This document shows positions 1 through 51,082 of a stretch of 51,082 nucleotides of DNA, piece by piece. The notes under the pieces are model-generated. The model had not been told where the DNA came from. It was given only the letters and a program-made list of their open reading frames with translations, and made no database searches. Source of the stretch: Erysipelotrichaceae bacterium (GTDB lineage: Bacteria; Bacillota_I; Bacilli_A; Erysipelotrichales; Erysipelotrichaceae). Numbering within the stretch: position 1 is the stretch's first letter; each line of letters starts with the position of its first letter. A program made the position numbers and the translations under genes. The stretch lies in NCBI GenBank assembly GCA_030528645.1, contig JAUMYM010000007.1, forward strand, positions 1-51,082. The letters run 5' to 3'.

Positions 1-2
1 CA

Positions 3-74
3 CACTCAGAGACGGTAAGTGCTTTATCCGATCAACGTGTTAAACTTGAAGATGGGAAATTAAATGATTTTTAA
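3..74 (+). CDS. ABC transporter ATP-binding protein, C-terminal fragment
   Basis: Only the last 23 codons lie in the window; the gene enters from the left edge. The reading frame gives HSETVSALSDQRVKLEDG and ends NDF before TAA. This resembles the end of the nucleotide-binding subunit of ABC exporters, where the H-loop histidine (THS/THD) is followed by a stretch like AxLADRVIxLxDGxI. The histidine at the very start would be the switch histidine. The family call rests on this short tail alone, so substrate and partners are unknown. A strong terminator follows at once, so it closes its operon. Confidence 0.55.
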   Translation, partial: HSETVSALSDQRVKLEDGKLNDF

Positions 75-105
75 AAGTAGACATGTTACAAAATGTCTAC
101 TTTTT
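73..105 (+). terminator. Rho-independent terminator after the ABC gene
   Basis: GTAGACAT (77-84) pairs perfectly with ATGTCTAC (93-100) around an 8-base loop. A-T flanks extend the stem and a TTTTT run follows at 101-105. It begins at the stop codon of the partial ABC gene. Confidence 0.85.
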
Positions 106-171
106 ATGAGATAAATAAGATAGAACAATTGAATACATTAGACTATAATGCTTTAAAAGGATGTGATTTTT

Positions 172-672
172 ATGATAACAGTTAGATTTGCAAGAGAAGA
201 AGATGCTCAAGCGATTGCGGATATATGCCGTGAAGCATGGAGAGTTACATATGAAAAACTATATTCAAAGGAATACATTGAAAAAGTAATTTATGATTTT
301 TATAACCTTGATCGTATTAAGCAAGAGTGTAAAGATTCATCAAAAGATTGGCATGGCTATATAATTGCTGAAGAGAATCAAAACGTTGTAGGATGCATTG
401 GTGGAGCTGTTTCTAATGATACTGGATTTATTTATGTGTTATATGTGAAGCCAAATCTAAAAGGAAGGGGAATTGGTAGTGCTTTACTTACTTTCTTAAC
501 TGCATATCAAAAAGAACACTTTCATATTATGTATCAAGAGGTTAATGTAACTACAGGGAACGATATGGGCATTCCTTTTTATACAAAACATGGTTTTCAA
601 TTCATTGAAGTGATTCCTAACTGGATAGATGAATCAGAAGGCACTGAAAATCATTATCGTCGAACTATTTAG
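172..672 (+). CDS. GNAT family N-acetyltransferase
   Basis: A 166-residue acyltransferase that should move an acetyl group from acetyl-CoA to a small molecule or protein amine; the substrate cannot be told. The GNAT fold shows as VRFAREEDAQAIADI at the N-terminus and the acetyl-CoA pyrophosphate-binding loop GRGIGSALL after the beta-4 strand IYVLYVKP. A late FYTKHGFQF segment is the usual C-terminal GNAT signature. An in-frame GTG lies at 163, but AAAAGG at 155-160 is far better spaced for ATG 172, so I use 172. TATAAT at 144-149 is a likely -10; no good -35 is visible. It is a single-gene unit ended by a bidirectional terminator. Confidence 0.85.
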   Translation: MITVRFAREEDAQAIADICREAWRVTYEKLYSKEYIEKVIYDFYNLDRIKQECKDSSKDWHGYIIAEENQNVVGCIGGAVSNDTGFIYVLYVKPNLKGRGIGSALLTFLTAYQKEHFHIMYQEVNVTTGNDMGIPFYTKHGFQFIEVIPNWIDESEGTENHYRRTI

Positions 673-691
673 TAAAACAGAATGAAAATAA

Positions 692-724
692 AACATTCAG
701 GAAATAATGCCCTGAATGTTTTTT
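692..724. terminator. Bidirectional terminator between GNAT and metallophosphoesterase genes
   Basis: AACATTCAGG (692-701) pairs with CCTGAATGTT (711-720) around a 9-base loop. T-runs follow on the plus strand and A-runs precede it, so it can stop both converging genes. Confidence 0.85.
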
Positions 725-765
725 AATCATTAGATGGATATAATCAACAACAATATATTTAAGTG

Positions 766-1617
766 TTACTTTTCTCTATGCTTTAAAGTATAAAGTACTA
801 CTTCCGGATCAGATAAGAAACGTGCATCATATCGAGTAGTACCTAATCCATTTGATACATCTAATGTCATATCATTGATTTTATAACTGCCTTTCATATA
901 TTTTTTAGCACCAGGTATATTTAAAAAGGAAGAAATGATAGGAATGTAAATTTGTCCGCCATGGCTATGACCGGCAAACAAATAATTGGAATATATACTA
1001 GCTTCATCTGCAATATCCGGAGTATGACATACACTTATTATATAAGTAGAATCATCTGTATTCTGAAAGGCTTCTTCGATGTTTGGATTTCCTAAAACCA
1101 TGGAATCAATACCAACTAAATAGATAAACTGAGAACCTTTGTTATGTAGTTTTCTTGATGTATTGATCAATAATTCAAAATCACTTTCTTTATAGATAGA
1201 TATAATTAATTCTTTTGAAGCTTCATCTTCTAAATCATGATTACCAAATACGGCAAATTTACCTAAGGGAGCTTCGATGTTTTTTAGTTTATTAATTACT
1301 TCATTAACATCCGGATGTGATGGAATATTTTTAGCTGGATGGTCAAATAAATCACCTCCAAATATAACAACATCAGGATGTAAGTCTTCAATGACCTTTA
1401 TCATCTTTGAAAAACGCTTTTGATCTGTAAACATTCCAATATGTGTATCAGTAAAAAAAGCAATGGTTACATCATCTAATTGGGATGGTATTTTTTCATC
1501 TTTGATGGTTACTTTTCGTACTGTATAAGTAATGGGACTAACATTCATTGACCAAAAGACAATAGAAATAATTAAAAGGATAACAACAATAATTGTAAGG
1601 ATTACTTTCTTTTTCAT
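766..1617 (-). CDS. Membrane-anchored calcineurin-like metallophosphoesterase
   Basis: A 283-residue protein of the YkoQ/YaeI-like phosphoesterase group. One N-terminal transmembrane anchor (about residues 4-23) holds the catalytic domain outside the membrane. All five metal-binding blocks are present in order: DTH (57-59), GGD (87-89), GNHD (125-128), CHTPD (near 198) and GHSHGG (near 217). It should use two metal ions to hydrolyse a phosphoester. YaeI-type members act on UDP-diacylglucosamine or other phospholipid-linked substrates, but the true substrate here is not shown. It lies 14 bases downstream of mnmM on the same strand and is probably the last gene of a ytqA-mnmM-phosphoesterase operon. 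Confidence 0.85.
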   Translation of the reverse strand: MKKKVILTIIVVILLIISIVFWSMNVSPITYTVRKVTIKDEKIPSQLDDVTIAFFTDTHIGMFTDQKRFSKMIKVIEDLHPDVVIFGGDLFDHPAKNIPSHPDVNEVINKLKNIEAPLGKFAVFGNHDLEDEASKELIISIYKESDFELLINTSRKLHNKGSQFIYLVGIDSMVLGNPNIEEAFQNTDDSTYIISVCHTPDIADEASIYSNYLFAGHSHGGQIYIPIISSFLNIPGAKKYMKGSYKINDMTLDVSNGLGTTRYDARFLSDPEVVLYTLKHREK

Positions 1618-1631
1618 ACTAATATTATACC

Positions 1632-2159
1632 TTATTTACACTTTTTTATCAGTTTTAAGATTGGCGCAAGTGGGTGATCATTTTGATAGCTTGTAATTTC
1701 AATGTTTGTTTGTTTTAAAAGCCAATCTTCAATTGCTTCTTGTTCTTGTTTTCCTCCATCATGTCCAATGTAAATGCATAATGAAAGATAGCCCTTTGGT
1801 TTTAGTAAATGTAAAGCTTGTGATAAAGCACTAATTGTTGTTTGTGGCTTGGTAATAATCGTACTATCACTTTTTGGTAAGTATCCAAGATTAAACATGA
1901 CTACATCGACAGAATCTTTTACATAGCTGATTAAATGACTGTGACTATCTAAAATAAATTTATAATTGTTAAAGGCATCTAGTCTTTTTTTAGTGTTAAT
2001 TTCACTTTCTTTTTGAATATCAAAGGCATAAACAAAACGACAATGACTGGCTAAAAAAAGGGTATCATTTCCATTGCCTGCTGTTGCATCAATCGCAATT
2101 GCTTCTTTGTGCAAATGTGGTTTTAAAAGGCTGTGTGCTAAGGTATTAATATTTCTCAT
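1632..2159 (-). CDS. mnmM: tRNA 5-aminomethyl-2-thiouridine methyltransferase MnmM (YtqB family)
   Basis: A class I SAM-dependent methyltransferase of 175 residues. The SAM-binding motif I is DATAGNGNDT and the family-typical NLGYLP motif follows the DVVMF strand. YtqB of Bacillus subtilis was identified as MnmM, which adds the last methyl of mnm5s2U at tRNA position 34; assignment here is by family. A 195-residue version is possible from an upstream ATG, but AAGGA sits just before ATG 2159 and homologues start near this point. The first 14 bases overlap the end of ytqA, the same ytqA-ytqB pairing as in B. subtilis. Confidence 0.85.
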   Translation of the reverse strand: MRNINTLAHSLLKPHLHKEAIAIDATAGNGNDTLFLASHCRFVYAFDIQKESEINTKKRLDAFNNYKFILDSHSHLISYVKDSVDVVMFNLGYLPKSDSTIITKPQTTISALSQALHLLKPKGYLSLCIYIGHDGGKQEQEAIEDWLLKQTNIEITSYQNDHPLAPILKLIKKCK

Positions 2160-3087
2160 AAAGTCTTCCTTGATATGTATTACTTGCTGCCATTTTTTTA
2201 TCAATACTATTGAGTACATTGGTTTTATTTAATACCCATGTAGGCTCTACGAGCATTTCTTTTACAGGATCTCCAGTAAGACGCTGTATAACAATATTTG
2301 CCGGTAGCAATTCTAATTGTTTAATTACAGTATCCACATAGTCCTCTAAAGTTAGCACAGGAAATGGTTTTTTATTGTATTGATAATGTAAAATGGTATT
2401 TTTTGAAATATGTAACATATGTATTTTTAACGCATCAAAACGTAAATGACGAATATCTTTGATTGTTTTAAGCATGTCCTCTTGTGTCTCGTAAGGCAAT
2501 CCATTGATAACGTGAATACATAGTTTAATTTTAGTGTTTTTTAATAATTCCATGCACTGTAAAAAACATGTAAAATCATGACCACGATTTATCATAATTC
2601 CTGTTTGTTCATTACTACTTTGTAATCCTAATTCAATCCATATATCTTTAATATCACATAAAGAATTCAAGTAGTTTATTTTTTCTTCATCAAGACAGTC
2701 ACATCGAGTCGCAATCGCAATCGCAACCACTTTTTCCATATTTAAAAAAGGTGAAACACATTCTTTAATACGTGTTAAAGTACCGTATGTATTACTATAA
2801 GATTGAAAATATGCAATGGCTTTACTATTGGGCCATTTTGCTTCCATCATTTGTTTGGTTATGTTGAATTGTTTTACTAAATCTTTTTCACTAGGTAAGG
2901 TAAACTCGCCACTACCTTCACTGGAACAGAACGTACAACCTCCATATCCTTTGGTTCCATCTCGATTTGGACATGTAAATCCAGCATCTAAAGGAACTTT
3001 ATATACCTTTGAATGGTATGTATGTCTAAGATAATAATTGTATGTATGATAACGTTTATTATCATTGCTAAATATAAATGGATTCAT
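2146..3087 (-). CDS. ytqA: Radical SAM protein YtqA (TIGR01212 family)
   Basis: A 313-residue Elp3-like radical SAM protein. The iron-sulfur cluster ligands are in the block CPNRDGTKGYGGCTFC, a C-x11-C-x2-C spacing typical of this subfamily. Further family marks are AYFQSYSNTYG, a basic C-terminal half and GLPYETQEDM. The function of YtqA is not firmly known; its tight link with mnmM in many Firmicutes points to a role in tRNA wobble-uridine modification, which is inference. AGGAG is placed well before ATG 3087. It heads a minus-strand operon and diverges from the leuS T-box leader. Confidence 0.85.
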   Translation of the reverse strand: MNPFIFSNDNKRYHTYNYYLRHTYHSKVYKVPLDAGFTCPNRDGTKGYGGCTFCSSEGSGEFTLPSEKDLVKQFNITKQMMEAKWPNSKAIAYFQSYSNTYGTLTRIKECVSPFLNMEKVVAIAIATRCDCLDEEKINYLNSLCDIKDIWIELGLQSSNEQTGIMINRGHDFTCFLQCMELLKNTKIKLCIHVINGLPYETQEDMLKTIKDIRHLRFDALKIHMLHISKNTILHYQYNKKPFPVLTLEDYVDTVIKQLELLPANIVIQRLTGDPVKEMLVEPTWVLNKTNVLNSIDKKMAASNTYQGRLYEKY

Positions 3088-3156
3088 AACTTCACTCCTA
3101 GTTGGTATTATAACGAAAAATAAACGATTAAGCTAATAAAATAAATGTAATTTTAT

Positions 3157-3185
3157 TTGACAATTAAAATTGATTTCTTTAAAAT
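3157..3185 (+). promoter_or_regulatory. Sigma-A promoter of the leuS T-box transcript
   Basis: TTGACA (3157-3162), a 17-base spacer and TAAAAT (3180-3185) give a near-consensus promoter. Transcription should start near 3192, just at the 5' end of the T-box leader. Confidence 0.8.
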
Positions 3186-3191
3186 TTAGAT

Positions 3192-3388
3192 AAAGCGATG
3201 AAAAGAAGTAGTAAAATTAAATTTTTTTGTAGAGAGTCTATGGTTGGTGAAAATAGATAAAGAATTGATTTGAACTTATCGATGGAGCTGAGTGATCCGT
3301 GAACCTGCGTTAATGGAAGAGTTGTGTGTCTTAGACATAAACTAAGGTGGTACCGCGATGATTCGTCCTTAGAGGTACTTTTTTTATT
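3192..3388 (+). promoter_or_regulatory. T-box riboswitch, leucine type, with terminator
   Basis: The leader holds the conserved T-box AAGGTGGTACCGCG at 3344-3357, which pairs with the uncharged tRNA acceptor end region. Upstream are the AGTAGTAA start, the GGTTGGTG region and the GAAnnnATC...GGAG context around the specifier. The specifier codon reads CTT (3275-3277), a leucine codon, which agrees with leuS downstream. CTAAGG (3342-3347) pairs with CCTTAG (3367-3372) to form the terminator, followed by TTTTTTT near 3379-3385. Uncharged tRNA-Leu should stabilise the antiterminator and switch leuS on. This leader accounts for the whole gap between ytqA and leuS. Confidence 0.92.
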
Positions 3389-3402
3389 TATAGGAGGATT
3401 TT

Positions 3403-5793
3403 ATGAGTTATAATCATTTGGAAATTGAGAAGAAGTGGCAAGAATACTGGCAAAAACATCAGACATTCTATACAGATGTTCATGATTTTAGTAAGCCAAA
3501 ATACTATGCATTGGATATGTTTCCATATCCTAGTGGTGTAGGTTTACATGCAGGGCATCCAGAAGGCTATACAGCTACAGATATTATTTGTCGTAAAAAA
3601 CGTATGGAAGGCTATAATGTATTGCATCCAATGGGCTTTGATAGCTTTGGTTTGCCTGCAGAGCAATATGCGATTGCCACAGGAAATCATCCAGCTTCTT
3701 TTACAGAAAAAAATATTGAAACCTTCCGCCAACAATTAAAAATCTTGGGATTTTCTTATGATTGGAGCAAAGAAATATCTACTTGTGATCCTTCGTTTTA
3801 TAAATGGACCCAATGGATTTTTAAAAAACTATTTGAAGCTAATTTAGCGAAATGTATTGAGATGCCTGTGAATTGGTGTGAAGCCTTAGGGACAGTTTTA
3901 GCTAATGATGAAGTGATTGATGGTAAAAGTGAACGAGGGAATCATCCAGTTGTACGTAAGATGATGAAACAATGGGTAATTGATATTGTAGCGTATGCGG
4001 AAAAGCTATTAGATGGTTTAGAAGAAATTGATTGGCCAGAATCAACCAAGGAAATGCAAAGAAATTGGATTGGTAAATCACAAGGGGCTATTATTCATTT
4101 CAAAGTAGATAATAGTGTAGAACAATTTGATGTATTTTCAACTAGACCGGATACATTGTTTGGTGCAACTTTTTGTGTGTTAGCACCAGAACATCCGTTA
4201 GTGGATACTATTACAACTCAAGAGTATCGAGAGGCTGTAAAAGAATATAAAGAATATGCAAGTTTAAAGAGTGACATTGAACGAAATGATACTACAAAAG
4301 AAAAAACAGGTGTCTTTACAGGAGCCTATGCCATTAATCCTGTGAATCAAAAATTAATCCCTATCTGGATTAGTGACTATGTCTTGTTAAGCTATGGAAG
4401 TGGGGCAGTCATGGCTGTTCCTGCACATGATCAAAGAGATTATGAATTTGCCAAAACATTTGATTTAAATATTATTCCGGTGATTGAAGGAGATATTTCT
4501 ACGCAAGCAAATTCTAATGATGGAGTGTATATCAATTCAGAGTTTTTAAATGGTATGCATAAAGAACAAGCTGTTTCAGCAATGATTGAATATCTTCAAC
4601 AACATAAGTTAGGTTATCCTAAAGTGAATTATCGTTTACGTGAATGGATTTTTGCTCGTCAACGCTATTGGGGAGAACCAATTCCAGTAATCTTGGTGGA
4701 TGGACGTGAATATGTCACTTTAAAAGACGAAGATTTACCTCTTATTCTTCCAGAGTTGAAAGATTACAGTCCATTAAATGGACAATCTCCTTTATCACAA
4801 GCTAGTCAATGGTTACATGTATCCATTGATGGTAAAAAGGGGATTCGAGAAACAAGTACAATGCCAGGTTCCGCTGGTAGTAGTTGGTATTTCTTGCGTT
4901 ATATTGACCCTAACAATGAACATGCTTTAGCGGATTATGACTTATTAAAACATTGGTTACCAGTGGATTTATATATCGGTGGTCCAGAACATGCGGTAGG
5001 ACATTTACTGTATGCTCGTATGTGGAATCATTTCTTATATGATCAAGGTGTTGTTCCAGTAAAAGAACCATTTAAAAAATTAATACATCAAGGTATGATT
5101 TTAGGTGCGAATGGAATTAAGATGGGAAAACGTTTCCCAGAGTTTGTCGTTGATCCAAATGTCATTGTAAAAGAATATGGTGCAGATACATTAAGAATCT
5201 ATGAAATGTTTATGGGACCATTAGAAGCTAGCAAACCATGGAATGATCAAGGGGTTGAGGCTTCTCGCAAGTGGTTGGAACGTGTGTATCGTTTGATTAT
5301 GGAAATGGATAAACTAACAGATGAAAATGATCATAAACTAGATTATATTTATAACTACACAGTGAAGAAAGTATCAGAAGATATTGAACAGTTAAATTTG
5401 AACACAGCGATTTCACAAATGATGATTTTCATTAACGAATGTTATAAACAAGATAAAATCTATAAAGAATATATTTTAAATTTCATAAAAATGCTTTCAT
5501 GTTTTGCACCACATCTTGGTGAAGAGATGTATCATCATTTAACAAATGAAGCAACCATTGCTTATCAACCTTGGCCAGAGTATGATGAAAGTAAGCTTGT
5601 ATTAGAAGAAATTGAAATTGTAATACAAATCAATGGAAAATTAAGAGGCAAGTTTAAGGGTAGTCCAAATGAGCAAGAAGATACACTAAAACAAATTGCT
5701 TTACAACATCCATTGATTCAAAGTTACATTGAAGGCAAAGAAATTAAAAAGATGTTTGTGATTAAAGGACGTGTCATTAATATCGTAGTCTAA
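3403..5793 (+). CDS. leuS: Leucyl-tRNA synthetase
   Basis: A 796-residue class Ia synthetase that charges tRNA-Leu with leucine. The HIGH-type motif is HAGHPEG near residue 50. The CP1 editing domain shows [12 protein letters not shown] and [18 protein letters not shown]. The leucine-specific insert and the anticodon and C-terminal domains follow, ending in the GKLRGK block. The KMSKS loop is altered: residues 573-577 read KMGKR. The two lysines are kept but the serines are replaced. Its length is slightly under the usual 800-860. AGGAGG precedes ATG 3403. Expression is controlled by the leucine T-box just upstream; scpA follows after 14 bases. Confidence 0.97.
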
Positions 5794-5807
5794 AGTAGGA
5801 GGTAGTT

Positions 5808-6536
5808 ATGTCATTTCGTGTTCAAATTGATCAGTTTGTTGGTCCTTTAGATTTGATGTTGCATTTAATTCGTGAACAACAAATGAGTATTTTTGATTTT
5901 GATATTGATGTTTTAACGGATCAATATTTAGCGTATATTAATGAAATGGAAGATTTACAACTAGAAATTGAAAGTGAATATTTAGTTGAATTAGCTACGT
6001 TAATTGAATATAAGAGTAAGAAATTACTTCCAAAAGAAGAAACGGATTTAGATGGAGAATATGAAGTAGATCCAAAAGAGCGCTTAATACAACGATTACT
6101 AGAGTATCAACAATACAAAGAAATTACAGAACAATTGTCAGACTTTTATCATCAAAGAAATCTACAAATGGCTAAGCCAATTTCAATGGAAGTCGACCAT
6201 TGGATGAAAAAAGACGATAGTACACTTCCTATTGATGGAAATGCCTATGATCTTGTAAAAGCGATGTATAAGGTATTAAGACGTATGCAATTATCTAAGC
6301 CGATAGAAACAAAGTTTACACAAAAAGAGATTTCAGTAGATGATCGTATTTTACAATTAAAAGCACGTTTAAAAGACTTGGGTGAAACATTTACATTTGA
6401 AACATTATTAGAAGATTGTAATGAGAATTTACACTTAGCAATTGTTACATTTTTAGCAGTACTTGATTTATCTAGATTGCAGATACTTACATTTTATGTA
6501 GATAGTAATGAAACAATATGGTTTAAAAGAGGTTAA
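5808..6536 (+). CDS. scpA: Segregation and condensation protein A (kleisin)
   Basis: A 242-residue kleisin that bridges the Smc dimer and binds ScpB to form bacterial condensin, acting on the nucleoid near replication origins. The N-terminal helix domain FVGPLDLMLHLIREQQMSIFD and the following LATLIEYKSKKLLP are family hallmarks. The C-terminal winged helix ends with FLAVLDLSRLQILT, also typical. It sits 14 bases after leuS with its own AGGAGG and two bases before scpB, so the pair is co-translated. Smc itself is not in the window. Confidence 0.95.
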   Translation: MSFRVQIDQFVGPLDLMLHLIREQQMSIFDFDIDVLTDQYLAYINEMEDLQLEIESEYLVELATLIEYKSKKLLPKEETDLDGEYEVDPKERLIQRLLEYQQYKEITEQLSDFYHQRNLQMAKPISMEVDHWMKKDDSTLPIDGNAYDLVKAMYKVLRRMQLSKPIETKFTQKEISVDDRILQLKARLKDLGETFTFETLLEDCNENLHLAIVTFLAVLDLSRLQILTFYVDSNETIWFKRG

Positions 6537-6538
6537 AT

Positions 6539-7162
6539 ATGGAATACAAGGAATATAAATATGGCATAGAAGTTACAAGGCCATTAGATACAAATACAGT
6601 TAAAAAAGTAAAAAGAAAACAGGAATATCCAATCGATACCATTGTAGAAGGATTACTATTTATTGTTGGAGATGAAGGATTAAAAATGGAGCAATGTGCT
6701 GCCGTAATGGATGTAACATTAAAAGTGATGGAAGAAGTCTTTAGTCGTTTAATGTTCAAATATCAAAAAGAAGAATATGCGTTTGAGCTGGTAAACTATG
6801 GAGGAAACTATAAGTTTTTATCAAAATCTCATATTCATCCTTTCGCATCAAAATTATTTCAAACAACCAAAACAAATGCCTTATCACAATCTGCTTTGGA
6901 AACCTTGGCTATTGTAGCTTATCGTCAACCAATTACTCGTGTAGAAATTGAAGAGCTGCGTGGTGTAGGCTGTGATATGATGTTAAGAAAATTACAGGCA
7001 CGAAATTTAATACAAGAAATGGGTAGAAGTGATGCTCCCGGCAAACCATTTCTATATGGGGTGACGGAGGAGTTTATGGACAGTTTTAAATTAATTAGTT
7101 TAGATGAACTTCCTGAACTTCCAGATTTTAGTAGTGATGAAAATGAGAATTTATTTGAATAA
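6539..7162 (+). CDS. scpB: Segregation and condensation protein B
   Basis: A 207-residue double winged-helix protein, partner of ScpA in the Smc condensin complex. Diagnostic blocks are IVEGLLFIVGDEGL, ALETLAIVAYRQPITRVEIEELRGV and GRSDAPGKPFLYGVTEEF. The chosen ATG has AAAGAGG just upstream. This gives about 25 residues before the conserved core, a little longer than most homologues, so a later start is possible. It begins 2 bases after scpA and its 3' end overlaps the next lipoprotein gene. Confidence 0.95.
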   Translation: MEYKEYKYGIEVTRPLDTNTVKKVKRKQEYPIDTIVEGLLFIVGDEGLKMEQCAAVMDVTLKVMEEVFSRLMFKYQKEEYAFELVNYGGNYKFLSKSHIHPFASKLFQTTKTNALSQSALETLAIVAYRQPITRVEIEELRGVGCDMMLRKLQARNLIQEMGRSDAPGKPFLYGVTEEFMDSFKLISLDELPELPDFSSDENENLFE

Positions 7163-7907
7163 AGTATATTTTTTCATTTGTATAATTCTTTTACTTAGTG
7201 CTTGTCAGTATAAGCAAACGATAACAGAAATAACAACGACAACGCAAACCTGCATGAAAGAAGATGTTTATGATTATTCTAAAACTGTAGAAGAAAGTAA
7301 GGATTATGGTGATGAGCACTTAAAACGAAGTCTTTTTGTAGGAGATTCTCGTATTTATGTTATTGAAGAAGCTCAACTTGACTATACCAATGTAGTTGCA
7401 AAAGTTGGGTTGATTGTAAATAAATTGGATGTTACGATTATCAAACAAGATGAACAACAAGACTATACAGCGATGGACTTAATTCGACAACAAGATATTG
7501 ATCATTTATATATTATGTTTGGTTACAATGAATTAGGGTGGGTTTATCCGGATTTATTTATTCAAGCTTATCAAAGAACGATTGAAGAAATTAAAAAGAT
7601 ACACCCTCATATTGATGTTTATGTCTTAAGTATTTATATGCCAAGCGAAGAAGCATTAAAAAAAGATAAGTATGCAAGCAAGGAAAAAATTGAAGAATAT
7701 AACCGGTTGTTGCATCAGATGTGTATAGATAATAAATATTACTTTATACAATCAGATACATTTTTTGCTAATGAACAAGGCTATATAAAAGAAGAATATA
7801 CCGAAGATGGGGTACATTTAAAACAGGAATATATTTTAGATTATTTAATGTTTATAAAAACACATGTAGTTGAAAGGGAGCAGTATGAAAAAATTCATTG
7901 TGATTAG
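7137..7907 (+). CDS. SGNH/GDSL-hydrolase lipoprotein
   Basis: A lipoprotein of about 256 residues. The signal peptide ends in the lipobox LSAC, so it should be tethered to the outer face of the membrane. The SGNH fold shows as FVGDSR (block I serine), FGYNELG (block III, Asn) and DGVHL near the C-terminus (block V Asp-His pair). Such proteins remove acyl groups from glycans or lipids, but a substrate cannot be read from sequence. The start is uncertain: ATG 7137 or ATG 7143, both inside the end of scpB without a good ribosome site, which suggests translational coupling. The next gene is a DUF4358-like lipoprotein, a pairing that suggests joint action at the cell surface. Confidence 0.75.
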   Translation: MKMRIYLNKVYFFICIILLLSACQYKQTITEITTTTQTCMKEDVYDYSKTVEESKDYGDEHLKRSLFVGDSRIYVIEEAQLDYTNVVAKVGLIVNKLDVTIIKQDEQQDYTAMDLIRQQDIDHLYIMFGYNELGWVYPDLFIQAYQRTIEEIKKIHPHIDVYVLSIYMPSEEALKKDKYASKEKIEEYNRLLHQMCIDNKYYFIQSDTFFANEQGYIKEEYTEDGVHLKQEYILDYLMFIKTHVVEREQYEKIHCD

Positions 7908-8319
7908 CAGTTTATTACTATGTTTACTGGTAGGTTGCAGTAATACCAAAAAAATAAATATGTCAGAAACGGCGATAAAAATTATAAAGACTTATGGTTT
8001 AAACCTAGCTTCTGTAAGAGATGATGTCTTTGATACTATTTATTTTTTAGATAAAGATAGTATTATTGACCGCATTATCTATATTGACCCTTTAAGTCGT
8101 GCCGATCATATAGCTATTATGGAAGTAAAAGATTATAAAAAGGTGGAAGCCGACATTAAAAAGAGTTTAGAAATATTTCGTAGAAATTATGAATCTTATT
8201 TACCTGAAGAAATTAGTAAGATTGAAAAATATCAATTAGAGGTAGTAGGAAATTATGTTTTTATTATTGTAAGTGATAAGGAAAATATTGATGTATCCAA
8301 GTGTATTGTATACGAATAG
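7885..8319 (+). CDS. DUF4358-like lipoprotein
   Basis: A 144-residue protein with signal peptide and lipobox LVGC. The body has the pattern I associate with DUF4358: a hydrophobic strand with IAIMEVKD, then a helix VEADIKKSLEIFRRNYESY, and a final strand GNYVFIIVSD. No enzymatic motif is visible and the function is unknown. ATG 7885 is preceded by AAAGGGAG and overlaps the end of the SGNH gene by 23 bases, so the two are coupled. An in-frame TTG at 7870 has no ribosome site. No clear terminator follows before the purine riboswitch. Confidence 0.7.
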   Translation: MKKFIVISSLLLCLLVGCSNTKKINMSETAIKIIKTYGLNLASVRDDVFDTIYFLDKDSIIDRIIYIDPLSRADHIAIMEVKDYKKVEADIKKSLEIFRRNYESYLPEEISKIEKYQLEVVGNYVFIIVSDKENIDVSKCIVYE

Positions 8320-8384
8320 ATTGATATTTTTAGATTGAAAAAAATTAAGAATATGATAATATAAATATGTAATGTTTATTACAT

Positions 8385-8485
8385 TTACTTGTATAGGTGT
8401 CAAATTTTGGCTGACATGTTTCTACCCACTTGCCGAAAGTGGACTACAAGTAACCTTTTCCCCGTGATGGAAATGTTGACACCTA
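8385..8485 (+). promoter_or_regulatory. Purine riboswitch (guanine type) upstream of purC
   Basis: P1 is a perfect 9-bp helix, TTACTTGTA (8385-8393) with TACAAGTAA (8445-8453). P2 is TGTCA with TGACA and has a TTTTGG loop. J2/3 reads GTTTCTACC exactly as in known aptamers. P3 is CACT/AGTG with a TGCCGAA loop, and J3/1 is GACTAC. The specificity base is C8444, the equivalent of C74, so guanine or hypoxanthine is expected. J1/2 reads TAGG instead of the usual TAAT. TAGGTGTCAA (8394-8403) can instead pair over 10 bp with TTGACACCTA (8476-8485), which would destroy P2. This is the likely switch helix. How it affects the downstream ribosome site or hairpin is unclear. Confidence 0.85.
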
Positions 8486-8501
8486 ATGTTGGAGGATTTT
8501 T

Positions 8502-8525
8502 ATGGAAAAGGAAATGAACCAATAG
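8502..8525 (+). CDS. Possible leader peptide MEKEMNQ
   Basis: ATG 8502 is placed 6 bases after GGAGG (8491-8495), as strong a ribosome site as any in the window, yet the frame stops at TAG after seven codons. It lies between the purine aptamer and the hairpin before purC. The composition shows no run of one amino acid that would suggest classical attenuation. It may couple ribosome movement to the hairpin ten bases downstream, or be a remnant of a deleted gene. Confidence 0.45.
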
Positions 8526-8534
8526 ATTATTTTC

Positions 8535-8570
8535 GCATATTGTTTTTACAGTATGCATTTTTATTTTATT
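8535..8570 (+). terminator. Hairpin with U-rich tail before purC
   Basis: GCATATTG (8535-8542) pairs with CAGTATGC (8549-8556), 8 bp with one G-T pair, around TTTTTA. ATTTTTATTTTATT follows, and the purC ribosome site comes at once. The stem is AT-rich and weak. It could be a conditional terminator controlled by the riboswitch or by translation of the mini-ORF. Confidence 0.45.
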
Positions 8571-8583
8571 AGGAGGATACCAG

Positions 8584-9285
8584 ATGAAATTACTTTACGA
8601 AGGAAAAGCAAAACAGATTTATACAACCGATGATCCAAATCAAATTATTATTCACTACAAAGATGATGCAACTGCTGGAAATGGTGTAAAAAAAGGAACT
8701 ATTGAAAATAAAGGTATTTTAAACAATAAAATATCAGCATTGATTTATACGTACTTGATGAAACATGGGGTTAAAACACATTTTATTAAAGAGTTAAATG
8801 AACGTGATCAATTGGCTTATAAAGTAGAAATCCTACCTCTTGAAGTCATTTGTCGAAATGTCATTGCAGGAAGTGCAGCTGCTCGTTATAAAATTCCGGA
8901 AGGAACAAAGATTGATCAGCCAATTTATGAAATTTGTTGGAAGAATGATGATTTAGGAGATCCTTTAATTGCGGATAACCATGCGATTGCTTTTAAATTA
9001 GCGACAAAAGAAGAGTTGGTTTATATTTATGAAGAAACAGATAAGATTAATAAATTACTTATTGAATTCTTTAAAACAATGGGGATTAACTTAATTGATT
9101 TTAAATTAGAGTTTGGACGACTAAAAGATGGACAAATCGTGTTAGCTGATGAAATATCACCGGATACATGTCGTCTATGGGATAGTCAAACAAATGAAAA
9201 GCTAGATAAAGATCGTTTCCGTAGAGATCTTGGTAATATTGAAGAAGCATATCATGAAATCTTAAAACGCTTGACCGGGAAATAA
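8584..9285 (+). CDS. purC: SAICAR synthetase
   Basis: A 233-residue ATP-dependent ligase joining CAIR and aspartate to give SAICAR in purine synthesis. Typical blocks are [11 protein letters not shown], the TAGNG loop, [13 protein letters not shown], and [14 protein letters not shown] near the C-terminus. The length is normal for the short bacterial form. AGGAGG lies just before ATG 8584. It is the first gene of purC-purF-purB under the guanine-type riboswitch. Other de novo purine genes (purE, K, L, Q, S, M, N, H, D) are not in this window. Confidence 0.97.
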
Positions 9286-9288
9286 TCC

Positions 9289-10698
9289 ATGTACAAGATT
9301 AAGGAGTATGATTTACCGGGTAAAATCAATGAAGAATGTGGTGTTTTTGGTGTCTATGATGTCGAAGATGCCAGTAGTATTACATATTACGGATTACACG
9401 CTTTACAACATCGTGGTCAAGAGGCTGCTGGTATTGCAAGTAGTGATGATGTACATATTCAATGTATAAAAGGTAAAGGATTGATACAAGAAGTCTTTAC
9501 AGCAGAAACTGTGAAAAAGTTAAACGGTATTTCTGCAGTTGGACATGTTCGTTATTCTTCAAAAGGTAATAATGAATTGGAAAATATTCAACCATTGATG
9601 GTACGAGCACATACCGGGCATTTTGCTGTGGTACATAATGGTCAGATTGTAAATGCCATGGAATTAAAAATTGCTTTAGAAAATACCGGTAGTATCTTTC
9701 AGGGAACTTCTGATTCTGAAATTTTAGTTCACTTAATACAGAAGCATTCCGGAAATATGGTTGCGAAGATTACCAAAGCATGTAATATGTTAGAGGGAGC
9801 TTTTGCGTTCATTATTCTAACAAAAGATTGTATGTTTGCTATACGTGATAAAAATGGACTTCGTCCACTTTCACTTGGTAAGATGAAAGATGGATATTGT
9901 ATTAGTAGTGAAACATGTGCTTTTGATGTGGTTGGCGCTCAGTTTATTCGTGATTTAAAACCGGGTGAGCTACTTAGAATTGATCATAAAGAAGTACAAT
10001 CGTTTCAATATACAACGATGACACAAAAGAAAATGTGTGCAATGGAATATGTTTATTTTGCTCGACCGGATAGTGTGATTGAAGGATTAAATGTACACAA
10101 TGCACGTAAAAAAGCTGGTAAATTGCTTGCTCAGATTGATGGCAAGGAACATGATGTATCCGGTGATATTGTAATTGGAGTTCCAGATTCTTCTCTTTCA
10201 GCAGCGATTGGTTATGCAGAGGAAAGCAAACTCCCTTATGAAATGGGGTTAATTAAAAATCGTTATATTGCTCGAACATTTATACAGCCTACACAAGCGC
10301 AACGTGAAAATGGGGTACGTATGAAATTAAGTGCAGTTTCCTCAATTGTCAATGGAAAAAGGATTATTTTAATTGATGATTCTATTGTACGAGGTACAAC
10401 AATTAAGCGTATTATAAAAATTTTAAAAGATGCCGGTGCAATTGAGATACATGTTCGCATTGCTTCAGCACCATTTGTCAGTCCGTGTTTTTACGGGGTG
10501 GATACAACAGATTATCATGAATTAATTGCACATAAGATGAGTGTTGAAGAGTTAAAAGAGTATATTCAAGCGGATAGCTTAAAATTTATTACTATTGAAC
10601 AAATGTATGAAATACATGGTAAAGATTTATGCCTAGCTTGTTTTAGTAAGCAATATCCAACCGAATTATTTCAACATCAAAAAGAAATAGAAGAATAG
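9289..10698 (+). CDS. purF: Amidophosphoribosyltransferase
   Basis: A 469-residue enzyme making phosphoribosylamine from PRPP and glutamine, the committed step of purine synthesis. The class II glutaminase cysteine is Cys17 in EECGVFG; the 16 residues before it would be removed as a propeptide, as in Bacillus. The PRPP-binding loop is [13 protein letters not shown]. Cysteines in MCAMEY, SPCFYG and LCLACF match the ligand positions of the oxygen-sensitive iron-sulfur form from B. subtilis. It starts 3 bases after purC with a poor ribosome site, so it probably depends on coupling to purC. Confidence 0.97.
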
Positions 10699-10706
10699 GA
10701 GTATGT

Positions 10707-12002
10707 ATGTTAAATCGTTATTCAAGGGAATGTATTAGAAATGTTTGGAGTGAAGAACATAAGTTTCAAGTATATCTAAATGTAGAATTACTTGCTTGTA
10801 AGGCATGGCAACAGTTGGGCTTAATTCCGGAAAAAGATATAGAAACGTTATATAAAAATGCTCGTTTTGATTTGAATCGTATTTATGAAATAGAACAAGA
10901 AACAAAACATGATGTTGTGGCATTTACTAGAGCGGTAAGTGAGACTTTAGAAGAAGAAAAAAAATGGATACATTATGGTTTAACAAGTACAGATGTTGTT
11001 GATACTGCATATGGATGTCTATATAAAGAAGCCAATGATATTTTACAAGAGGATTTATATGCGTTTATTGCTATTTTAAAAAGACAAGCCTTAAAGTATA
11101 AAGATACTCCATGTATGGGGAGAACGCATGGTGTACATGCAGAGATTACAACATTTGGATTAAAATTTGCGCTTTGGTATGATGAATTTCAACGTCATCT
11201 ACATCGCTTTGAACAAGCACGTACGATGATTGAAGTAGGTAAAATTAGTGGTGCTGTAGGGACATTTGCTAATACACCACCATTTGTTCAAGATTATGTG
11301 TGTAAGGAGCTAGGTATTCAATCTGCTAAAATTTCAACACAAGTTTTACAACGCGATCGTCATGCTCAATACTTTTCAACGTTAGCTTTGATTGCTTCAT
11401 CAATTGAAAAAATAGCGACTGAAATTCGTCACTTACAAAGAACAGAAGTCAGAGAAGTCGAAGAATATTTTAATAAAGGACAAAAAGGTTCAAGTGCAAT
11501 GCCACATAAACGCAACCCGATTGGTAGTGAAAATATGTGTGGATGTGCACGTGTTATGCGTGGATATATGATGTCAAGTTTTGATGATATCCCCTTATGG
11601 CATGAACGTGATATTTCTCATTCAAGTGTCGAACGTATTATTGCTCCTGATGCGACTGCTCTTTTAGATTATATGCTTACACGTTTTGCTAAAATACTAG
11701 ATACATTAACGGTTTTTGAAGATACGATGCATGATAATATTTATAAGACGTATGGAGTCATTTTTTCTCAACGTTTTATGTTAAAACTGGTAGAGAAAGG
11801 CTTATCAAGAGAACACGCTTATGATATTGTCCAACCAAATGCGATTCAATCTTGGCAAAATAAAGAAAGTTTTAAGACATTAATGCAAAATCATGAAGTA
11901 GTGAAAGAGATATTATCGCAAGAAGATATTGAAGATTGTTTTAATCTACAACATCATATAAAAAATGTGGATGAAATCTACAAACGAGTTGGCTTACTTT
12001 GA
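10707..12002 (+). CDS. purB: Adenylosuccinate lyase
   Basis: A 431-residue fumarase-superfamily enzyme that cleaves SAICAR to AICAR and adenylosuccinate to AMP, each with release of fumarate. The flexible signature loop is [11 protein letters not shown]. The helix blocks [11 protein letters not shown] and [15 protein letters not shown] carry catalytic histidines. TAGGAG precedes ATG 10707. It follows purF by 8 bases, so purC-F-B form one transcript. The product of PurC is one of its substrates, and PurA, encoded next door on the other strand, supplies the other. Confidence 0.97.
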
Positions 12003-12244
12003 TTTATTATTTAAGCATTAATGTTTTAGCTTGTTTCTTAACTATTTATGATAAACTAGCAAGCAAACATCATTTACATCGAATACGAGAAACATCCTTG
12101 TTTTTTGTAGCGAGTTTGGGTGGGGCACTCTTAATGTATGCTAGCATGTTAATGATTCATCATAAAACACGTAAAAAGAAATTTATGATTATACTACCAA
12201 TGTTAGTAGTTATACATAGTATTGTATTCTATTTCCTTATATGA
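11999..12244 (+). CDS. DUF1294 family small membrane protein
   Basis: An 81-residue protein with three likely membrane helices. The family pattern is clear: a first segment ending [15 protein letters not shown], then [18 protein letters not shown], then the short HKTRKKKF block. The function of DUF1294 proteins is unknown. The only plausible start is TTG 11999, whose last two bases and the following A are the purB stop TGA. Translation is therefore coupled to purB. A bidirectional terminator begins at its stop codon. Confidence 0.75.
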
Positions 12245-12267
12245 AAAGCAACGATTACTCGTTGCTT

Positions 12268-12269
<2 letters not shown>
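12244..12269. terminator. Bidirectional terminator between purB operon and purA
   Basis: AAAAGCAACGA (12244-12254) pairs with TCGTTGCTTTT (12259-12269) around TTAC. It is symmetric and serves both converging transcripts; it touches both stop codons. Confidence 0.9.
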
Positions 12270-13587
<1,318 letters not shown>

Positions 13588-13627
13588 CATTTTATAACAA
13601 TTCCTTCATAATAAAAAAGTGAATTAG

Positions 13628-13656
13628 TTGATAAACCGTTTCATGTTCACTATAAT
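13628..13656 (+). promoter_or_regulatory. Promoter of mrp
   Basis: TTGATA (13628-13633), 17 bases and TATAAT (13651-13656) make a near-perfect sigma-A promoter. The start of transcription would be near 13663, only about 12 bases before ATG 13675, so the leader holds little more than the ribosome site AGAGGT. Confidence 0.75.
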
Positions 13657-13674
13657 TGAACAAGAGGTAAATAT

Positions 13675-14487
13675 ATGAGTGTAAATTGTAGTTCGAAACA
13701 AACATCTTGCTCATCAGGCAAGAAAGATTTATTATCAGCAGAAGCATTAAAAACAACAAAAATCAAAAAAATTATTGCGGTTTTAAGTGGTAAAGGTGGA
13801 GTAGGTAAGAGTATGGTTACTGCGCTTTTAGCTACAAGCTTTGCCAAAAAAGGATATAAAGTTGGAGTTATGGATGGAGATATTACCGGACCTTCGATTC
13901 CAAAAATATTAGGTATGGAAGGGGAATGTTATGGAAGTGAAGAAGGTATCTTACCTTTAGAAAGTAAACTTGGTATTAAGGCTGTTTCCATTAACTTTAT
14001 GTTGGATGATCCAGGACAACCCGTTCTTTGGAAAGGACCGATTATTGGTTCCATGGTAAAACAGTTTTATAGTGATGTTGTATGGAATGAATTAGACTAT
14101 TTATTCATCGATATGCCACCTGGAACAGGTGATGTAGCTTTAACTGTATTTCAATCCATTCCGGTAGATGGTGTTGTTGTTGTGACATCACCTCAGGATT
14201 TGGTTTCGATGATTGTTTCAAAAGCTTTAAATATGGCTAAGACTATGAATAAGCCGATCATTGGTTTAGTAGAAAATATGAGTTATGTAAAATGTCCTTG
14301 CTGTAATGAGAAAATACATATCTTTAATGAATCGAAAACATTACAAACAGCTCAAGAATTTAATGTTCCTTTCTTAGCGAGCTTACCACTTGATCCAAAA
14401 TTAGCACAAGCTGCTGATGCTGGAAAGTTAGAAGAGATGCAGGTAGAAGGTTTAGAAAAACTTATTTATGAAGTTGAACATTGTTAG
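13675..14487 (+). CDS. mrp: Mrp/NBP35 family iron-sulfur cluster carrier ATPase
   Basis: A 270-residue P-loop ATPase thought to hold and deliver iron-sulfur clusters to target proteins in the cytoplasm. The deviant Walker A motif is GKGGVGKS at about residues 39-46. DGDITGPSIP and FIDMPPGTGD are the other nucleotide-site marks. The cluster-binding CPCC lies in VENMSYVKCPCCNE. Extra cysteines near the N-terminus (CSSKQTSC) recall Nbp35-type proteins. It has its own promoter and shares its 3' end with the downstream nuclease gene. Confidence 0.92.
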   Translation: MSVNCSSKQTSCSSGKKDLLSAEALKTTKIKKIIAVLSGKGGVGKSMVTALLATSFAKKGYKVGVMDGDITGPSIPKILGMEGECYGSEEGILPLESKLGIKAVSINFMLDDPGQPVLWKGPIIGSMVKQFYSDVVWNELDYLFIDMPPGTGDVALTVFQSIPVDGVVVVTSPQDLVSMIVSKALNMAKTMNKPIIGLVENMSYVKCPCCNEKIHIFNESKTLQTAQEFNVPFLASLPLDPKLAQAADAGKLEEMQVEGLEKLIYEVEHC

Positions 14488-14929
14488 TTTCCTTTTAGCA
14501 ATCTTTATACTTGTAGGTTGTAGTCAAGTTAAGGATGATAAAATGTCGGTAGAATTGGTAAAATGTGTTGATGGAGATACCGCTTGGTTTAAGCTGGAAG
14601 ATGAAGTGATTAAAGCACGTTTTTTAGCGATTGATACTCCAGAAGTTGATAAAGAAGAATTTTATGCGAAGGAGGCTTTAGAGTATACTTGTAATTTATT
14701 ATCCAATAGTAATATAACACTTGAATATGATGAAAAAGGGGATTTTCAGGATAAATTTCATCGTCATTTAGTGTGGGTTTTTGTGGATGATACATTATTA
14801 CAAAGTCTTATTGTTGAACATGGTTATGGTAAGGTTGCATACGTCTATGAAGATTATAAATATATTAGTTTGTTAAATACTTTGCAAGCAAAAGCTAAGA
14901 AAAATCATGTTGGGATATGGCAGAAATAA
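14468..14929 (+). CDS. Thermonuclease-like (SNase) lipoprotein
   Basis: A 153-residue secreted nuclease of the staphylococcal nuclease family. The signal peptide ends in lipobox LVGC, so it should be membrane-tethered outside. Active-site elements match SNase: DGDT, then RFLAIDTPE (arginine and glutamate of the catalytic site) and DKFHRHLVWVF, where the second arginine lies. The last part KKNHVGIW is also typical. Expected activity is calcium-dependent cleavage of DNA or RNA. The first 20 bases overlap the end of mrp and no separate promoter is seen, so it is coupled to mrp. No good terminator follows. Confidence 0.85.
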   Translation: MKLNIVSFLLAIFILVGCSQVKDDKMSVELVKCVDGDTAWFKLEDEVIKARFLAIDTPEVDKEEFYAKEALEYTCNLLSNSNITLEYDEKGDFQDKFHRHLVWVFVDDTLLQSLIVEHGYGKVAYVYEDYKYISLLNTLQAKAKKNHVGIWQK

Positions 14930-14964
14930 AAGAGGAGATTTCATTTTAAATATCCAAAATATAT

Positions 14965-14998
14965 CTTATAAGTTATAATAAACCTATAAGCTTATAAG
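14965..14998 (+). promoter_or_regulatory. Promoter and candidate operator of the TetR operon
   Basis: Two copies of the palindrome CTTATAAG lie at 14965-14972 and 14991-14998, flanking TATAAT at 14974-14979. A second palindrome, TATAAGCTTATA (14985-14996), overlaps the right-hand copy. A dimeric repressor bound here would cover the -10 element, so autorepression by the TetR protein just downstream is likely. No strong -35 is seen. Confidence 0.6.
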
Positions 14999-15008
14999 AG
15001 GAAAAGAG

Positions 15009-15596
15009 ATGTCACCACAAGTAAAAATACAAAAAGAAGATATTTTAGAGGCTTCGTTATCTATATTACGTAAAGATGGGTTTGATGCATTAAATGCCAG
15101 AAGCATTGCCAAGGAATTGCAGTGTTCTACAAAACCTATTTTTCGCTATTATGAATCAATGAATGCATTAAAAGAAGATTTAAGTAGTTATGTGGATAAT
15201 TATTTTAGTCAATATTTATTAAATTATCCATATATCTATGAAAATCCTTTGATTAATGTAGGGTTGGCTTATGTGGATTTTGCATCGAAAGAAGCCAATG
15301 TGTTTCGTTTTATTTATCTTTCCGGATATCGTTCGTATGCTACCTTTATTGATTTTGTATTTAATAGTCAAGCTAAAAACTTTTTTGCAAATCTACTACA
15401 GCAGGTCGATCAACAACTTTCCTTTGAAGATGTAAAGAAGTTGTATTTACAATTATTAATATATGCTCATGGACTTGCTACGTTAGTGTCAAGTAATAAA
15501 ATGAAGTTTGAGCAAGAAACATTAGCGAGATTATTTGTAAATGCATATATTGCATTGAAGGATAATATTTCTAATTTACAAATTGATGTGATATAG
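15009..15596 (+). CDS. TetR/AcrR family transcriptional regulator
   Basis: A 195-residue repressor-type protein. The N-terminal helix-turn-helix is ILEASLSILRKDGFDALNARSIAKELQCSTKPIFRYYESMN in outline, the standard TetR DNA-binding layout (here residues about 11-52). The C-terminal ligand domain is not matched to a known ligand. It is the first gene of a three-gene unit with a HAD phosphatase and an MFS transporter, so it probably controls export or import by that transporter. Palindromes over its own promoter support autoregulation. GAGGAAAAGAG precedes ATG 15009. Confidence 0.88.
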   Translation: MSPQVKIQKEDILEASLSILRKDGFDALNARSIAKELQCSTKPIFRYYESMNALKEDLSSYVDNYFSQYLLNYPYIYENPLINVGLAYVDFASKEANVFRFIYLSGYRSYATFIDFVFNSQAKNFFANLLQQVDQQLSFEDVKKLYLQLLIYAHGLATLVSSNKMKFEQETLARLFVNAYIALKDNISNLQIDVI

Positions 15597-15604
15597 GAGG
15601 AAAT

Positions 15605-16318
15605 ATGAAAGCTGTATTATTTGATTTAGATGGTACTTTATTAAGTATGGATCAAGAAGAGTTTGTAAAGCGTTATTTTCATTTATTAACGGTAAAGTTT
15701 TCAAAAGAGTTTGATGCAAAAAGAATTATGCATGGTATGCAACAGGGTATTTATGCTATGGTGCATAACGATGGTCAATTTACTAATTGTGAAGTCTTTT
15801 GGGAAGCCTTTGTAGATGCTAGTGGTTATCAAAAAGAAGAAGTCGAAGACACCTTTTTAGACTTTTACAAAAAGGAGTTTGATGAAGTAAAAAATCACAC
15901 ATCGATTAATCATGTAGCGAATCAAATAGTACAATGGTTTAAAGATAAAGGTTATATGCTTATTTTAGCGACGAATCCATTATTTCCAAAAGAAGCAACA
16001 TTAAGAAGAATGCAATGGGCAAATCTGAAAGAAGAAGATTTTAATGAAATAACAACATACGAACAGTATCATTATTGTAAACCAAATATAAAATATTTTA
16101 AGGAAATTATCGATAAGTTTAAATTAAATCCTAAGGAATGTATTATGATTGGTAATGATGTGGATGAGGATTTAATTATTAAGGAATTAGGAGTTACTAC
16201 CTATATTGTAAAGGATCATGTCATTAATAAACATAATAAAGAAGTTAATGCAGATTTTTATGGTAGTTTAAAGGATTTATTGATGAAGTTAGAACATGGA
16301 GAGGTAGAAGATGTTTAA
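15605..16318 (+). CDS. HAD family hydrolase
   Basis: A 237-residue phosphatase-like protein. Motif I is FDLDGTLL (nucleophile Asp8, acid Asp10), motif II is the ATN threonine region, and motif IV is GNDVDEDL. The cap between motifs I and II is helical, a C1-type HAD. The substrate is not clear. AGGAGG lies before ATG 15605; it starts 8 bases after the TetR gene and overlaps the MFS gene by 8 bases, so it belongs to that operon. Confidence 0.85.
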   Translation: MKAVLFDLDGTLLSMDQEEFVKRYFHLLTVKFSKEFDAKRIMHGMQQGIYAMVHNDGQFTNCEVFWEAFVDASGYQKEEVEDTFLDFYKKEFDEVKNHTSINHVANQIVQWFKDKGYMLILATNPLFPKEATLRRMQWANLKEEDFNEITTYEQYHYCKPNIKYFKEIIDKFKLNPKECIMIGNDVDEDLIIKELGVTTYIVKDHVINKHNKEVNADFYGSLKDLLMKLEHGEVEDV

Positions 16319-17501
16319 AAAAATAAATTATCCTTTTTACCTTCTTCTTTTTATTTATGGTATTGAAGGTATTGCTGCAAACCTAGCACATCCTGTTACA
16401 CCAACCTTAATAAAACAATTATCTTTACCTAATTATATCTTTGGTTTAGCCTTTGCAATCATGCAAGTAGCCAATTTTTTGATGTCTCCATTTTGGGGGA
16501 GTTTAATCGAACGAATACAACCTAAAATCGTGTTGTTTATTGGATGTTTGGGTTATGCATTTGGTCAATATATCTTTTTGATAGCACAAGATCAAACGGT
16601 TTTACTAATTGGTCGTTTTGTTTCAGGATTCTTTGTAAGTGCAACCTTAATTACAGCGGTCTATTATTTAATTAAAATTACAGATCTTTCGCTACGTAAA
16701 TTACGACTTCCCATTTTAATTACATCATTTACGGTGATGGGAACCTTTGGTCAATTTATTGGTGGTATTTTAGGTAATCATGATTATCGTAAGCCTTTTT
16801 ACTTACAAATAGCGTTATTGATTTTTTGCGCATTTATGTTTTTGTTTTGTTTAAAAAATGTAGAATTAATTCAAGATCATACATCAATGTTATCCAAGAT
16901 AAATCCATTTCATAGTTTTAAGCAGATGTATCATCATCTAAATAAAGTGTTTATCTTACAATTTACATCAGTATTTCTTTTAACATTTGCATCTACAAGT
17001 ATTTCTCAAACCTTTGGATTTTATCTTGTTGATGCTTTGGGAGTATCTTCTTCAGTAAATGGTATTTCAAGAGGCATTGTTGGATTTTTAGCTATTTTAA
17101 TAAATAGCAGTATTACCATTAAAATGATTAAATCTAAAAATGTGGAAAAGAAAATAGCATACTTATTATGTGTAATTCTAGGTATTTTACTTTTATTAAG
17201 TAGAAATTATACAATTTATCATTTCTTTATAGTTAGTGTCATTTTAATTATGACTATGGATACGATGCTTGCTTCTTTGATTCAAGAGCGCACCAGTTTC
17301 TATAGCAAAGAAGATATACAAGGCATTACTACTGGCATGCATAATGCAATGAAGGCATTAGGCTCTATCATTGGGGCAACGGTTGCAGGATATTTGTATA
17401 ATGTACAAGCCATTTACCCATTTATGATGACGATTGGTCTATATTTTATGGCGTTTGTTATTTATATGTTATTAGGGAAAAGTGTACAACTTAATAAGTA
17501 A
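16311..17501 (+). CDS. Major facilitator superfamily transporter
   Basis: A 396-residue protein with about 12 predicted membrane helices. The MFS loop between helices 2 and 3 appears as SPFWGSLIERIQPK, followed by helix IVLFIGCLGYAFGQYIF. The second half repeats the fold, with GIVGFLAI and GIHNAMKALG-like GMHNAMKALGSIIGATVAGYLY. It most resembles drug or sugar efflux MFS proteins, but the substrate cannot be fixed. It is the last gene of the TetR-HAD-MFS unit and lacks an obvious terminator before the L21 leader promoter, which overlaps its stop codon region. Confidence 0.88.
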   Translation: MFKKINYPFYLLLFIYGIEGIAANLAHPVTPTLIKQLSLPNYIFGLAFAIMQVANFLMSPFWGSLIERIQPKIVLFIGCLGYAFGQYIFLIAQDQTVLLIGRFVSGFFVSATLITAVYYLIKITDLSLRKLRLPILITSFTVMGTFGQFIGGILGNHDYRKPFYLQIALLIFCAFMFLFCLKNVELIQDHTSMLSKINPFHSFKQMYHHLNKVFILQFTSVFLLTFASTSISQTFGFYLVDALGVSSSVNGISRGIVGFLAILINSSITIKMIKSKNVEKKIAYLLCVILGILLLLSRNYTIYHFFIVSVILIMTMDTMLASLIQERTSFYSKEDIQGITTGMHNAMKALGSIIGATVAGYLYNVQAIYPFMMTIGLYFMAFVIYMLLGKSVQLNK

Positions 17502-17505
17502 TGAA

Positions 17506-17534
17506 TTGCATTCTTGCTCAAGTTGTGCTAAAAT
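17506..17534 (+). promoter_or_regulatory. Promoter of the rplU operon
   Basis: TTGCAT (17506-17511), 17 bases and TAAAAT (17529-17534) preceded by TGC, an extended -10. Transcription would start near 17540, at the foot of the L21 leader hairpin. Confidence 0.7.
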
Positions 17535-17539
17535 ACATC

Positions 17540-17636
17540 TGTTGCAAGCACTTTGTGTTTTTTGCAACCGCTCAAGTAAGGTAATAAGTGCGTAAGCCAC
17601 CTTGATTTGGCGAGTCTAATTAAATAGAAAAAGGAG
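17540..17636 (+). ncRNA. Ribosomal protein L21 leader RNA
   Basis: The leader before rplU holds a long hairpin in which GTTGCAA (17541-17547) pairs with TTGCAAC (17562-17568), with GCAC/GTGT nested inside. It is followed by CTCAAGTAAGG and a second set of paired bases around GTAAGCCACCTTGATTTGGC. Position and shape match the L21 leader family of Firmicutes, thought to bind L21 and repress its own operon. A covariance-model search (RF00559) would settle it. Confidence 0.7.
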
Positions 17637-17645
17637 GTGCGATGC

Positions 17646-17957
17646 ATGTACGCAGTAATCGAAACAGGTGGAAAACAATTACGTGTTGAAAAGGGACAAG
17701 AAATCTTTGTTGAAAAACTAGATGTTGAAGTAGGAACAGAAGTTGAGTTTGATAAAGTTGTATTAGTTTCTGATGCTACAACAAAAATTGGTACACCATA
17801 TGTTGAAGGTGCTAAAGTAACTTGTAAGGTTGAAAAGCAAGGTAAAGCGAAGAAAATCTTAATCTTCAAATACAAAGCTAAAAAAGGTTCTACACGTCGT
17901 AAACAAGGACATAGACAACCATATACAAAGTTAACAGTTACTTCAATTAATGCTTAA
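17646..17957 (+). CDS. rplU: Ribosomal protein L21
   Basis: A 103-residue 50S protein binding 23S rRNA. It begins [11 protein letters not shown] and ends in the usual block [11 protein letters not shown]. The frame is open to a GTG at 17637, but AAGGAGGT (17631-17638) and homologue length fix ATG 17646. It is first in rplU-prp-rpmA-obgE and is probably controlled by the leader RNA. Confidence 0.97.
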
Positions 17958-17959
17958 TT

Positions 17960-18274
17960 ATGATTGATGTAGAAATTAAGTCTTGTCAAGGCAGAATCAA
18001 AGAAATAATGGTTAAGGGACATGCCAACTATGCACGAAAGAATGAAGATGTCGTTTGTGCAGGGGTTAGCTCAATTATTTTTGGTTTATTTAATGCATTG
18101 GATATTTATCAAATGCCAGTGAAAATGATTAAAACAAAAGAAGAAATGAACTGTATTGTTCAAGATCTTGACCATGTTACATTACAAACAATTTTAAATG
18201 TTGGTGTTATCCAACTGAAAACAATACAAGAAGTATATTCTGAATATATCAGAATTAGAAATATGGAGGTATGA
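17960..18274 (+). CDS. prp: Ribosomal-processing cysteine protease Prp
   Basis: A 104-residue protease that trims the N-terminal extension from ribosomal protein L27 in Firmicutes. The catalytic pair is visible as KGHANYA (His) and DVVCAGVSS (Cys), spaced as in Staphylococcus Prp. It sits between rplU and rpmA, the conserved place. The downstream L27 carries the expected cleavage site, which supports the role. It starts 2 bases after rplU. Confidence 0.95.
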   Translation: MIDVEIKSCQGRIKEIMVKGHANYARKNEDVVCAGVSSIIFGLFNALDIYQMPVKMIKTKEEMNCIVQDLDHVTLQTILNVGVIQLKTIQEVYSEYIRIRNMEV

Positions 18275-18277
18275 AGT

Positions 18278-18562
18278 ATGAAGTTTAGATTAGACATTCA
18301 ATTTTTCGCTTCTAAAAAAGGGGTAGGTTCGACAAAAAATGGTCGTGACTCTCACTCAAAGCGATTAGGTTCTAAAAGAGCAGATGGAGAATTTGCGACA
18401 GCTGGTTCAATTTTATACCGTCAACGTGGAACTAAAATGCATCCTGGTACTAATGTTGGTCGTGGTGGGGATGATACTTTATTTGCATTAATTGATGGCA
18501 TTGTTAAGTTTGAACGTTTAGGAAAAGATAAGAAAAAAGTTTCTGTTTATCCAGCAGCATAA
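18278..18562 (+). CDS. rpmA: Ribosomal protein L27 with cleavable extension
   Basis: A 94-residue 50S protein near the peptidyl transferase centre. The N-terminal [11 protein letters not shown] precedes [14 protein letters not shown]; cleavage after the FFA block by Prp would expose the mature lysine-rich tail. [15 protein letters not shown] is the family signature. It begins 3 bases after prp. A hairpin follows the stop codon. Confidence 0.97.
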
Positions 18563-18564
18563 TG

Positions 18565-18586
18565 AAATCCCCAAAAGGGGATTTTT
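18565..18586 (+). terminator. Terminator or attenuator between rpmA and obgE
   Basis: AAATCCCC (18565-18572) pairs with GGGGATTT (18577-18584) around AAAA, followed by a T-run. It ends the ribosomal protein genes, with obgE just beyond, so it probably lets part of the transcripts through. Confidence 0.75.
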
Positions 18587-18606
18587 ATATAGAAAGGAGG
18601 TATTGT

Positions 18607-19893
18607 ATGTTTATTGATCGTGTAAAAATTAAGCTCAAGGCAGGAGATGGTGGCAATGGCATTGTATCCTTTCGTCGTGAAAAATATGTACCACTAGGTG
18701 GTCCTAATGGAGGAGATGGTGGTAAGGGAGGATCTATTATCTTTAAAGTAGATACGAATAAATCTACCTTATTAGACTTACGTTATAATCGTCTTATTGT
18801 TGCAGAAAATGGGTCAAATGGAAAAGTGAAAAAAATGCATGGTGCCGATGGAGAGGATATTATTATTAAAGTTCCACAAGGTACGATTGTAAAGAATGCT
18901 TTGACGGATGAAATCTTGGCTGACTTAGTACATGTTAATCAAGAAGTGATTATTGCCAAAGGTGGTAAAGGTGGTAGAGGAAACTATCATTTCGCCAGTG
19001 GAAGAAATAGTGCTCCTGAGTTTGCAGAAAATGGACAATTAGGTGAAAAACTTGAAGTACAGATTGAATTAAAATTATTGGCAGATGTTGGATTGGTTGG
19101 CTTTCCTTCCGTTGGAAAATCTACGTTATTATCTGTGGTATCGAAAGCAAAACCCGAAATAGCAGATTATCACTTTACAACGATTACACCTAACTTGGGT
19201 GTGGTATCCGTTGGTGATGGTCGTTCCTTTGTCATGGCTGATTTACCTGGACTTATTGAAGGTGCTAGCCTTGGTAAAGGTTTGGGTCATCAATTTTTAA
19301 GACATATTGAACGTTGTCGAGTGATTATACATGTTATAGATATGGGTGGACATGATGGTCGCGATCCACTTGAAGATTATCGAATTATCAATGAAGAATT
19401 AGGTAATTATCAATATCGTTTATTGGAGCGTCCACAAGTTGTGATTGCAAATAAAATGGATTTGGATGGTGCAGAAGAGAATCTTGTGCGTTTTAAAGAA
19501 ACATATCCAGATATAGAAATTTTTCCAACAACAACCATTATTAATGAAGGTCTACAACCAGTTTTATATCGTGTAGCTGATTTATTAGAAGTTACTGAGG
19601 AGTTTCCTTTATATACAGAAACGAAAGAAGTGGAAAGTAAAGGTGTCTTATATAAATTTACACCTGAAGAAGCACCGTTTAAAGTCTTTAATGAAGGTAA
19701 TGGTAGATGGCGTATTGAAGGAGATCGTATTACACAATTATTTAATGCAACGGATTTAAAGAATGATGAAAGTTTGTTGCGTTTTGCCAATAGCCTAAAG
19801 AAACTAGGTGTAGATGATAAGTTAAGAGAAGCTGGATGCTTAGATGGTGATATGGTTTATATTAATAATTATGGATTTGAATTTGTAGAATAA
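18607..19893 (+). CDS. obgE: GTPase Obg/CgtA
   Basis: A 428-residue GTPase needed for late 50S assembly and stress control. The glycine-rich Obg fold covers about residues 1-158 (KLKAGDGGNG, GGDGGKGG, GAPE-type GRNSAPEFAENG). The G domain follows with GFPSVGKST, DLPGLIEGAS and NKMDL. A C-terminal OCT domain of the Gram-positive type (VLYKFTPEEAPFKV to the end) is present. The open frame runs from 18562, but AAAGGAGG just before ATG 18607 and the conserved MFIDRVKI start fix the gene. A terminator overlaps its stop codon. Confidence 0.97.
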   Translation: MFIDRVKIKLKAGDGGNGIVSFRREKYVPLGGPNGGDGGKGGSIIFKVDTNKSTLLDLRYNRLIVAENGSNGKVKKMHGADGEDIIIKVPQGTIVKNALTDEILADLVHVNQEVIIAKGGKGGRGNYHFASGRNSAPEFAENGQLGEKLEVQIELKLLADVGLVGFPSVGKSTLLSVVSKAKPEIADYHFTTITPNLGVVSVGDGRSFVMADLPGLIEGASLGKGLGHQFLRHIERCRVIIHVIDMGGHDGRDPLEDYRIINEELGNYQYRLLERPQVVIANKMDLDGAEENLVRFKETYPDIEIFPTTTIINEGLQPVLYRVADLLEVTEEFPLYTETKEVESKGVLYKFTPEEAPFKVFNEGNGRWRIEGDRITQLFNATDLKNDESLLRFANSLKKLGVDDKLREAGCLDGDMVYINNYGFEFVE

Positions 19894-19914
19894 GGGCTAA
19901 GTTTAGCCCTTTTT
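19892..19914 (+). terminator. Terminator after obgE
   Basis: AAGGGCTA (19892-19899) pairs with TAGCCCTT (19904-19911) around AGTT, then T-rich. The stem includes the obgE stop codon. Confidence 0.85.
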
Positions 19915-19939
19915 ATGTTAAAATATATTAGGTGATAAA

Positions 19940-20518
19940 ATGATTGCTTACTTAAAAGGTATTGTATATGCTTATGGCATAGATTATGTAATTGTTGAAG
20001 TAAATAATATTGGTTATCGTGTTCATTTTAATAAACCGGAAAGCTTAGTTTTAAATGCTTCTGTAACATTGTTTACCTATCAACATGTTCGTGAAGATGA
20101 AATTAGTTTATTTGGTTTTTTAACGTTGCAAGAGCATGATTTGTTTTTGAAATTGATACAGGTGAAAGGCCTTGGACCAAAGACAGCCCTTAATATTTTA
20201 AGAGTAACAAGTGTAGAAGCTTTTATTGTTGCCATTGAAACCAATGATTTAGCTTCGATTAAGAAATTACCAGGGATTGGAAATAAAACAGCTTCACAAA
20301 TTATTTTGGATTTAAAAGGAAAATTGGTCCAAGATCATAAAGAAGAAACAATGAAAAATCCGGCTTTACAAGATGCAATAGAAGCCTTGAAAGCATTAGG
20401 TTATAAACAAAGTGAAATTAATCAAGTGATGAAGTCAGTTGCTAAAGAAGAGGGTTTATCAAGTGAACAATATGTTAAATTAGCATTACAGAAATTTATG
20501 CTGATGAAACGAGGTTAA
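19940..20518 (+). CDS. ruvA: Holliday junction DNA helicase subunit RuvA
   Basis: A 192-residue protein that binds four-way junctions as a tetramer and loads RuvB. The N-terminal OB fold starts [10 protein letters not shown]. Two helix-hairpin-helix motifs appear as [16 protein letters not shown] and [16 protein letters not shown]. The C-terminal RuvB-binding domain has [12 protein letters not shown]. It starts one short gap after the obgE terminator and ends one base before ruvB. RuvC is not present, as usual in Firmicutes; RecU encoded at 27.2-27.8 kb is the likely resolvase. Confidence 0.96.
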
Positions 20519-20519
20519 T

Positions 20520-21518
20520 ATGGAAAGATTATTACAAGAAGATTTCATGAATAGCGATGATGAAGTAAGTCTTCGACCAAGTACTTTAGATGAATATGTT
20601 GGTCAAGATGCTTTAAAAGAGAATTTAAAAATATTTATTCAAGCAGCACTCAATCGGAAAGAAACCTTAGATCATGTTCTTTTATATGGTCCTCCAGGAT
20701 TGGGGAAAACTACATTAGCGTATATTATTGCCAATGAGATGAAGGGTAAGATTAAAACAGTTTCTGGACCAAGTATTGAAAAAAGTGGCGACCTAGCAGC
20801 GATTCTTTCAACCATTGAAGCCGGTGATGTTTTATTTATTGATGAAATTCATCGTATTCCTAAAGTGGTTGAAGAAGTTTTATATCCAGCAATTGAAGAT
20901 TTTTTTATTGATATTGTTGTTGGAAAGGATGCCAGTGTTCGTTCTATTCGTTTAGATTTACCACCTTTTACTTTAGTTGGTGCTACAACAAGAGCGGGTG
21001 ATTTATCTGCTCCTTTGCGTGATCGTTTTGGTATAGTGTCTAAGCTGGAATATTATACAGAAGAAGAATTAGCTAAGATTGTTCGTAGAACCAGTCAAGT
21101 ATTACAGGTAGAAACGGATACGCATGCAGTTCAAGAGATTGCGAAACGTTCAAGAGGAACACCACGTATTGCCAATCGTTTATTTCGTCGTGTTCGTGAC
21201 TTTGCACAAGTGTTAAATGACGGTTATATTGATTTAAACATTGCAACCAATGCATTAAATCGTTTAAAAGTAGATAATTTGGGATTAGATGATGTAGATA
21301 TTCGTTATTTAAAGGGAATTATTGAACGTTTTAAGGGTGGTCCGGTAGGATTAGAAGCCCTAGCTACTTCCATTAGTGAGGAGCCCATGACGTTAGAAGA
21401 TGTCTATGAACCTTATCTAATAAAAATTGGTTTTATTAATCGTACAGCTCGTGGACGAGTGGCAACAGCAAAGGCATATCAGCATTTAAACATAACATCC
21501 AATGAACAATTATTTTGA
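20520..21518 (+). CDS. ruvB: Holliday junction DNA helicase RuvB
   Basis: A 332-residue AAA+ motor for branch migration. It shows [11 protein letters not shown] (Walker A), DEIHR (Walker B), the beta-hairpin region and the sensor [18 protein letters not shown]. The C-terminal winged helix ends RTARGRVAT. It is coupled to ruvA by a one-base gap. A UUCG-type terminator begins at the stop codon. Confidence 0.97.
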
Positions 21519-21538
21519 GTACTTCGGTACTCTTTTTT
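21517..21538 (+). terminator. Terminator after ruvB
   Basis: GAGTAC (21517-21522), loop TTCG, GTACTC (21527-21532), then TTTTTT. A textbook short stem with a stable UUCG tetraloop. Confidence 0.9.
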
Positions 21539-21539
21539 A

Positions 21540-21593
21540 ATACAGATAATACAGTATTGACAAATGATTTTATTGGTAGTACAGTTAATACAG
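21540..21593 (+). promoter_or_regulatory. Promoter and twin operator of the GntR-ABC operon
   Basis: TTGACA (21557-21562), 17 bases and TACAGT (21580-21585) form the promoter. A 15-base direct repeat surrounds it: ATACAGATAATACAG (21540-21554) and GTACAGTTAATACAG (21579-21593), 13 of 15 bases the same. The second copy covers the -10 element. AATACAGTATT (21548-21558) is also an inverted repeat. Binding by the GntR protein encoded just downstream would block transcription. Confidence 0.65.
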
Positions 21594-21605
21594 AAAGGAG
21601 GGCTT

Positions 21606-21980
21606 ATGTTTTTAATAAAACCTCAAAGTAAAGATGCGATTTATATACAAATTAAAAAACAAATCATACAGTTTATAGCGTTAGGTATTTTTAAGTCAGA
21701 TGACAAATTACCTTCTGTTAGAAATCTTGCCAGTGATTTAGGTGTAAATCCTAATACGGTTGCCAAAGCTTATGAAGAATTGGAACATGAAGGTGTTGTT
21801 TATACCCTTGCTAAAAAAGGTGTGTTTATCTCTAAAAATGAAGGAGTAGAGAATTTTATTGTAGAAGAATCTTTAAATGAATTTAAATGTATTACTATAA
21901 AATGTTTAAGGAATGATGTTTCCAAAGAAGTATTACTAGATCTTGTAGAAACATGTGAAAAGGAGGCCCTAAATGCTTGA
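21606..21980 (+). CDS. GntR family regulator, YtrA subfamily
   Basis: A 124-residue repressor. The winged helix is at the N-terminus (AIYIQIKKQII, DDKLPSVRNLASDLGVNPNTVAKAYEELE in outline), followed by a short C-terminal dimerisation tail instead of a ligand domain, which marks the YtrA group. YtrA regulators usually control a neighbouring ABC transporter and respond to cell-envelope stress; the ATPase and permease follow directly. The frame is open upstream, but AAAGGAGGG puts the start at ATG 21606. Its stop overlaps the ATPase gene by 8 bases. Confidence 0.88.
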   Translation: MFLIKPQSKDAIYIQIKKQIIQFIALGIFKSDDKLPSVRNLASDLGVNPNTVAKAYEELEHEGVVYTLAKKGVFISKNEGVENFIVEESLNEFKCITIKCLRNDVSKEVLLDLVETCEKEALNA

Positions 21981-22848
21981 TATACGAAATGTAAATAAAA
22001 ATTTTGGAGATAAGGTTGTTTTAAAAGATTTAAATTTATCCATTCAAAATGGAAGTGTGTTTGGATTAGTAGGCATTAATGGAGCAGGTAAAAGTACATT
22101 GTTGCGATGTATAAGTGGTATATTAAAGTTGGATAGTGGACAAATCTTAATGGATAATGCTCAAGTGTATGATAATCCAAGAGTGAAAAAAGATATATTG
22201 TTTATTGGTGATGACTTATATTATCCTAACAATGCAACAATTCAATCTTTAAAGTATTTTTATGGACAATTTTATCAATTGGACATGGGTTTATTTGATA
22301 AATATGTTGCTTTCTTTCATTTAGATCCTAAAAAGCGTATTAATTCTTTTTCAAAAGGGATGAAACGACAAGTATTCTTAATTTTAGCCTTAAGCATTCA
22401 ATTTAAGATTTTAATTTTAGATGAAGCATTTGATGGGTTAGATCCTTTGATTCGTATTCAATTTAAAAAAGAGCTGGGTAAGCTTATTTACGATGAAGAA
22501 CGTATTATTATTATCTCTTCACATAACTTAAAAGAGCTTGAAGATGTTTGTGATTGTTATGGATTATTAGATGGAGGAAACATCAAAACAAGTGGAGATC
22601 TTATGGAATCAAAAGGTAAGATTAATAAATATCAAGTGGTCTTTAAAGAGGATGTAGATATTCATCAAATGGATTTAGAAATTCTGGATATAAAAATGAT
22701 TGGTAAAGTATATAACCTTGTAATTAAGGGAGATGAAGAAATGGTTATGGAATATCTTCAACAATTTCAACCTCTTTTATTAGAAGTAATTAATATCAAT
22801 TTTGAAGAATTATTTATCTATGAAGTAAAGGAGAACGCACATGAATAA
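21973..22848 (+). CDS. ABC-2 exporter ATP-binding protein
   Basis: A 291-residue nucleotide-binding subunit. Walker A is GINGAGKST, the signature motif is a divergent NSFSKGMKRQ, and Walker B is ILILDEAFDGLD. The H-loop is SSHNL. The last 70 residues form an extra domain. AAGGAGG precedes ATG 21973. It overlaps the regulator and the permease genes by 8 bases each, so the three are translated together. Family members of this layout export peptides or lipids or confer resistance to cell-wall drugs. Confidence 0.9.
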   Translation: MLDIRNVNKNFGDKVVLKDLNLSIQNGSVFGLVGINGAGKSTLLRCISGILKLDSGQILMDNAQVYDNPRVKKDILFIGDDLYYPNNATIQSLKYFYGQFYQLDMGLFDKYVAFFHLDPKKRINSFSKGMKRQVFLILALSIQFKILILDEAFDGLDPLIRIQFKKELGKLIYDEERIIIISSHNLKELEDVCDCYGLLDGGNIKTSGDLMESKGKINKYQVVFKEDVDIHQMDLEILDIKMIGKVYNLVIKGDEEMVMEYLQQFQPLLLEVININFEELFIYEVKENAHE

Positions 22849-24277
22849 ACGATACTTTAATTATTTATTACAAAATAATAAACGAATGTTTTTAATTTTA
22901 ACGTTTATTGGTTTTATTGCGTTTCCTTTTAATTCCTTCTTATTTGGATTTCATACGTTTTATCAACTGTATGCTTATACAGTAATGCTTACTGTAGCTG
23001 TATTCATTCTTCCGGTAGTAAATTATAAATTTTTGTATAAAAGTAATAGTGTAGATGTATACTTTAATTTACCGCTTACTAGAAAACAATTGTTTACACA
23101 TACTTATGTATTAAGTGTGATTGAGCTAGTTGGACCTTATCTATTAAATGTTGTGATAGGTATGTTGATGGTAAGACGTTTTGAGTTATTACCAACGGCA
23201 GTATTTATTGTATTAATCACCAGTGTAGGTTTAGTTGCTTTATTAAGTCTTAATATTTTGATTACAGTGAAAAGCAATAGTTTGATTGATGCTTTAATAT
23301 GCAGTGGTGTATATTCTGTAATTGGTGGTATATTATTTTATGCATTTATGTTTTTCTTAAGTAGATATGTATATGCTCGTGAGTTATTTGATTTTGCAGA
23401 GTATTCCAAATACTTAATTTTCTTAATGAGTGGATTTAATTATACGTTTGATTATAGTTTTTTAGGCATAGAATTCGCAAATATTGATTATATATATCTT
23501 ATTTATCAAGTTGCCATCATTGGGTTAACATATAGCTATGCTTTATATAGTTTTATACATCGTAATGTTGAGGATGCAGGACAAGTAAGTAATAGTCGTA
23601 TGTTGTATCATACTTTAATACCAATCGGTACTTTATCTATTATGTTGGTTGGAACGTATGAGTTTGGATTAGGGAATGAAATGAAAACATTTGGTCTTGC
23701 CATCTTATTCGTCATATATCTTATAGCGAACTTTATTCATTATCGTGATCTTAAATTTAGAACTAAATATATTGTGATCTATTTAAGTTTGCTTCTATTG
23801 GTTAATGTTTTAGGTGTTGTGATTAAAAGTACACGTGGATTTTATTTATCTTATATGATGCCTAAAAATTATGATCATCTTACTGTGAACTATAATTTCC
23901 ATTTTAATGATGGATATATACGTATTGAAGATCCTTATAAAACACCATCAAGATACGATTATGATGTGACCGTAAAAGATAGAAAATTAGTTAATGAATT
24001 ACAAAAATTAATGTTAAAAGAAACAGATACGTATTATGATTTAAAAAAATATAACGATGATAATTTTTATTTTAATGGTAGATTGAAAGTCGTTTATCGA
24101 GATAGTGATGGAAACGGGTTGCATACTTTTAATTATGCTGCTTATTCAGATTATAAGTTAAAAATGCTAGCGTTATTTATTGATTATGATTATAAGGTGT
24201 ACTGGCAAAAGTATACTGATTCAGGGGAAAATAAAGAAGTATTATTAACGAAAGATATGCTGAAATCTTTACGATAA
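22841..24277 (+). CDS. ABC-2 type permease with long C-terminal soluble domain
   Basis: A 478-residue membrane protein. About eight membrane segments fill roughly residues 13-330 (for example IVYLSLLLLVNVLGVVI near the end of this part). They are followed by some 150 residues without membrane segments, rich in Tyr and Asp, with KSTRGFYLSY at the start. This tail probably lies outside the cell. It forms a complex with the ATPase just upstream. I do not recognise the tail domain with certainty. A terminator follows the stop codon. Confidence 0.75.
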   Translation: MNKRYFNYLLQNNKRMFLILTFIGFIAFPFNSFLFGFHTFYQLYAYTVMLTVAVFILPVVNYKFLYKSNSVDVYFNLPLTRKQLFTHTYVLSVIELVGPYLLNVVIGMLMVRRFELLPTAVFIVLITSVGLVALLSLNILITVKSNSLIDALICSGVYSVIGGILFYAFMFFLSRYVYARELFDFAEYSKYLIFLMSGFNYTFDYSFLGIEFANIDYIYLIYQVAIIGLTYSYALYSFIHRNVEDAGQVSNSRMLYHTLIPIGTLSIMLVGTYEFGLGNEMKTFGLAILFVIYLIANFIHYRDLKFRTKYIVIYLSLLLLVNVLGVVIKSTRGFYLSYMMPKNYDHLTVNYNFHFNDGYIRIEDPYKTPSRYDYDVTVKDRKLVNELQKLMLKETDTYYDLKKYNDDNFYFNGRLKVVYRDSDGNGLHTFNYAAYSDYKLKMLALFIDYDYKVYWQKYTDSGENKEVLLTKDMLKSLR

Positions 24278-24284
24278 TTATAAT

Positions 24285-24308
24285 AAAGGGTAGCTAAGCT
24301 ACCTTTTA
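24285..24308 (+). terminator. Terminator after the GntR-ABC operon
   Basis: GGTAGC (24289-24294) pairs with GCTACC (24298-24303) around TAA, with AAAG and TTTT flanks extending the stem. Confidence 0.85.
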
Positions 24309-24343
24309 TAGTTATCATACAAATCTTTTTATAACATAAATAA

Positions 24344-24369
24344 AAAGTTCTAGAATATTCTAGAACTTT
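24344..24369 (-). terminator. Terminator of the recU-PBP operon
   Basis: AAAGTTCTAGAA (24344-24355) pairs with TTCTAGAACTTT (24358-24369), a 12-bp stem with a two-base nominal loop. On the minus strand it lies just after the PBP stop codon and ends in T-rich sequence. It can also work on the plus strand. Confidence 0.8.
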
Positions 24370-24371
24370 CT

Positions 24372-27215
24372 TTATGGATTGCTTGGTGTTGATGAATCTG
24401 GTTGTAAAGTTTTTAGTTTACAACCAACTTTTGGATCACCTTCATAACCAACCAAACATGTACAGACACCATTTACCAACTCAGCGTTTTCACCACATGC
24501 CGGTGCTTTATAGATGTAGACGGTTAGTGTTAAACGTGGTAATTCTGATTGTTTTAGTGTGAGTGTTTGTCCATTAACTAACACACCTGAGTTATAAATT
24601 TCATTGCTATCTTTTTTACTTGCATCGATCACTTCAGTAAAGGTTGTTGTAATACCATACGTTTGTGCAAATGTTTCAATATCAGTACGTGTGGCTTTGT
24701 TATTTGGTACTGTAAAGGTAATGTCTTTATCTTCAATTGTAAATTCACGACAAACTTGATTGCTGTTTACTTCTAAATTACCATAACCATAATACCCACA
24801 CACATTGATTAATTGTCCGGGTTGCAGAGCGATTGTAGAATTATACGTTTCACTTTCTGAATTAAATTCATGTACAACATTATTGTTGATTGTAATTTTT
24901 CCTTTGTATAAAATGCGACCATAAACCCATGTCCAATCAAAGATACGTTTTCCATAAGCTTCAACGTATTTACCACCTTCATTTAAAGAAATATCTTTAT
25001 GTTCAGGAGCAATTTCTAATTTCGATGCATCTGGATATACAGGGAATTTAATTTGCACATTTCCTGCAGCATCCAGTGTAACATCTAGGTTGTTTAGTTG
25101 TTCTACTGAAGCACTTTGTGGATCTACAAGATTTGCAAAGTCTTTTTTTATTAAACTTGTTACAACAAATTTTTCATCCATACCTTCAATTGGTGAGGCA
25201 TAAGGATAAGTTCCTAAAATGTGTTTTAGCTGGATTACTCCATCCGGCTTATGAATGGCTTCAGGAATGCCGTGCATTTCGTTGGCATCCAGTACAAGTT
25301 TAGCAATCTTTCCACGAGTATTTAAACGTTCTTTCGCTACTGTAAAATAGGTATCTTTATCTTTGATGGCTTTTTCATAACCAACCCATACAGATACGGT
25401 ATATTTACTTGTAGAAGCAATAAGCCATTGGTCTTTGGCAGCTCCTTGAGGAATTCCGTAATCTAAACCTTCATTACCCCAGTCCGTTGTTCCTGTTTTG
25501 GCATAAACAGGATAATCTCTTCGTAAAATGCTCATGTAATTTGTATAAGGACCATAAACGTTATTGTACATTAAATCACTTACAATGTAGGCTGCTTCCT
25601 TAGATAGAACATTCACTGGTGTATATTTTGCTTCAATTGGCTCACTACCATCTAAAAATTCAATTTTAGAAATGGTATGAGGTTTGATATAATCACCGGC
25701 ATTAATCATGGTAGCATGAGCTCCGGCAAGTTCTACCGCATTGGCTTCAAAATTAGAACCACCAATAGAGAACCCTAAGTCAAAGTTTTCTCGTGTTACT
25801 TTTGAAAAACCTAAGTTTTGTAAGTAAGAAACTACATGTTTACTTCCTACATTATCAATTACTTCTTGTAAGGTTACAATGGCAGGAATGTTTAGGGATT
25901 GACCAACCGCATCTTTTAAGATGACATCTCCGACATATCGACCCGAATAGTTTTTTATTACTTTACTTGTACCACGATATACATAAGGACGATCGACAAT
26001 GACATGGTTTGTATTCCAACCTAAAATCTCAAAGGCTAAGGCATAAGATAAGAATGGTTTTACACTTGATCCAGGCTGTTTATATTGATCTGTAGCGTGA
26101 TTTAACAGTAAACTACCACCGCTGGCGTAGTTACGTCCACCGCCAACCGCATTGATTTGTCCATTGCTGTTATTCATAGATACCACTGCAATTTCAACCA
26201 ACTCATCCGGATATTCAAAGTATCCATCTACATTTCCAGCCTGAATATTGTCTATCACTTTTTGAACTGGTTGATCCATATATGTATAAATTTTCATTGG
26301 TGTTGAATATGGATCTAGACCAGTTAGATTTTTAGCTTCTTCAACAACGGTATCAATATAAGCTTGGTATTGATCTAAGTTACCAAAGGACTTATTGCCA
26401 TCTTTAACAAGTAAATCTTCTACTTTTACACTTTTTGCTAAAGTGAGTTCTTTTTTTGTAATATAACCGTGATGATGCATTAAGTTTAACACGGTATCAC
26501 GTCGTTCTGTTGCATAATCTAAATATCGAAATGGATTGTAATATTTTGGTGAGTTTACAATACCAACAAGCATTGCACTTTCAGGAAGGGTTAATTCCTG
26601 AACATCTTTGCCAAAATAATATTGTGCAGCTGTTTGTATTCCACGGATATTACCACTACCACCAAAGTTTAATTTATTTAAGTACAATTCAATCGCACGT
26701 TCTTTGCTTAAAATTTTATTAACATCAAACGACATAAATATTTCTTGTAGTTTTCGAGATATTTTCTTTTGAGCGGATAATCCAGCTTCATCATCTACAA
26801 AGTAAGTATTTTTAATTAATTGCATCGTTAGGGTTGATCCGCCTTGTGAAAACGACATAGATTTAATGTTGTTTAAGGCTGATTTGGTAAAACGAGCAAT
26901 ATCGAAACCATTGTGACTGAAATAGCGTGAGTCTTCAATAGAGACTAAGGCATCAATTAGGGATTGAGGAAGTTTATCGTATGTAACATTTGTACGAATT
27001 TGATTTCCTACACTACCAATCAACTCTCCGTTTGCATCAAAGATTTGTGTTGATTGATTGCTTTCAAATTTATCTATGGTTACTTTAGGTTTTCCTTTTA
27101 ACATGGAAGCTAAAAGCCCAACAGAAACAGTAGATACTATTAGCATCATAACTAAGATAATTGCGATAATTAGCGCAATTAAATTTTCTTTATTTAGTTT
27201 ACGTTTATTTTTCAT
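24372..27215 (-). CDS. ponA: Class A penicillin-binding protein with PASTA-like and EGF-like C-terminus
   Basis: A 947-residue cell-wall synthase with an N-terminal cytoplasmic tail and one membrane anchor (about residues 12-38). The GT51 glycosyltransferase shows EDSRYFSHNG (catalytic Glu94) and GGSTLTMQL. The transpeptidase has SSVK (Ser383), SLN (440-442) and KTGTT (573-577). The last 250 residues are unusual: an Ig/FN3-like part with a cysteine pair (VCGYYGYG...QVCREF), a PASTA-like part (about 836-904, VPNNKATRTDIETFAQ) and a short module with cysteines ACGEN, GVCTC and GC that reads like an EGF repeat. ATG 27215 has AAGGAG; an in-frame ATG at 27242 lacks one. It overlaps recU by 11 bases, the conserved recU-ponA pairing. 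Confidence 0.93.
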   Translation of the reverse strand: MKNKRKLNKENLIALIIAIILVMMLIVSTVSVGLLASMLKGKPKVTIDKFESNQSTQIFDANGELIGSVGNQIRTNVTYDKLPQSLIDALVSIEDSRYFSHNGFDIARFTKSALNNIKSMSFSQGGSTLTMQLIKNTYFVDDEAGLSAQKKISRKLQEIFMSFDVNKILSKERAIELYLNKLNFGGSGNIRGIQTAAQYYFGKDVQELTLPESAMLVGIVNSPKYYNPFRYLDYATERRDTVLNLMHHHGYITKKELTLAKSVKVEDLLVKDGNKSFGNLDQYQAYIDTVVEEAKNLTGLDPYSTPMKIYTYMDQPVQKVIDNIQAGNVDGYFEYPDELVEIAVVSMNNSNGQINAVGGGRNYASGGSLLLNHATDQYKQPGSSVKPFLSYALAFEILGWNTNHVIVDRPYVYRGTSKVIKNYSGRYVGDVILKDAVGQSLNIPAIVTLQEVIDNVGSKHVVSYLQNLGFSKVTRENFDLGFSIGGSNFEANAVELAGAHATMINAGDYIKPHTISKIEFLDGSEPIEAKYTPVNVLSKEAAYIVSDLMYNNVYGPYTNYMSILRRDYPVYAKTGTTDWGNEGLDYGIPQGAAKDQWLIASTSKYTVSVWVGYEKAIKDKDTYFTVAKERLNTRGKIAKLVLDANEMHGIPEAIHKPDGVIQLKHILGTYPYASPIEGMDEKFVVTSLIKKDFANLVDPQSASVEQLNNLDVTLDAAGNVQIKFPVYPDASKLEIAPEHKDISLNEGGKYVEAYGKRIFDWTWVYGRILYKGKITINNNVVHEFNSESETYNSTIALQPGQLINVCGYYGYGNLEVNSNQVCREFTIEDKDITFTVPNNKATRTDIETFAQTYGITTTFTEVIDASKKDSNEIYNSGVLVNGQTLTLKQSELPRLTLTVYIYKAPACGENAELVNGVCTCLVGYEGDPKVGCKLKTLQPDSSTPSNP

Positions 27216-27795
27216 GTGTTGTCTCCTTAAAATATAAAGCATCTATCACTTTTAAATAATCAATGGGTGGAGTTAAGCTAAAAGGAATTAAATGTCCGTT
27301 AGCTTGAAACCATTGATATGGTAAAGATTTTTTAGGATAACTATCGTATTGTTCAATAAATTTATCAGCTTGAATGAAATAGACTTCTTGATAATATTTA
27401 AAGCGAATGATAATAAAGCCAATCCCTCCATGTTTGATCACTCTTCTTAAATGTTCAATTTGATGAATATGGATACTTGCAAAGGGAAAAGATGTTTTAG
27501 AATTACATTCTTTACATTCAAAATCAATTGCTTTACCACGATAGATACCATTGTAATCGGTAGTGCTTGGTGTTTTGAAATATGCTTCTGTTATTTTAGC
27601 ACTACTACGATTTGGATAATCAACATTTACAATGGTAATGGGAGTCGGTTTTTTATGAATATTAGCGATGTCCATATCTAAGTAATATTGATTGGTAATA
27701 TTAATATCATCCTCAAGAATCATGCCTCGTTTTGAAAATGATTCTTTTAATTTTGTTGTTTGTGTTTTCTTAATCCCTTTAGGATAATGAATCAT
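27205..27795 (-). CDS. recU: Holliday junction resolvase RecU
   Basis: A 196-residue PD-(D/E)XK-type nuclease that cuts four-way junctions. The active-site block reads YRGKAIDFECKECNSKTSFPF in outline (D, E and K kept; the usual EAK is ECK). The motif HIHQIEHLRRV follows as in family members. The N-terminal MIHYPKG start and stalk region match too. It is the first gene of the minus-strand recU-ponA operon and diverges from gpsB. It supplies the resolvase for the RuvAB encoded in the same window. Confidence 0.95.
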   Translation of the reverse strand: MIHYPKGIKKTQTTKLKESFSKRGMILEDDINITNQYYLDMDIANIHKKPTPITIVNVDYPNRSSAKITEAYFKTPSTTDYNGIYRGKAIDFECKECNSKTSFPFASIHIHQIEHLRRVIKHGGIGFIIIRFKYYQEVYFIQADKFIEQYDSYPKKSLPYQWFQANGHLIPFSLTPPIDYLKVIDALYFKETTHEK

Positions 27796-27910
27796 ATAAA
27801 ATCACCTTCATTATTATAACAAATAATTAATTGAATAAAAATATATATCCGTATTATCTACTTGATTAATCGTGAAATATTTGAGAAAATAGCAATGGAT
27901 GGTGAAGGTA

Positions 27911-28237
27911 ATGAATAAGTTGAATTTAAATGAACAAATCATATTAGATAAAGAGTTTAATATTGAATTTAAAGGTTACAGTGCAAGTGAAGTAGATGGA
28001 TTTTTAGACCTTGTCTTACAAGACTATCAAGTGTTTAAAGAGATGCTTTCAGAGTATGAGCAAAAGATTACACTTCTAGAAAGTGAAAAAGCAAATTTAA
28101 AAGCTCGTATTATTGAAATGGAAGGCAAACAGAAGATGCAAGATTTATATGCCACTGCAAGTAATAACTTTAGTTCTGTTGATTTAATTAAACGTGTTTC
28201 ACGTCTAGAACAAGAAATAAAAGAATTAAAAAAATAA
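27911..28237 (+). CDS. gpsB: Cell division protein GpsB
   Basis: A 108-residue DivIVA-like coiled-coil protein that recruits PBP1 between division site and side wall. The N-terminal lipid/PBP-binding domain has ILDKEFNIEFKGYSASEVDGFLDLVLQDY in outline, followed by a heptad region (QKITLLESEKANLKARI) and the C-terminal trimer helix VDLIKRVSRLEQEI. The start is ATG 27911 or ATG 27899; neither has a strong ribosome site. Being next to ponA and rnpB is the Bacillus layout. The stop codon overlaps the first bases of rnpB. Confidence 0.92.
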   Translation: MNKLNLNEQIILDKEFNIEFKGYSASEVDGFLDLVLQDYQVFKEMLSEYEQKITLLESEKANLKARIIEMEGKQKMQDLYATASNNFSSVDLIKRVSRLEQEIKELKK

Positions 28238-28582
28238 CACTTAGGCAATCGCTGATAGTAATCTATTAGAGGAAAGTCCATGCTCGCATAATCTGAGATG
28301 ATTATAGTGTTTGTGCTAACTTAAAAAATAAGGTTAGACAGGGTAACCTGATGGCTGCAAGTGATTCTAAGGTTTTATAACTATGAAAAACTGCTATAAA
28401 AGTGTCAAAGAGACGATAAGCTAGGAAACTGGTGATGTGGAACGTGATAAACCCCACAAGCGAGAAACCCAAATTTGGTAGGGGAACTTAAAATATTGAA
28501 ATGAAAATAGTTTAGGACACAGTAATGTGTAGATAAATGATTGCCACCTTCGTGGTACAGAACATGGCTTATAAAGTGTTAT
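28235..28582 (+). ncRNA. rnpB: RNase P RNA
   Basis: The catalytic RNA that matures tRNA 5' ends. P1 pairs TAACACTT (28235-28242) with AAGTGTTA (28574-28581). Conserved blocks are in order: AGAGGAAAGTCCATGCTC, GCGAGAAACCCAAATTTGG, TAGGGGAAC and ACAGAACATGGCTTA. The shape is close to the Bacillus type B RNA. It lies directly after gpsB; its promoter must be inside gpsB. The gap between gpsB and rodZ is fully explained by this RNA, its terminator and the rodZ promoter. Confidence 0.96.
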
Positions 28583-28587
28583 TTATT

Positions 28588-28612
28588 AAAAGAGCAGTAT
28601 GCTCTTTTATTT
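28588..28612 (+). terminator. Terminator of rnpB
   Basis: AAAAGAGCA (28588-28596) pairs with TGCTCTTTT (28600-28608) around GTA, then ATTTTT. Confidence 0.88.
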
Positions 28613-28653
28613 TTTAAATTCGTTTATAATATACGTTATTTATTAATAAAATG

Positions 28654-28662
28654 TGTTATAAT
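28654..28662 (+). promoter_or_regulatory. Extended -10 promoter of rodZ
   Basis: TGT-TATAAT (28654-28662) is a consensus extended -10 element 17 bases before the rodZ start. No clear -35 is seen. A second TATAAT at 28625-28630 may also contribute. Confidence 0.55.
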
Positions 28663-28679
28663 GTTCTATGAGGTGTCAA

Positions 28680-29555
28680 ATGAAACATATTGGTTCAATT
28701 TTAAAGGAAAGAAGAGAAGAGCTAGGTTTTAGTTTAGAAGACATTAGCTTTAAAACAAAAATAAGTACAAGAAATCTTGAAGCAATTGAAAACGGCGATA
28801 TTGAATATTTTAAAAATGATATTTCATATGTCCGTTATTTTGTGCGTTTTTACTGTCAGACATTGAACATTGATTTTGAACCCTATAAAGATGAATTAAA
28901 TGCAGCGATTGATGGCTATAATCATACGGTTGCTTTAAATAAGATTAAAGAAGAAGAATTGATTCATGAAAATGTCAAAAAACGTGTTCAAGCAAATACA
29001 ACAACCGTTCGTCTTGAAAAGAAAAAGATTGATTATTCTTTAATATCATTGCTTACGGTTATTGTATTAATGAGTATATTAGTCCTTTATGCCGGTACCA
29101 TGGTTATTCCAAAGTTATTTGAAGGTAAAAAGGGAGATGTTATTTCAGAAAGTAGTATACCAACTACATCAACAACATTAAGTGAATCGCATGAAACGAC
29201 AACAGAACCTTTAAAACAAGAGTTGATAATACAACAAGAAACACCAATTCTATACCAAGTTAAAGGCTATGATGTTAATCAAGAAGTGATTATTGGCGTT
29301 GATTATGGTTCACAAACATGGGCACGTGTTTTGATTAATGATGTTGTAAGTGATAATCCTAAGGCACAAACATATGAACCTGGTCAGCATATGGAAGTTA
29401 TTGTAAATGCTAGTAATGATTTAAAAGTAACCATTCACTTAGGTCTTGTAAAGACCAATAAGATTTATATCAATGGTCAATTAGTCACGTTAGATGCTTC
29501 TACAGCAGAAATTACTAAAGGACAACAAATTCACTTTGTATTTAAAGGAGAGTAA
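28680..29555 (+). CDS. rodZ: RodZ-type cytoskeletal membrane protein
   Basis: A 291-residue bitopic protein that links MreB to the membrane. The N-terminal HTH_25 domain begins IGSILKERREELGFSLEDISFKTKIS and binds MreB in known RodZ. One membrane helix lies near residues 115-140 (SLISLLTVIVLMSILVLY). A Ser/Thr-rich linker (PTTSTTLSESHETTTE) leads to a DUF4115 outer domain. ATG 28680 has AGGTG before it; upstream in-frame codons do not. It is next to pgsA as in Bacillus (ymfM-pgsA) and starts the rodZ-pgsA-recA run. Confidence 0.92.
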   Translation: MKHIGSILKERREELGFSLEDISFKTKISTRNLEAIENGDIEYFKNDISYVRYFVRFYCQTLNIDFEPYKDELNAAIDGYNHTVALNKIKEEELIHENVKKRVQANTTTVRLEKKKIDYSLISLLTVIVLMSILVLYAGTMVIPKLFEGKKGDVISESSIPTTSTTLSESHETTTEPLKQELIIQQETPILYQVKGYDVNQEVIIGVDYGSQTWARVLINDVVSDNPKAQTYEPGQHMEVIVNASNDLKVTIHLGLVKTNKIYINGQLVTLDASTAEITKGQQIHFVFKGE

Positions 29556-29556
29556 A

Positions 29557-30150
29557 ATGAATTTACCAAATAAGTTAACACTATTTCGTATTATCTTAGT
29601 TCCTCTAATTGTTCTTATACGCATTTTTCCTTATGCGTATTTTAATATTCCGGTGATGCAATTACAGTTTGGATGGGTATCGTTGTCATTGTTAAACTTA
29701 ATTTGCTTATTTATTTTTTTACTAGCTGCCATTACAGATTATTTTGATGGTATGATTGCAAGAAAGCACAATTTAATTACAACGTTTGGAAAATTTGCAG
29801 ATCCAATTGCGGATAAGTTATTAGTAAATACGATGTTTATTTTATTTGCTAGTGACAACATTATTCCTGTTGTTCCGGTTATCTTGATGATTTTAAGAGA
29901 TACCATTGTAGATGGTATTCGTATGATTGCAAGTAAGAATGGAGTAGTGGTTGCAGCTGGATACTTAGGTAAGATTAAAACCGTTGCACAAATGATTGCG
30001 ATTGTATTGATTTTATTGAACAATTTACCATTTGAATTATATAAAATTGCAATGAGTGATTTTGCTTTATGGTTTGCAACCTTTGTAAGCATTGCTAGTG
30101 GTGTATCTTATTTTATTCAAATGAAAGAATTTATTTTTGAAAGTAAGTAG
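29557..30150 (+). CDS. pgsA: CDP-diacylglycerol-glycerol-3-phosphate phosphatidyltransferase
   Basis: A 197-residue membrane enzyme making phosphatidylglycerol phosphate. The CDP-alcohol transferase motif D-G-x2-A-R-x8-G-x3-D-x3-D is present in DGMIARKHNLITTFGKFAD and the following PIAD. About five membrane helices surround it. AAAGGAG precedes ATG 29557, one base after the rodZ stop. An upstream in-frame start lies inside rodZ and is not supported. In Bacillus cinA follows; here recA comes next. Confidence 0.94.
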   Translation: MNLPNKLTLFRIILVPLIVLIRIFPYAYFNIPVMQLQFGWVSLSLLNLICLFIFLLAAITDYFDGMIARKHNLITTFGKFADPIADKLLVNTMFILFASDNIIPVVPVILMILRDTIVDGIRMIASKNGVVVAAGYLGKIKTVAQMIAIVLILLNNLPFELYKIAMSDFALWFATFVSIASGVSYFIQMKEFIFESK

Positions 30151-30191
30151 GATTTTGATACAAGAGAACCTAGAATAAGTTAGGAGGACTT

Positions 30192-31184
30192 ATGAGCGAT
30201 AAAAATAAAGAGAGTTTATTACAAGAAACATTAAAACAGATTGAAAAACAATATGGAAAAGGTTCCATTATGAAATTAGGAGACCGTGCTAATGTAGACG
30301 TGGATGTGATTAGTACAGGTTCCATTGCAATTGATTTGGCATTAGGGATTGGTGGTTATCCAAAAGGACGTATTATTGAAATTTTTGGACCTGAATCAAG
30401 TGGGAAAACAACCTTAGCGTTACATGCGATTGCTCAATGTCAAAAAGCAGGTGGACGTGCAGCGTTTATTGATGCTGAAAATGCGATTGATCCCATGTAT
30501 GCTAAAAATCTAGGGGTAAATATTGATGAACTTATTTTATCGCAACCAGATTCTGGAGAGCAGGCGTTAGAGATTTGTGAATTGCTAATACGCAGTGGTG
30601 CAATTGACTTAGTGGTGATTGACTCGGTTGCAGCCTTGGTTCCTCAAGCGGAATTGGATGGGGAAATGTCAGACTCTACGATTGGGTTACAAGCTCGTTT
30701 AATGTCAAAGGCAATGCGTAAATTAGCTGGGGTCATGAATCGTAGTGAGTGCACAGCGATTTTTATTAACCAACTTCGTGAAAAAGTGGGGATTATGTTT
30801 GGTTCACCAGAAACAACACCGGGTGGACGTGCCTTGAAGTTTTATTCATCGATTCGTTTAGATGTTCGTCGTAGTGAAGTAATTAAAAATGGTACGGATA
30901 TTGTAGGAAATAAAGTGAATGTAAAAGTGGTGAAAAACAAAGTGGCTCCACCATTTAAAACCGCCAGTATTGAAATTATGTATGGTGAAGGTATTAGTCA
31001 TCTTTCAGAGATTATTTCTCTGGGTGTTGATTTTGATATTATTAATAAAGCAGGTGCTTGGTTTTCTTACAATGGTGAAAAGATTGGTCAAGGTAGAGAT
31101 GCTGTTCGTTCCTATTTGATTGCAAATCCACATCTTGATGAAGAAATCACAAATAGAATCAAAGAAAAATTAACAAATTCTTAA
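30192..31184 (+). CDS. recA: Recombinase RecA
   Basis: A 330-residue strand-exchange ATPase. Walker A is GPESSGKTT, Walker B is [10 protein letters not shown], and the L2 DNA-binding loop and [19 protein letters not shown] block are conserved. The C-terminus is short and moderately acidic. AGGAGG precedes ATG 30192. It follows pgsA by 41 bases with no cinA gene between. I see no clear SOS (LexA) box of the GAAC-N4-GTTC type in that gap; GAACCTAGAATAAG is only half of one. Confidence 0.97.
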
Positions 31185-31212
31185 ACAGATAGGTATTCTT
31201 ATCTGTTTTTTT
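31183..31212 (+). terminator. Terminator after recA
   Basis: AAACAGATA (31183-31191) pairs with TATCTGTTT (31200-31208) around an 8-base loop, then a T-run. Confidence 0.87.
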
Positions 31213-31241
31213 TGTTGTGAAATTGCTTGAAATATTATAAA
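31212..31241 (+). promoter_or_regulatory. Possible promoter of rny
   Basis: TTGTTG (31212-31217), 18 bases and TATAAA (31236-31241). It overlaps the end of the recA terminator and lies 52 bases before the rny start codon. Moderate match only. Confidence 0.45.
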
Positions 31242-31292
31242 ATGGACAAGAGAACATTATTCTCAATGAATTTATGAATAGGGAGGATTAAA

Positions 31293-32846
31293 ATGGATAA
31301 ATTTTTAATTGCTTCCATTTGTATAGTGATTGGAATCATTATTGGATTGTTTATTATGTTTTTACTTGAGAAGTTAGGTTTAAGTCGTAATAAACAAAGA
31401 GCTAAAATGATTATTGAAGAATCGGAACTAAAAGCAAAAAATACGATTAAACAAGCAGTATTAGATGGTAAAACACAAGCGTATGAAATGAAGCTACAGG
31501 CAGAAAAAGAAATTAAAGAACGTCGTAGTGAAGTTTTAGAAATTGAAAATAAACTATCTAGACGAGAAGATTCTTTGAATTTTAGAGATGAAGCTATGAT
31601 GCAAAAAGAAAAAAAATTGGATGATAGACTTCAAAAGGTTCAAGATAAACAAGAACTATTGAATAAAATGGAAGTAGAATTACAGTCAAGAATTGATAGT
31701 CAAATTCAAATTCTTGAAAAAGTTGCAAATATGAATCAAGATGCGGCTAAGAAAGAGTTAATGGACATCGTTGAAAAACGTATGACAAGTGAATTAGCTA
31801 CTTATATTCGTGAAAAAGAAGAAGAAGCAAAACGCATGGCAGAAATAAAAGCTCGTGAAGTGATTGCGGTTGCGATTCAAAGATACTCACAAGAAGAAAC
31901 AATTGATCGTTGTGTATCTGTGGTTGGGTTACCTTCTGAAGAAATGAAGGGACGTATTATTGGTCGAGAAGGACGTAATATTAAAGCGATTGAACATGCT
32001 ACAGGGGTAGATATTATTATTGATGATACTCCAGAAACAATTACCGTTTCATGTTTTAATCCAATACGTCGTGAAATTGCTCGTCAAGCATTAGAGAGCT
32101 TAATTAAAGATGGTCGTATTCAACCAGGTCGTATTGAAGATGCGGTAAATAAAGCAAAAAATCGTGTGGAAGATACTATTTTAAAAGCCGGAGAAGATGC
32201 ATGCTTTAAATTGGGTATTGGTAAAATTGATAAAGAATTAGTAAAGTTAATTGGACGTATGCGTTATCGTTATAGCTATGGTCAAAATCAATTATCACAT
32301 TGTATGGAAGTAGCCACTTTAACTGGTATTATGGCTGCTGAGTTAGGTTTAAATCAAGCCTTAGCAAAACGTGCCGGTTTATTGCATGATATTGGAAAAG
32401 CGGTTGACTTTGAAATGGAAGGAACCCATGTTGAATTAGGTGCTAAATTTGCACGTAAGTATGGTGAAAATGAAGTGGTTATTAATGCCATTGAATCTCA
32501 CCATGGTGATGTCCCTCCAACTGGTTTGATTTCACATTTAGTGGCTGCTGCTGATACATTAAGTGCTGCTCGTCCTGGTGCTCGTGTAGAGGGTATTGAA
32601 AGCTATATCAATCGTTTAGAGTCTTTAGAAGCCATTGGTAATAGCTATGAAGGTGTTGAAAAGACATATGCGATTCAAGCAGGTCGAGAAGTAAGAGTGT
32701 TGGTTGTTCCGGATAAAGTAAATGATGATAAGTGTGTATTGATTGCTCGTGAAATTAAAGATCGCATTGAAAATGAATTAACTTATCCTGGACAAATTAA
32801 AGTTACAGTGGTACGTGAACTTAGAGCGAGTGAGATTGCAAAATAA
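31293..32846 (+). CDS. rny: Ribonuclease Y
   Basis: A 517-residue membrane-bound endoribonuclease that starts mRNA decay. An N-terminal membrane helix (about 4-27) is followed by a long coiled coil (about 30-190). A KH domain has GRIIGREGRNIKAIE, and an HD domain has LLHDIGKAVDFE. The length is that of the Bacillus enzyme. GGGAGG precedes ATG 31293. Its stop codon overlaps the ymdB start, the conserved rny-ymdB pair. Confidence 0.97.
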   Translation: MDKFLIASICIVIGIIIGLFIMFLLEKLGLSRNKQRAKMIIEESELKAKNTIKQAVLDGKTQAYEMKLQAEKEIKERRSEVLEIENKLSRREDSLNFRDEAMMQKEKKLDDRLQKVQDKQELLNKMEVELQSRIDSQIQILEKVANMNQDAAKKELMDIVEKRMTSELATYIREKEEEAKRMAEIKAREVIAVAIQRYSQEETIDRCVSVVGLPSEEMKGRIIGREGRNIKAIEHATGVDIIIDDTPETITVSCFNPIRREIARQALESLIKDGRIQPGRIEDAVNKAKNRVEDTILKAGEDACFKLGIGKIDKELVKLIGRMRYRYSYGQNQLSHCMEVATLTGIMAAELGLNQALAKRAGLLHDIGKAVDFEMEGTHVELGAKFARKYGENEVVINAIESHHGDVPPTGLISHLVAAADTLSAARPGARVEGIESYINRLESLEAIGNSYEGVEKTYAIQAGREVRVLVVPDKVNDDKCVLIAREIKDRIENELTYPGQIKVTVVRELRASEIAK

Positions 32847-33616
32847 TGAATATTTTATTTTTAGGTGATGTTGTTGGAAAAACAGGTAGAAATGCTGTTG
32901 TAAAACAAATAGATTCTCTGAAAAAAAAGTATAATGCAGATTTTACAATTGTGAATGGAGAAAATGCGGCGCATGGTAAAGGAATTACTAGCCGCATTTA
33001 TCATCAATTCATACAATGTGGAGTGGATTGTATTACACTAGGGAATCATGCATTTTCAAAAAGTGAGTTAAAAATGGACATTGATCAATTAGATGTATTG
33101 ATTCGTCCAATGAATATGGAACCAACTCATCTTGGTCAAGGCTACCGAATATTTGATGTCATGGGTTATAAACTATGCGTCATGAATGTTTTAGGAAAAG
33201 TCTTTATGGATAAAGCGATTGCAGATCCATTTGAAACAGTGAGAAACGTTTTAACAAATGTAAAAGCGGATTTCTATTTTGTGGATTTCCATGCCGAAGC
33301 AACCAGTGAAAAAATAACTATGGCTAATTATTTTAAGAATGACTTAATAGGATTAGTTGGTACACATACCCATGTTCAAACAGCGGATGAACAAATTATA
33401 GGTTCATTAGGATATATTACCGATGTTGGGATGTGTGGAGCTTTTGAAAGTGTACTTGGTCGAGATACGGATGAAGTGATTGAAAACTTTGTTTATAAAA
33501 ATAAAACACGCTATACAGTAAGTGAAAATCCATCAATGATATGTGGTGTTTGCATTACGGTTGATGTAGCTAGTAAAAAAGCAATCAATATTCAACGTAT
33601 TCAAATTCGTCCTTAA
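32846..33616 (+). CDS. ymdB: YmdB-family phosphodiesterase
   Basis: A 256-residue calcineurin-like phosphodiesterase that acts on cyclic nucleotides in Bacillus and affects biofilm choice. Metal-site blocks are FLGDVVGKTGR, VNGENAAHG, LGNHAFSK, DFHAEATSEK and GTHTHVQTADE. It shares the TAATG overlap with rny, so the two are translated together. A structured gap and terminator follow before miaB. Confidence 0.94.
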   Translation: MNILFLGDVVGKTGRNAVVKQIDSLKKKYNADFTIVNGENAAHGKGITSRIYHQFIQCGVDCITLGNHAFSKSELKMDIDQLDVLIRPMNMEPTHLGQGYRIFDVMGYKLCVMNVLGKVFMDKAIADPFETVRNVLTNVKADFYFVDFHAEATSEKITMANYFKNDLIGLVGTHTHVQTADEQIIGSLGYITDVGMCGAFESVLGRDTDEVIENFVYKNKTRYTVSENPSMICGVCITVDVASKKAINIQRIQIRP

Positions 33617-33738
33617 ATTGTATCAATAAGCGTTATGTCGTAGAGGCTTAGTGGACTGCGCTACTTGTTTGAGAAGTACTTCGGTAATTCTCAATAAAAC
33701 CAAGTCTAGCTTGGTTTTTTAATTGGAAAGGAATTAAT
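33617..33738 (+). other. Structured ymdB-miaB intergenic region
   Basis: This 122-base gap is larger than its neighbours. GAGAA (33671-33675) pairs with TTCTC (33688-33692), and inside it TAC pairs with GTA around a TTCG loop. AAAACCAAG (33696-33704) and CTTGGTTTT (33710-33718) form a strong terminator with a T-tail. The first 55 bases (TATCAATAAG to CGCTACTTG) have no assigned role. It could be a leader for miaB or a small RNA; the stops and the lack of a good promoter within leave this open. Confidence 0.5.
33696..33720 (+). terminator. Terminator before miaB
   Basis: AAAACCAAG (33696-33704), loop TCTAG, CTTGGTTTT (33710-33718), then TT. Nine perfect pairs. Confidence 0.88.
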
Positions 33739-35175
33739 ATGGAAGATAAATATAGATTACCATCGTTAAAAGATGCTCGTAAACGTAATAAAGAGGAAAT
33801 AAAAGTAGAGCGTGCTTTATTTGAAATCCCAGATCAAGCTAGAAGTATGGGAGTTGGAAAGAAGTATTTTTTAAGAACATATGGATGTCAAGCTAATCAA
33901 CGTGATTCAGAGACCATCTCTGGAATTTTAAATAATCTTGGTTTTACAATGGTGGATCATGAAGAACAAGCGGATGTCTTAATCTTTAATACTTGTGCTG
34001 TACGTAAGAATGCCGAAGATAAAGTAATTGGGGAGTTAGGTTTATTAAAACGTTTAAAACGTGTAAATCCTGATTTAATCTTTGTTTTATGTGGTTGTAT
34101 GGCACAAGAAGAAGAAATCGTTTCTTTAATATTAAAAAAGTATCCACAAGTGGATTTGATTTTTGGTACACATAATATTCATCGTTTACCAATTTTACTT
34201 TACCAAACAATGTTTGAAAAAGAACGTGTTGTAGAAGTATATTCAAAACAAGGTGAAATTATTGAAAATCTACCTGTAAATCGTTTTGGTAATCATAAGG
34301 CTTGGGTTAACATTATGTATGGATGTGATAAATTCTGTACGTATTGTATTGTGCCTTATACAAGAGGAAAAGAACGTTCTCGTTTAATGGATGATATTCT
34401 TTTAGAAGTAAATGAATTAAAGGAACAAGGGTTTAAAGAAGTTACTTTATTAGGTCAAAATGTAAATGCCTATGGTAAAGATTTAAAATTACAAAATGGA
34501 TTTGCTGCGCTGTTAGAAGAGGTAGCGAAAACAGGTATTCCACGTATTCGTTTTACTACTTCACATCCATGGGATTTTTCAGACGCGATGATTGATGTAA
34601 TCTCAAGATATGATAATATCATGCCTTCTATTCATTTACCGGTTCAATCAGGGAATAGTCAGATGTTACGACTAATGGGACGTAGATATACAAAAGATGA
34701 TTATTTAGATTTATATAATCGTATTGTAAATAAAATACCTAATTGTACCTTTACGACAGATATTATTGTAGGTTTCCCAAATGAAACAGAGGAACAATTC
34801 CAAGATACGTTAGATATGGTTGATTATTGTAAATATGATGGAGCTTATACCTTTATTTATTCACCTAGAGAAGGAACTCCGGCTGCTAAAATGGAAGACA
34901 ACGTTTCTTTAGAAGATAAGAATAGACGCTTACAGACATTAAATGAAAAAGTAAATTATTATGCTAAATTAAATAATGATAAGTACTTAAATAAAGTAGT
35001 TAAAGTGTTAGTGGATGGTACAAGTAAAAAGAATGATCAAGTATATTCGGGATATAGCGAAGAAAATAAGTTGGTTAATTTTACTGCTAAACATGTAGAA
35101 GTTGGTGACATTGTTGAAGTTTTAATTAAAGACTGTAAGACATGGTCGTTAAAAGGTGAAATGATTGAAAGATAA
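33739..35175 (+). CDS. miaB: tRNA-2-methylthio-N6-isopentenyladenosine synthase MiaB
   Basis: A 478-residue radical SAM methylthiotransferase modifying A37 of tRNAs that read UNN codons. The N-terminal cluster domain has TYGCQANQRDSE, FNTCAVRKNAEDK and CGCMAQ. The radical SAM cluster lies in MYGCDKFCTYCIVPYTRG (C-x3-C-x2-C). A TRAM domain closes the protein (KVLVDGTSKK). GGAAAGGAA precedes ATG 33739. It belongs to the rny-ymdB-miaB run shared with Bacillus, where spoVS lies between; that gene is missing here. Confidence 0.96.
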   Translation: MEDKYRLPSLKDARKRNKEEIKVERALFEIPDQARSMGVGKKYFLRTYGCQANQRDSETISGILNNLGFTMVDHEEQADVLIFNTCAVRKNAEDKVIGELGLLKRLKRVNPDLIFVLCGCMAQEEEIVSLILKKYPQVDLIFGTHNIHRLPILLYQTMFEKERVVEVYSKQGEIIENLPVNRFGNHKAWVNIMYGCDKFCTYCIVPYTRGKERSRLMDDILLEVNELKEQGFKEVTLLGQNVNAYGKDLKLQNGFAALLEEVAKTGIPRIRFTTSHPWDFSDAMIDVISRYDNIMPSIHLPVQSGNSQMLRLMGRRYTKDDYLDLYNRIVNKIPNCTFTTDIIVGFPNETEEQFQDTLDMVDYCKYDGAYTFIYSPREGTPAAKMEDNVSLEDKNRRLQTLNEKVNYYAKLNNDKYLNKVVKVLVDGTSKKNDQVYSGYSEENKLVNFTAKHVEVGDIVEVLIKDCKTWSLKGEMIER

Positions 35176-35228
35176 GCACTTTTTGTTATAATTAAGAAAA
35201 GAAGTGTTTTAAAAGGAGAATATAATTT

Positions 35229-36893
35229 ATGGAACAAGTACGTATATTCGCGCTTGGAGGTCTTGATGAAGATGGCAAAAATATGTATGTCATTGAAGTG
35301 AATCAAGAGTTATTTGTTGTTGAAGCAGGTTTAAAATATCCAAGTAGTGAAGAACAATTGGGAGTAGAAATCATTATTCCTGATTTTAAGTATTTAATTG
35401 AAAATAAAGAGCGTATTAAAGGTGTTTTTATTACGCATGGACATGATGATGTGATGGCTGCATTACCATACTTGTTAAAACAAGTAGATGTACCGGTGTA
35501 TGCAACAGAGCTAACCGCATTATTAATTGAAAAAGATTTAAAGAAAGAAAAAGTAAATAAGAAGATCAATCGTATTAAACGCAACGGAAAAATAAAAGTA
35601 GGGTCTATCACGGTAGAAAGTTTTGGAGTTACACAAAGTATTCCAGATGGTGTCGGTTTAGCATTCCATACGAAACATGGGGCCATTGTATATACAAGTG
35701 AATTTATTGTAGATTACGATGTCCGAAATGAAGCGTTTATGTGCGACATTGCTTCTCTTGCTCAAATTGGGAAAGCTGGTGTATTAGCTTTATTAACAGA
35801 GTCAGTAGGAGCTACAAGAGAGGGGTACACCTCACCACATCATAAAATAACAAGTATTGTTGAAGATTGTTTCGAAGTAGCTGAGGGACGTATTTTAGTA
35901 ACCTTATATAAACAAAATCTATTCCGTATTATTGAAGTGTTAGAGTTGTGTAAGAAATTTAATAAAAAGGTTATGTTTTATGATCAAAAACAACTTGATT
36001 TATTAAAGATGGTATCTAAACTAGGATATTATAAATTTGATGAAAAGGATCTTATTTCAAGTCAAGAGTTTTCAAAATATGATAAAGAAGTAGTGTGTAT
36101 AGTCTCAGGTAGTGGTAATGAAGTCTTTAAACTCATGCAGAAGATTGCGATTAAAGAAGACGACATTGTTGAACTTTCAAAGGAAGACACTGTAATCATT
36201 GCTTCTCCGGTTGTTCCTGGAACGGAACGTTATGCAAGTAATATGGAAAATGATTTATATAAAGAAGGTGTTCGTGTTGTAAAAGTAAATGCGAAAGAAG
36301 TCTTCTCCATGCATGCATCTATTGAAGAATTAAAAATGATTCTGTATTTATTTAAACCTAAATATTATATTCCAGTAAAAGGGGAATATCGACATTTAGT
36401 GGCAAATGCAAATATTGCATTAAATATGGGGTATCGTCCGGATAAAATTGTAGTGTTAGATAACGGACAAATTTCTTTATTTGCAGATGGTAAACTAAAA
36501 TCAACTAAAGAGTTTTTAACATTAGAAGAGACATTGATTGATGGAAATGAAAAATTAGATGTTGGTGGCATGGTTTTAAAGGATCGTGAAACATTATCGA
36601 CAGATGGTGTCATTGTTGTTGGGGTTGTAATTAATCATAGAACAAAAGAAATTATAGGTGGTCCTGATGTACAATCAAGAGGAGTTATCTATCTTAAAGA
36701 TGCTGATTACATCGTTAAACAACTGGCAGATATTCTAATTGATACCATAGAAGAAAATACCAAAAACAATACGTATGATAATATGCAAGCTCGTTTAGAA
36801 GCAAAAGAGAAAATGGTTAAGTATATGATTAAAGAAACAGGAAAGCGTCCGATGATTTTATTGGCGATTGTAGAAATTAATATAGATGAATAG
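35229..36893 (+). CDS. rnjB: RNase J2-like protein with degenerate active site
   Basis: A 554-residue beta-CASP metallo-beta-lactamase protein of the RNase J family by fold and length. The metal ligands are largely lost: HxHxDH reads HGHDDV (residues 70-75); THSIPD reads TQSIPD (Gln136); GDFK reads SEFI (157-160); the DST block reads TES; HASGHAS reads SMHAS; and PVHGEYR reads PVKGEYR (Lys384). RNase J2 of Bacillus also has a weakened site and works as partner of J1. This copy probably acts as a structural or RNA-binding subunit. AAAAGGAG precedes ATG 35229. Its place before ftsK/spoIIIE is that of B. subtilis rnjB (ymfA). Confidence 0.88.
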   Translation: MEQVRIFALGGLDEDGKNMYVIEVNQELFVVEAGLKYPSSEEQLGVEIIIPDFKYLIENKERIKGVFITHGHDDVMAALPYLLKQVDVPVYATELTALLIEKDLKKEKVNKKINRIKRNGKIKVGSITVESFGVTQSIPDGVGLAFHTKHGAIVYTSEFIVDYDVRNEAFMCDIASLAQIGKAGVLALLTESVGATREGYTSPHHKITSIVEDCFEVAEGRILVTLYKQNLFRIIEVLELCKKFNKKVMFYDQKQLDLLKMVSKLGYYKFDEKDLISSQEFSKYDKEVVCIVSGSGNEVFKLMQKIAIKEDDIVELSKEDTVIIASPVVPGTERYASNMENDLYKEGVRVVKVNAKEVFSMHASIEELKMILYLFKPKYYIPVKGEYRHLVANANIALNMGYRPDKIVVLDNGQISLFADGKLKSTKEFLTLEETLIDGNEKLDVGGMVLKDRETLSTDGVIVVGVVINHRTKEIIGGPDVQSRGVIYLKDADYIVKQLADILIDTIEENTKNNTYDNMQARLEAKEKMVKYMIKETGKRPMILLAIVEINIDE

Positions 36894-36902
36894 GGGATAT
36901 TC

Positions 36903-39080
36903 GTGGCAAGAAAAAAGAAAGTAATAAAAAAAGCAAATCAAACTGTCTACTACATTATAGGTGTAGTTTTGATGATGCTTGCATTAGTGAGTGCATTTCA
37001 ACTTGGAGTTGTTGGGCAATATTTAACATTGTTATCGAAATACTTAGTTGGAGATTTTTATTATGTTATTTTGGGTAGTGTGATTATTGTAAGTTGTTAT
37101 ATCTTATTTTTAAGAAAAACAAAGTATGCGACTTTAAAAAACATTACAGCATTTATTATTTTAAATGTTGCGGTTATTTTGTTGTCTGCAACTTTAAAGG
37201 CAGATGAAACGGTTGGGTTTGAAGTATTTATGAAATATGTACATAATACTTCATTATACTTTAAAAAAGAGTTGGTGATTTTTGGGGGAGGATTGTTTGG
37301 AGCGTTTTTCTATTCAATTACATCGTATTTGTTTGATAAATTAGGTACGTACTTTTTAATTGTTGCGATGTGTAGTATAGTTGGTATCTTAATTATTCCA
37401 GTAGAAACCTATCGTAAAATGGGGAAGTTCTTCTCAGAAATATTTACTTCGAAAGAGTTAGAAGAGATACCTAGCAAACAAGAAGAAGTGATTGAGGCAG
37501 ATAGTTTTGAAGATTATTTCAAACCAAAGGAAGTATCTAATAAAAAATCAACCTTTATTACCTTAAAAGAGCCACCTAAAGTTGAAGAAGTTATAGAGGA
37601 TTCGGTGATAAAGGAAGAGGAAGTAGTCCATAAAAAATCAGTATCGAAAGATAAATATAAATTGCCTCCATTTAGTTTATTAGATCCAATTAAAGGACAA
37701 CAAGGATCAAATGCCAACCAAGTGGCTGCAAGTGAATCGGGTCGAAAAGTGATTGAAATATTAAAGAATTTTGGTGTAAATGCTGAATTAGTAGCCACGC
37801 ACATTGGACCTAGTGTTACAAAGTTTGAGATTAAGCCTGATAGCTCTGTAAAGGTTAGTCGTATTAATGCCATTCAAGATAATATTAAAATGGAGTTAGC
37901 AGCAAGAGATATTCGTATTGAAGCTCCAATTCCAGGGAAAACAGCAGTGGGTATTGAAATACCTAATATTGAGGCTGTTCCGGTTAAGATGTTAGAGTTA
38001 GTAAAATCAATACCAATGGAAAAGATGGATCAGAAATTATTGTTTGTACTAGGAAAAGATTTATTAGGAAAACCGGTATATTGTCAATTGGATAAAATGC
38101 CTCATCTTTTAATTGCTGGAGCGACCGGTTCAGGGAAATCGGTTTGTACGAATACGATTATTACTTCGTTTTTATTGCGTTGTCATCCAGATGAAGTGAA
38201 ACTATTATTAATAGATCCTAAAAAAGTTGAATTTACACCTTATCAACAAATACCACATTTAATTGCACCGGTAATTAGCGATGCCGCTAAAGCCTCAAGT
38301 GCTTTAAAGGTGATTGTAACGATTATGGAAGAACGTTTCGATGTATTTGCTCAATGTGGTGTTCGTAATATTAAAGCATATAATGAAAAAGTAGCTCAAG
38401 ATTCAACGGGTAGTATGCAAAATATGCCGTATATTGTTGTTATTATTGATGAACTTGCGGACTTAATGTCGGTTGCCGGTAAAGAAGTTGAAGTATCTAT
38501 TCAAAGAATTACACAGTTAGCAAGAGCAAGTGGTATTCATTTAATTGTTGCAACACAAAGACCAAGTACTGATGTTGTTACAGGAATTATTAAATCAAAT
38601 ATTCCATCACGTATTTCATTCTCGGTTGCATCAGGTATTGATTCTAGAACAATCTTGGATCAAGTTGGTGCGGAGCGTCTGCTTGGAAATGGTGATATGT
38701 TATATGTTCCTATTGGTGAGCCTTCGATGATTCGTTTACAGGGAGTTTATGTAACGGATGAAGAAGTAAATCGCATTGCAAGTTATTGTAGTGATTTAAG
38801 AAAGCCAATGTATCTCGATAATTTTATTAAACTTGAAACGTTAGATAGTGATGATAATGGTGGTATTGTTTCAGCGAATGAAGATCCATTGTATGAAGAA
38901 GTAAAGGAGTATGTGATTGATGTTCAAAAGGCGAGCACTTCTTTACTACAGCGTCGTTTTGGAATTGGTTATAATCGTGCAGCCAGAATGATTGATATTT
39001 TGGAATCGAATGGAATTATTGGTCCAGTGCAGGGTTCTAAGCCAAGAGAAGTCTATATAAAGAAAGAACAAATCGATTAA
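36903..39080 (+). CDS. ftsK: DNA translocase FtsK/SpoIIIE
   Basis: A 725-residue septal DNA pump. About four to five membrane helices fill residues 13-175. A charged linker leads to the motor, with GATGSGKSVCTN (Walker A), VVIIDELADLM (Walker B) and ATQRPSTDVVTG. The C-terminal gamma winged helix, QKASTSLLQRRFGIGYNRAARMI in outline, reads orienting DNA sequences. It starts with GTG 36903 after AGGGGA, 10 bases past rnjB. The linker is short, as in SpoIIIE. Confidence 0.96.
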   Translation: MARKKKVIKKANQTVYYIIGVVLMMLALVSAFQLGVVGQYLTLLSKYLVGDFYYVILGSVIIVSCYILFLRKTKYATLKNITAFIILNVAVILLSATLKADETVGFEVFMKYVHNTSLYFKKELVIFGGGLFGAFFYSITSYLFDKLGTYFLIVAMCSIVGILIIPVETYRKMGKFFSEIFTSKELEEIPSKQEEVIEADSFEDYFKPKEVSNKKSTFITLKEPPKVEEVIEDSVIKEEEVVHKKSVSKDKYKLPPFSLLDPIKGQQGSNANQVAASESGRKVIEILKNFGVNAELVATHIGPSVTKFEIKPDSSVKVSRINAIQDNIKMELAARDIRIEAPIPGKTAVGIEIPNIEAVPVKMLELVKSIPMEKMDQKLLFVLGKDLLGKPVYCQLDKMPHLLIAGATGSGKSVCTNTIITSFLLRCHPDEVKLLLIDPKKVEFTPYQQIPHLIAPVISDAAKASSALKVIVTIMEERFDVFAQCGVRNIKAYNEKVAQDSTGSMQNMPYIVVIIDELADLMSVAGKEVEVSIQRITQLARASGIHLIVATQRPSTDVVTGIIKSNIPSRISFSVASGIDSRTILDQVGAERLLGNGDMLYVPIGEPSMIRLQGVYVTDEEVNRIASYCSDLRKPMYLDNFIKLETLDSDDNGGIVSANEDPLYEEVKEYVIDVQKASTSLLQRRFGIGYNRAARMIDILESNGIIGPVQGSKPREVYIKKEQID

Positions 39081-39109
39081 AATCTAAAGGTAGATTTAGT
39101 CGATTTTTT
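39071..39109 (+). terminator. Terminator after ftsK
   Basis: AATCGA (39071-39076) pairs with TCGATT (39100-39105); AAATCT (39080-39085) pairs with AGATTT (39092-39097) inside it. TTTTTT follows. Confidence 0.82.
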
Positions 39110-39121
39110 CTTTTCACAGAA

Positions 39122-39172
39122 TTGACACAATTGTTATTTTTGTATAAGATATATTCGTAAGCAAGTGCTTAC
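39122..39172 (+). promoter_or_regulatory. Promoter and inverted repeat before the BMP lipoprotein
   Basis: TTGACA (39122-39127), 17 bases and TAAGAT (39145-39150). Directly after it, GTAAGC (39157-39162) pairs with GCTTAC (39167-39172) around AAGT. The repeat lies at or just past the transcription start, so it is either a repressor site or a stabilising hairpin at the mRNA 5' end. Confidence 0.55.
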
Positions 39173-39198
39173 ATGTCTATATGACTACGGAGGAAAAG

Positions 39199-40281
39199 AT
39201 GAAAAAACTATTAGTACTTTTACTTACTTCAGTTTTAGCATTATCTTTAGTTGCTTGTAGCAATAAAAAAACAACAACAGAAGATACAACAGCTAGTACG
39301 GAAGGTCAAACACCTGCAGAAGAAATTAAAATTGGTTTCGTAACAGACATTGGTGGTATTGATGATAAATCATTTAACCAAACAAGTTATGAAGGTATTA
39401 AAAAGGCTGCTGATGAATTAGGAAATGTGACTTATGCATATTTACAATCAAGTCAAGCTGCTGATTATACACCAAACTTAAATAGTTATGCAGAAGAAGA
39501 AGTTGATTTATTAGTGGCAGCAGGATTCTTATTTTCTGATGCTGTAAGTGAAGTTGTAAAATCTTATCCTGAACAAAAAGTATTGATTATTGATGTTAAC
39601 TGGTTAGAAGGTGAAAATCTTCAACAAGCCGTATTTGCGGAACATGAAGGATCATTCTTAGTTGGGGTTGCTGCTGGTCTAACAGCTAAAAATGCTGGTA
39701 AAACTGCAGTAGGATTTGTTATTGGTCAAGAATCAGTAACAATGGAAAAATTCTGGGCTGGTTACCAACAAGGTGTTTGGGCAGTATATCCAGAATGTGA
39801 AATCTTCTATGATAACGCTGATGATTTCGGTTCTCCTGAAAAAGGTAAAACATTAGCAGCAAAACAATACAATGCTGGTGCATACATTGTTTACCATGCA
39901 GCTGGTGGTACTGGTAATGGAGTTATCGCAGAAGCTGCTGAACGTCGCCAAGCTGGTGAAGATGTTTGGGTAATTGGTGTAGATACTGACCAATATGAAT
40001 ATGGAAAATATGGTAATGAAGGTAAATCAGCTGTATTAACATCTATGTTAAAACGTGTAGATACTGCTTCTTATAATGCAGTAAAAGCGATTGCTGATGG
40101 TACATTCAAAGGTGGAGTAGTTACTTATGCATTAAAAGATGGTGGTGTTGGTATTCCAAAAGAAAATCCAAACTTAGCACCTGAAGTTGTTGCAGAAGTG
40201 GATGCTTGGACACAAAAGATTGTTAATGGTGAAGTTACAGTTAGTGAAACAGCTGTAAAAGATGATTCTAGAATTAAATAA
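39199..40281 (+). CDS. BMP-family nucleoside-binding lipoprotein
   Basis: A 360-residue substrate-binding protein of an ABC importer, with signal peptide and lipobox LVAC. The Thr/Glu-rich linker after the cysteine is typical. BMP family marks are GFVTDIGGIDDKSFNQTSYEG and the later GKTAVGFVIGQES. Known members bind purine nucleosides (NupN, BmpA, PnrA) and the Listeria homologue is TcsA. ATG 39199 is just after GGAGG; an upstream in-frame ATG is less well placed. It has its own promoter and terminator, so it can be made in excess over the transporter. Confidence 0.93.
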   Translation: MKKLLVLLLTSVLALSLVACSNKKTTTEDTTASTEGQTPAEEIKIGFVTDIGGIDDKSFNQTSYEGIKKAADELGNVTYAYLQSSQAADYTPNLNSYAEEEVDLLVAAGFLFSDAVSEVVKSYPEQKVLIIDVNWLEGENLQQAVFAEHEGSFLVGVAAGLTAKNAGKTAVGFVIGQESVTMEKFWAGYQQGVWAVYPECEIFYDNADDFGSPEKGKTLAAKQYNAGAYIVYHAAGGTGNGVIAEAAERRQAGEDVWVIGVDTDQYEYGKYGNEGKSAVLTSMLKRVDTASYNAVKAIADGTFKGGVVTYALKDGGVGIPKENPNLAPEVVAEVDAWTQKIVNGEVTVSETAVKDDSRIK

Positions 40282-40300
40282 CATTATAAAAAAATAAAGT

Positions 40301-40332
40301 AAAAGTCCTGTAGCAAAGCACAGGGCTTTTTT
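40301..40332 (+). terminator. Terminator between BMP lipoprotein and ABC genes
   Basis: AAAAGTCCTGT (40301-40311) pairs with ACAGGGCTTTT (40320-40330), with one G-T pair, around an 8-base loop; T-run at the end. Confidence 0.85.
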
Positions 40333-40354
40333 ATGTGGATTCTAGTAAATTTCA

Positions 40355-40385
40355 TTGAATAAAAAATACCTATTTGTAGTATAAT
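40355..40385 (+). promoter_or_regulatory. Possible promoter of the ABC importer genes
   Basis: TATAAT (40380-40385) is preceded by TTGAAT (40355-40360) at 19 bases, longer than ideal. The -10 is 24 bases before the start codon, with GGGAGG between. Confidence 0.5.
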
Positions 40386-40408
40386 TAATACAATAGGGAG
40401 GATCATTC

Positions 40409-41944
40409 ATGGCATATGCAATTGAGATGTTAAACATCACAAAAGACTTTCCGGGAATTAGAGCCAATGATAATGTTACAATTCAAGTAGAAGCGAATAC
40501 CGTTCATGCATTACTTGGAGAAAATGGCGCCGGAAAATCGACAATCATGTCAATTTTATTTGGTTTATATCAACCAACAAGTGGAATTATTAAAGTGAAT
40601 GGGAAAGAAGTACACATTAGTAATCCAAATATTGCTAATTCATTAGGAATTGGTATGGTGCATCAACATTTTAAACTTGTAGATTGTTTTACAGTTACTG
40701 AAAATATTATTTTAGGGATGGAACCTAAAACAAAATATGGAACCGTTGATATTAAAAAAGCTGCTGAAAAAATTTCAAAGTTATCTGAAAAATATGGATT
40801 AAACGTTGATCCTTATGCCAAAATTGAAAACATTTCAGTAGGGATGCAACAACGTGTAGAAATTTTAAAGATGCTGTATCGTAATTCAGATATATTAATT
40901 TTTGATGAGCCAACAGCTGTATTAACACCTCAGGAGATACATGAGTTAATGTCTATTATGCGTAATTTAGTAAAAGAAGGGAAGACTATTTTATTAATTA
41001 CACATAAATTAAAGGAAATTAAAGAGGTTGCTGATCATTGTACAGTATTGCGTAAAGGGAAGTGTATTGGAACTATTGATGTAAAAGATACAACAGAACG
41101 TCAAATGGCTGAAATGATGGTTGGTCGTGAGGTTAATTTTTCAGTTCATAAAGAAAAAGCGCAACCTAAAGAAATAGTTTTAAGTATTAAAAATTTAAAT
41201 TGTAATAATTTTAAGGGCTTAAGAGCCGTGAAAGATTTTTCTTTGGATGTTCGTGCTGGTGAAATTGTTGGTTTGGCAGGAATTGATGGAAATGGGCAAA
41301 CAGAGCTTGTTTATGCGATTACGGGTCTTGCAAAATCTGAGAGTGGATCAATCTTTTTAAATGGACAAGATATAACCAATTTATCCGTAAAAGGAAGATT
41401 GGATGCGGGGATGGCTCATGTACCGGAAGATCGACATAAACATGGATTGGTTTTAGATTTTCCATTAAAAGAAAATTTTATTATACATTGTTATAAGGAT
41501 CGTCCTTTTTCAGTGAATCATATACTTCAACCTCAAAAAATTGATGAATATGCAGATTTCTTAATTAAAGAATTTGATGTACGTTCTGGACAAGGAAAAG
41601 AGTCAAAAACACGTGATATGTCAGGTGGGAATCAACAGAAAGCGATTATTGCTCGTGAATTAGATCGTCATGCCAAATTAGTGATTGTTGTGCAACCTAC
41701 AAGAGGACTAGATGTAGGTGCGATTGAATACATTCATTCACGTATTGTTGCTCAACGTGATGCAGGAGCTGCAGTTCTTTTGGTGTCATTAGAGTTAGAT
41801 GAAATTTTAAATTTATCGGATAAAATTGCGGTTATCTATGATGGACAATTATCTGGTTATGTAAATGCAGAAGATACGGATGAAAATGAAATCGGATTAA
41901 TGATGTCCGGATCAATCAAAAAGGTAGGTGATTGTCATGAATAA
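40409..41944 (+). CDS. Nucleoside ABC importer, double ATP-binding protein
   Basis: A 511-residue fusion of two nucleotide-binding domains, as in NupO and sugar importers. The first half has GENGAGKST, ISVGMQQRVE and ILIFDEPTA. The second has a weaker Walker A, GIDGNGQTE, then MSGGNQQK and VVQPTRGLD. This asymmetry is normal for the family. It powers import through the two permeases that follow. GGGAGG precedes ATG 40409; its stop overlaps the next gene by 8 bases. Confidence 0.94.
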   Translation: MAYAIEMLNITKDFPGIRANDNVTIQVEANTVHALLGENGAGKSTIMSILFGLYQPTSGIIKVNGKEVHISNPNIANSLGIGMVHQHFKLVDCFTVTENIILGMEPKTKYGTVDIKKAAEKISKLSEKYGLNVDPYAKIENISVGMQQRVEILKMLYRNSDILIFDEPTAVLTPQEIHELMSIMRNLVKEGKTILLITHKLKEIKEVADHCTVLRKGKCIGTIDVKDTTERQMAEMMVGREVNFSVHKEKAQPKEIVLSIKNLNCNNFKGLRAVKDFSLDVRAGEIVGLAGIDGNGQTELVYAITGLAKSESGSIFLNGQDITNLSVKGRLDAGMAHVPEDRHKHGLVLDFPLKENFIIHCYKDRPFSVNHILQPQKIDEYADFLIKEFDVRSGQGKESKTRDMSGGNQQKAIIARELDRHAKLVIVVQPTRGLDVGAIEYIHSRIVAQRDAGAAVLLVSLELDEILNLSDKIAVIYDGQLSGYVNAEDTDENEIGLMMSGSIKKVGDCHE

Positions 41945-43031
41945 AAAACATAGTGCATTAAAAATTAGTTTAATAGCAGTGGTATTTGGTTTGCTTTTAG
42001 GATTTCTTGTAGTATTAATTACAGGTCGTAGTCCTATGGATATGTTATATGCTTTTATACGTTCTTTAACAGGATATAACTTAGCTAAACCGGATAAGCC
42101 AATTAACTTAATGTATGTGTTTAACTGGTTATTAGAGGCAATGCCGATTATTCTAACAGGTTTATCGGTTGGATTTGCTTATCGTACTGGTCTTTTCAAT
42201 ATTGGTGGAGAAGGACAGTTTATGGTTGGTTCAACAGCTGCAAGTTTTGTTGCATTAACGATTAATATGCCATTAGTGCCACATATTATTTTGTGTTTAG
42301 TAGTAGGTATGCTGGCAGGGGCGTTGTGGGGATTTATTCCGGGATTTTTAAAGGCATATCACAATATTAATGAAGTAGTTGTTTGTATTATGTTAAATTA
42401 CATAGGTTTATTTTTCTCAAATTACTTGGTTCGTACTTTTTTAGAAATTGATCCAAATACCAATGCCCGCACTGTGGCTTTTCCGATTACAGCTGTTTTA
42501 CCTAAGGTAACAGATATGACTGCCTCACAGTTTAATTATGGCTTTTTGTTAGTTATTTTGTGCTTAGTAATGTACTGGTTTATTTTAGAAAAAACAACAT
42601 TTGGATATAGCTTGCGTGCTACAGGTTTCAATAGTGAAGCTGCACGTTTTGCAGGAATGAAAGTAAAACGTAATACAGTATATTCTATGATGATTGCCGG
42701 AGCTTTATCAGGTGCTGCAGGTGCAATTGTCGTTTTAGGCGTATTTAAATATGGTCGTATCTTTACATTGTTTGATAACTATGGATTTGATGGTATCTCG
42801 GTAGCTTTAGTTGGTGCTGCCAATGCCGTAGGGATTGCGTTATCTGGTTTATTATTTGCTTTATTGAAGTCAGGTGGAAACAATCTACAATTATTTAATA
42901 TACCAAAAGAAATATCTCAATTAATTCAAGCAGCAATCATTTTCTTTGTTGCGATACAATATGGAGTAATCTTAATGTTAAATAAATTTGATGGCTTCAA
43001 ATTAAAGTTAAAAGGAGGTAAAAAAGCATGA
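41937..43031 (+). CDS. Nucleoside ABC importer permease 1
   Basis: A 364-residue membrane protein of the NupP/YufP type with about ten membrane helices. The family pattern includes GLSVGFAYRTGLFNIGGEGQFM in the middle and GYSLRATGFNSEAARFAGM, the coupling loop to the ATPase. ATG 41937 is chosen over GTG 41928 because GGTAGGTG is best spaced to it. It overlaps the ATPase by 8 bases and the second permease by 4 (ATGA). Confidence 0.92.
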   Translation: MNKKHSALKISLIAVVFGLLLGFLVVLITGRSPMDMLYAFIRSLTGYNLAKPDKPINLMYVFNWLLEAMPIILTGLSVGFAYRTGLFNIGGEGQFMVGSTAASFVALTINMPLVPHIILCLVVGMLAGALWGFIPGFLKAYHNINEVVVCIMLNYIGLFFSNYLVRTFLEIDPNTNARTVAFPITAVLPKVTDMTASQFNYGFLLVILCLVMYWFILEKTTFGYSLRATGFNSEAARFAGMKVKRNTVYSMMIAGALSGAAGAIVVLGVFKYGRIFTLFDNYGFDGISVALVGAANAVGIALSGLLFALLKSGGNNLQLFNIPKEISQLIQAAIIFFVAIQYGVILMLNKFDGFKLKLKGGKKA

Positions 43032-43984
43032 AATTAATTATTGAAATGTTTCCAATCGCTTTGATGCTTTCGACTCCATTAATTATTGCAGCATTAGGTG
43101 GTTTATTTTCTGAGCGTAGTGGTATTGTAAATATCGCTCTGGAAGCTTGTATGTCTGTAGGAGGTTTCACTGCCGCTACCTTATTAGTAATTTTATCTTC
43201 AAAAGGGATACCAAATGCAGTTTGGATTGCTTCTATTGCTGCTATCTTTTCAGGTGCATTGTTAGTATCGATTCATGCATTTGCTTCGATTCATATGAAA
43301 GCAGATCAAACCATTTCAGGGACTGCCCTAAATGTATTTGCAGGTGGTTTAACTATTTATTTAAGTGAGATTATCTTTAATGCTAAATCAACAGAAGCAT
43401 ATTCAACAGGTGCTACATTCTCTAAGATGTCGATACCAATTTTAAAAGAAATACCGGTTATTGGTAAAATGTTCTTTGAAGGTATTTATCCAACTACATA
43501 TATCGCTTTTATCTTGGTTGTAGTTTCTTGGTTTATTTTATTTAAAACACCATTTGGTTTAAGACTTCGCTCTTGTGGAGAATTTCCTCAAGCTTCAGCA
43601 TCTATGGGTATCAACGTTGTGAAAATGCGTTGGATTGGTGTATTAGCTAGTGGTGCGTTTGCAGGTTTTGCAGGTGCTGTATTAGTGTTAACAACATCTA
43701 CCTTCTATTTTGCAGGTTCCATCCATGGATTAGGATTCGTAGCGATTGCGACATTAATCTTTGGTAAATGGAATCCTTGGGGAGTATTATTTGCAGGTAT
43801 TTTCTTTGGTTTTGCACAAACATTAGGTTTATATTCAAGTGCAATACCATATTTACAAAAACTACCAAACGAATTCTTTAGTTTATTCCCTTATGTTATT
43901 ACTATTATTGTATTGGTTTTATTTGCAAGTAAGTCAGTTGGACCAAAAGCAAGTGGGGAAATTTACGATTCGAGTAAACGATAA
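43028..43984 (+). CDS. Nucleoside ABC importer permease 2
   Basis: A 318-residue membrane protein of the NupQ/YufQ type, about eight to ten helices. It repeats the pattern of permease 1: LGGLFSERSGIVNIALEACM and LRSCGEFPQASASMGINV as coupling loop. Together with permease 1 it forms the channel. AAAGGAGG lies upstream and it overlaps permease 1 by ATGA. A terminator starts at the stop codon. Confidence 0.93.
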   Translation: MKLIIEMFPIALMLSTPLIIAALGGLFSERSGIVNIALEACMSVGGFTAATLLVILSSKGIPNAVWIASIAAIFSGALLVSIHAFASIHMKADQTISGTALNVFAGGLTIYLSEIIFNAKSTEAYSTGATFSKMSIPILKEIPVIGKMFFEGIYPTTYIAFILVVVSWFILFKTPFGLRLRSCGEFPQASASMGINVVKMRWIGVLASGAFAGFAGAVLVLTTSTFYFAGSIHGLGFVAIATLIFGKWNPWGVLFAGIFFGFAQTLGLYSSAIPYLQKLPNEFFSLFPYVITIIVLVLFASKSVGPKASGEIYDSSKR

Positions 43985-44006
43985 GCAACATCCAATGTTG
44001 CTTTTT
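43983..44006 (+). terminator. Terminator after the importer operon
   Basis: AAGCAACAT (43983-43991), loop CCA, ATGTTGCTT (43995-44003), TTT. Confidence 0.87.
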
Positions 44007-44020
44007 ACATGGAGGCTGTT

Positions 44021-45271
44021 ATGGTAATCAAATTAAAAGAACAGGTGCATCTACACATTATTCGTAGTGATAAGTTTAAGTTTGTTACAGTGAGTTTTAA
44101 TTTTTATAATGACTTAATAGAGGAAAATCATGCTGCCAAAGCTATTTTAAGTAATATACTTTGTGATCGTTGTTTAAAGTATCCCACAAAGGAAAGTGTA
44201 AGTAATTTAAAAGATTATTTATATGGTGCTAAAATGAGTGCTACTTTATCAAGTTATGGAAAAGGTTTTGCCTTTCACTTTATCACCAAAGTATTAAATG
44301 GAGCTTTTACTAATACGGATAATTTGCTACAACAATTACAAATGATACGTGAATTTTTATTTCATCCATTGTTAACGAAAGAAACGTTTTTAGAAGCAAA
44401 AGAATTTGCGATAAATTATGTACGTCGTCGTTTAGATAATCCTATGGCTTATGCGGTAGATCAAGCGGTACGTATCATGGGACAAGATTATCCTTTTGCA
44501 TATTCGATTCGAGCATCCATCGATGCTTTAAAGCAGGTTACATTTGAACAAGTTCAAGAAGTATATCAGCATATGATTGAAAAAGAAGCATTAGATATTT
44601 TTGTTTTAGGAGATGTAGAGGAAGAGTATGTAAAAGAAGTGGTTTCTAGATTATTTGTTTTAGAAGATCGTTTTCAATCCATACAATCTATTTATACTTT
44701 AACAAAAGAGCAATGTATCTATAAGGAAGAATATAAAAAAATAAATCAATCCTCATTAGTATGTATCTATGATACAAATATCTTAAATACAACAGAAGAA
44801 TATTATCAATTATTAGTAGCGAATGCTGTTTTTGGACAATTTGCGACATCATTACTCTTTGATGAGATAAGAGAACAACGAAGTTTATGTTATTCCATTT
44901 ATTCACAGGTACTTCCTTTTGAAGGGCTGGTATTTGTATCAACTGGTATTGATTCTAAGTCTAGTGAAGAAGTGTTGAGATTAATTGATATGTGTTATCA
45001 AAGAATTATACATCAAGACTTTGCAGATACTACTTTTGAAAATTGTAAAAATTCTTTGATGAATACCATTCGTTTACAGCAAGATGATGCATATTCAGTT
45101 ATAGAATTTAATTACATTAATCGTATATTAAATAAGGATCGTAGTATTCCTGATATAATTGAAAAAATTAATCAAGTTACAAAAGAGCAAGCATCAAAGG
45201 TATTTGAAGCTTTAAAACTTAAGATGGTGTATCTTTTAAAGGAGGAAGACAATGAAACAAGTAATACATGA
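44021..45271 (+). CDS. M16-family peptidase-like protein without zinc motif (YmfF type)
   Basis: A 416-residue protein with the M16 fold: EENHAAKAILSNIL at the start of the domain, the DEIREQRSLCYSIYS strand-helix (the usual LREKxGLxY block) and a C-terminal half. The inverted zinc motif HxxEH is missing; the corresponding region reads VTVSFNFYNDL then AAKAIL. It is probably the inactive partner of the active M16 protein next door, as in the YmfF-YmfH pair. GGAGG precedes ATG 44021, and the first ATG at 44009 is not supported by a ribosome site. Its substrate is unknown. Confidence 0.85.
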   Translation: MVIKLKEQVHLHIIRSDKFKFVTVSFNFYNDLIEENHAAKAILSNILCDRCLKYPTKESVSNLKDYLYGAKMSATLSSYGKGFAFHFITKVLNGAFTNTDNLLQQLQMIREFLFHPLLTKETFLEAKEFAINYVRRRLDNPMAYAVDQAVRIMGQDYPFAYSIRASIDALKQVTFEQVQEVYQHMIEKEALDIFVLGDVEEEYVKEVVSRLFVLEDRFQSIQSIYTLTKEQCIYKEEYKKINQSSLVCIYDTNILNTTEEYYQLLVANAVFGQFATSLLFDEIREQRSLCYSIYSQVLPFEGLVFVSTGIDSKSSEEVLRLIDMCYQRIIHQDFADTTFENCKNSLMNTIRLQQDDAYSVIEFNYINRILNKDRSIPDIIEKINQVTKEQASKVFEALKLKMVYLLKEEDNETSNT

Positions 45272-46523
45272 ATGTTTTCAAGAAGTCTCTTATCATGAAA
45301 CGTTAGACAATGGATTGCGTGTAATTGTTTTTCATAAGCCAAACTTTCAAACAAGTACATGTATTTTTGCTACTCCATATGGAGCATTGGATGTATGCCA
45401 AATGGTAAATGGTAATGTTGTTAAACATAATCCGGGTATTGCACATTTTCTGGAACATAAGTTATTTGAAAATGAAGAAAATAATGTATTTAATGCCTTT
45501 GCTTCTATGGGGTGTGAAGTAAATGCGTTTACATCATATAACGAAACTTTTTATCACTTTACCACAACTTCAAAAGAGTTGGAAAAACCCCTTCATTTGT
45601 TATTAGATTTTGTACAAAATCTAGCGATTGATGAAGAATCTGTAGAAAAAGAAAAAGGTATTATTATTCAAGAGTTAAGAATGTATGATCAAAACCCTGA
45701 TTTTAAATTAATTAAAGAAGTTTTTACATCCTTATTTTTACATCACCCACTAAAATATGATATTGGTGGAGATGAAGAAAGTGTAAAACAAATTACTTTA
45801 CAAGAATTAGAAGAATGTTATAAAGTGAATTATCATCCAAGTAATATGACAGTTATGGTGGTTACTCCAAATGATCCTTTGGAAATTATCAGTAGTATCA
45901 AAAAGAATCAAGCATCCAAAGTGTTTCTTAGCAAGAAGCATATTGAACCTTATATACCGTTGGAACCAAAAGAAGTTGTGTTAAAGCAAAAACATGTTGT
46001 TATGGATATTCAAAGTTCTAAAGTAGCCTTAGTATTTAAGTTGCATTATAAAAATTTGTCTTTGTATGAAAAAGCGAAGTATGAATGGGCAATTAGAATG
46101 ATTATGGAAATGCATTTTTCAACTTTAAATGAAGAGTATCAAACATGGATTGATGAAAAACGTATTAATGATTTTTTTGGTACTGAAATTGATTTTGGAA
46201 AAGAATATGCGTTGCTAATGTTTTTTGCAGAATTAGAAAATGTAGAGGCTTTTCAACAATTTATTATCGATGAATTAAAAAAGATAACGATTCATGATAA
46301 ATTGTTAACGCAATTAAAGAATCGATATTTTGGACGTTTTTATGGTATTTTTGATGATGTTGAAGTGATGGCAATTTCTTACTTGCGTGCGTTGATGCAA
46401 GGTGTGAGTTATGATGAAATGATTGATATTGTTAATGAAATTGATATTGATTTCTTAAAACAGGTGTTAGAAACACTAGATTTAAGTCAGTATTCATTAG
46501 TATCTGTTGGTAAAGATAAATAA
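45252..46523 (+). CDS. M16-family zinc peptidase (YmfH type)
   Basis: A 423-residue zinc peptidase. The inverted motif HFLEH is at about residue 75, with the second glutamate later in EKGIIIQEL (E-x6-E region). Flanking FNAFASMGCEVNAFTSYNETFYHF is the usual M16 strand. It overlaps the YmfF-type gene by 20 bases and has AAGGAGG upstream. The pair should form one clamshell enzyme acting on peptides in the cytoplasm. Its place after a BMP-type importer is the Listeria layout. Confidence 0.92.
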   Translation: MKQVIHECFQEVSYHETLDNGLRVIVFHKPNFQTSTCIFATPYGALDVCQMVNGNVVKHNPGIAHFLEHKLFENEENNVFNAFASMGCEVNAFTSYNETFYHFTTTSKELEKPLHLLLDFVQNLAIDEESVEKEKGIIIQELRMYDQNPDFKLIKEVFTSLFLHHPLKYDIGGDEESVKQITLQELEECYKVNYHPSNMTVMVVTPNDPLEIISSIKKNQASKVFLSKKHIEPYIPLEPKEVVLKQKHVVMDIQSSKVALVFKLHYKNLSLYEKAKYEWAIRMIMEMHFSTLNEEYQTWIDEKRINDFFGTEIDFGKEYALLMFFAELENVEAFQQFIIDELKKITIHDKLLTQLKNRYFGRFYGIFDDVEVMAISYLRALMQGVSYDEMIDIVNEIDIDFLKQVLETLDLSQYSLVSVGKDK

Positions 46524-46593
46524 ATTTGTATTTTATTTAAGATAATAAACATAAATACATCCTAAAGTATTCATTTTATACCAATATGCATAG

Positions 46594-46621
46594 TTGTTTA
46601 TGTGAATGAAATGATTACAAT
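46594..46621 (+). promoter_or_regulatory. Possible promoter of the SSB-like gene
   Basis: TTGTTT (46594-46599), 16 bases and TACAAT (46616-46621), 29 bases before the start codon. The 70 bases before it are AT-rich and show nothing else. Confidence 0.45.
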
Positions 46622-46649
46622 GATATATGCAAGTAATCATGGAGGGAAA

Positions 46650-46964
46650 ATGAATCAAGTTGTATTAGTAGGAAAAATTAAAACAGTCGGTGAATTAAAA
46701 GAGGTAAAAGGTTATTCGTTATCACATATTGTTCTTTCGTTGAAAAAGGATTATATGAAAGAAGAAAGTGAAGGAGATACAGATGATTTTAAAATTTTAT
46801 TATGGAAGCAATTAGCTAAGGAAAATGCTGAAGTGTTAAAAAAAGATATGTTGGTATCGATTAAAGGACGTTTACAACCTCATAATTATCAAAAAGATGC
46901 AGATAGTCCATTGTTTTATGGTTGTGAAATTGTTGCAGAAAAAGTAAATAGAATCATTGACTAG
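46650..46964 (+). CDS. Single-stranded DNA-binding-like OB-fold protein
   Basis: A 104-residue protein with one OB fold: MNQVVLVGKI, FKILLWKQLAKE, DMLVSIKGRLQPHNY and the last strand YGCEIVAEKV follow the SSB strand order. It is shorter than replicative SSB and lacks the Gly/Gln-rich tail and acidic tip, so it is not the main SSB. It may be an accessory SSB or a primosome-type protein. GGAGGG precedes ATG 46650; the open frame upstream to 46602 has no ribosome site. It is flanked by its own terminator. Confidence 0.78.
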   Translation: MNQVVLVGKIKTVGELKEVKGYSLSHIVLSLKKDYMKEESEGDTDDFKILLWKQLAKENAEVLKKDMLVSIKGRLQPHNYQKDADSPLFYGCEIVAEKVNRIID

Positions 46965-46985
46965 AGGTGCTATGCACCTTTTTTT
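46965..46985 (+). terminator. Terminator after the SSB-like gene
   Basis: AGGTGC (46965-46970), loop TAT, GCACCT (46974-46979), followed by TTTTTT. It starts at the base after the stop codon. Confidence 0.87.
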
Positions 46986-46998
46986 ATGGTATTATAGT
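46983..46998 (+). promoter_or_regulatory. Extended -10 element of ffh
   Basis: The 16-base string at 46983-46998 contains TGG-TATTAT, an extended -10, and no clear -35. The same 16 bases occur before rpsP at 48415-48430. Confidence 0.5.
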
Positions 46999-47012
46999 AC
47001 AGAGGTGATTTT

Positions 47013-48383
47013 ATGGCATTTGATTCATTGCAAGATAAATTGAATAAAGCATTAAAAAATGTTACAGGTAAAGGGAAATTAACAGAAAAAAATATGAGTG
47101 ATACGTTAAGTGAAATACGTATGGCTCTTTTAGAAGCGGATGTCAATTATAAAGTAGTTAAGAGTTTTTTGGAAAAAGTAAAAGAAAAAGCAAGTGGACA
47201 AGAAGTATTAACATCGATTAATCCTGGACAATTGGTAGTTAAGATTGTTCGTGATGAAATCGCAAGTTTATTAGGGGAAAATGAATCAAAACTAAACTAT
47301 AAACAAGGCTTAAGTATCTTTATGATGGTTGGTTTGCAAGGGACTGGGAAAACAACAAGTACTGCAAAGATTGCCAATATCGTTAAAAAGAAACAGCAAC
47401 GCAAGCCTTTGATGATTGCTGCGGATGTAATTCGTCCAGCGGCGATTGAGCAATTAAAAGTATTAGGACAACAAATTGATGTTGAAGTATTTGCCTTAGA
47501 TCCAAGTTTTAAGGCATTAGAAGTAGTAAAACAAGGGTTAGAGTATGCAAAGCAACATGGATTTGATACTGTGTTTATTGATACAGCAGGACGTTTGCAT
47601 ATTGATGAAGAATTAATGAATGAACTAAAAGACATTAAGGCTTATGTTCAACCAAGTGAAATATTATTAACAGTTGATGCGATGACTGGTCAAGACATTG
47701 TTAATGTGGCTTCTAAGTTCCATGAATTGTTGGAAGTGACCGGTTTAGTTGTTACGAAGATGGATGGAGATGCTCGTGGTGGTGGTGTTTTATCTGTTAA
47801 AGCAATTACAAATGTTCCTGTAAAATTTGTTGGTACCGGAGAAAAGATTGATGAAATGGATATTTTCTATCCTGAACGTATGGCAGATCGTATTTTAGGA
47901 ATGGGAGATATTGTTACCTTAGTAGAAAAGGCCCAAGAAAAAATGGACTTGGAAATCAGCGAAAAAAGTGCAAATCGCATGATGGAAGGTAAGTTTACAT
48001 TAGATGATATGTTGATTCAATTACAACAAGTAGAGAAAATGGGATCATTTGGTAATATCTTAAAAATGATTCCGGGTATGAACCAAGCTGCCAAAAGCAT
48101 TGATGAAGATCAAGCAAGTAAACAAATGAAAAAGACAAAAGCGATTATTCAAAGTATGACGCAAGAAGAAAAAGAGAATCCATCTATTCTACGAGCATCT
48201 AGAAAGAACCGTATCGCCAAGGGTAGTGGAACCAATGTTGCGGATGTAAATCGTTTAATTGGTCAATATGATAAAATGAAACAAATGATGAAGCAATTAT
48301 CTTCTATGGTTCGAAGTGGAAAAGCTCCAAAAGTGCCTAGTGGAAAATTCCCAATGCCAAATAAATTTGGTCGCAAATTTTAG
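47013..48383 (+). CDS. ffh: Signal recognition particle protein Ffh
   Basis: A 456-residue GTPase that, with 4.5S RNA, targets nascent membrane proteins. The N domain starts MAFDSLQDKLNKALKNVTGKG. The G domain has GLQGTGKTTS, DTAGR and TKMDGDARGGG. The methionine-rich M domain (residues about 330-435) has MLIQLQQVEKMGSFGNILKMIPGM. It uses GAGGTG before ATG 47013. The ylxM gene that often precedes ffh is not present; the SSB-like gene and its terminator lie there instead. Confidence 0.97.
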   Translation: MAFDSLQDKLNKALKNVTGKGKLTEKNMSDTLSEIRMALLEADVNYKVVKSFLEKVKEKASGQEVLTSINPGQLVVKIVRDEIASLLGENESKLNYKQGLSIFMMVGLQGTGKTTSTAKIANIVKKKQQRKPLMIAADVIRPAAIEQLKVLGQQIDVEVFALDPSFKALEVVKQGLEYAKQHGFDTVFIDTAGRLHIDEELMNELKDIKAYVQPSEILLTVDAMTGQDIVNVASKFHELLEVTGLVVTKMDGDARGGGVLSVKAITNVPVKFVGTGEKIDEMDIFYPERMADRILGMGDIVTLVEKAQEKMDLEISEKSANRMMEGKFTLDDMLIQLQQVEKMGSFGNILKMIPGMNQAAKSIDEDQASKQMKKTKAIIQSMTQEEKENPSILRASRKNRIAKGSGTNVADVNRLIGQYDKMKQMMKQLSSMVRSGKAPKVPSGKFPMPNKFGRKF

Positions 48384-48410
48384 AGTCAAGTAAAAAAGCT
48401 TGACTCTTAT
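48382..48410 (+). terminator. Terminator after ffh
   Basis: AGAGTCAAG (48382-48390) pairs with CTTGACTCT (48399-48407) around TAAAAAAG. The U-tract after it is short. Its right arm also holds the -35 of the rpsP promoter. Confidence 0.65.
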
Positions 48411-48430
48411 TATGTTTATGGTATTATAGT
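48400..48430 (+). promoter_or_regulatory. Promoter of rpsP
   Basis: TTGACT (48400-48405), 16 bases and TATTAT (48422-48427) with TGG just before it. AAGGAGG and the start codon follow. Confidence 0.65.
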
Positions 48431-48459
48431 TAAGTAAAAGTTTAAGGAGGAATATATAA

Positions 48460-48732
48460 ATGGCTGTTAAATTACGTTTAAAGAGAATGGGAGCTAAGAA
48501 GGCGCCTTTCTACCGTATTGTTGCTGCTGATTCACGTTTTCCAAGAGATGGACGTTCAATTGAAGTAGTAGGTACTTATAACCCTATGACAAACCCTGCA
48601 ACAATTCATGTTAATGAAGAGTTAACACTAAAATGGTTGTCAAATGGTGCACAACCATCTGATACAGTTCGTAATATCTTATCACAACAAGGTATCATGA
48701 AAAAATTCCATGATGCAAAAAAAGTAAAATAG
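48460..48732 (+). CDS. rpsP: Ribosomal protein S16
   Basis: A 90-residue 30S protein needed for subunit assembly. It starts [31 protein letters not shown], in outline the whole N-terminal signature. AAGGAGG precedes ATG 48460. It heads rpsP-khpA-rimM-trmD, the standard Firmicutes cluster. Confidence 0.97.
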
Positions 48733-48733
48733 T

Positions 48734-48976
48734 ATGATTGATTTAGAAAAGGTTTTGTTAAATTTAGTAAAGCCAATGGTTGAAGATCAAGATAGCTTAT
48801 CTGTAAAACAAATGGAAAGTTTAAATGAGAAAGAACTTTTACTTTATGTGTATGCAAAAAGTGAAGATGTTGCTCGTTTAATTGGTCGACAAGGTATGAT
48901 GGCAAATGCGATTCGACAAATGCTTAAAGTAGCATCAGTAGATAAGAAAATTACGATTAAGTTTGAATCATATTAG
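48734..48976 (+). CDS. khpA: KH-domain RNA-binding protein KhpA
   Basis: An 80-residue single KH domain protein. The RNA-binding loop is IGRQGMMANAIRQML. In streptococci KhpA pairs with KhpB (Jag/EloR) and helps control cell elongation; here the function is inferred from family. It starts one base after rpsP with a poor ribosome site, so translation is coupled. A terminator follows, yet rimM begins 30 bases on. Confidence 0.94.
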   Translation: MIDLEKVLLNLVKPMVEDQDSLSVKQMESLNEKELLLYVYAKSEDVARLIGRQGMMANAIRQMLKVASVDKKITIKFESY

Positions 48977-48997
48977 GATGCTGTGCATCCTTTTTTT
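48975..48997 (+). terminator. Terminator/attenuator between khpA and rimM
   Basis: AGGATGC (48975-48981), loop TGT, GCATCCT (48985-48991), then TTTTTT. The rimM ribosome site begins directly after, so read-through must be allowed. Confidence 0.85.
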
Positions 48998-49006
48998 GGA
49001 GGTTTT

Positions 49007-49513
49007 ATGGAATATTTATTAATTGGAGTGATTGTTAATACCTTTGGTATTAAAGGGGAAGTTAAAGTAAAGGGGTTTACAGATTTTCCTGAAGAACGAT
49101 TTGCAAAAGGGAAAGAGTTATATCTAAAATATCAAGATGAATACTTAAAATTAACCATAAAGTCTGTTACCAATCATAAAGGTCTTATTCATGTCTTATT
49201 TAGTCAATATGAAGATATTAACTTAATTGAAAAATACAAGGGGTGTCAATTATATATCCATAAATCACAACTACATAAACTTCCAAAAGGACAGTATTAT
49301 AAGTTTGAATTAGTGGGTTTACGTTGTTATGATCAAGAAAATCAATGCATTGGGGAAGTGATTGATGTAGAATCTTTACCTGCTCATAATAATCTTAAAG
49401 TATTAACAACGAATCAAAAAGTGATTTCCATTCCAAATGTTCCATTTTTTGTAAAAGAAGTTAATTTACAAGAAGGAAGGATCAACATTCATGTGATTGA
49501 GGGCTTACTATGA
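49007..49513 (+). CDS. rimM: Ribosome maturation factor RimM
   Basis: A 168-residue protein that aids 30S head assembly and 16S processing. The N-terminal RimM domain has IGVIVNTFGIKGEVKVKGFTDFP, in outline the full signature; the C-terminal PRC-barrel has YYKFELVGLRCY and HNNLKVL. GGAGG sets ATG 49007; an upstream in-frame ATG at 48983 lies inside the terminator and is rejected. It ends overlapping trmD by ATGA. Confidence 0.95.
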   Translation: MEYLLIGVIVNTFGIKGEVKVKGFTDFPEERFAKGKELYLKYQDEYLKLTIKSVTNHKGLIHVLFSQYEDINLIEKYKGCQLYIHKSQLHKLPKGQYYKFELVGLRCYDQENQCIGEVIDVESLPAHNNLKVLTTNQKVISIPNVPFFVKEVNLQEGRINIHVIEGLL

Positions 49514-50241
49514 GAATATCAATATTAACGTTATTTCCTGATATGTTTGAAGGCTTTAAACAATCATCTATTATTGCTCGTGCCTTAAATAGTGAAAAAG
49601 CGAGTATTGAAATTATTAATATTCGAGATTTTACTAAGGAAAAACATGGACATGTAGATGATACGCCTTATGGTGGTGGTGCAGGTATGATTATGAGAGT
49701 TCAGCCTGTCTTAGATGCCTTAAATAGTATTAGAACAAAGGATAGTTATGTGATTTTAACAAGTGCGATTGGTGAGCGATTTAAACAACAATTAGCACGT
49801 CAATATGTTTCTAATATATCCCATTTAATTATCATTTGTGGACACTATGAAGGAATTGATTATCGTATTAATCAATATGTAGATCAATTAGTAAGTATTG
49901 GGGATTTTATTTTAACCGGTGGAGAATTAGTCGCTATGATGATTAGTGATGCTTGTATACGTCTTGTAGAAGGAGTTATTTTAAAAGAAAGTCATTTAGA
50001 TGAATCGTTTGAAAACGGTTTATTAGAATATCCACAGTATACAAAGCCTTATTGTTATGATAATCAATGTGTTCCAGATGTTTTATTAAGCGGACATCAT
50101 GAAAATATACGTAAATATCGTTTAAAAGAGTCTTTACGTACAACGTACTTACATCGTAAGGATTTATTGGAACAAAAAGAATTGAATAAAGAAGAAAGGT
50201 TATTGCTAAAGGAGATTGAAGATGAATTGGAATCAAATTAA
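49510..50241 (+). CDS. trmD: tRNA (guanine-N1)-methyltransferase
   Basis: A 243-residue trefoil-knot (SPOUT) enzyme making m1G37 in tRNA, which prevents frameshifting. Signature regions are LTLFPDMFEGF, DDTPYGGGAGMIMR and CGHYEGIDYR; the knot has SIGDFILTGGELVAMM. The C-terminal YTKPYCYDNQCVPDVLLSGHHENIRKYRL block in outline is also typical. It overlaps rimM by 4 bases. In most Firmicutes rplS follows; here a Cof-type HAD gene overlaps its end. Confidence 0.97.
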   Translation: MRISILTLFPDMFEGFKQSSIIARALNSEKASIEIINIRDFTKEKHGHVDDTPYGGGAGMIMRVQPVLDALNSIRTKDSYVILTSAIGERFKQQLARQYVSNISHLIIICGHYEGIDYRINQYVDQLVSIGDFILTGGELVAMMISDACIRLVEGVILKESHLDESFENGLLEYPQYTKPYCYDNQCVPDVLLSGHHENIRKYRLKESLRTTYLHRKDLLEQKELNKEERLLLKEIEDELESN

Positions 50242-51031
50242 ATTGGTAATGACAGATTTAGATGATACATTATTAAATGATCAAAAAGAATGTAGTACTA
50301 TCAATGCACAAGCAATTAAAAAGTTAAAAGAAGCAGGCATTAAATTTGGTATTGCAACAGGAAGAGGAGCACATTTAATACCGCGTTTCTTAAAACAATG
50401 GGGTATTGAAGGTTATGTCGATTACATTATTGGTTCAAATGGTGCTGAGGTTTATGATGTACATGCTGATAAAATGGAATGCTTTCACTTTTTATCGGTA
50501 GATACCATCTTAAGAATTGAAGAAGAATATCGACAATTTCCAATGGCTATCTGTCTTTATAATCAACATGAATTATGGACAAATAAGTCTATCTATGAGT
50601 ATGAAAGTCGTTTAGAAGCTCATAAGCTTACCGCTCGATACATTGATTATAAAAAAGATGTTCAAAAACCATATCCTAAAATTCTAGGAATTTTACCAGA
50701 GACACTATTAGAAGAAGTACTGCGTTACAGTAAAGAACATCCAGATCCACACTATCGTGTTTTTTCTTCCGGAAAAACATTGTTGGAGTTTGTACATCCG
50801 GACTTATCAAAAAGTTATGGAATTGCGTATTTATGTAAAAAATTAAATATTGATATGCAACAAGTAGTAGCTTTTGGAGATGCAAGCAATGACATTGAAA
50901 TGTTAAAGGATTGTTGCGGTGTGGCGATGAATAATGCAAGTGATGAAGTAAAAAGTTATGCCCAATACATTGCCGAAGATGCCAATGCTTCTGGATTTGG
51001 AAACTTTATTTTGAAGCACATTGTAGAATAA
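50222..51031 (+). CDS. Cof-type HAD-IIB hydrolase
   Basis: A 269-residue sugar-phosphate or flavin-phosphate phosphatase of the Cof family. Motif I is TDLDDTLLND, motif II ATGRG, and motif IV VVAFGDASNDIEML. The C2-type cap lies between about residues 85 and 190. Substrate not known. AAAGGAG precedes ATG 50222, overlapping trmD by 20 bases; a TTG at 50216 is less likely. The 51 bases after it to the window edge hold no gene I can support. Confidence 0.9.
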   Translation: MNWNQIKLVMTDLDDTLLNDQKECSTINAQAIKKLKEAGIKFGIATGRGAHLIPRFLKQWGIEGYVDYIIGSNGAEVYDVHADKMECFHFLSVDTILRIEEEYRQFPMAICLYNQHELWTNKSIYEYESRLEAHKLTARYIDYKKDVQKPYPKILGILPETLLEEVLRYSKEHPDPHYRVFSSGKTLLEFVHPDLSKSYGIAYLCKKLNIDMQQVVAFGDASNDIEMLKDCCGVAMNNASDEVKSYAQYIAEDANASGFGNFILKHIVE

Positions 51032-51082
51032 TGTACCTTTGTCAATGATGTGAGACTTTTTTAGAGAAAATAGAGCAGTATA

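Follow-up and report, generated by a model that had tools for sequence, protein, structure and literature searches.

Riboswitch platforms are usually sorted by their target, be it the terminator of the gene, its ribosome site or an antisense RNA. Purine riboswitches of the Bacillus subtilis xpt kind work through a terminator/antiterminator platform, and in the ampC and pyrBI attenuators of Escherichia coli it is a ribosome near the terminator that prevents termination. A B12 riboswitch in Mycobacterium tuberculosis ppe2, according to the portion of the report considered here, controls the translated leader uPPE2, on which expression of PPE2 depends, chiefly through termination-reinitiation (PMC11260477). 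Bacillus bmrB-bmrCD is presented, in the sections considered, as a case of ribosome-mediated transcription attenuation with a leader peptide (PMC4191407). A riboswitch survey distinguishes, in the sections considered, five mechanisms, none with a leader ORF (PMC2258182), the word purine is absent from the main text of a study of leader peptides in Firmicutes (PMC2965389), and the excerpts considered of two further papers contain no purine riboswitch that acts through a leader ORF (PMC8632094, PMC9295807). Such a riboswitch was not found, by title or beginning of the abstract, in the open-access literature searched, and riboswitch output via a leader mini-ORF in Bacilli is, as far as this literature shows, undescribed.

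The locus described here lies in a window of 51,082 nucleotides (the whole stretch of DNA that was analysed, from an Erysipelotrichaceae bacterium), and all its features are on the forward strand. It is the leader between a lipoprotein-like gene that ends at 8319 and purC (8584-9285), the first gene after the leader, which presumably encodes SAICAR synthetase, judging by the family motif YEGKAKQ. The next gene (9289-10698) is taken to be purF, for amidophosphoribosyltransferase, on account of its motif NEECGVFG, and the third (10707-12002) is presumably purB-like, for adenylosuccinate lyase, judging by its sequence. A weak candidate promoter (hexamers TTGAAA and TAATAT, the latter preceded by TG; 8335-8362) lies 5' of the aptamer, and as four promoter-like sites were found against a shuffle mean of 6.3, it is no evidence by itself. 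Three purine aptamers occur in the host genome, whose 1.38 Mb are spread over 28 contigs, and the purE leader there (L003) carries an ordinary terminator and no mini-ORF. Elsewhere in the window, a T-box leader (3189-3373, 109 bits) precedes a gene at 3403 that we take to be leucyl-tRNA synthetase-like, and an RNase P class B RNA (28237-28576) and an L21 leader (17556-17627) score above the Rfam cut-offs; all three look ordinary.

The initial annotation had proposed a guanine-type aptamer, a 10-bp alternative helix, a strongly initiated mini-ORF and a U-tailed hairpin close to the purC ribosome site, and all four hold up. The predicted aptamer (8385-8453) rests on its fold and on a match to RF00167 (8369-8466; 53.1 bits versus a curated Rfam cut-off of 37); it also scores 97.0 bits against our covariance model R1, which was built partly from this very sequence. 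The P1-P3 junction is complete (P1 8385-8393/8445-8453, P2 8397-8402/8412-8417, P3 8426-8431/8437-8442), and fold and alignment also place the GG of L2 (8409-8410) and the CC of L3 (8433-8434), which we take to form the loop-loop contact, and a C at position 8444, presumably the base that specifies guanine. The alternative helix joins 8394-8403, that is, the joining region and the 5' side of P2, to 8476-8485; it is perfect over its 10 bp and has an equal of at least 10 bp with the aptamer in just 6 of 3000 mononucleotide-shuffled spacers.

The mini-ORF encodes MEKEMNQ in seven codons, from the ATG at 8502 to the TAG ending at 8525, and is led by the Shine-Dalgarno (SD) sequence GGAGG (8491-8495; duplex energy with the anti-SD -9.3 kcal/mol). 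The view that no helix sequestering a ribosome site follows the aptamer had to be given up. In the minimum-energy fold a strand that begins directly 3' of P1 (8454-8474) pairs with 8496-8511, the segment that carries the mini-ORF AUG: CCUUUUCC (8454-8461) pairs with GGAAAAGG (8504-8511) and AUGGAAAU (8467-8474) with AUUUUUAU (8496-8503), giving an interrupted helix of 16 bp that covers the start codon. Because the 5' strand of this anti-start helix sits in the loop of the 10-bp helix, the two helices are, on paper and pseudoknots aside, mutually exclusive.

The mini-ORF stops 9 nt 5' of a terminator stem-loop (8535-8556, -9.5 kcal/mol) with the U-rich tail ATTTTTATTTT (8557-8567), so that the locus has an SD-led ORF ending at an intrinsic terminator. 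Between 8000 and 9000 the consensus scan picked out this hairpin and no further terminator-like site (shuffle mean 0.3). The description of the hairpin as weak is apt for its three G-C pairs but not for its energy, which falls within the range of -6.1 to -18.8 kcal/mol seen in 20 comparable leaders. Before 8535 the locus has no terminator of -5.9 kcal/mol or better, nor one that adjoins P1 and is excluded by an anti-P1 strand; a separate script returned a weak hairpin (8459-8496, -4.0 kcal/mol) that overlaps the SD of the mini-ORF. The purC gene has a strong SD of its own (8571-8576) ahead of its ATG at 8584 and starts 58 nt after the mini-ORF stop, with the terminator in between, and there is no overlap between stop and next start of the uPPE2 type.

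On balance, we lean towards a model in which a guanine riboswitch gates the start of the mini-ORF, and the terminator just 3' of it converts this gating into control over transcription of purC-purF-purB. In the guanine-bound RNA, P1 and P2 would hold, leaving the 3' strand of the 10-bp helix without a partner. The strand 8454-8474 would then pair with 8496-8511 and hide the mini-ORF start, no ribosome would load, and the hairpin at 8535-8556 would terminate transcription. Without guanine, the 10-bp helix 8394-8403/8476-8485 would form first, take P2 apart and trap the anti-start strand in its loop, so that SD and AUG would stay open. A ribosome could then translate the seven codons and, at or near the stop behind RNA polymerase, hinder the hairpin, allowing purC to be transcribed. 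The sequences themselves show the elements, their exclusion of one another on paper and the repeated pairing of mini-ORF and terminator in related purine leaders. We infer that the ligand binds, that the helices fold in this order, that the mini-ORF is translated and that the ribosome acts as antiterminator, and regard a guanine switch with a mini-ORF/terminator output as a likely but unproven mechanism.

Purine leaders of other genomes bear on how general this arrangement is. Within the family, 29 and 30 loci were taken from score-ranked matches and 60 were picked by hand; outside the family, 28 loci came from score-ranked matches and 40 were hand-picked. The sets of 29 and 28 are the best-scoring of the matches listed, with weaker matches lying outside them. 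From 123 family loci, 12 without a located core, 10 with a weak P1 and 4 without a gene were removed, leaving 97; the screen covered 92 distinct leaders among these, none longer than 330 nt. Motifs assigned 44 distinct family leaders, among those fetched, to purC, purE or purF; 23 of these measure 42-95 nt and 21 measure 128-227 nt. As a unit we counted an ATG mini-ORF with an SD of -9 kcal/mol or better and a stop at most 13 nt before the last terminator stem, inside it or beyond it.

Counting leaders before genes of whatever kind, 29 of the fetched family leaders are longer than 110 nt, and 22 of them have a qualifying terminator. The other seven were dropped (L037, L044, L045, L052, L054, L065 and L114), including L114, in which the script had misplaced the gene start although a mini-ORF is present. 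Among the family leaders fetched, the unit occurs in all 20 long leaders with a qualifying terminator before purC, purE or purF, and in neither of the two before other genes; shuffling predicts 0.26 occurrences in all 22 leaders tested. Outside the family, 68 loci less 6 without a core and 3 without a gene left 59, of which 31 were long and 29, with a terminator, were tested. Among these fetched leaders, 7 of 9 biosynthetic ones have the unit (0.10 expected), as do 2 of 20 others (0.12 expected). The latter two (L205 and L266) precede genes that we take to be permease-like and lipoprotein-like. Once a start codon is given, 15 of 18 leaders keep their frame free of stops until at most 10 nt remain to the stem (8.9 expected, P 0.0017; two near-duplicates removed). 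The limits of 10 and 13 nt were chosen after viewing the family leaders, the outside-family leaders had been screened once earlier with the same limits, and the leader sets are phylogenetically non-independent (Holdemania, the same-genus pair). Two families, f22 with four genomes and f7 with two, are too small for a covariation count. In a sister family the unit was found in none of 20 purE loci, which by pattern have no aptamer core in the upstream DNA fetched; this comparison is a weak control, as purE there seems to lie close behind another gene. The mini-ORF with its terminator is a real class, more general than the single window, and not an artefact. Long purine leaders of genus g3 (157-175 nt; L037, L038, L044, L045, L052, L054, L060 and L065) precede lipoprotein-like genes; none of the eight passed the screen for mini-ORF and terminator, and six have no qualifying terminator.

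Sorted by eye, the leaders with the unit show two layouts. In the direct layout there is no clear terminator between aptamer and mini-ORF; its members are the window, the same-genus genome G001, L111 (Anaerorhabdus), L117 (genome E09), L118, in which a terminator-like hairpin overlaps the mini-ORF start, L125, and L112-L115 (Holdemania). In the tandem layout, with 11 leaders (for example L042, L049, L135 and L143), a hairpin comes first, often an ordinary riboswitch terminator. We considered a conserved regulatory peptide and rejected it, as MEKEMNQ, MGKEMNR, MEMERMNPEKEAKDPVLSAS, MLHNLKQNTSKL, MKKGPNQAQTSF and the others have no common pattern by eye; this is what one would expect if the act of translation counts and its product does not. 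Conservation in related genomes had been named as a check on the mini-ORF, and the answer is divided: the peptide sequence is not conserved, but presence, position and start strength are. Five purE leaders (L131, L138, L141, L143 and L183) have mini-ORFs that begin with MVLRR or MVLSR; in the modelled folds a small hairpin (UCUUACUUAUGGUCUUAAGAAGA in L131) contains their AUG and may account for this common beginning.

The wider proposition is that purine riboswitches of biosynthetic operons in Bacilli recurrently gate ribosome loading on a mini-ORF of indifferent sequence, with the ribosome as antiterminator; to us its chances of being right or wrong seem about equal. It would have the same module served by different switching strands: the P2 strand in the window, the 3' strand of P1 in Anaerorhabdus and the E09 genome, and a dual anti-P1/anti-start strand in two other families. 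If it holds, such an operon would need low guanine and working ribosomes together, and ribosome and RNA polymerase would have to stay coupled on these leaders.

To assess switching, the ligand-free aptamer was compared with the fold in which P1 is forbidden along the growing transcript of 21 leaders. In all 21, the fold without P1 wins at its best point, by 2.9-12.5 kcal/mol; in the window, the fold containing 8476-8485 wins by 3.6 kcal/mol at transcript end 8486. When the transcript extends in full to +30, the bound fold wins even with no ligand (B-N -1.7), so that switching must be kinetic. The energy needed to open the start region of the mini-ORF in the window is 9.4-9.5 kcal/mol in the bound state versus 1.6-6.8 in the alternative, depending on transcript length, and the corresponding values are 10.1 versus 1.7-6.4 in G001, 11.0 versus 7.3 in L118 and, for the shortest transcripts, 11.6 versus 2.2 in Anaerorhabdus furcosa (L111) and 14.4 versus 2.2 in L125. 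For L117 we obtained 8.8-3.1 versus 0.9-1.3, with a reversal in the longest transcript, and for L115 7-8.5 versus 1.4-2, nearly equal in the longest transcript; L112-L114 gave no useful difference between the two states. The 11 tandem leaders are mixed. L136 and L139 have a clearly more closed start when bound, with a reversal in the longest transcript of L139. If the shortest transcripts are compared, the bound start is more closed by about 2-4 kcal/mol for L042, L049 and L129, whereas the remaining six show no difference or the opposite one. In the two other families, the bound state is computed to be more closed in 5 of 6 leaders, and the anti-P1 strand itself can be seen by eye to pair beside the mini-ORF AUG, for example as UUUUGUC/GACAAAA in L267. 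Shuffled spacers mask the start in the bound state as well as the real one in 23 of 200 cases for the window, which makes its masking unexceptional. The same count is 23 for L111, 11 for L118 and 2 for L125, and rises to 194 for L117 and 89-171 for Holdemania; in L117 and the three Holdemania leaders run, masking is below the shuffle mean.

The effect of a ribosome on the terminator was modelled in 20 leaders by masking the RNA up to the stop plus 10 nt. With no ribosome present, folding favours the terminator in all 20 (P 0.63-0.99); in the window its P is 0.99 when the RNA 3' of P1 is folded. Placing a ribosome at the stop reduces P to 0.10 or less in 13 of 20 leaders and has no effect in four (three Holdemania leaders and L042); in L049 the frame reads through the hairpin and the mask is empty, so that its value is no test. 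In the window and G001 the ribosome lowers the terminator only from P 0.99 to 0.88 (window) and 0.88 (G001); the modelled ribosome overlaps the stem of the window by 1 nt, and as regards this step the window is among the less clear cases. Compensation could come, as we infer, from a ribosome close behind the polymerase, from a larger footprint or from losing the bottom G-C pair. Runaway transcription has B. subtilis as its model case. Such uncoupled transcription is suggested, in the part considered of a review, to be fairly widespread in bacteria, with a short distance between stop and terminator as a sign that polymerases outrun ribosomes (PMC7858274). If this view, as given there, applies here, the ribosome would arrive too late to act, and the short distance from stop to hairpin would be uninformative. 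In 12 of the 20 leaders the terminator that follows the mini-ORF has CATATT in its 5' arm, a recurrence that, from the sequences, suggests common descent or an unknown sequence constraint.

The leader of G001 is nearly identical to that of the window, and its mini-ORF (MGKEMNR) differs by two A-to-G changes, which keep the frame, both alter an amino acid and change 2 of 7 residues; the one of the two that lies inside the anti-start helix turns U-A into U-G. A search for the 3' strand of P1 followed by CCTTTT in 315 genomes of the order found this pattern in nine. In eight of them the pattern precedes purC or purF, and the leader carries a mini-ORF with a strong start and, after it, a hairpin with a U tail (four genomes of genus g64, Holdemania, together with Anaerorhabdus furcosa, one uncultured genome and the two of the same genus). 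CCUUUU after P1 is common to purC/purF leaders of three other genera with a mini-ORF. The ninth, G243, has a hairpin and, in the stretch read, neither mini-ORF nor purine gene. R1, built from seven such aptamers, has matches in 66 of 272 family genomes; 10 of the 18 matches of at least 73 bits have the unit and eight do not, namely three of genus g21 (L116, L119 and L126) and five of genus g67, which have an ordinary terminator. The g21 leaders keep CCUUUUCC after P1 and have only a hairpin, and the stretch read contains neither a mini-ORF nor a purine gene; on this sequence evidence, CCUUUUCC may serve something else. These three, and also L096 and L108, are close aptamer relatives of genus g21 that keep CCUUUUCC, have a hairpin only and lack a purine gene in the DNA read; they are possibly orphan or antisense riboswitches. 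The occurrence of CCUUUUCC in relatives without a mini-ORF and the mixed tandem group slightly lower our trust in the model of a gated mini-ORF start and slightly raise that in its rivals.

The same two observations lend weight to another account, in which mini-ORF and terminator form a separate attenuator, placed behind the riboswitch, that senses general translation capacity, such as the supply of ribosomes or GTP, and is not controlled by the riboswitch through the mini-ORF start. It fits the ordinary terminators between aptamer and mini-ORF in L042, L049, L135 and L143, the clear start closure in only two of the 11 tandem leaders, and peptides that have no common pattern. We nevertheless think it rather unlikely. 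In the window and G001, with no clear terminator before the mini-ORF, it would leave the riboswitch without any other visible output; moreover, the anti-start strand abuts P1, the anti-P1 strand can pair beside the mini-ORF AUG in two other families, by eye and by computation, and the sister-family loci, for what this weak control is worth, show neither the unit nor, by pattern in the upstream DNA fetched, an aptamer core. Guanine might also act through RNA structure alone, with an incidental mini-ORF and a hairpin that is just a weak terminator, which is in keeping with the unconserved peptide, even within one genus, and with the fact that chance could give one leader a mini-ORF. Chance fails, however, for 20 of 20 family leaders and 7 of 9 outside, the terminator of the window is strongly favoured when no ribosome is present, and by eye no antiterminator for 8535-8543 exceeds 5-6 mostly A-U pairs, all of which makes this account improbable.

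Finally, the ribosome on the mini-ORF might act post-transcriptionally, by protecting the leader from nucleases or by delivering ribosomes to purC through reinitiation. As described in the part of the report considered, uPPE2-PPE2 is driven by termination-reinitiation (PMC11260477), but the gap of 58 nt, the strong SD of purC and the intervening terminator make such a role very improbable at our locus, and gap and SD led us to drop direct reinitiation from mini-ORF to purC. We return to the gated mini-ORF start, which the initial annotation had foreseen in suggesting that the riboswitch controls translation of the mini-ORF, which then decides termination. The anatomy and the recurrence of the unit before biosynthetic genes inside and outside the family fit this chain; its weak points are the 1-nt overlap of ribosome and stem, the shuffled spacers that mask as well and the three relatives with CCUUUUCC but no mini-ORF.

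If the model is correct, it joins ligand binding to ribosome-mediated attenuation, two control modes that are normally treated apart, and it makes purine synthesis answer to translation capacity as well; these leaders would, in addition, put transcription-translation coupling in these bacteria to the test. The aptamer, the expected OFF logic and the controlled genes for purine synthesis are shared with xpt-like purine riboswitches, but the leader in the window has no terminator adjoining P1, and its predicted switching helix is aimed at the start of the mini-ORF. With the ampC and pyrBI attenuators it would have in common that the presence of a ribosome near the terminator is the antitermination event, whereas the inputs there are growth rate or polymerase pausing, with no aptamer. 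As far as the sections considered describe it, bmrB-bmrCD has, as the model predicts for our locus, a small translated ORF and an intrinsic terminator ahead of its genes, with translation deciding read-through, but its input is antibiotics that target protein synthesis, in place of the predicted start access set by an aptamer (PMC4191407). The closest precedent, in the portion of the report considered, is the B12 riboswitch with uPPE2 (PMC11260477). There, too, the predicted role of the riboswitch is to cover the start region of a short ORF, and the downstream gene depends on translation of that ORF; the ligand and the phylum are different, the ORFs overlap, no intrinsic terminator between them appears in the description considered, Rho has been considered, and the ribosome passes on mainly by termination-reinitiation, where at purC it would act as the antiterminator.
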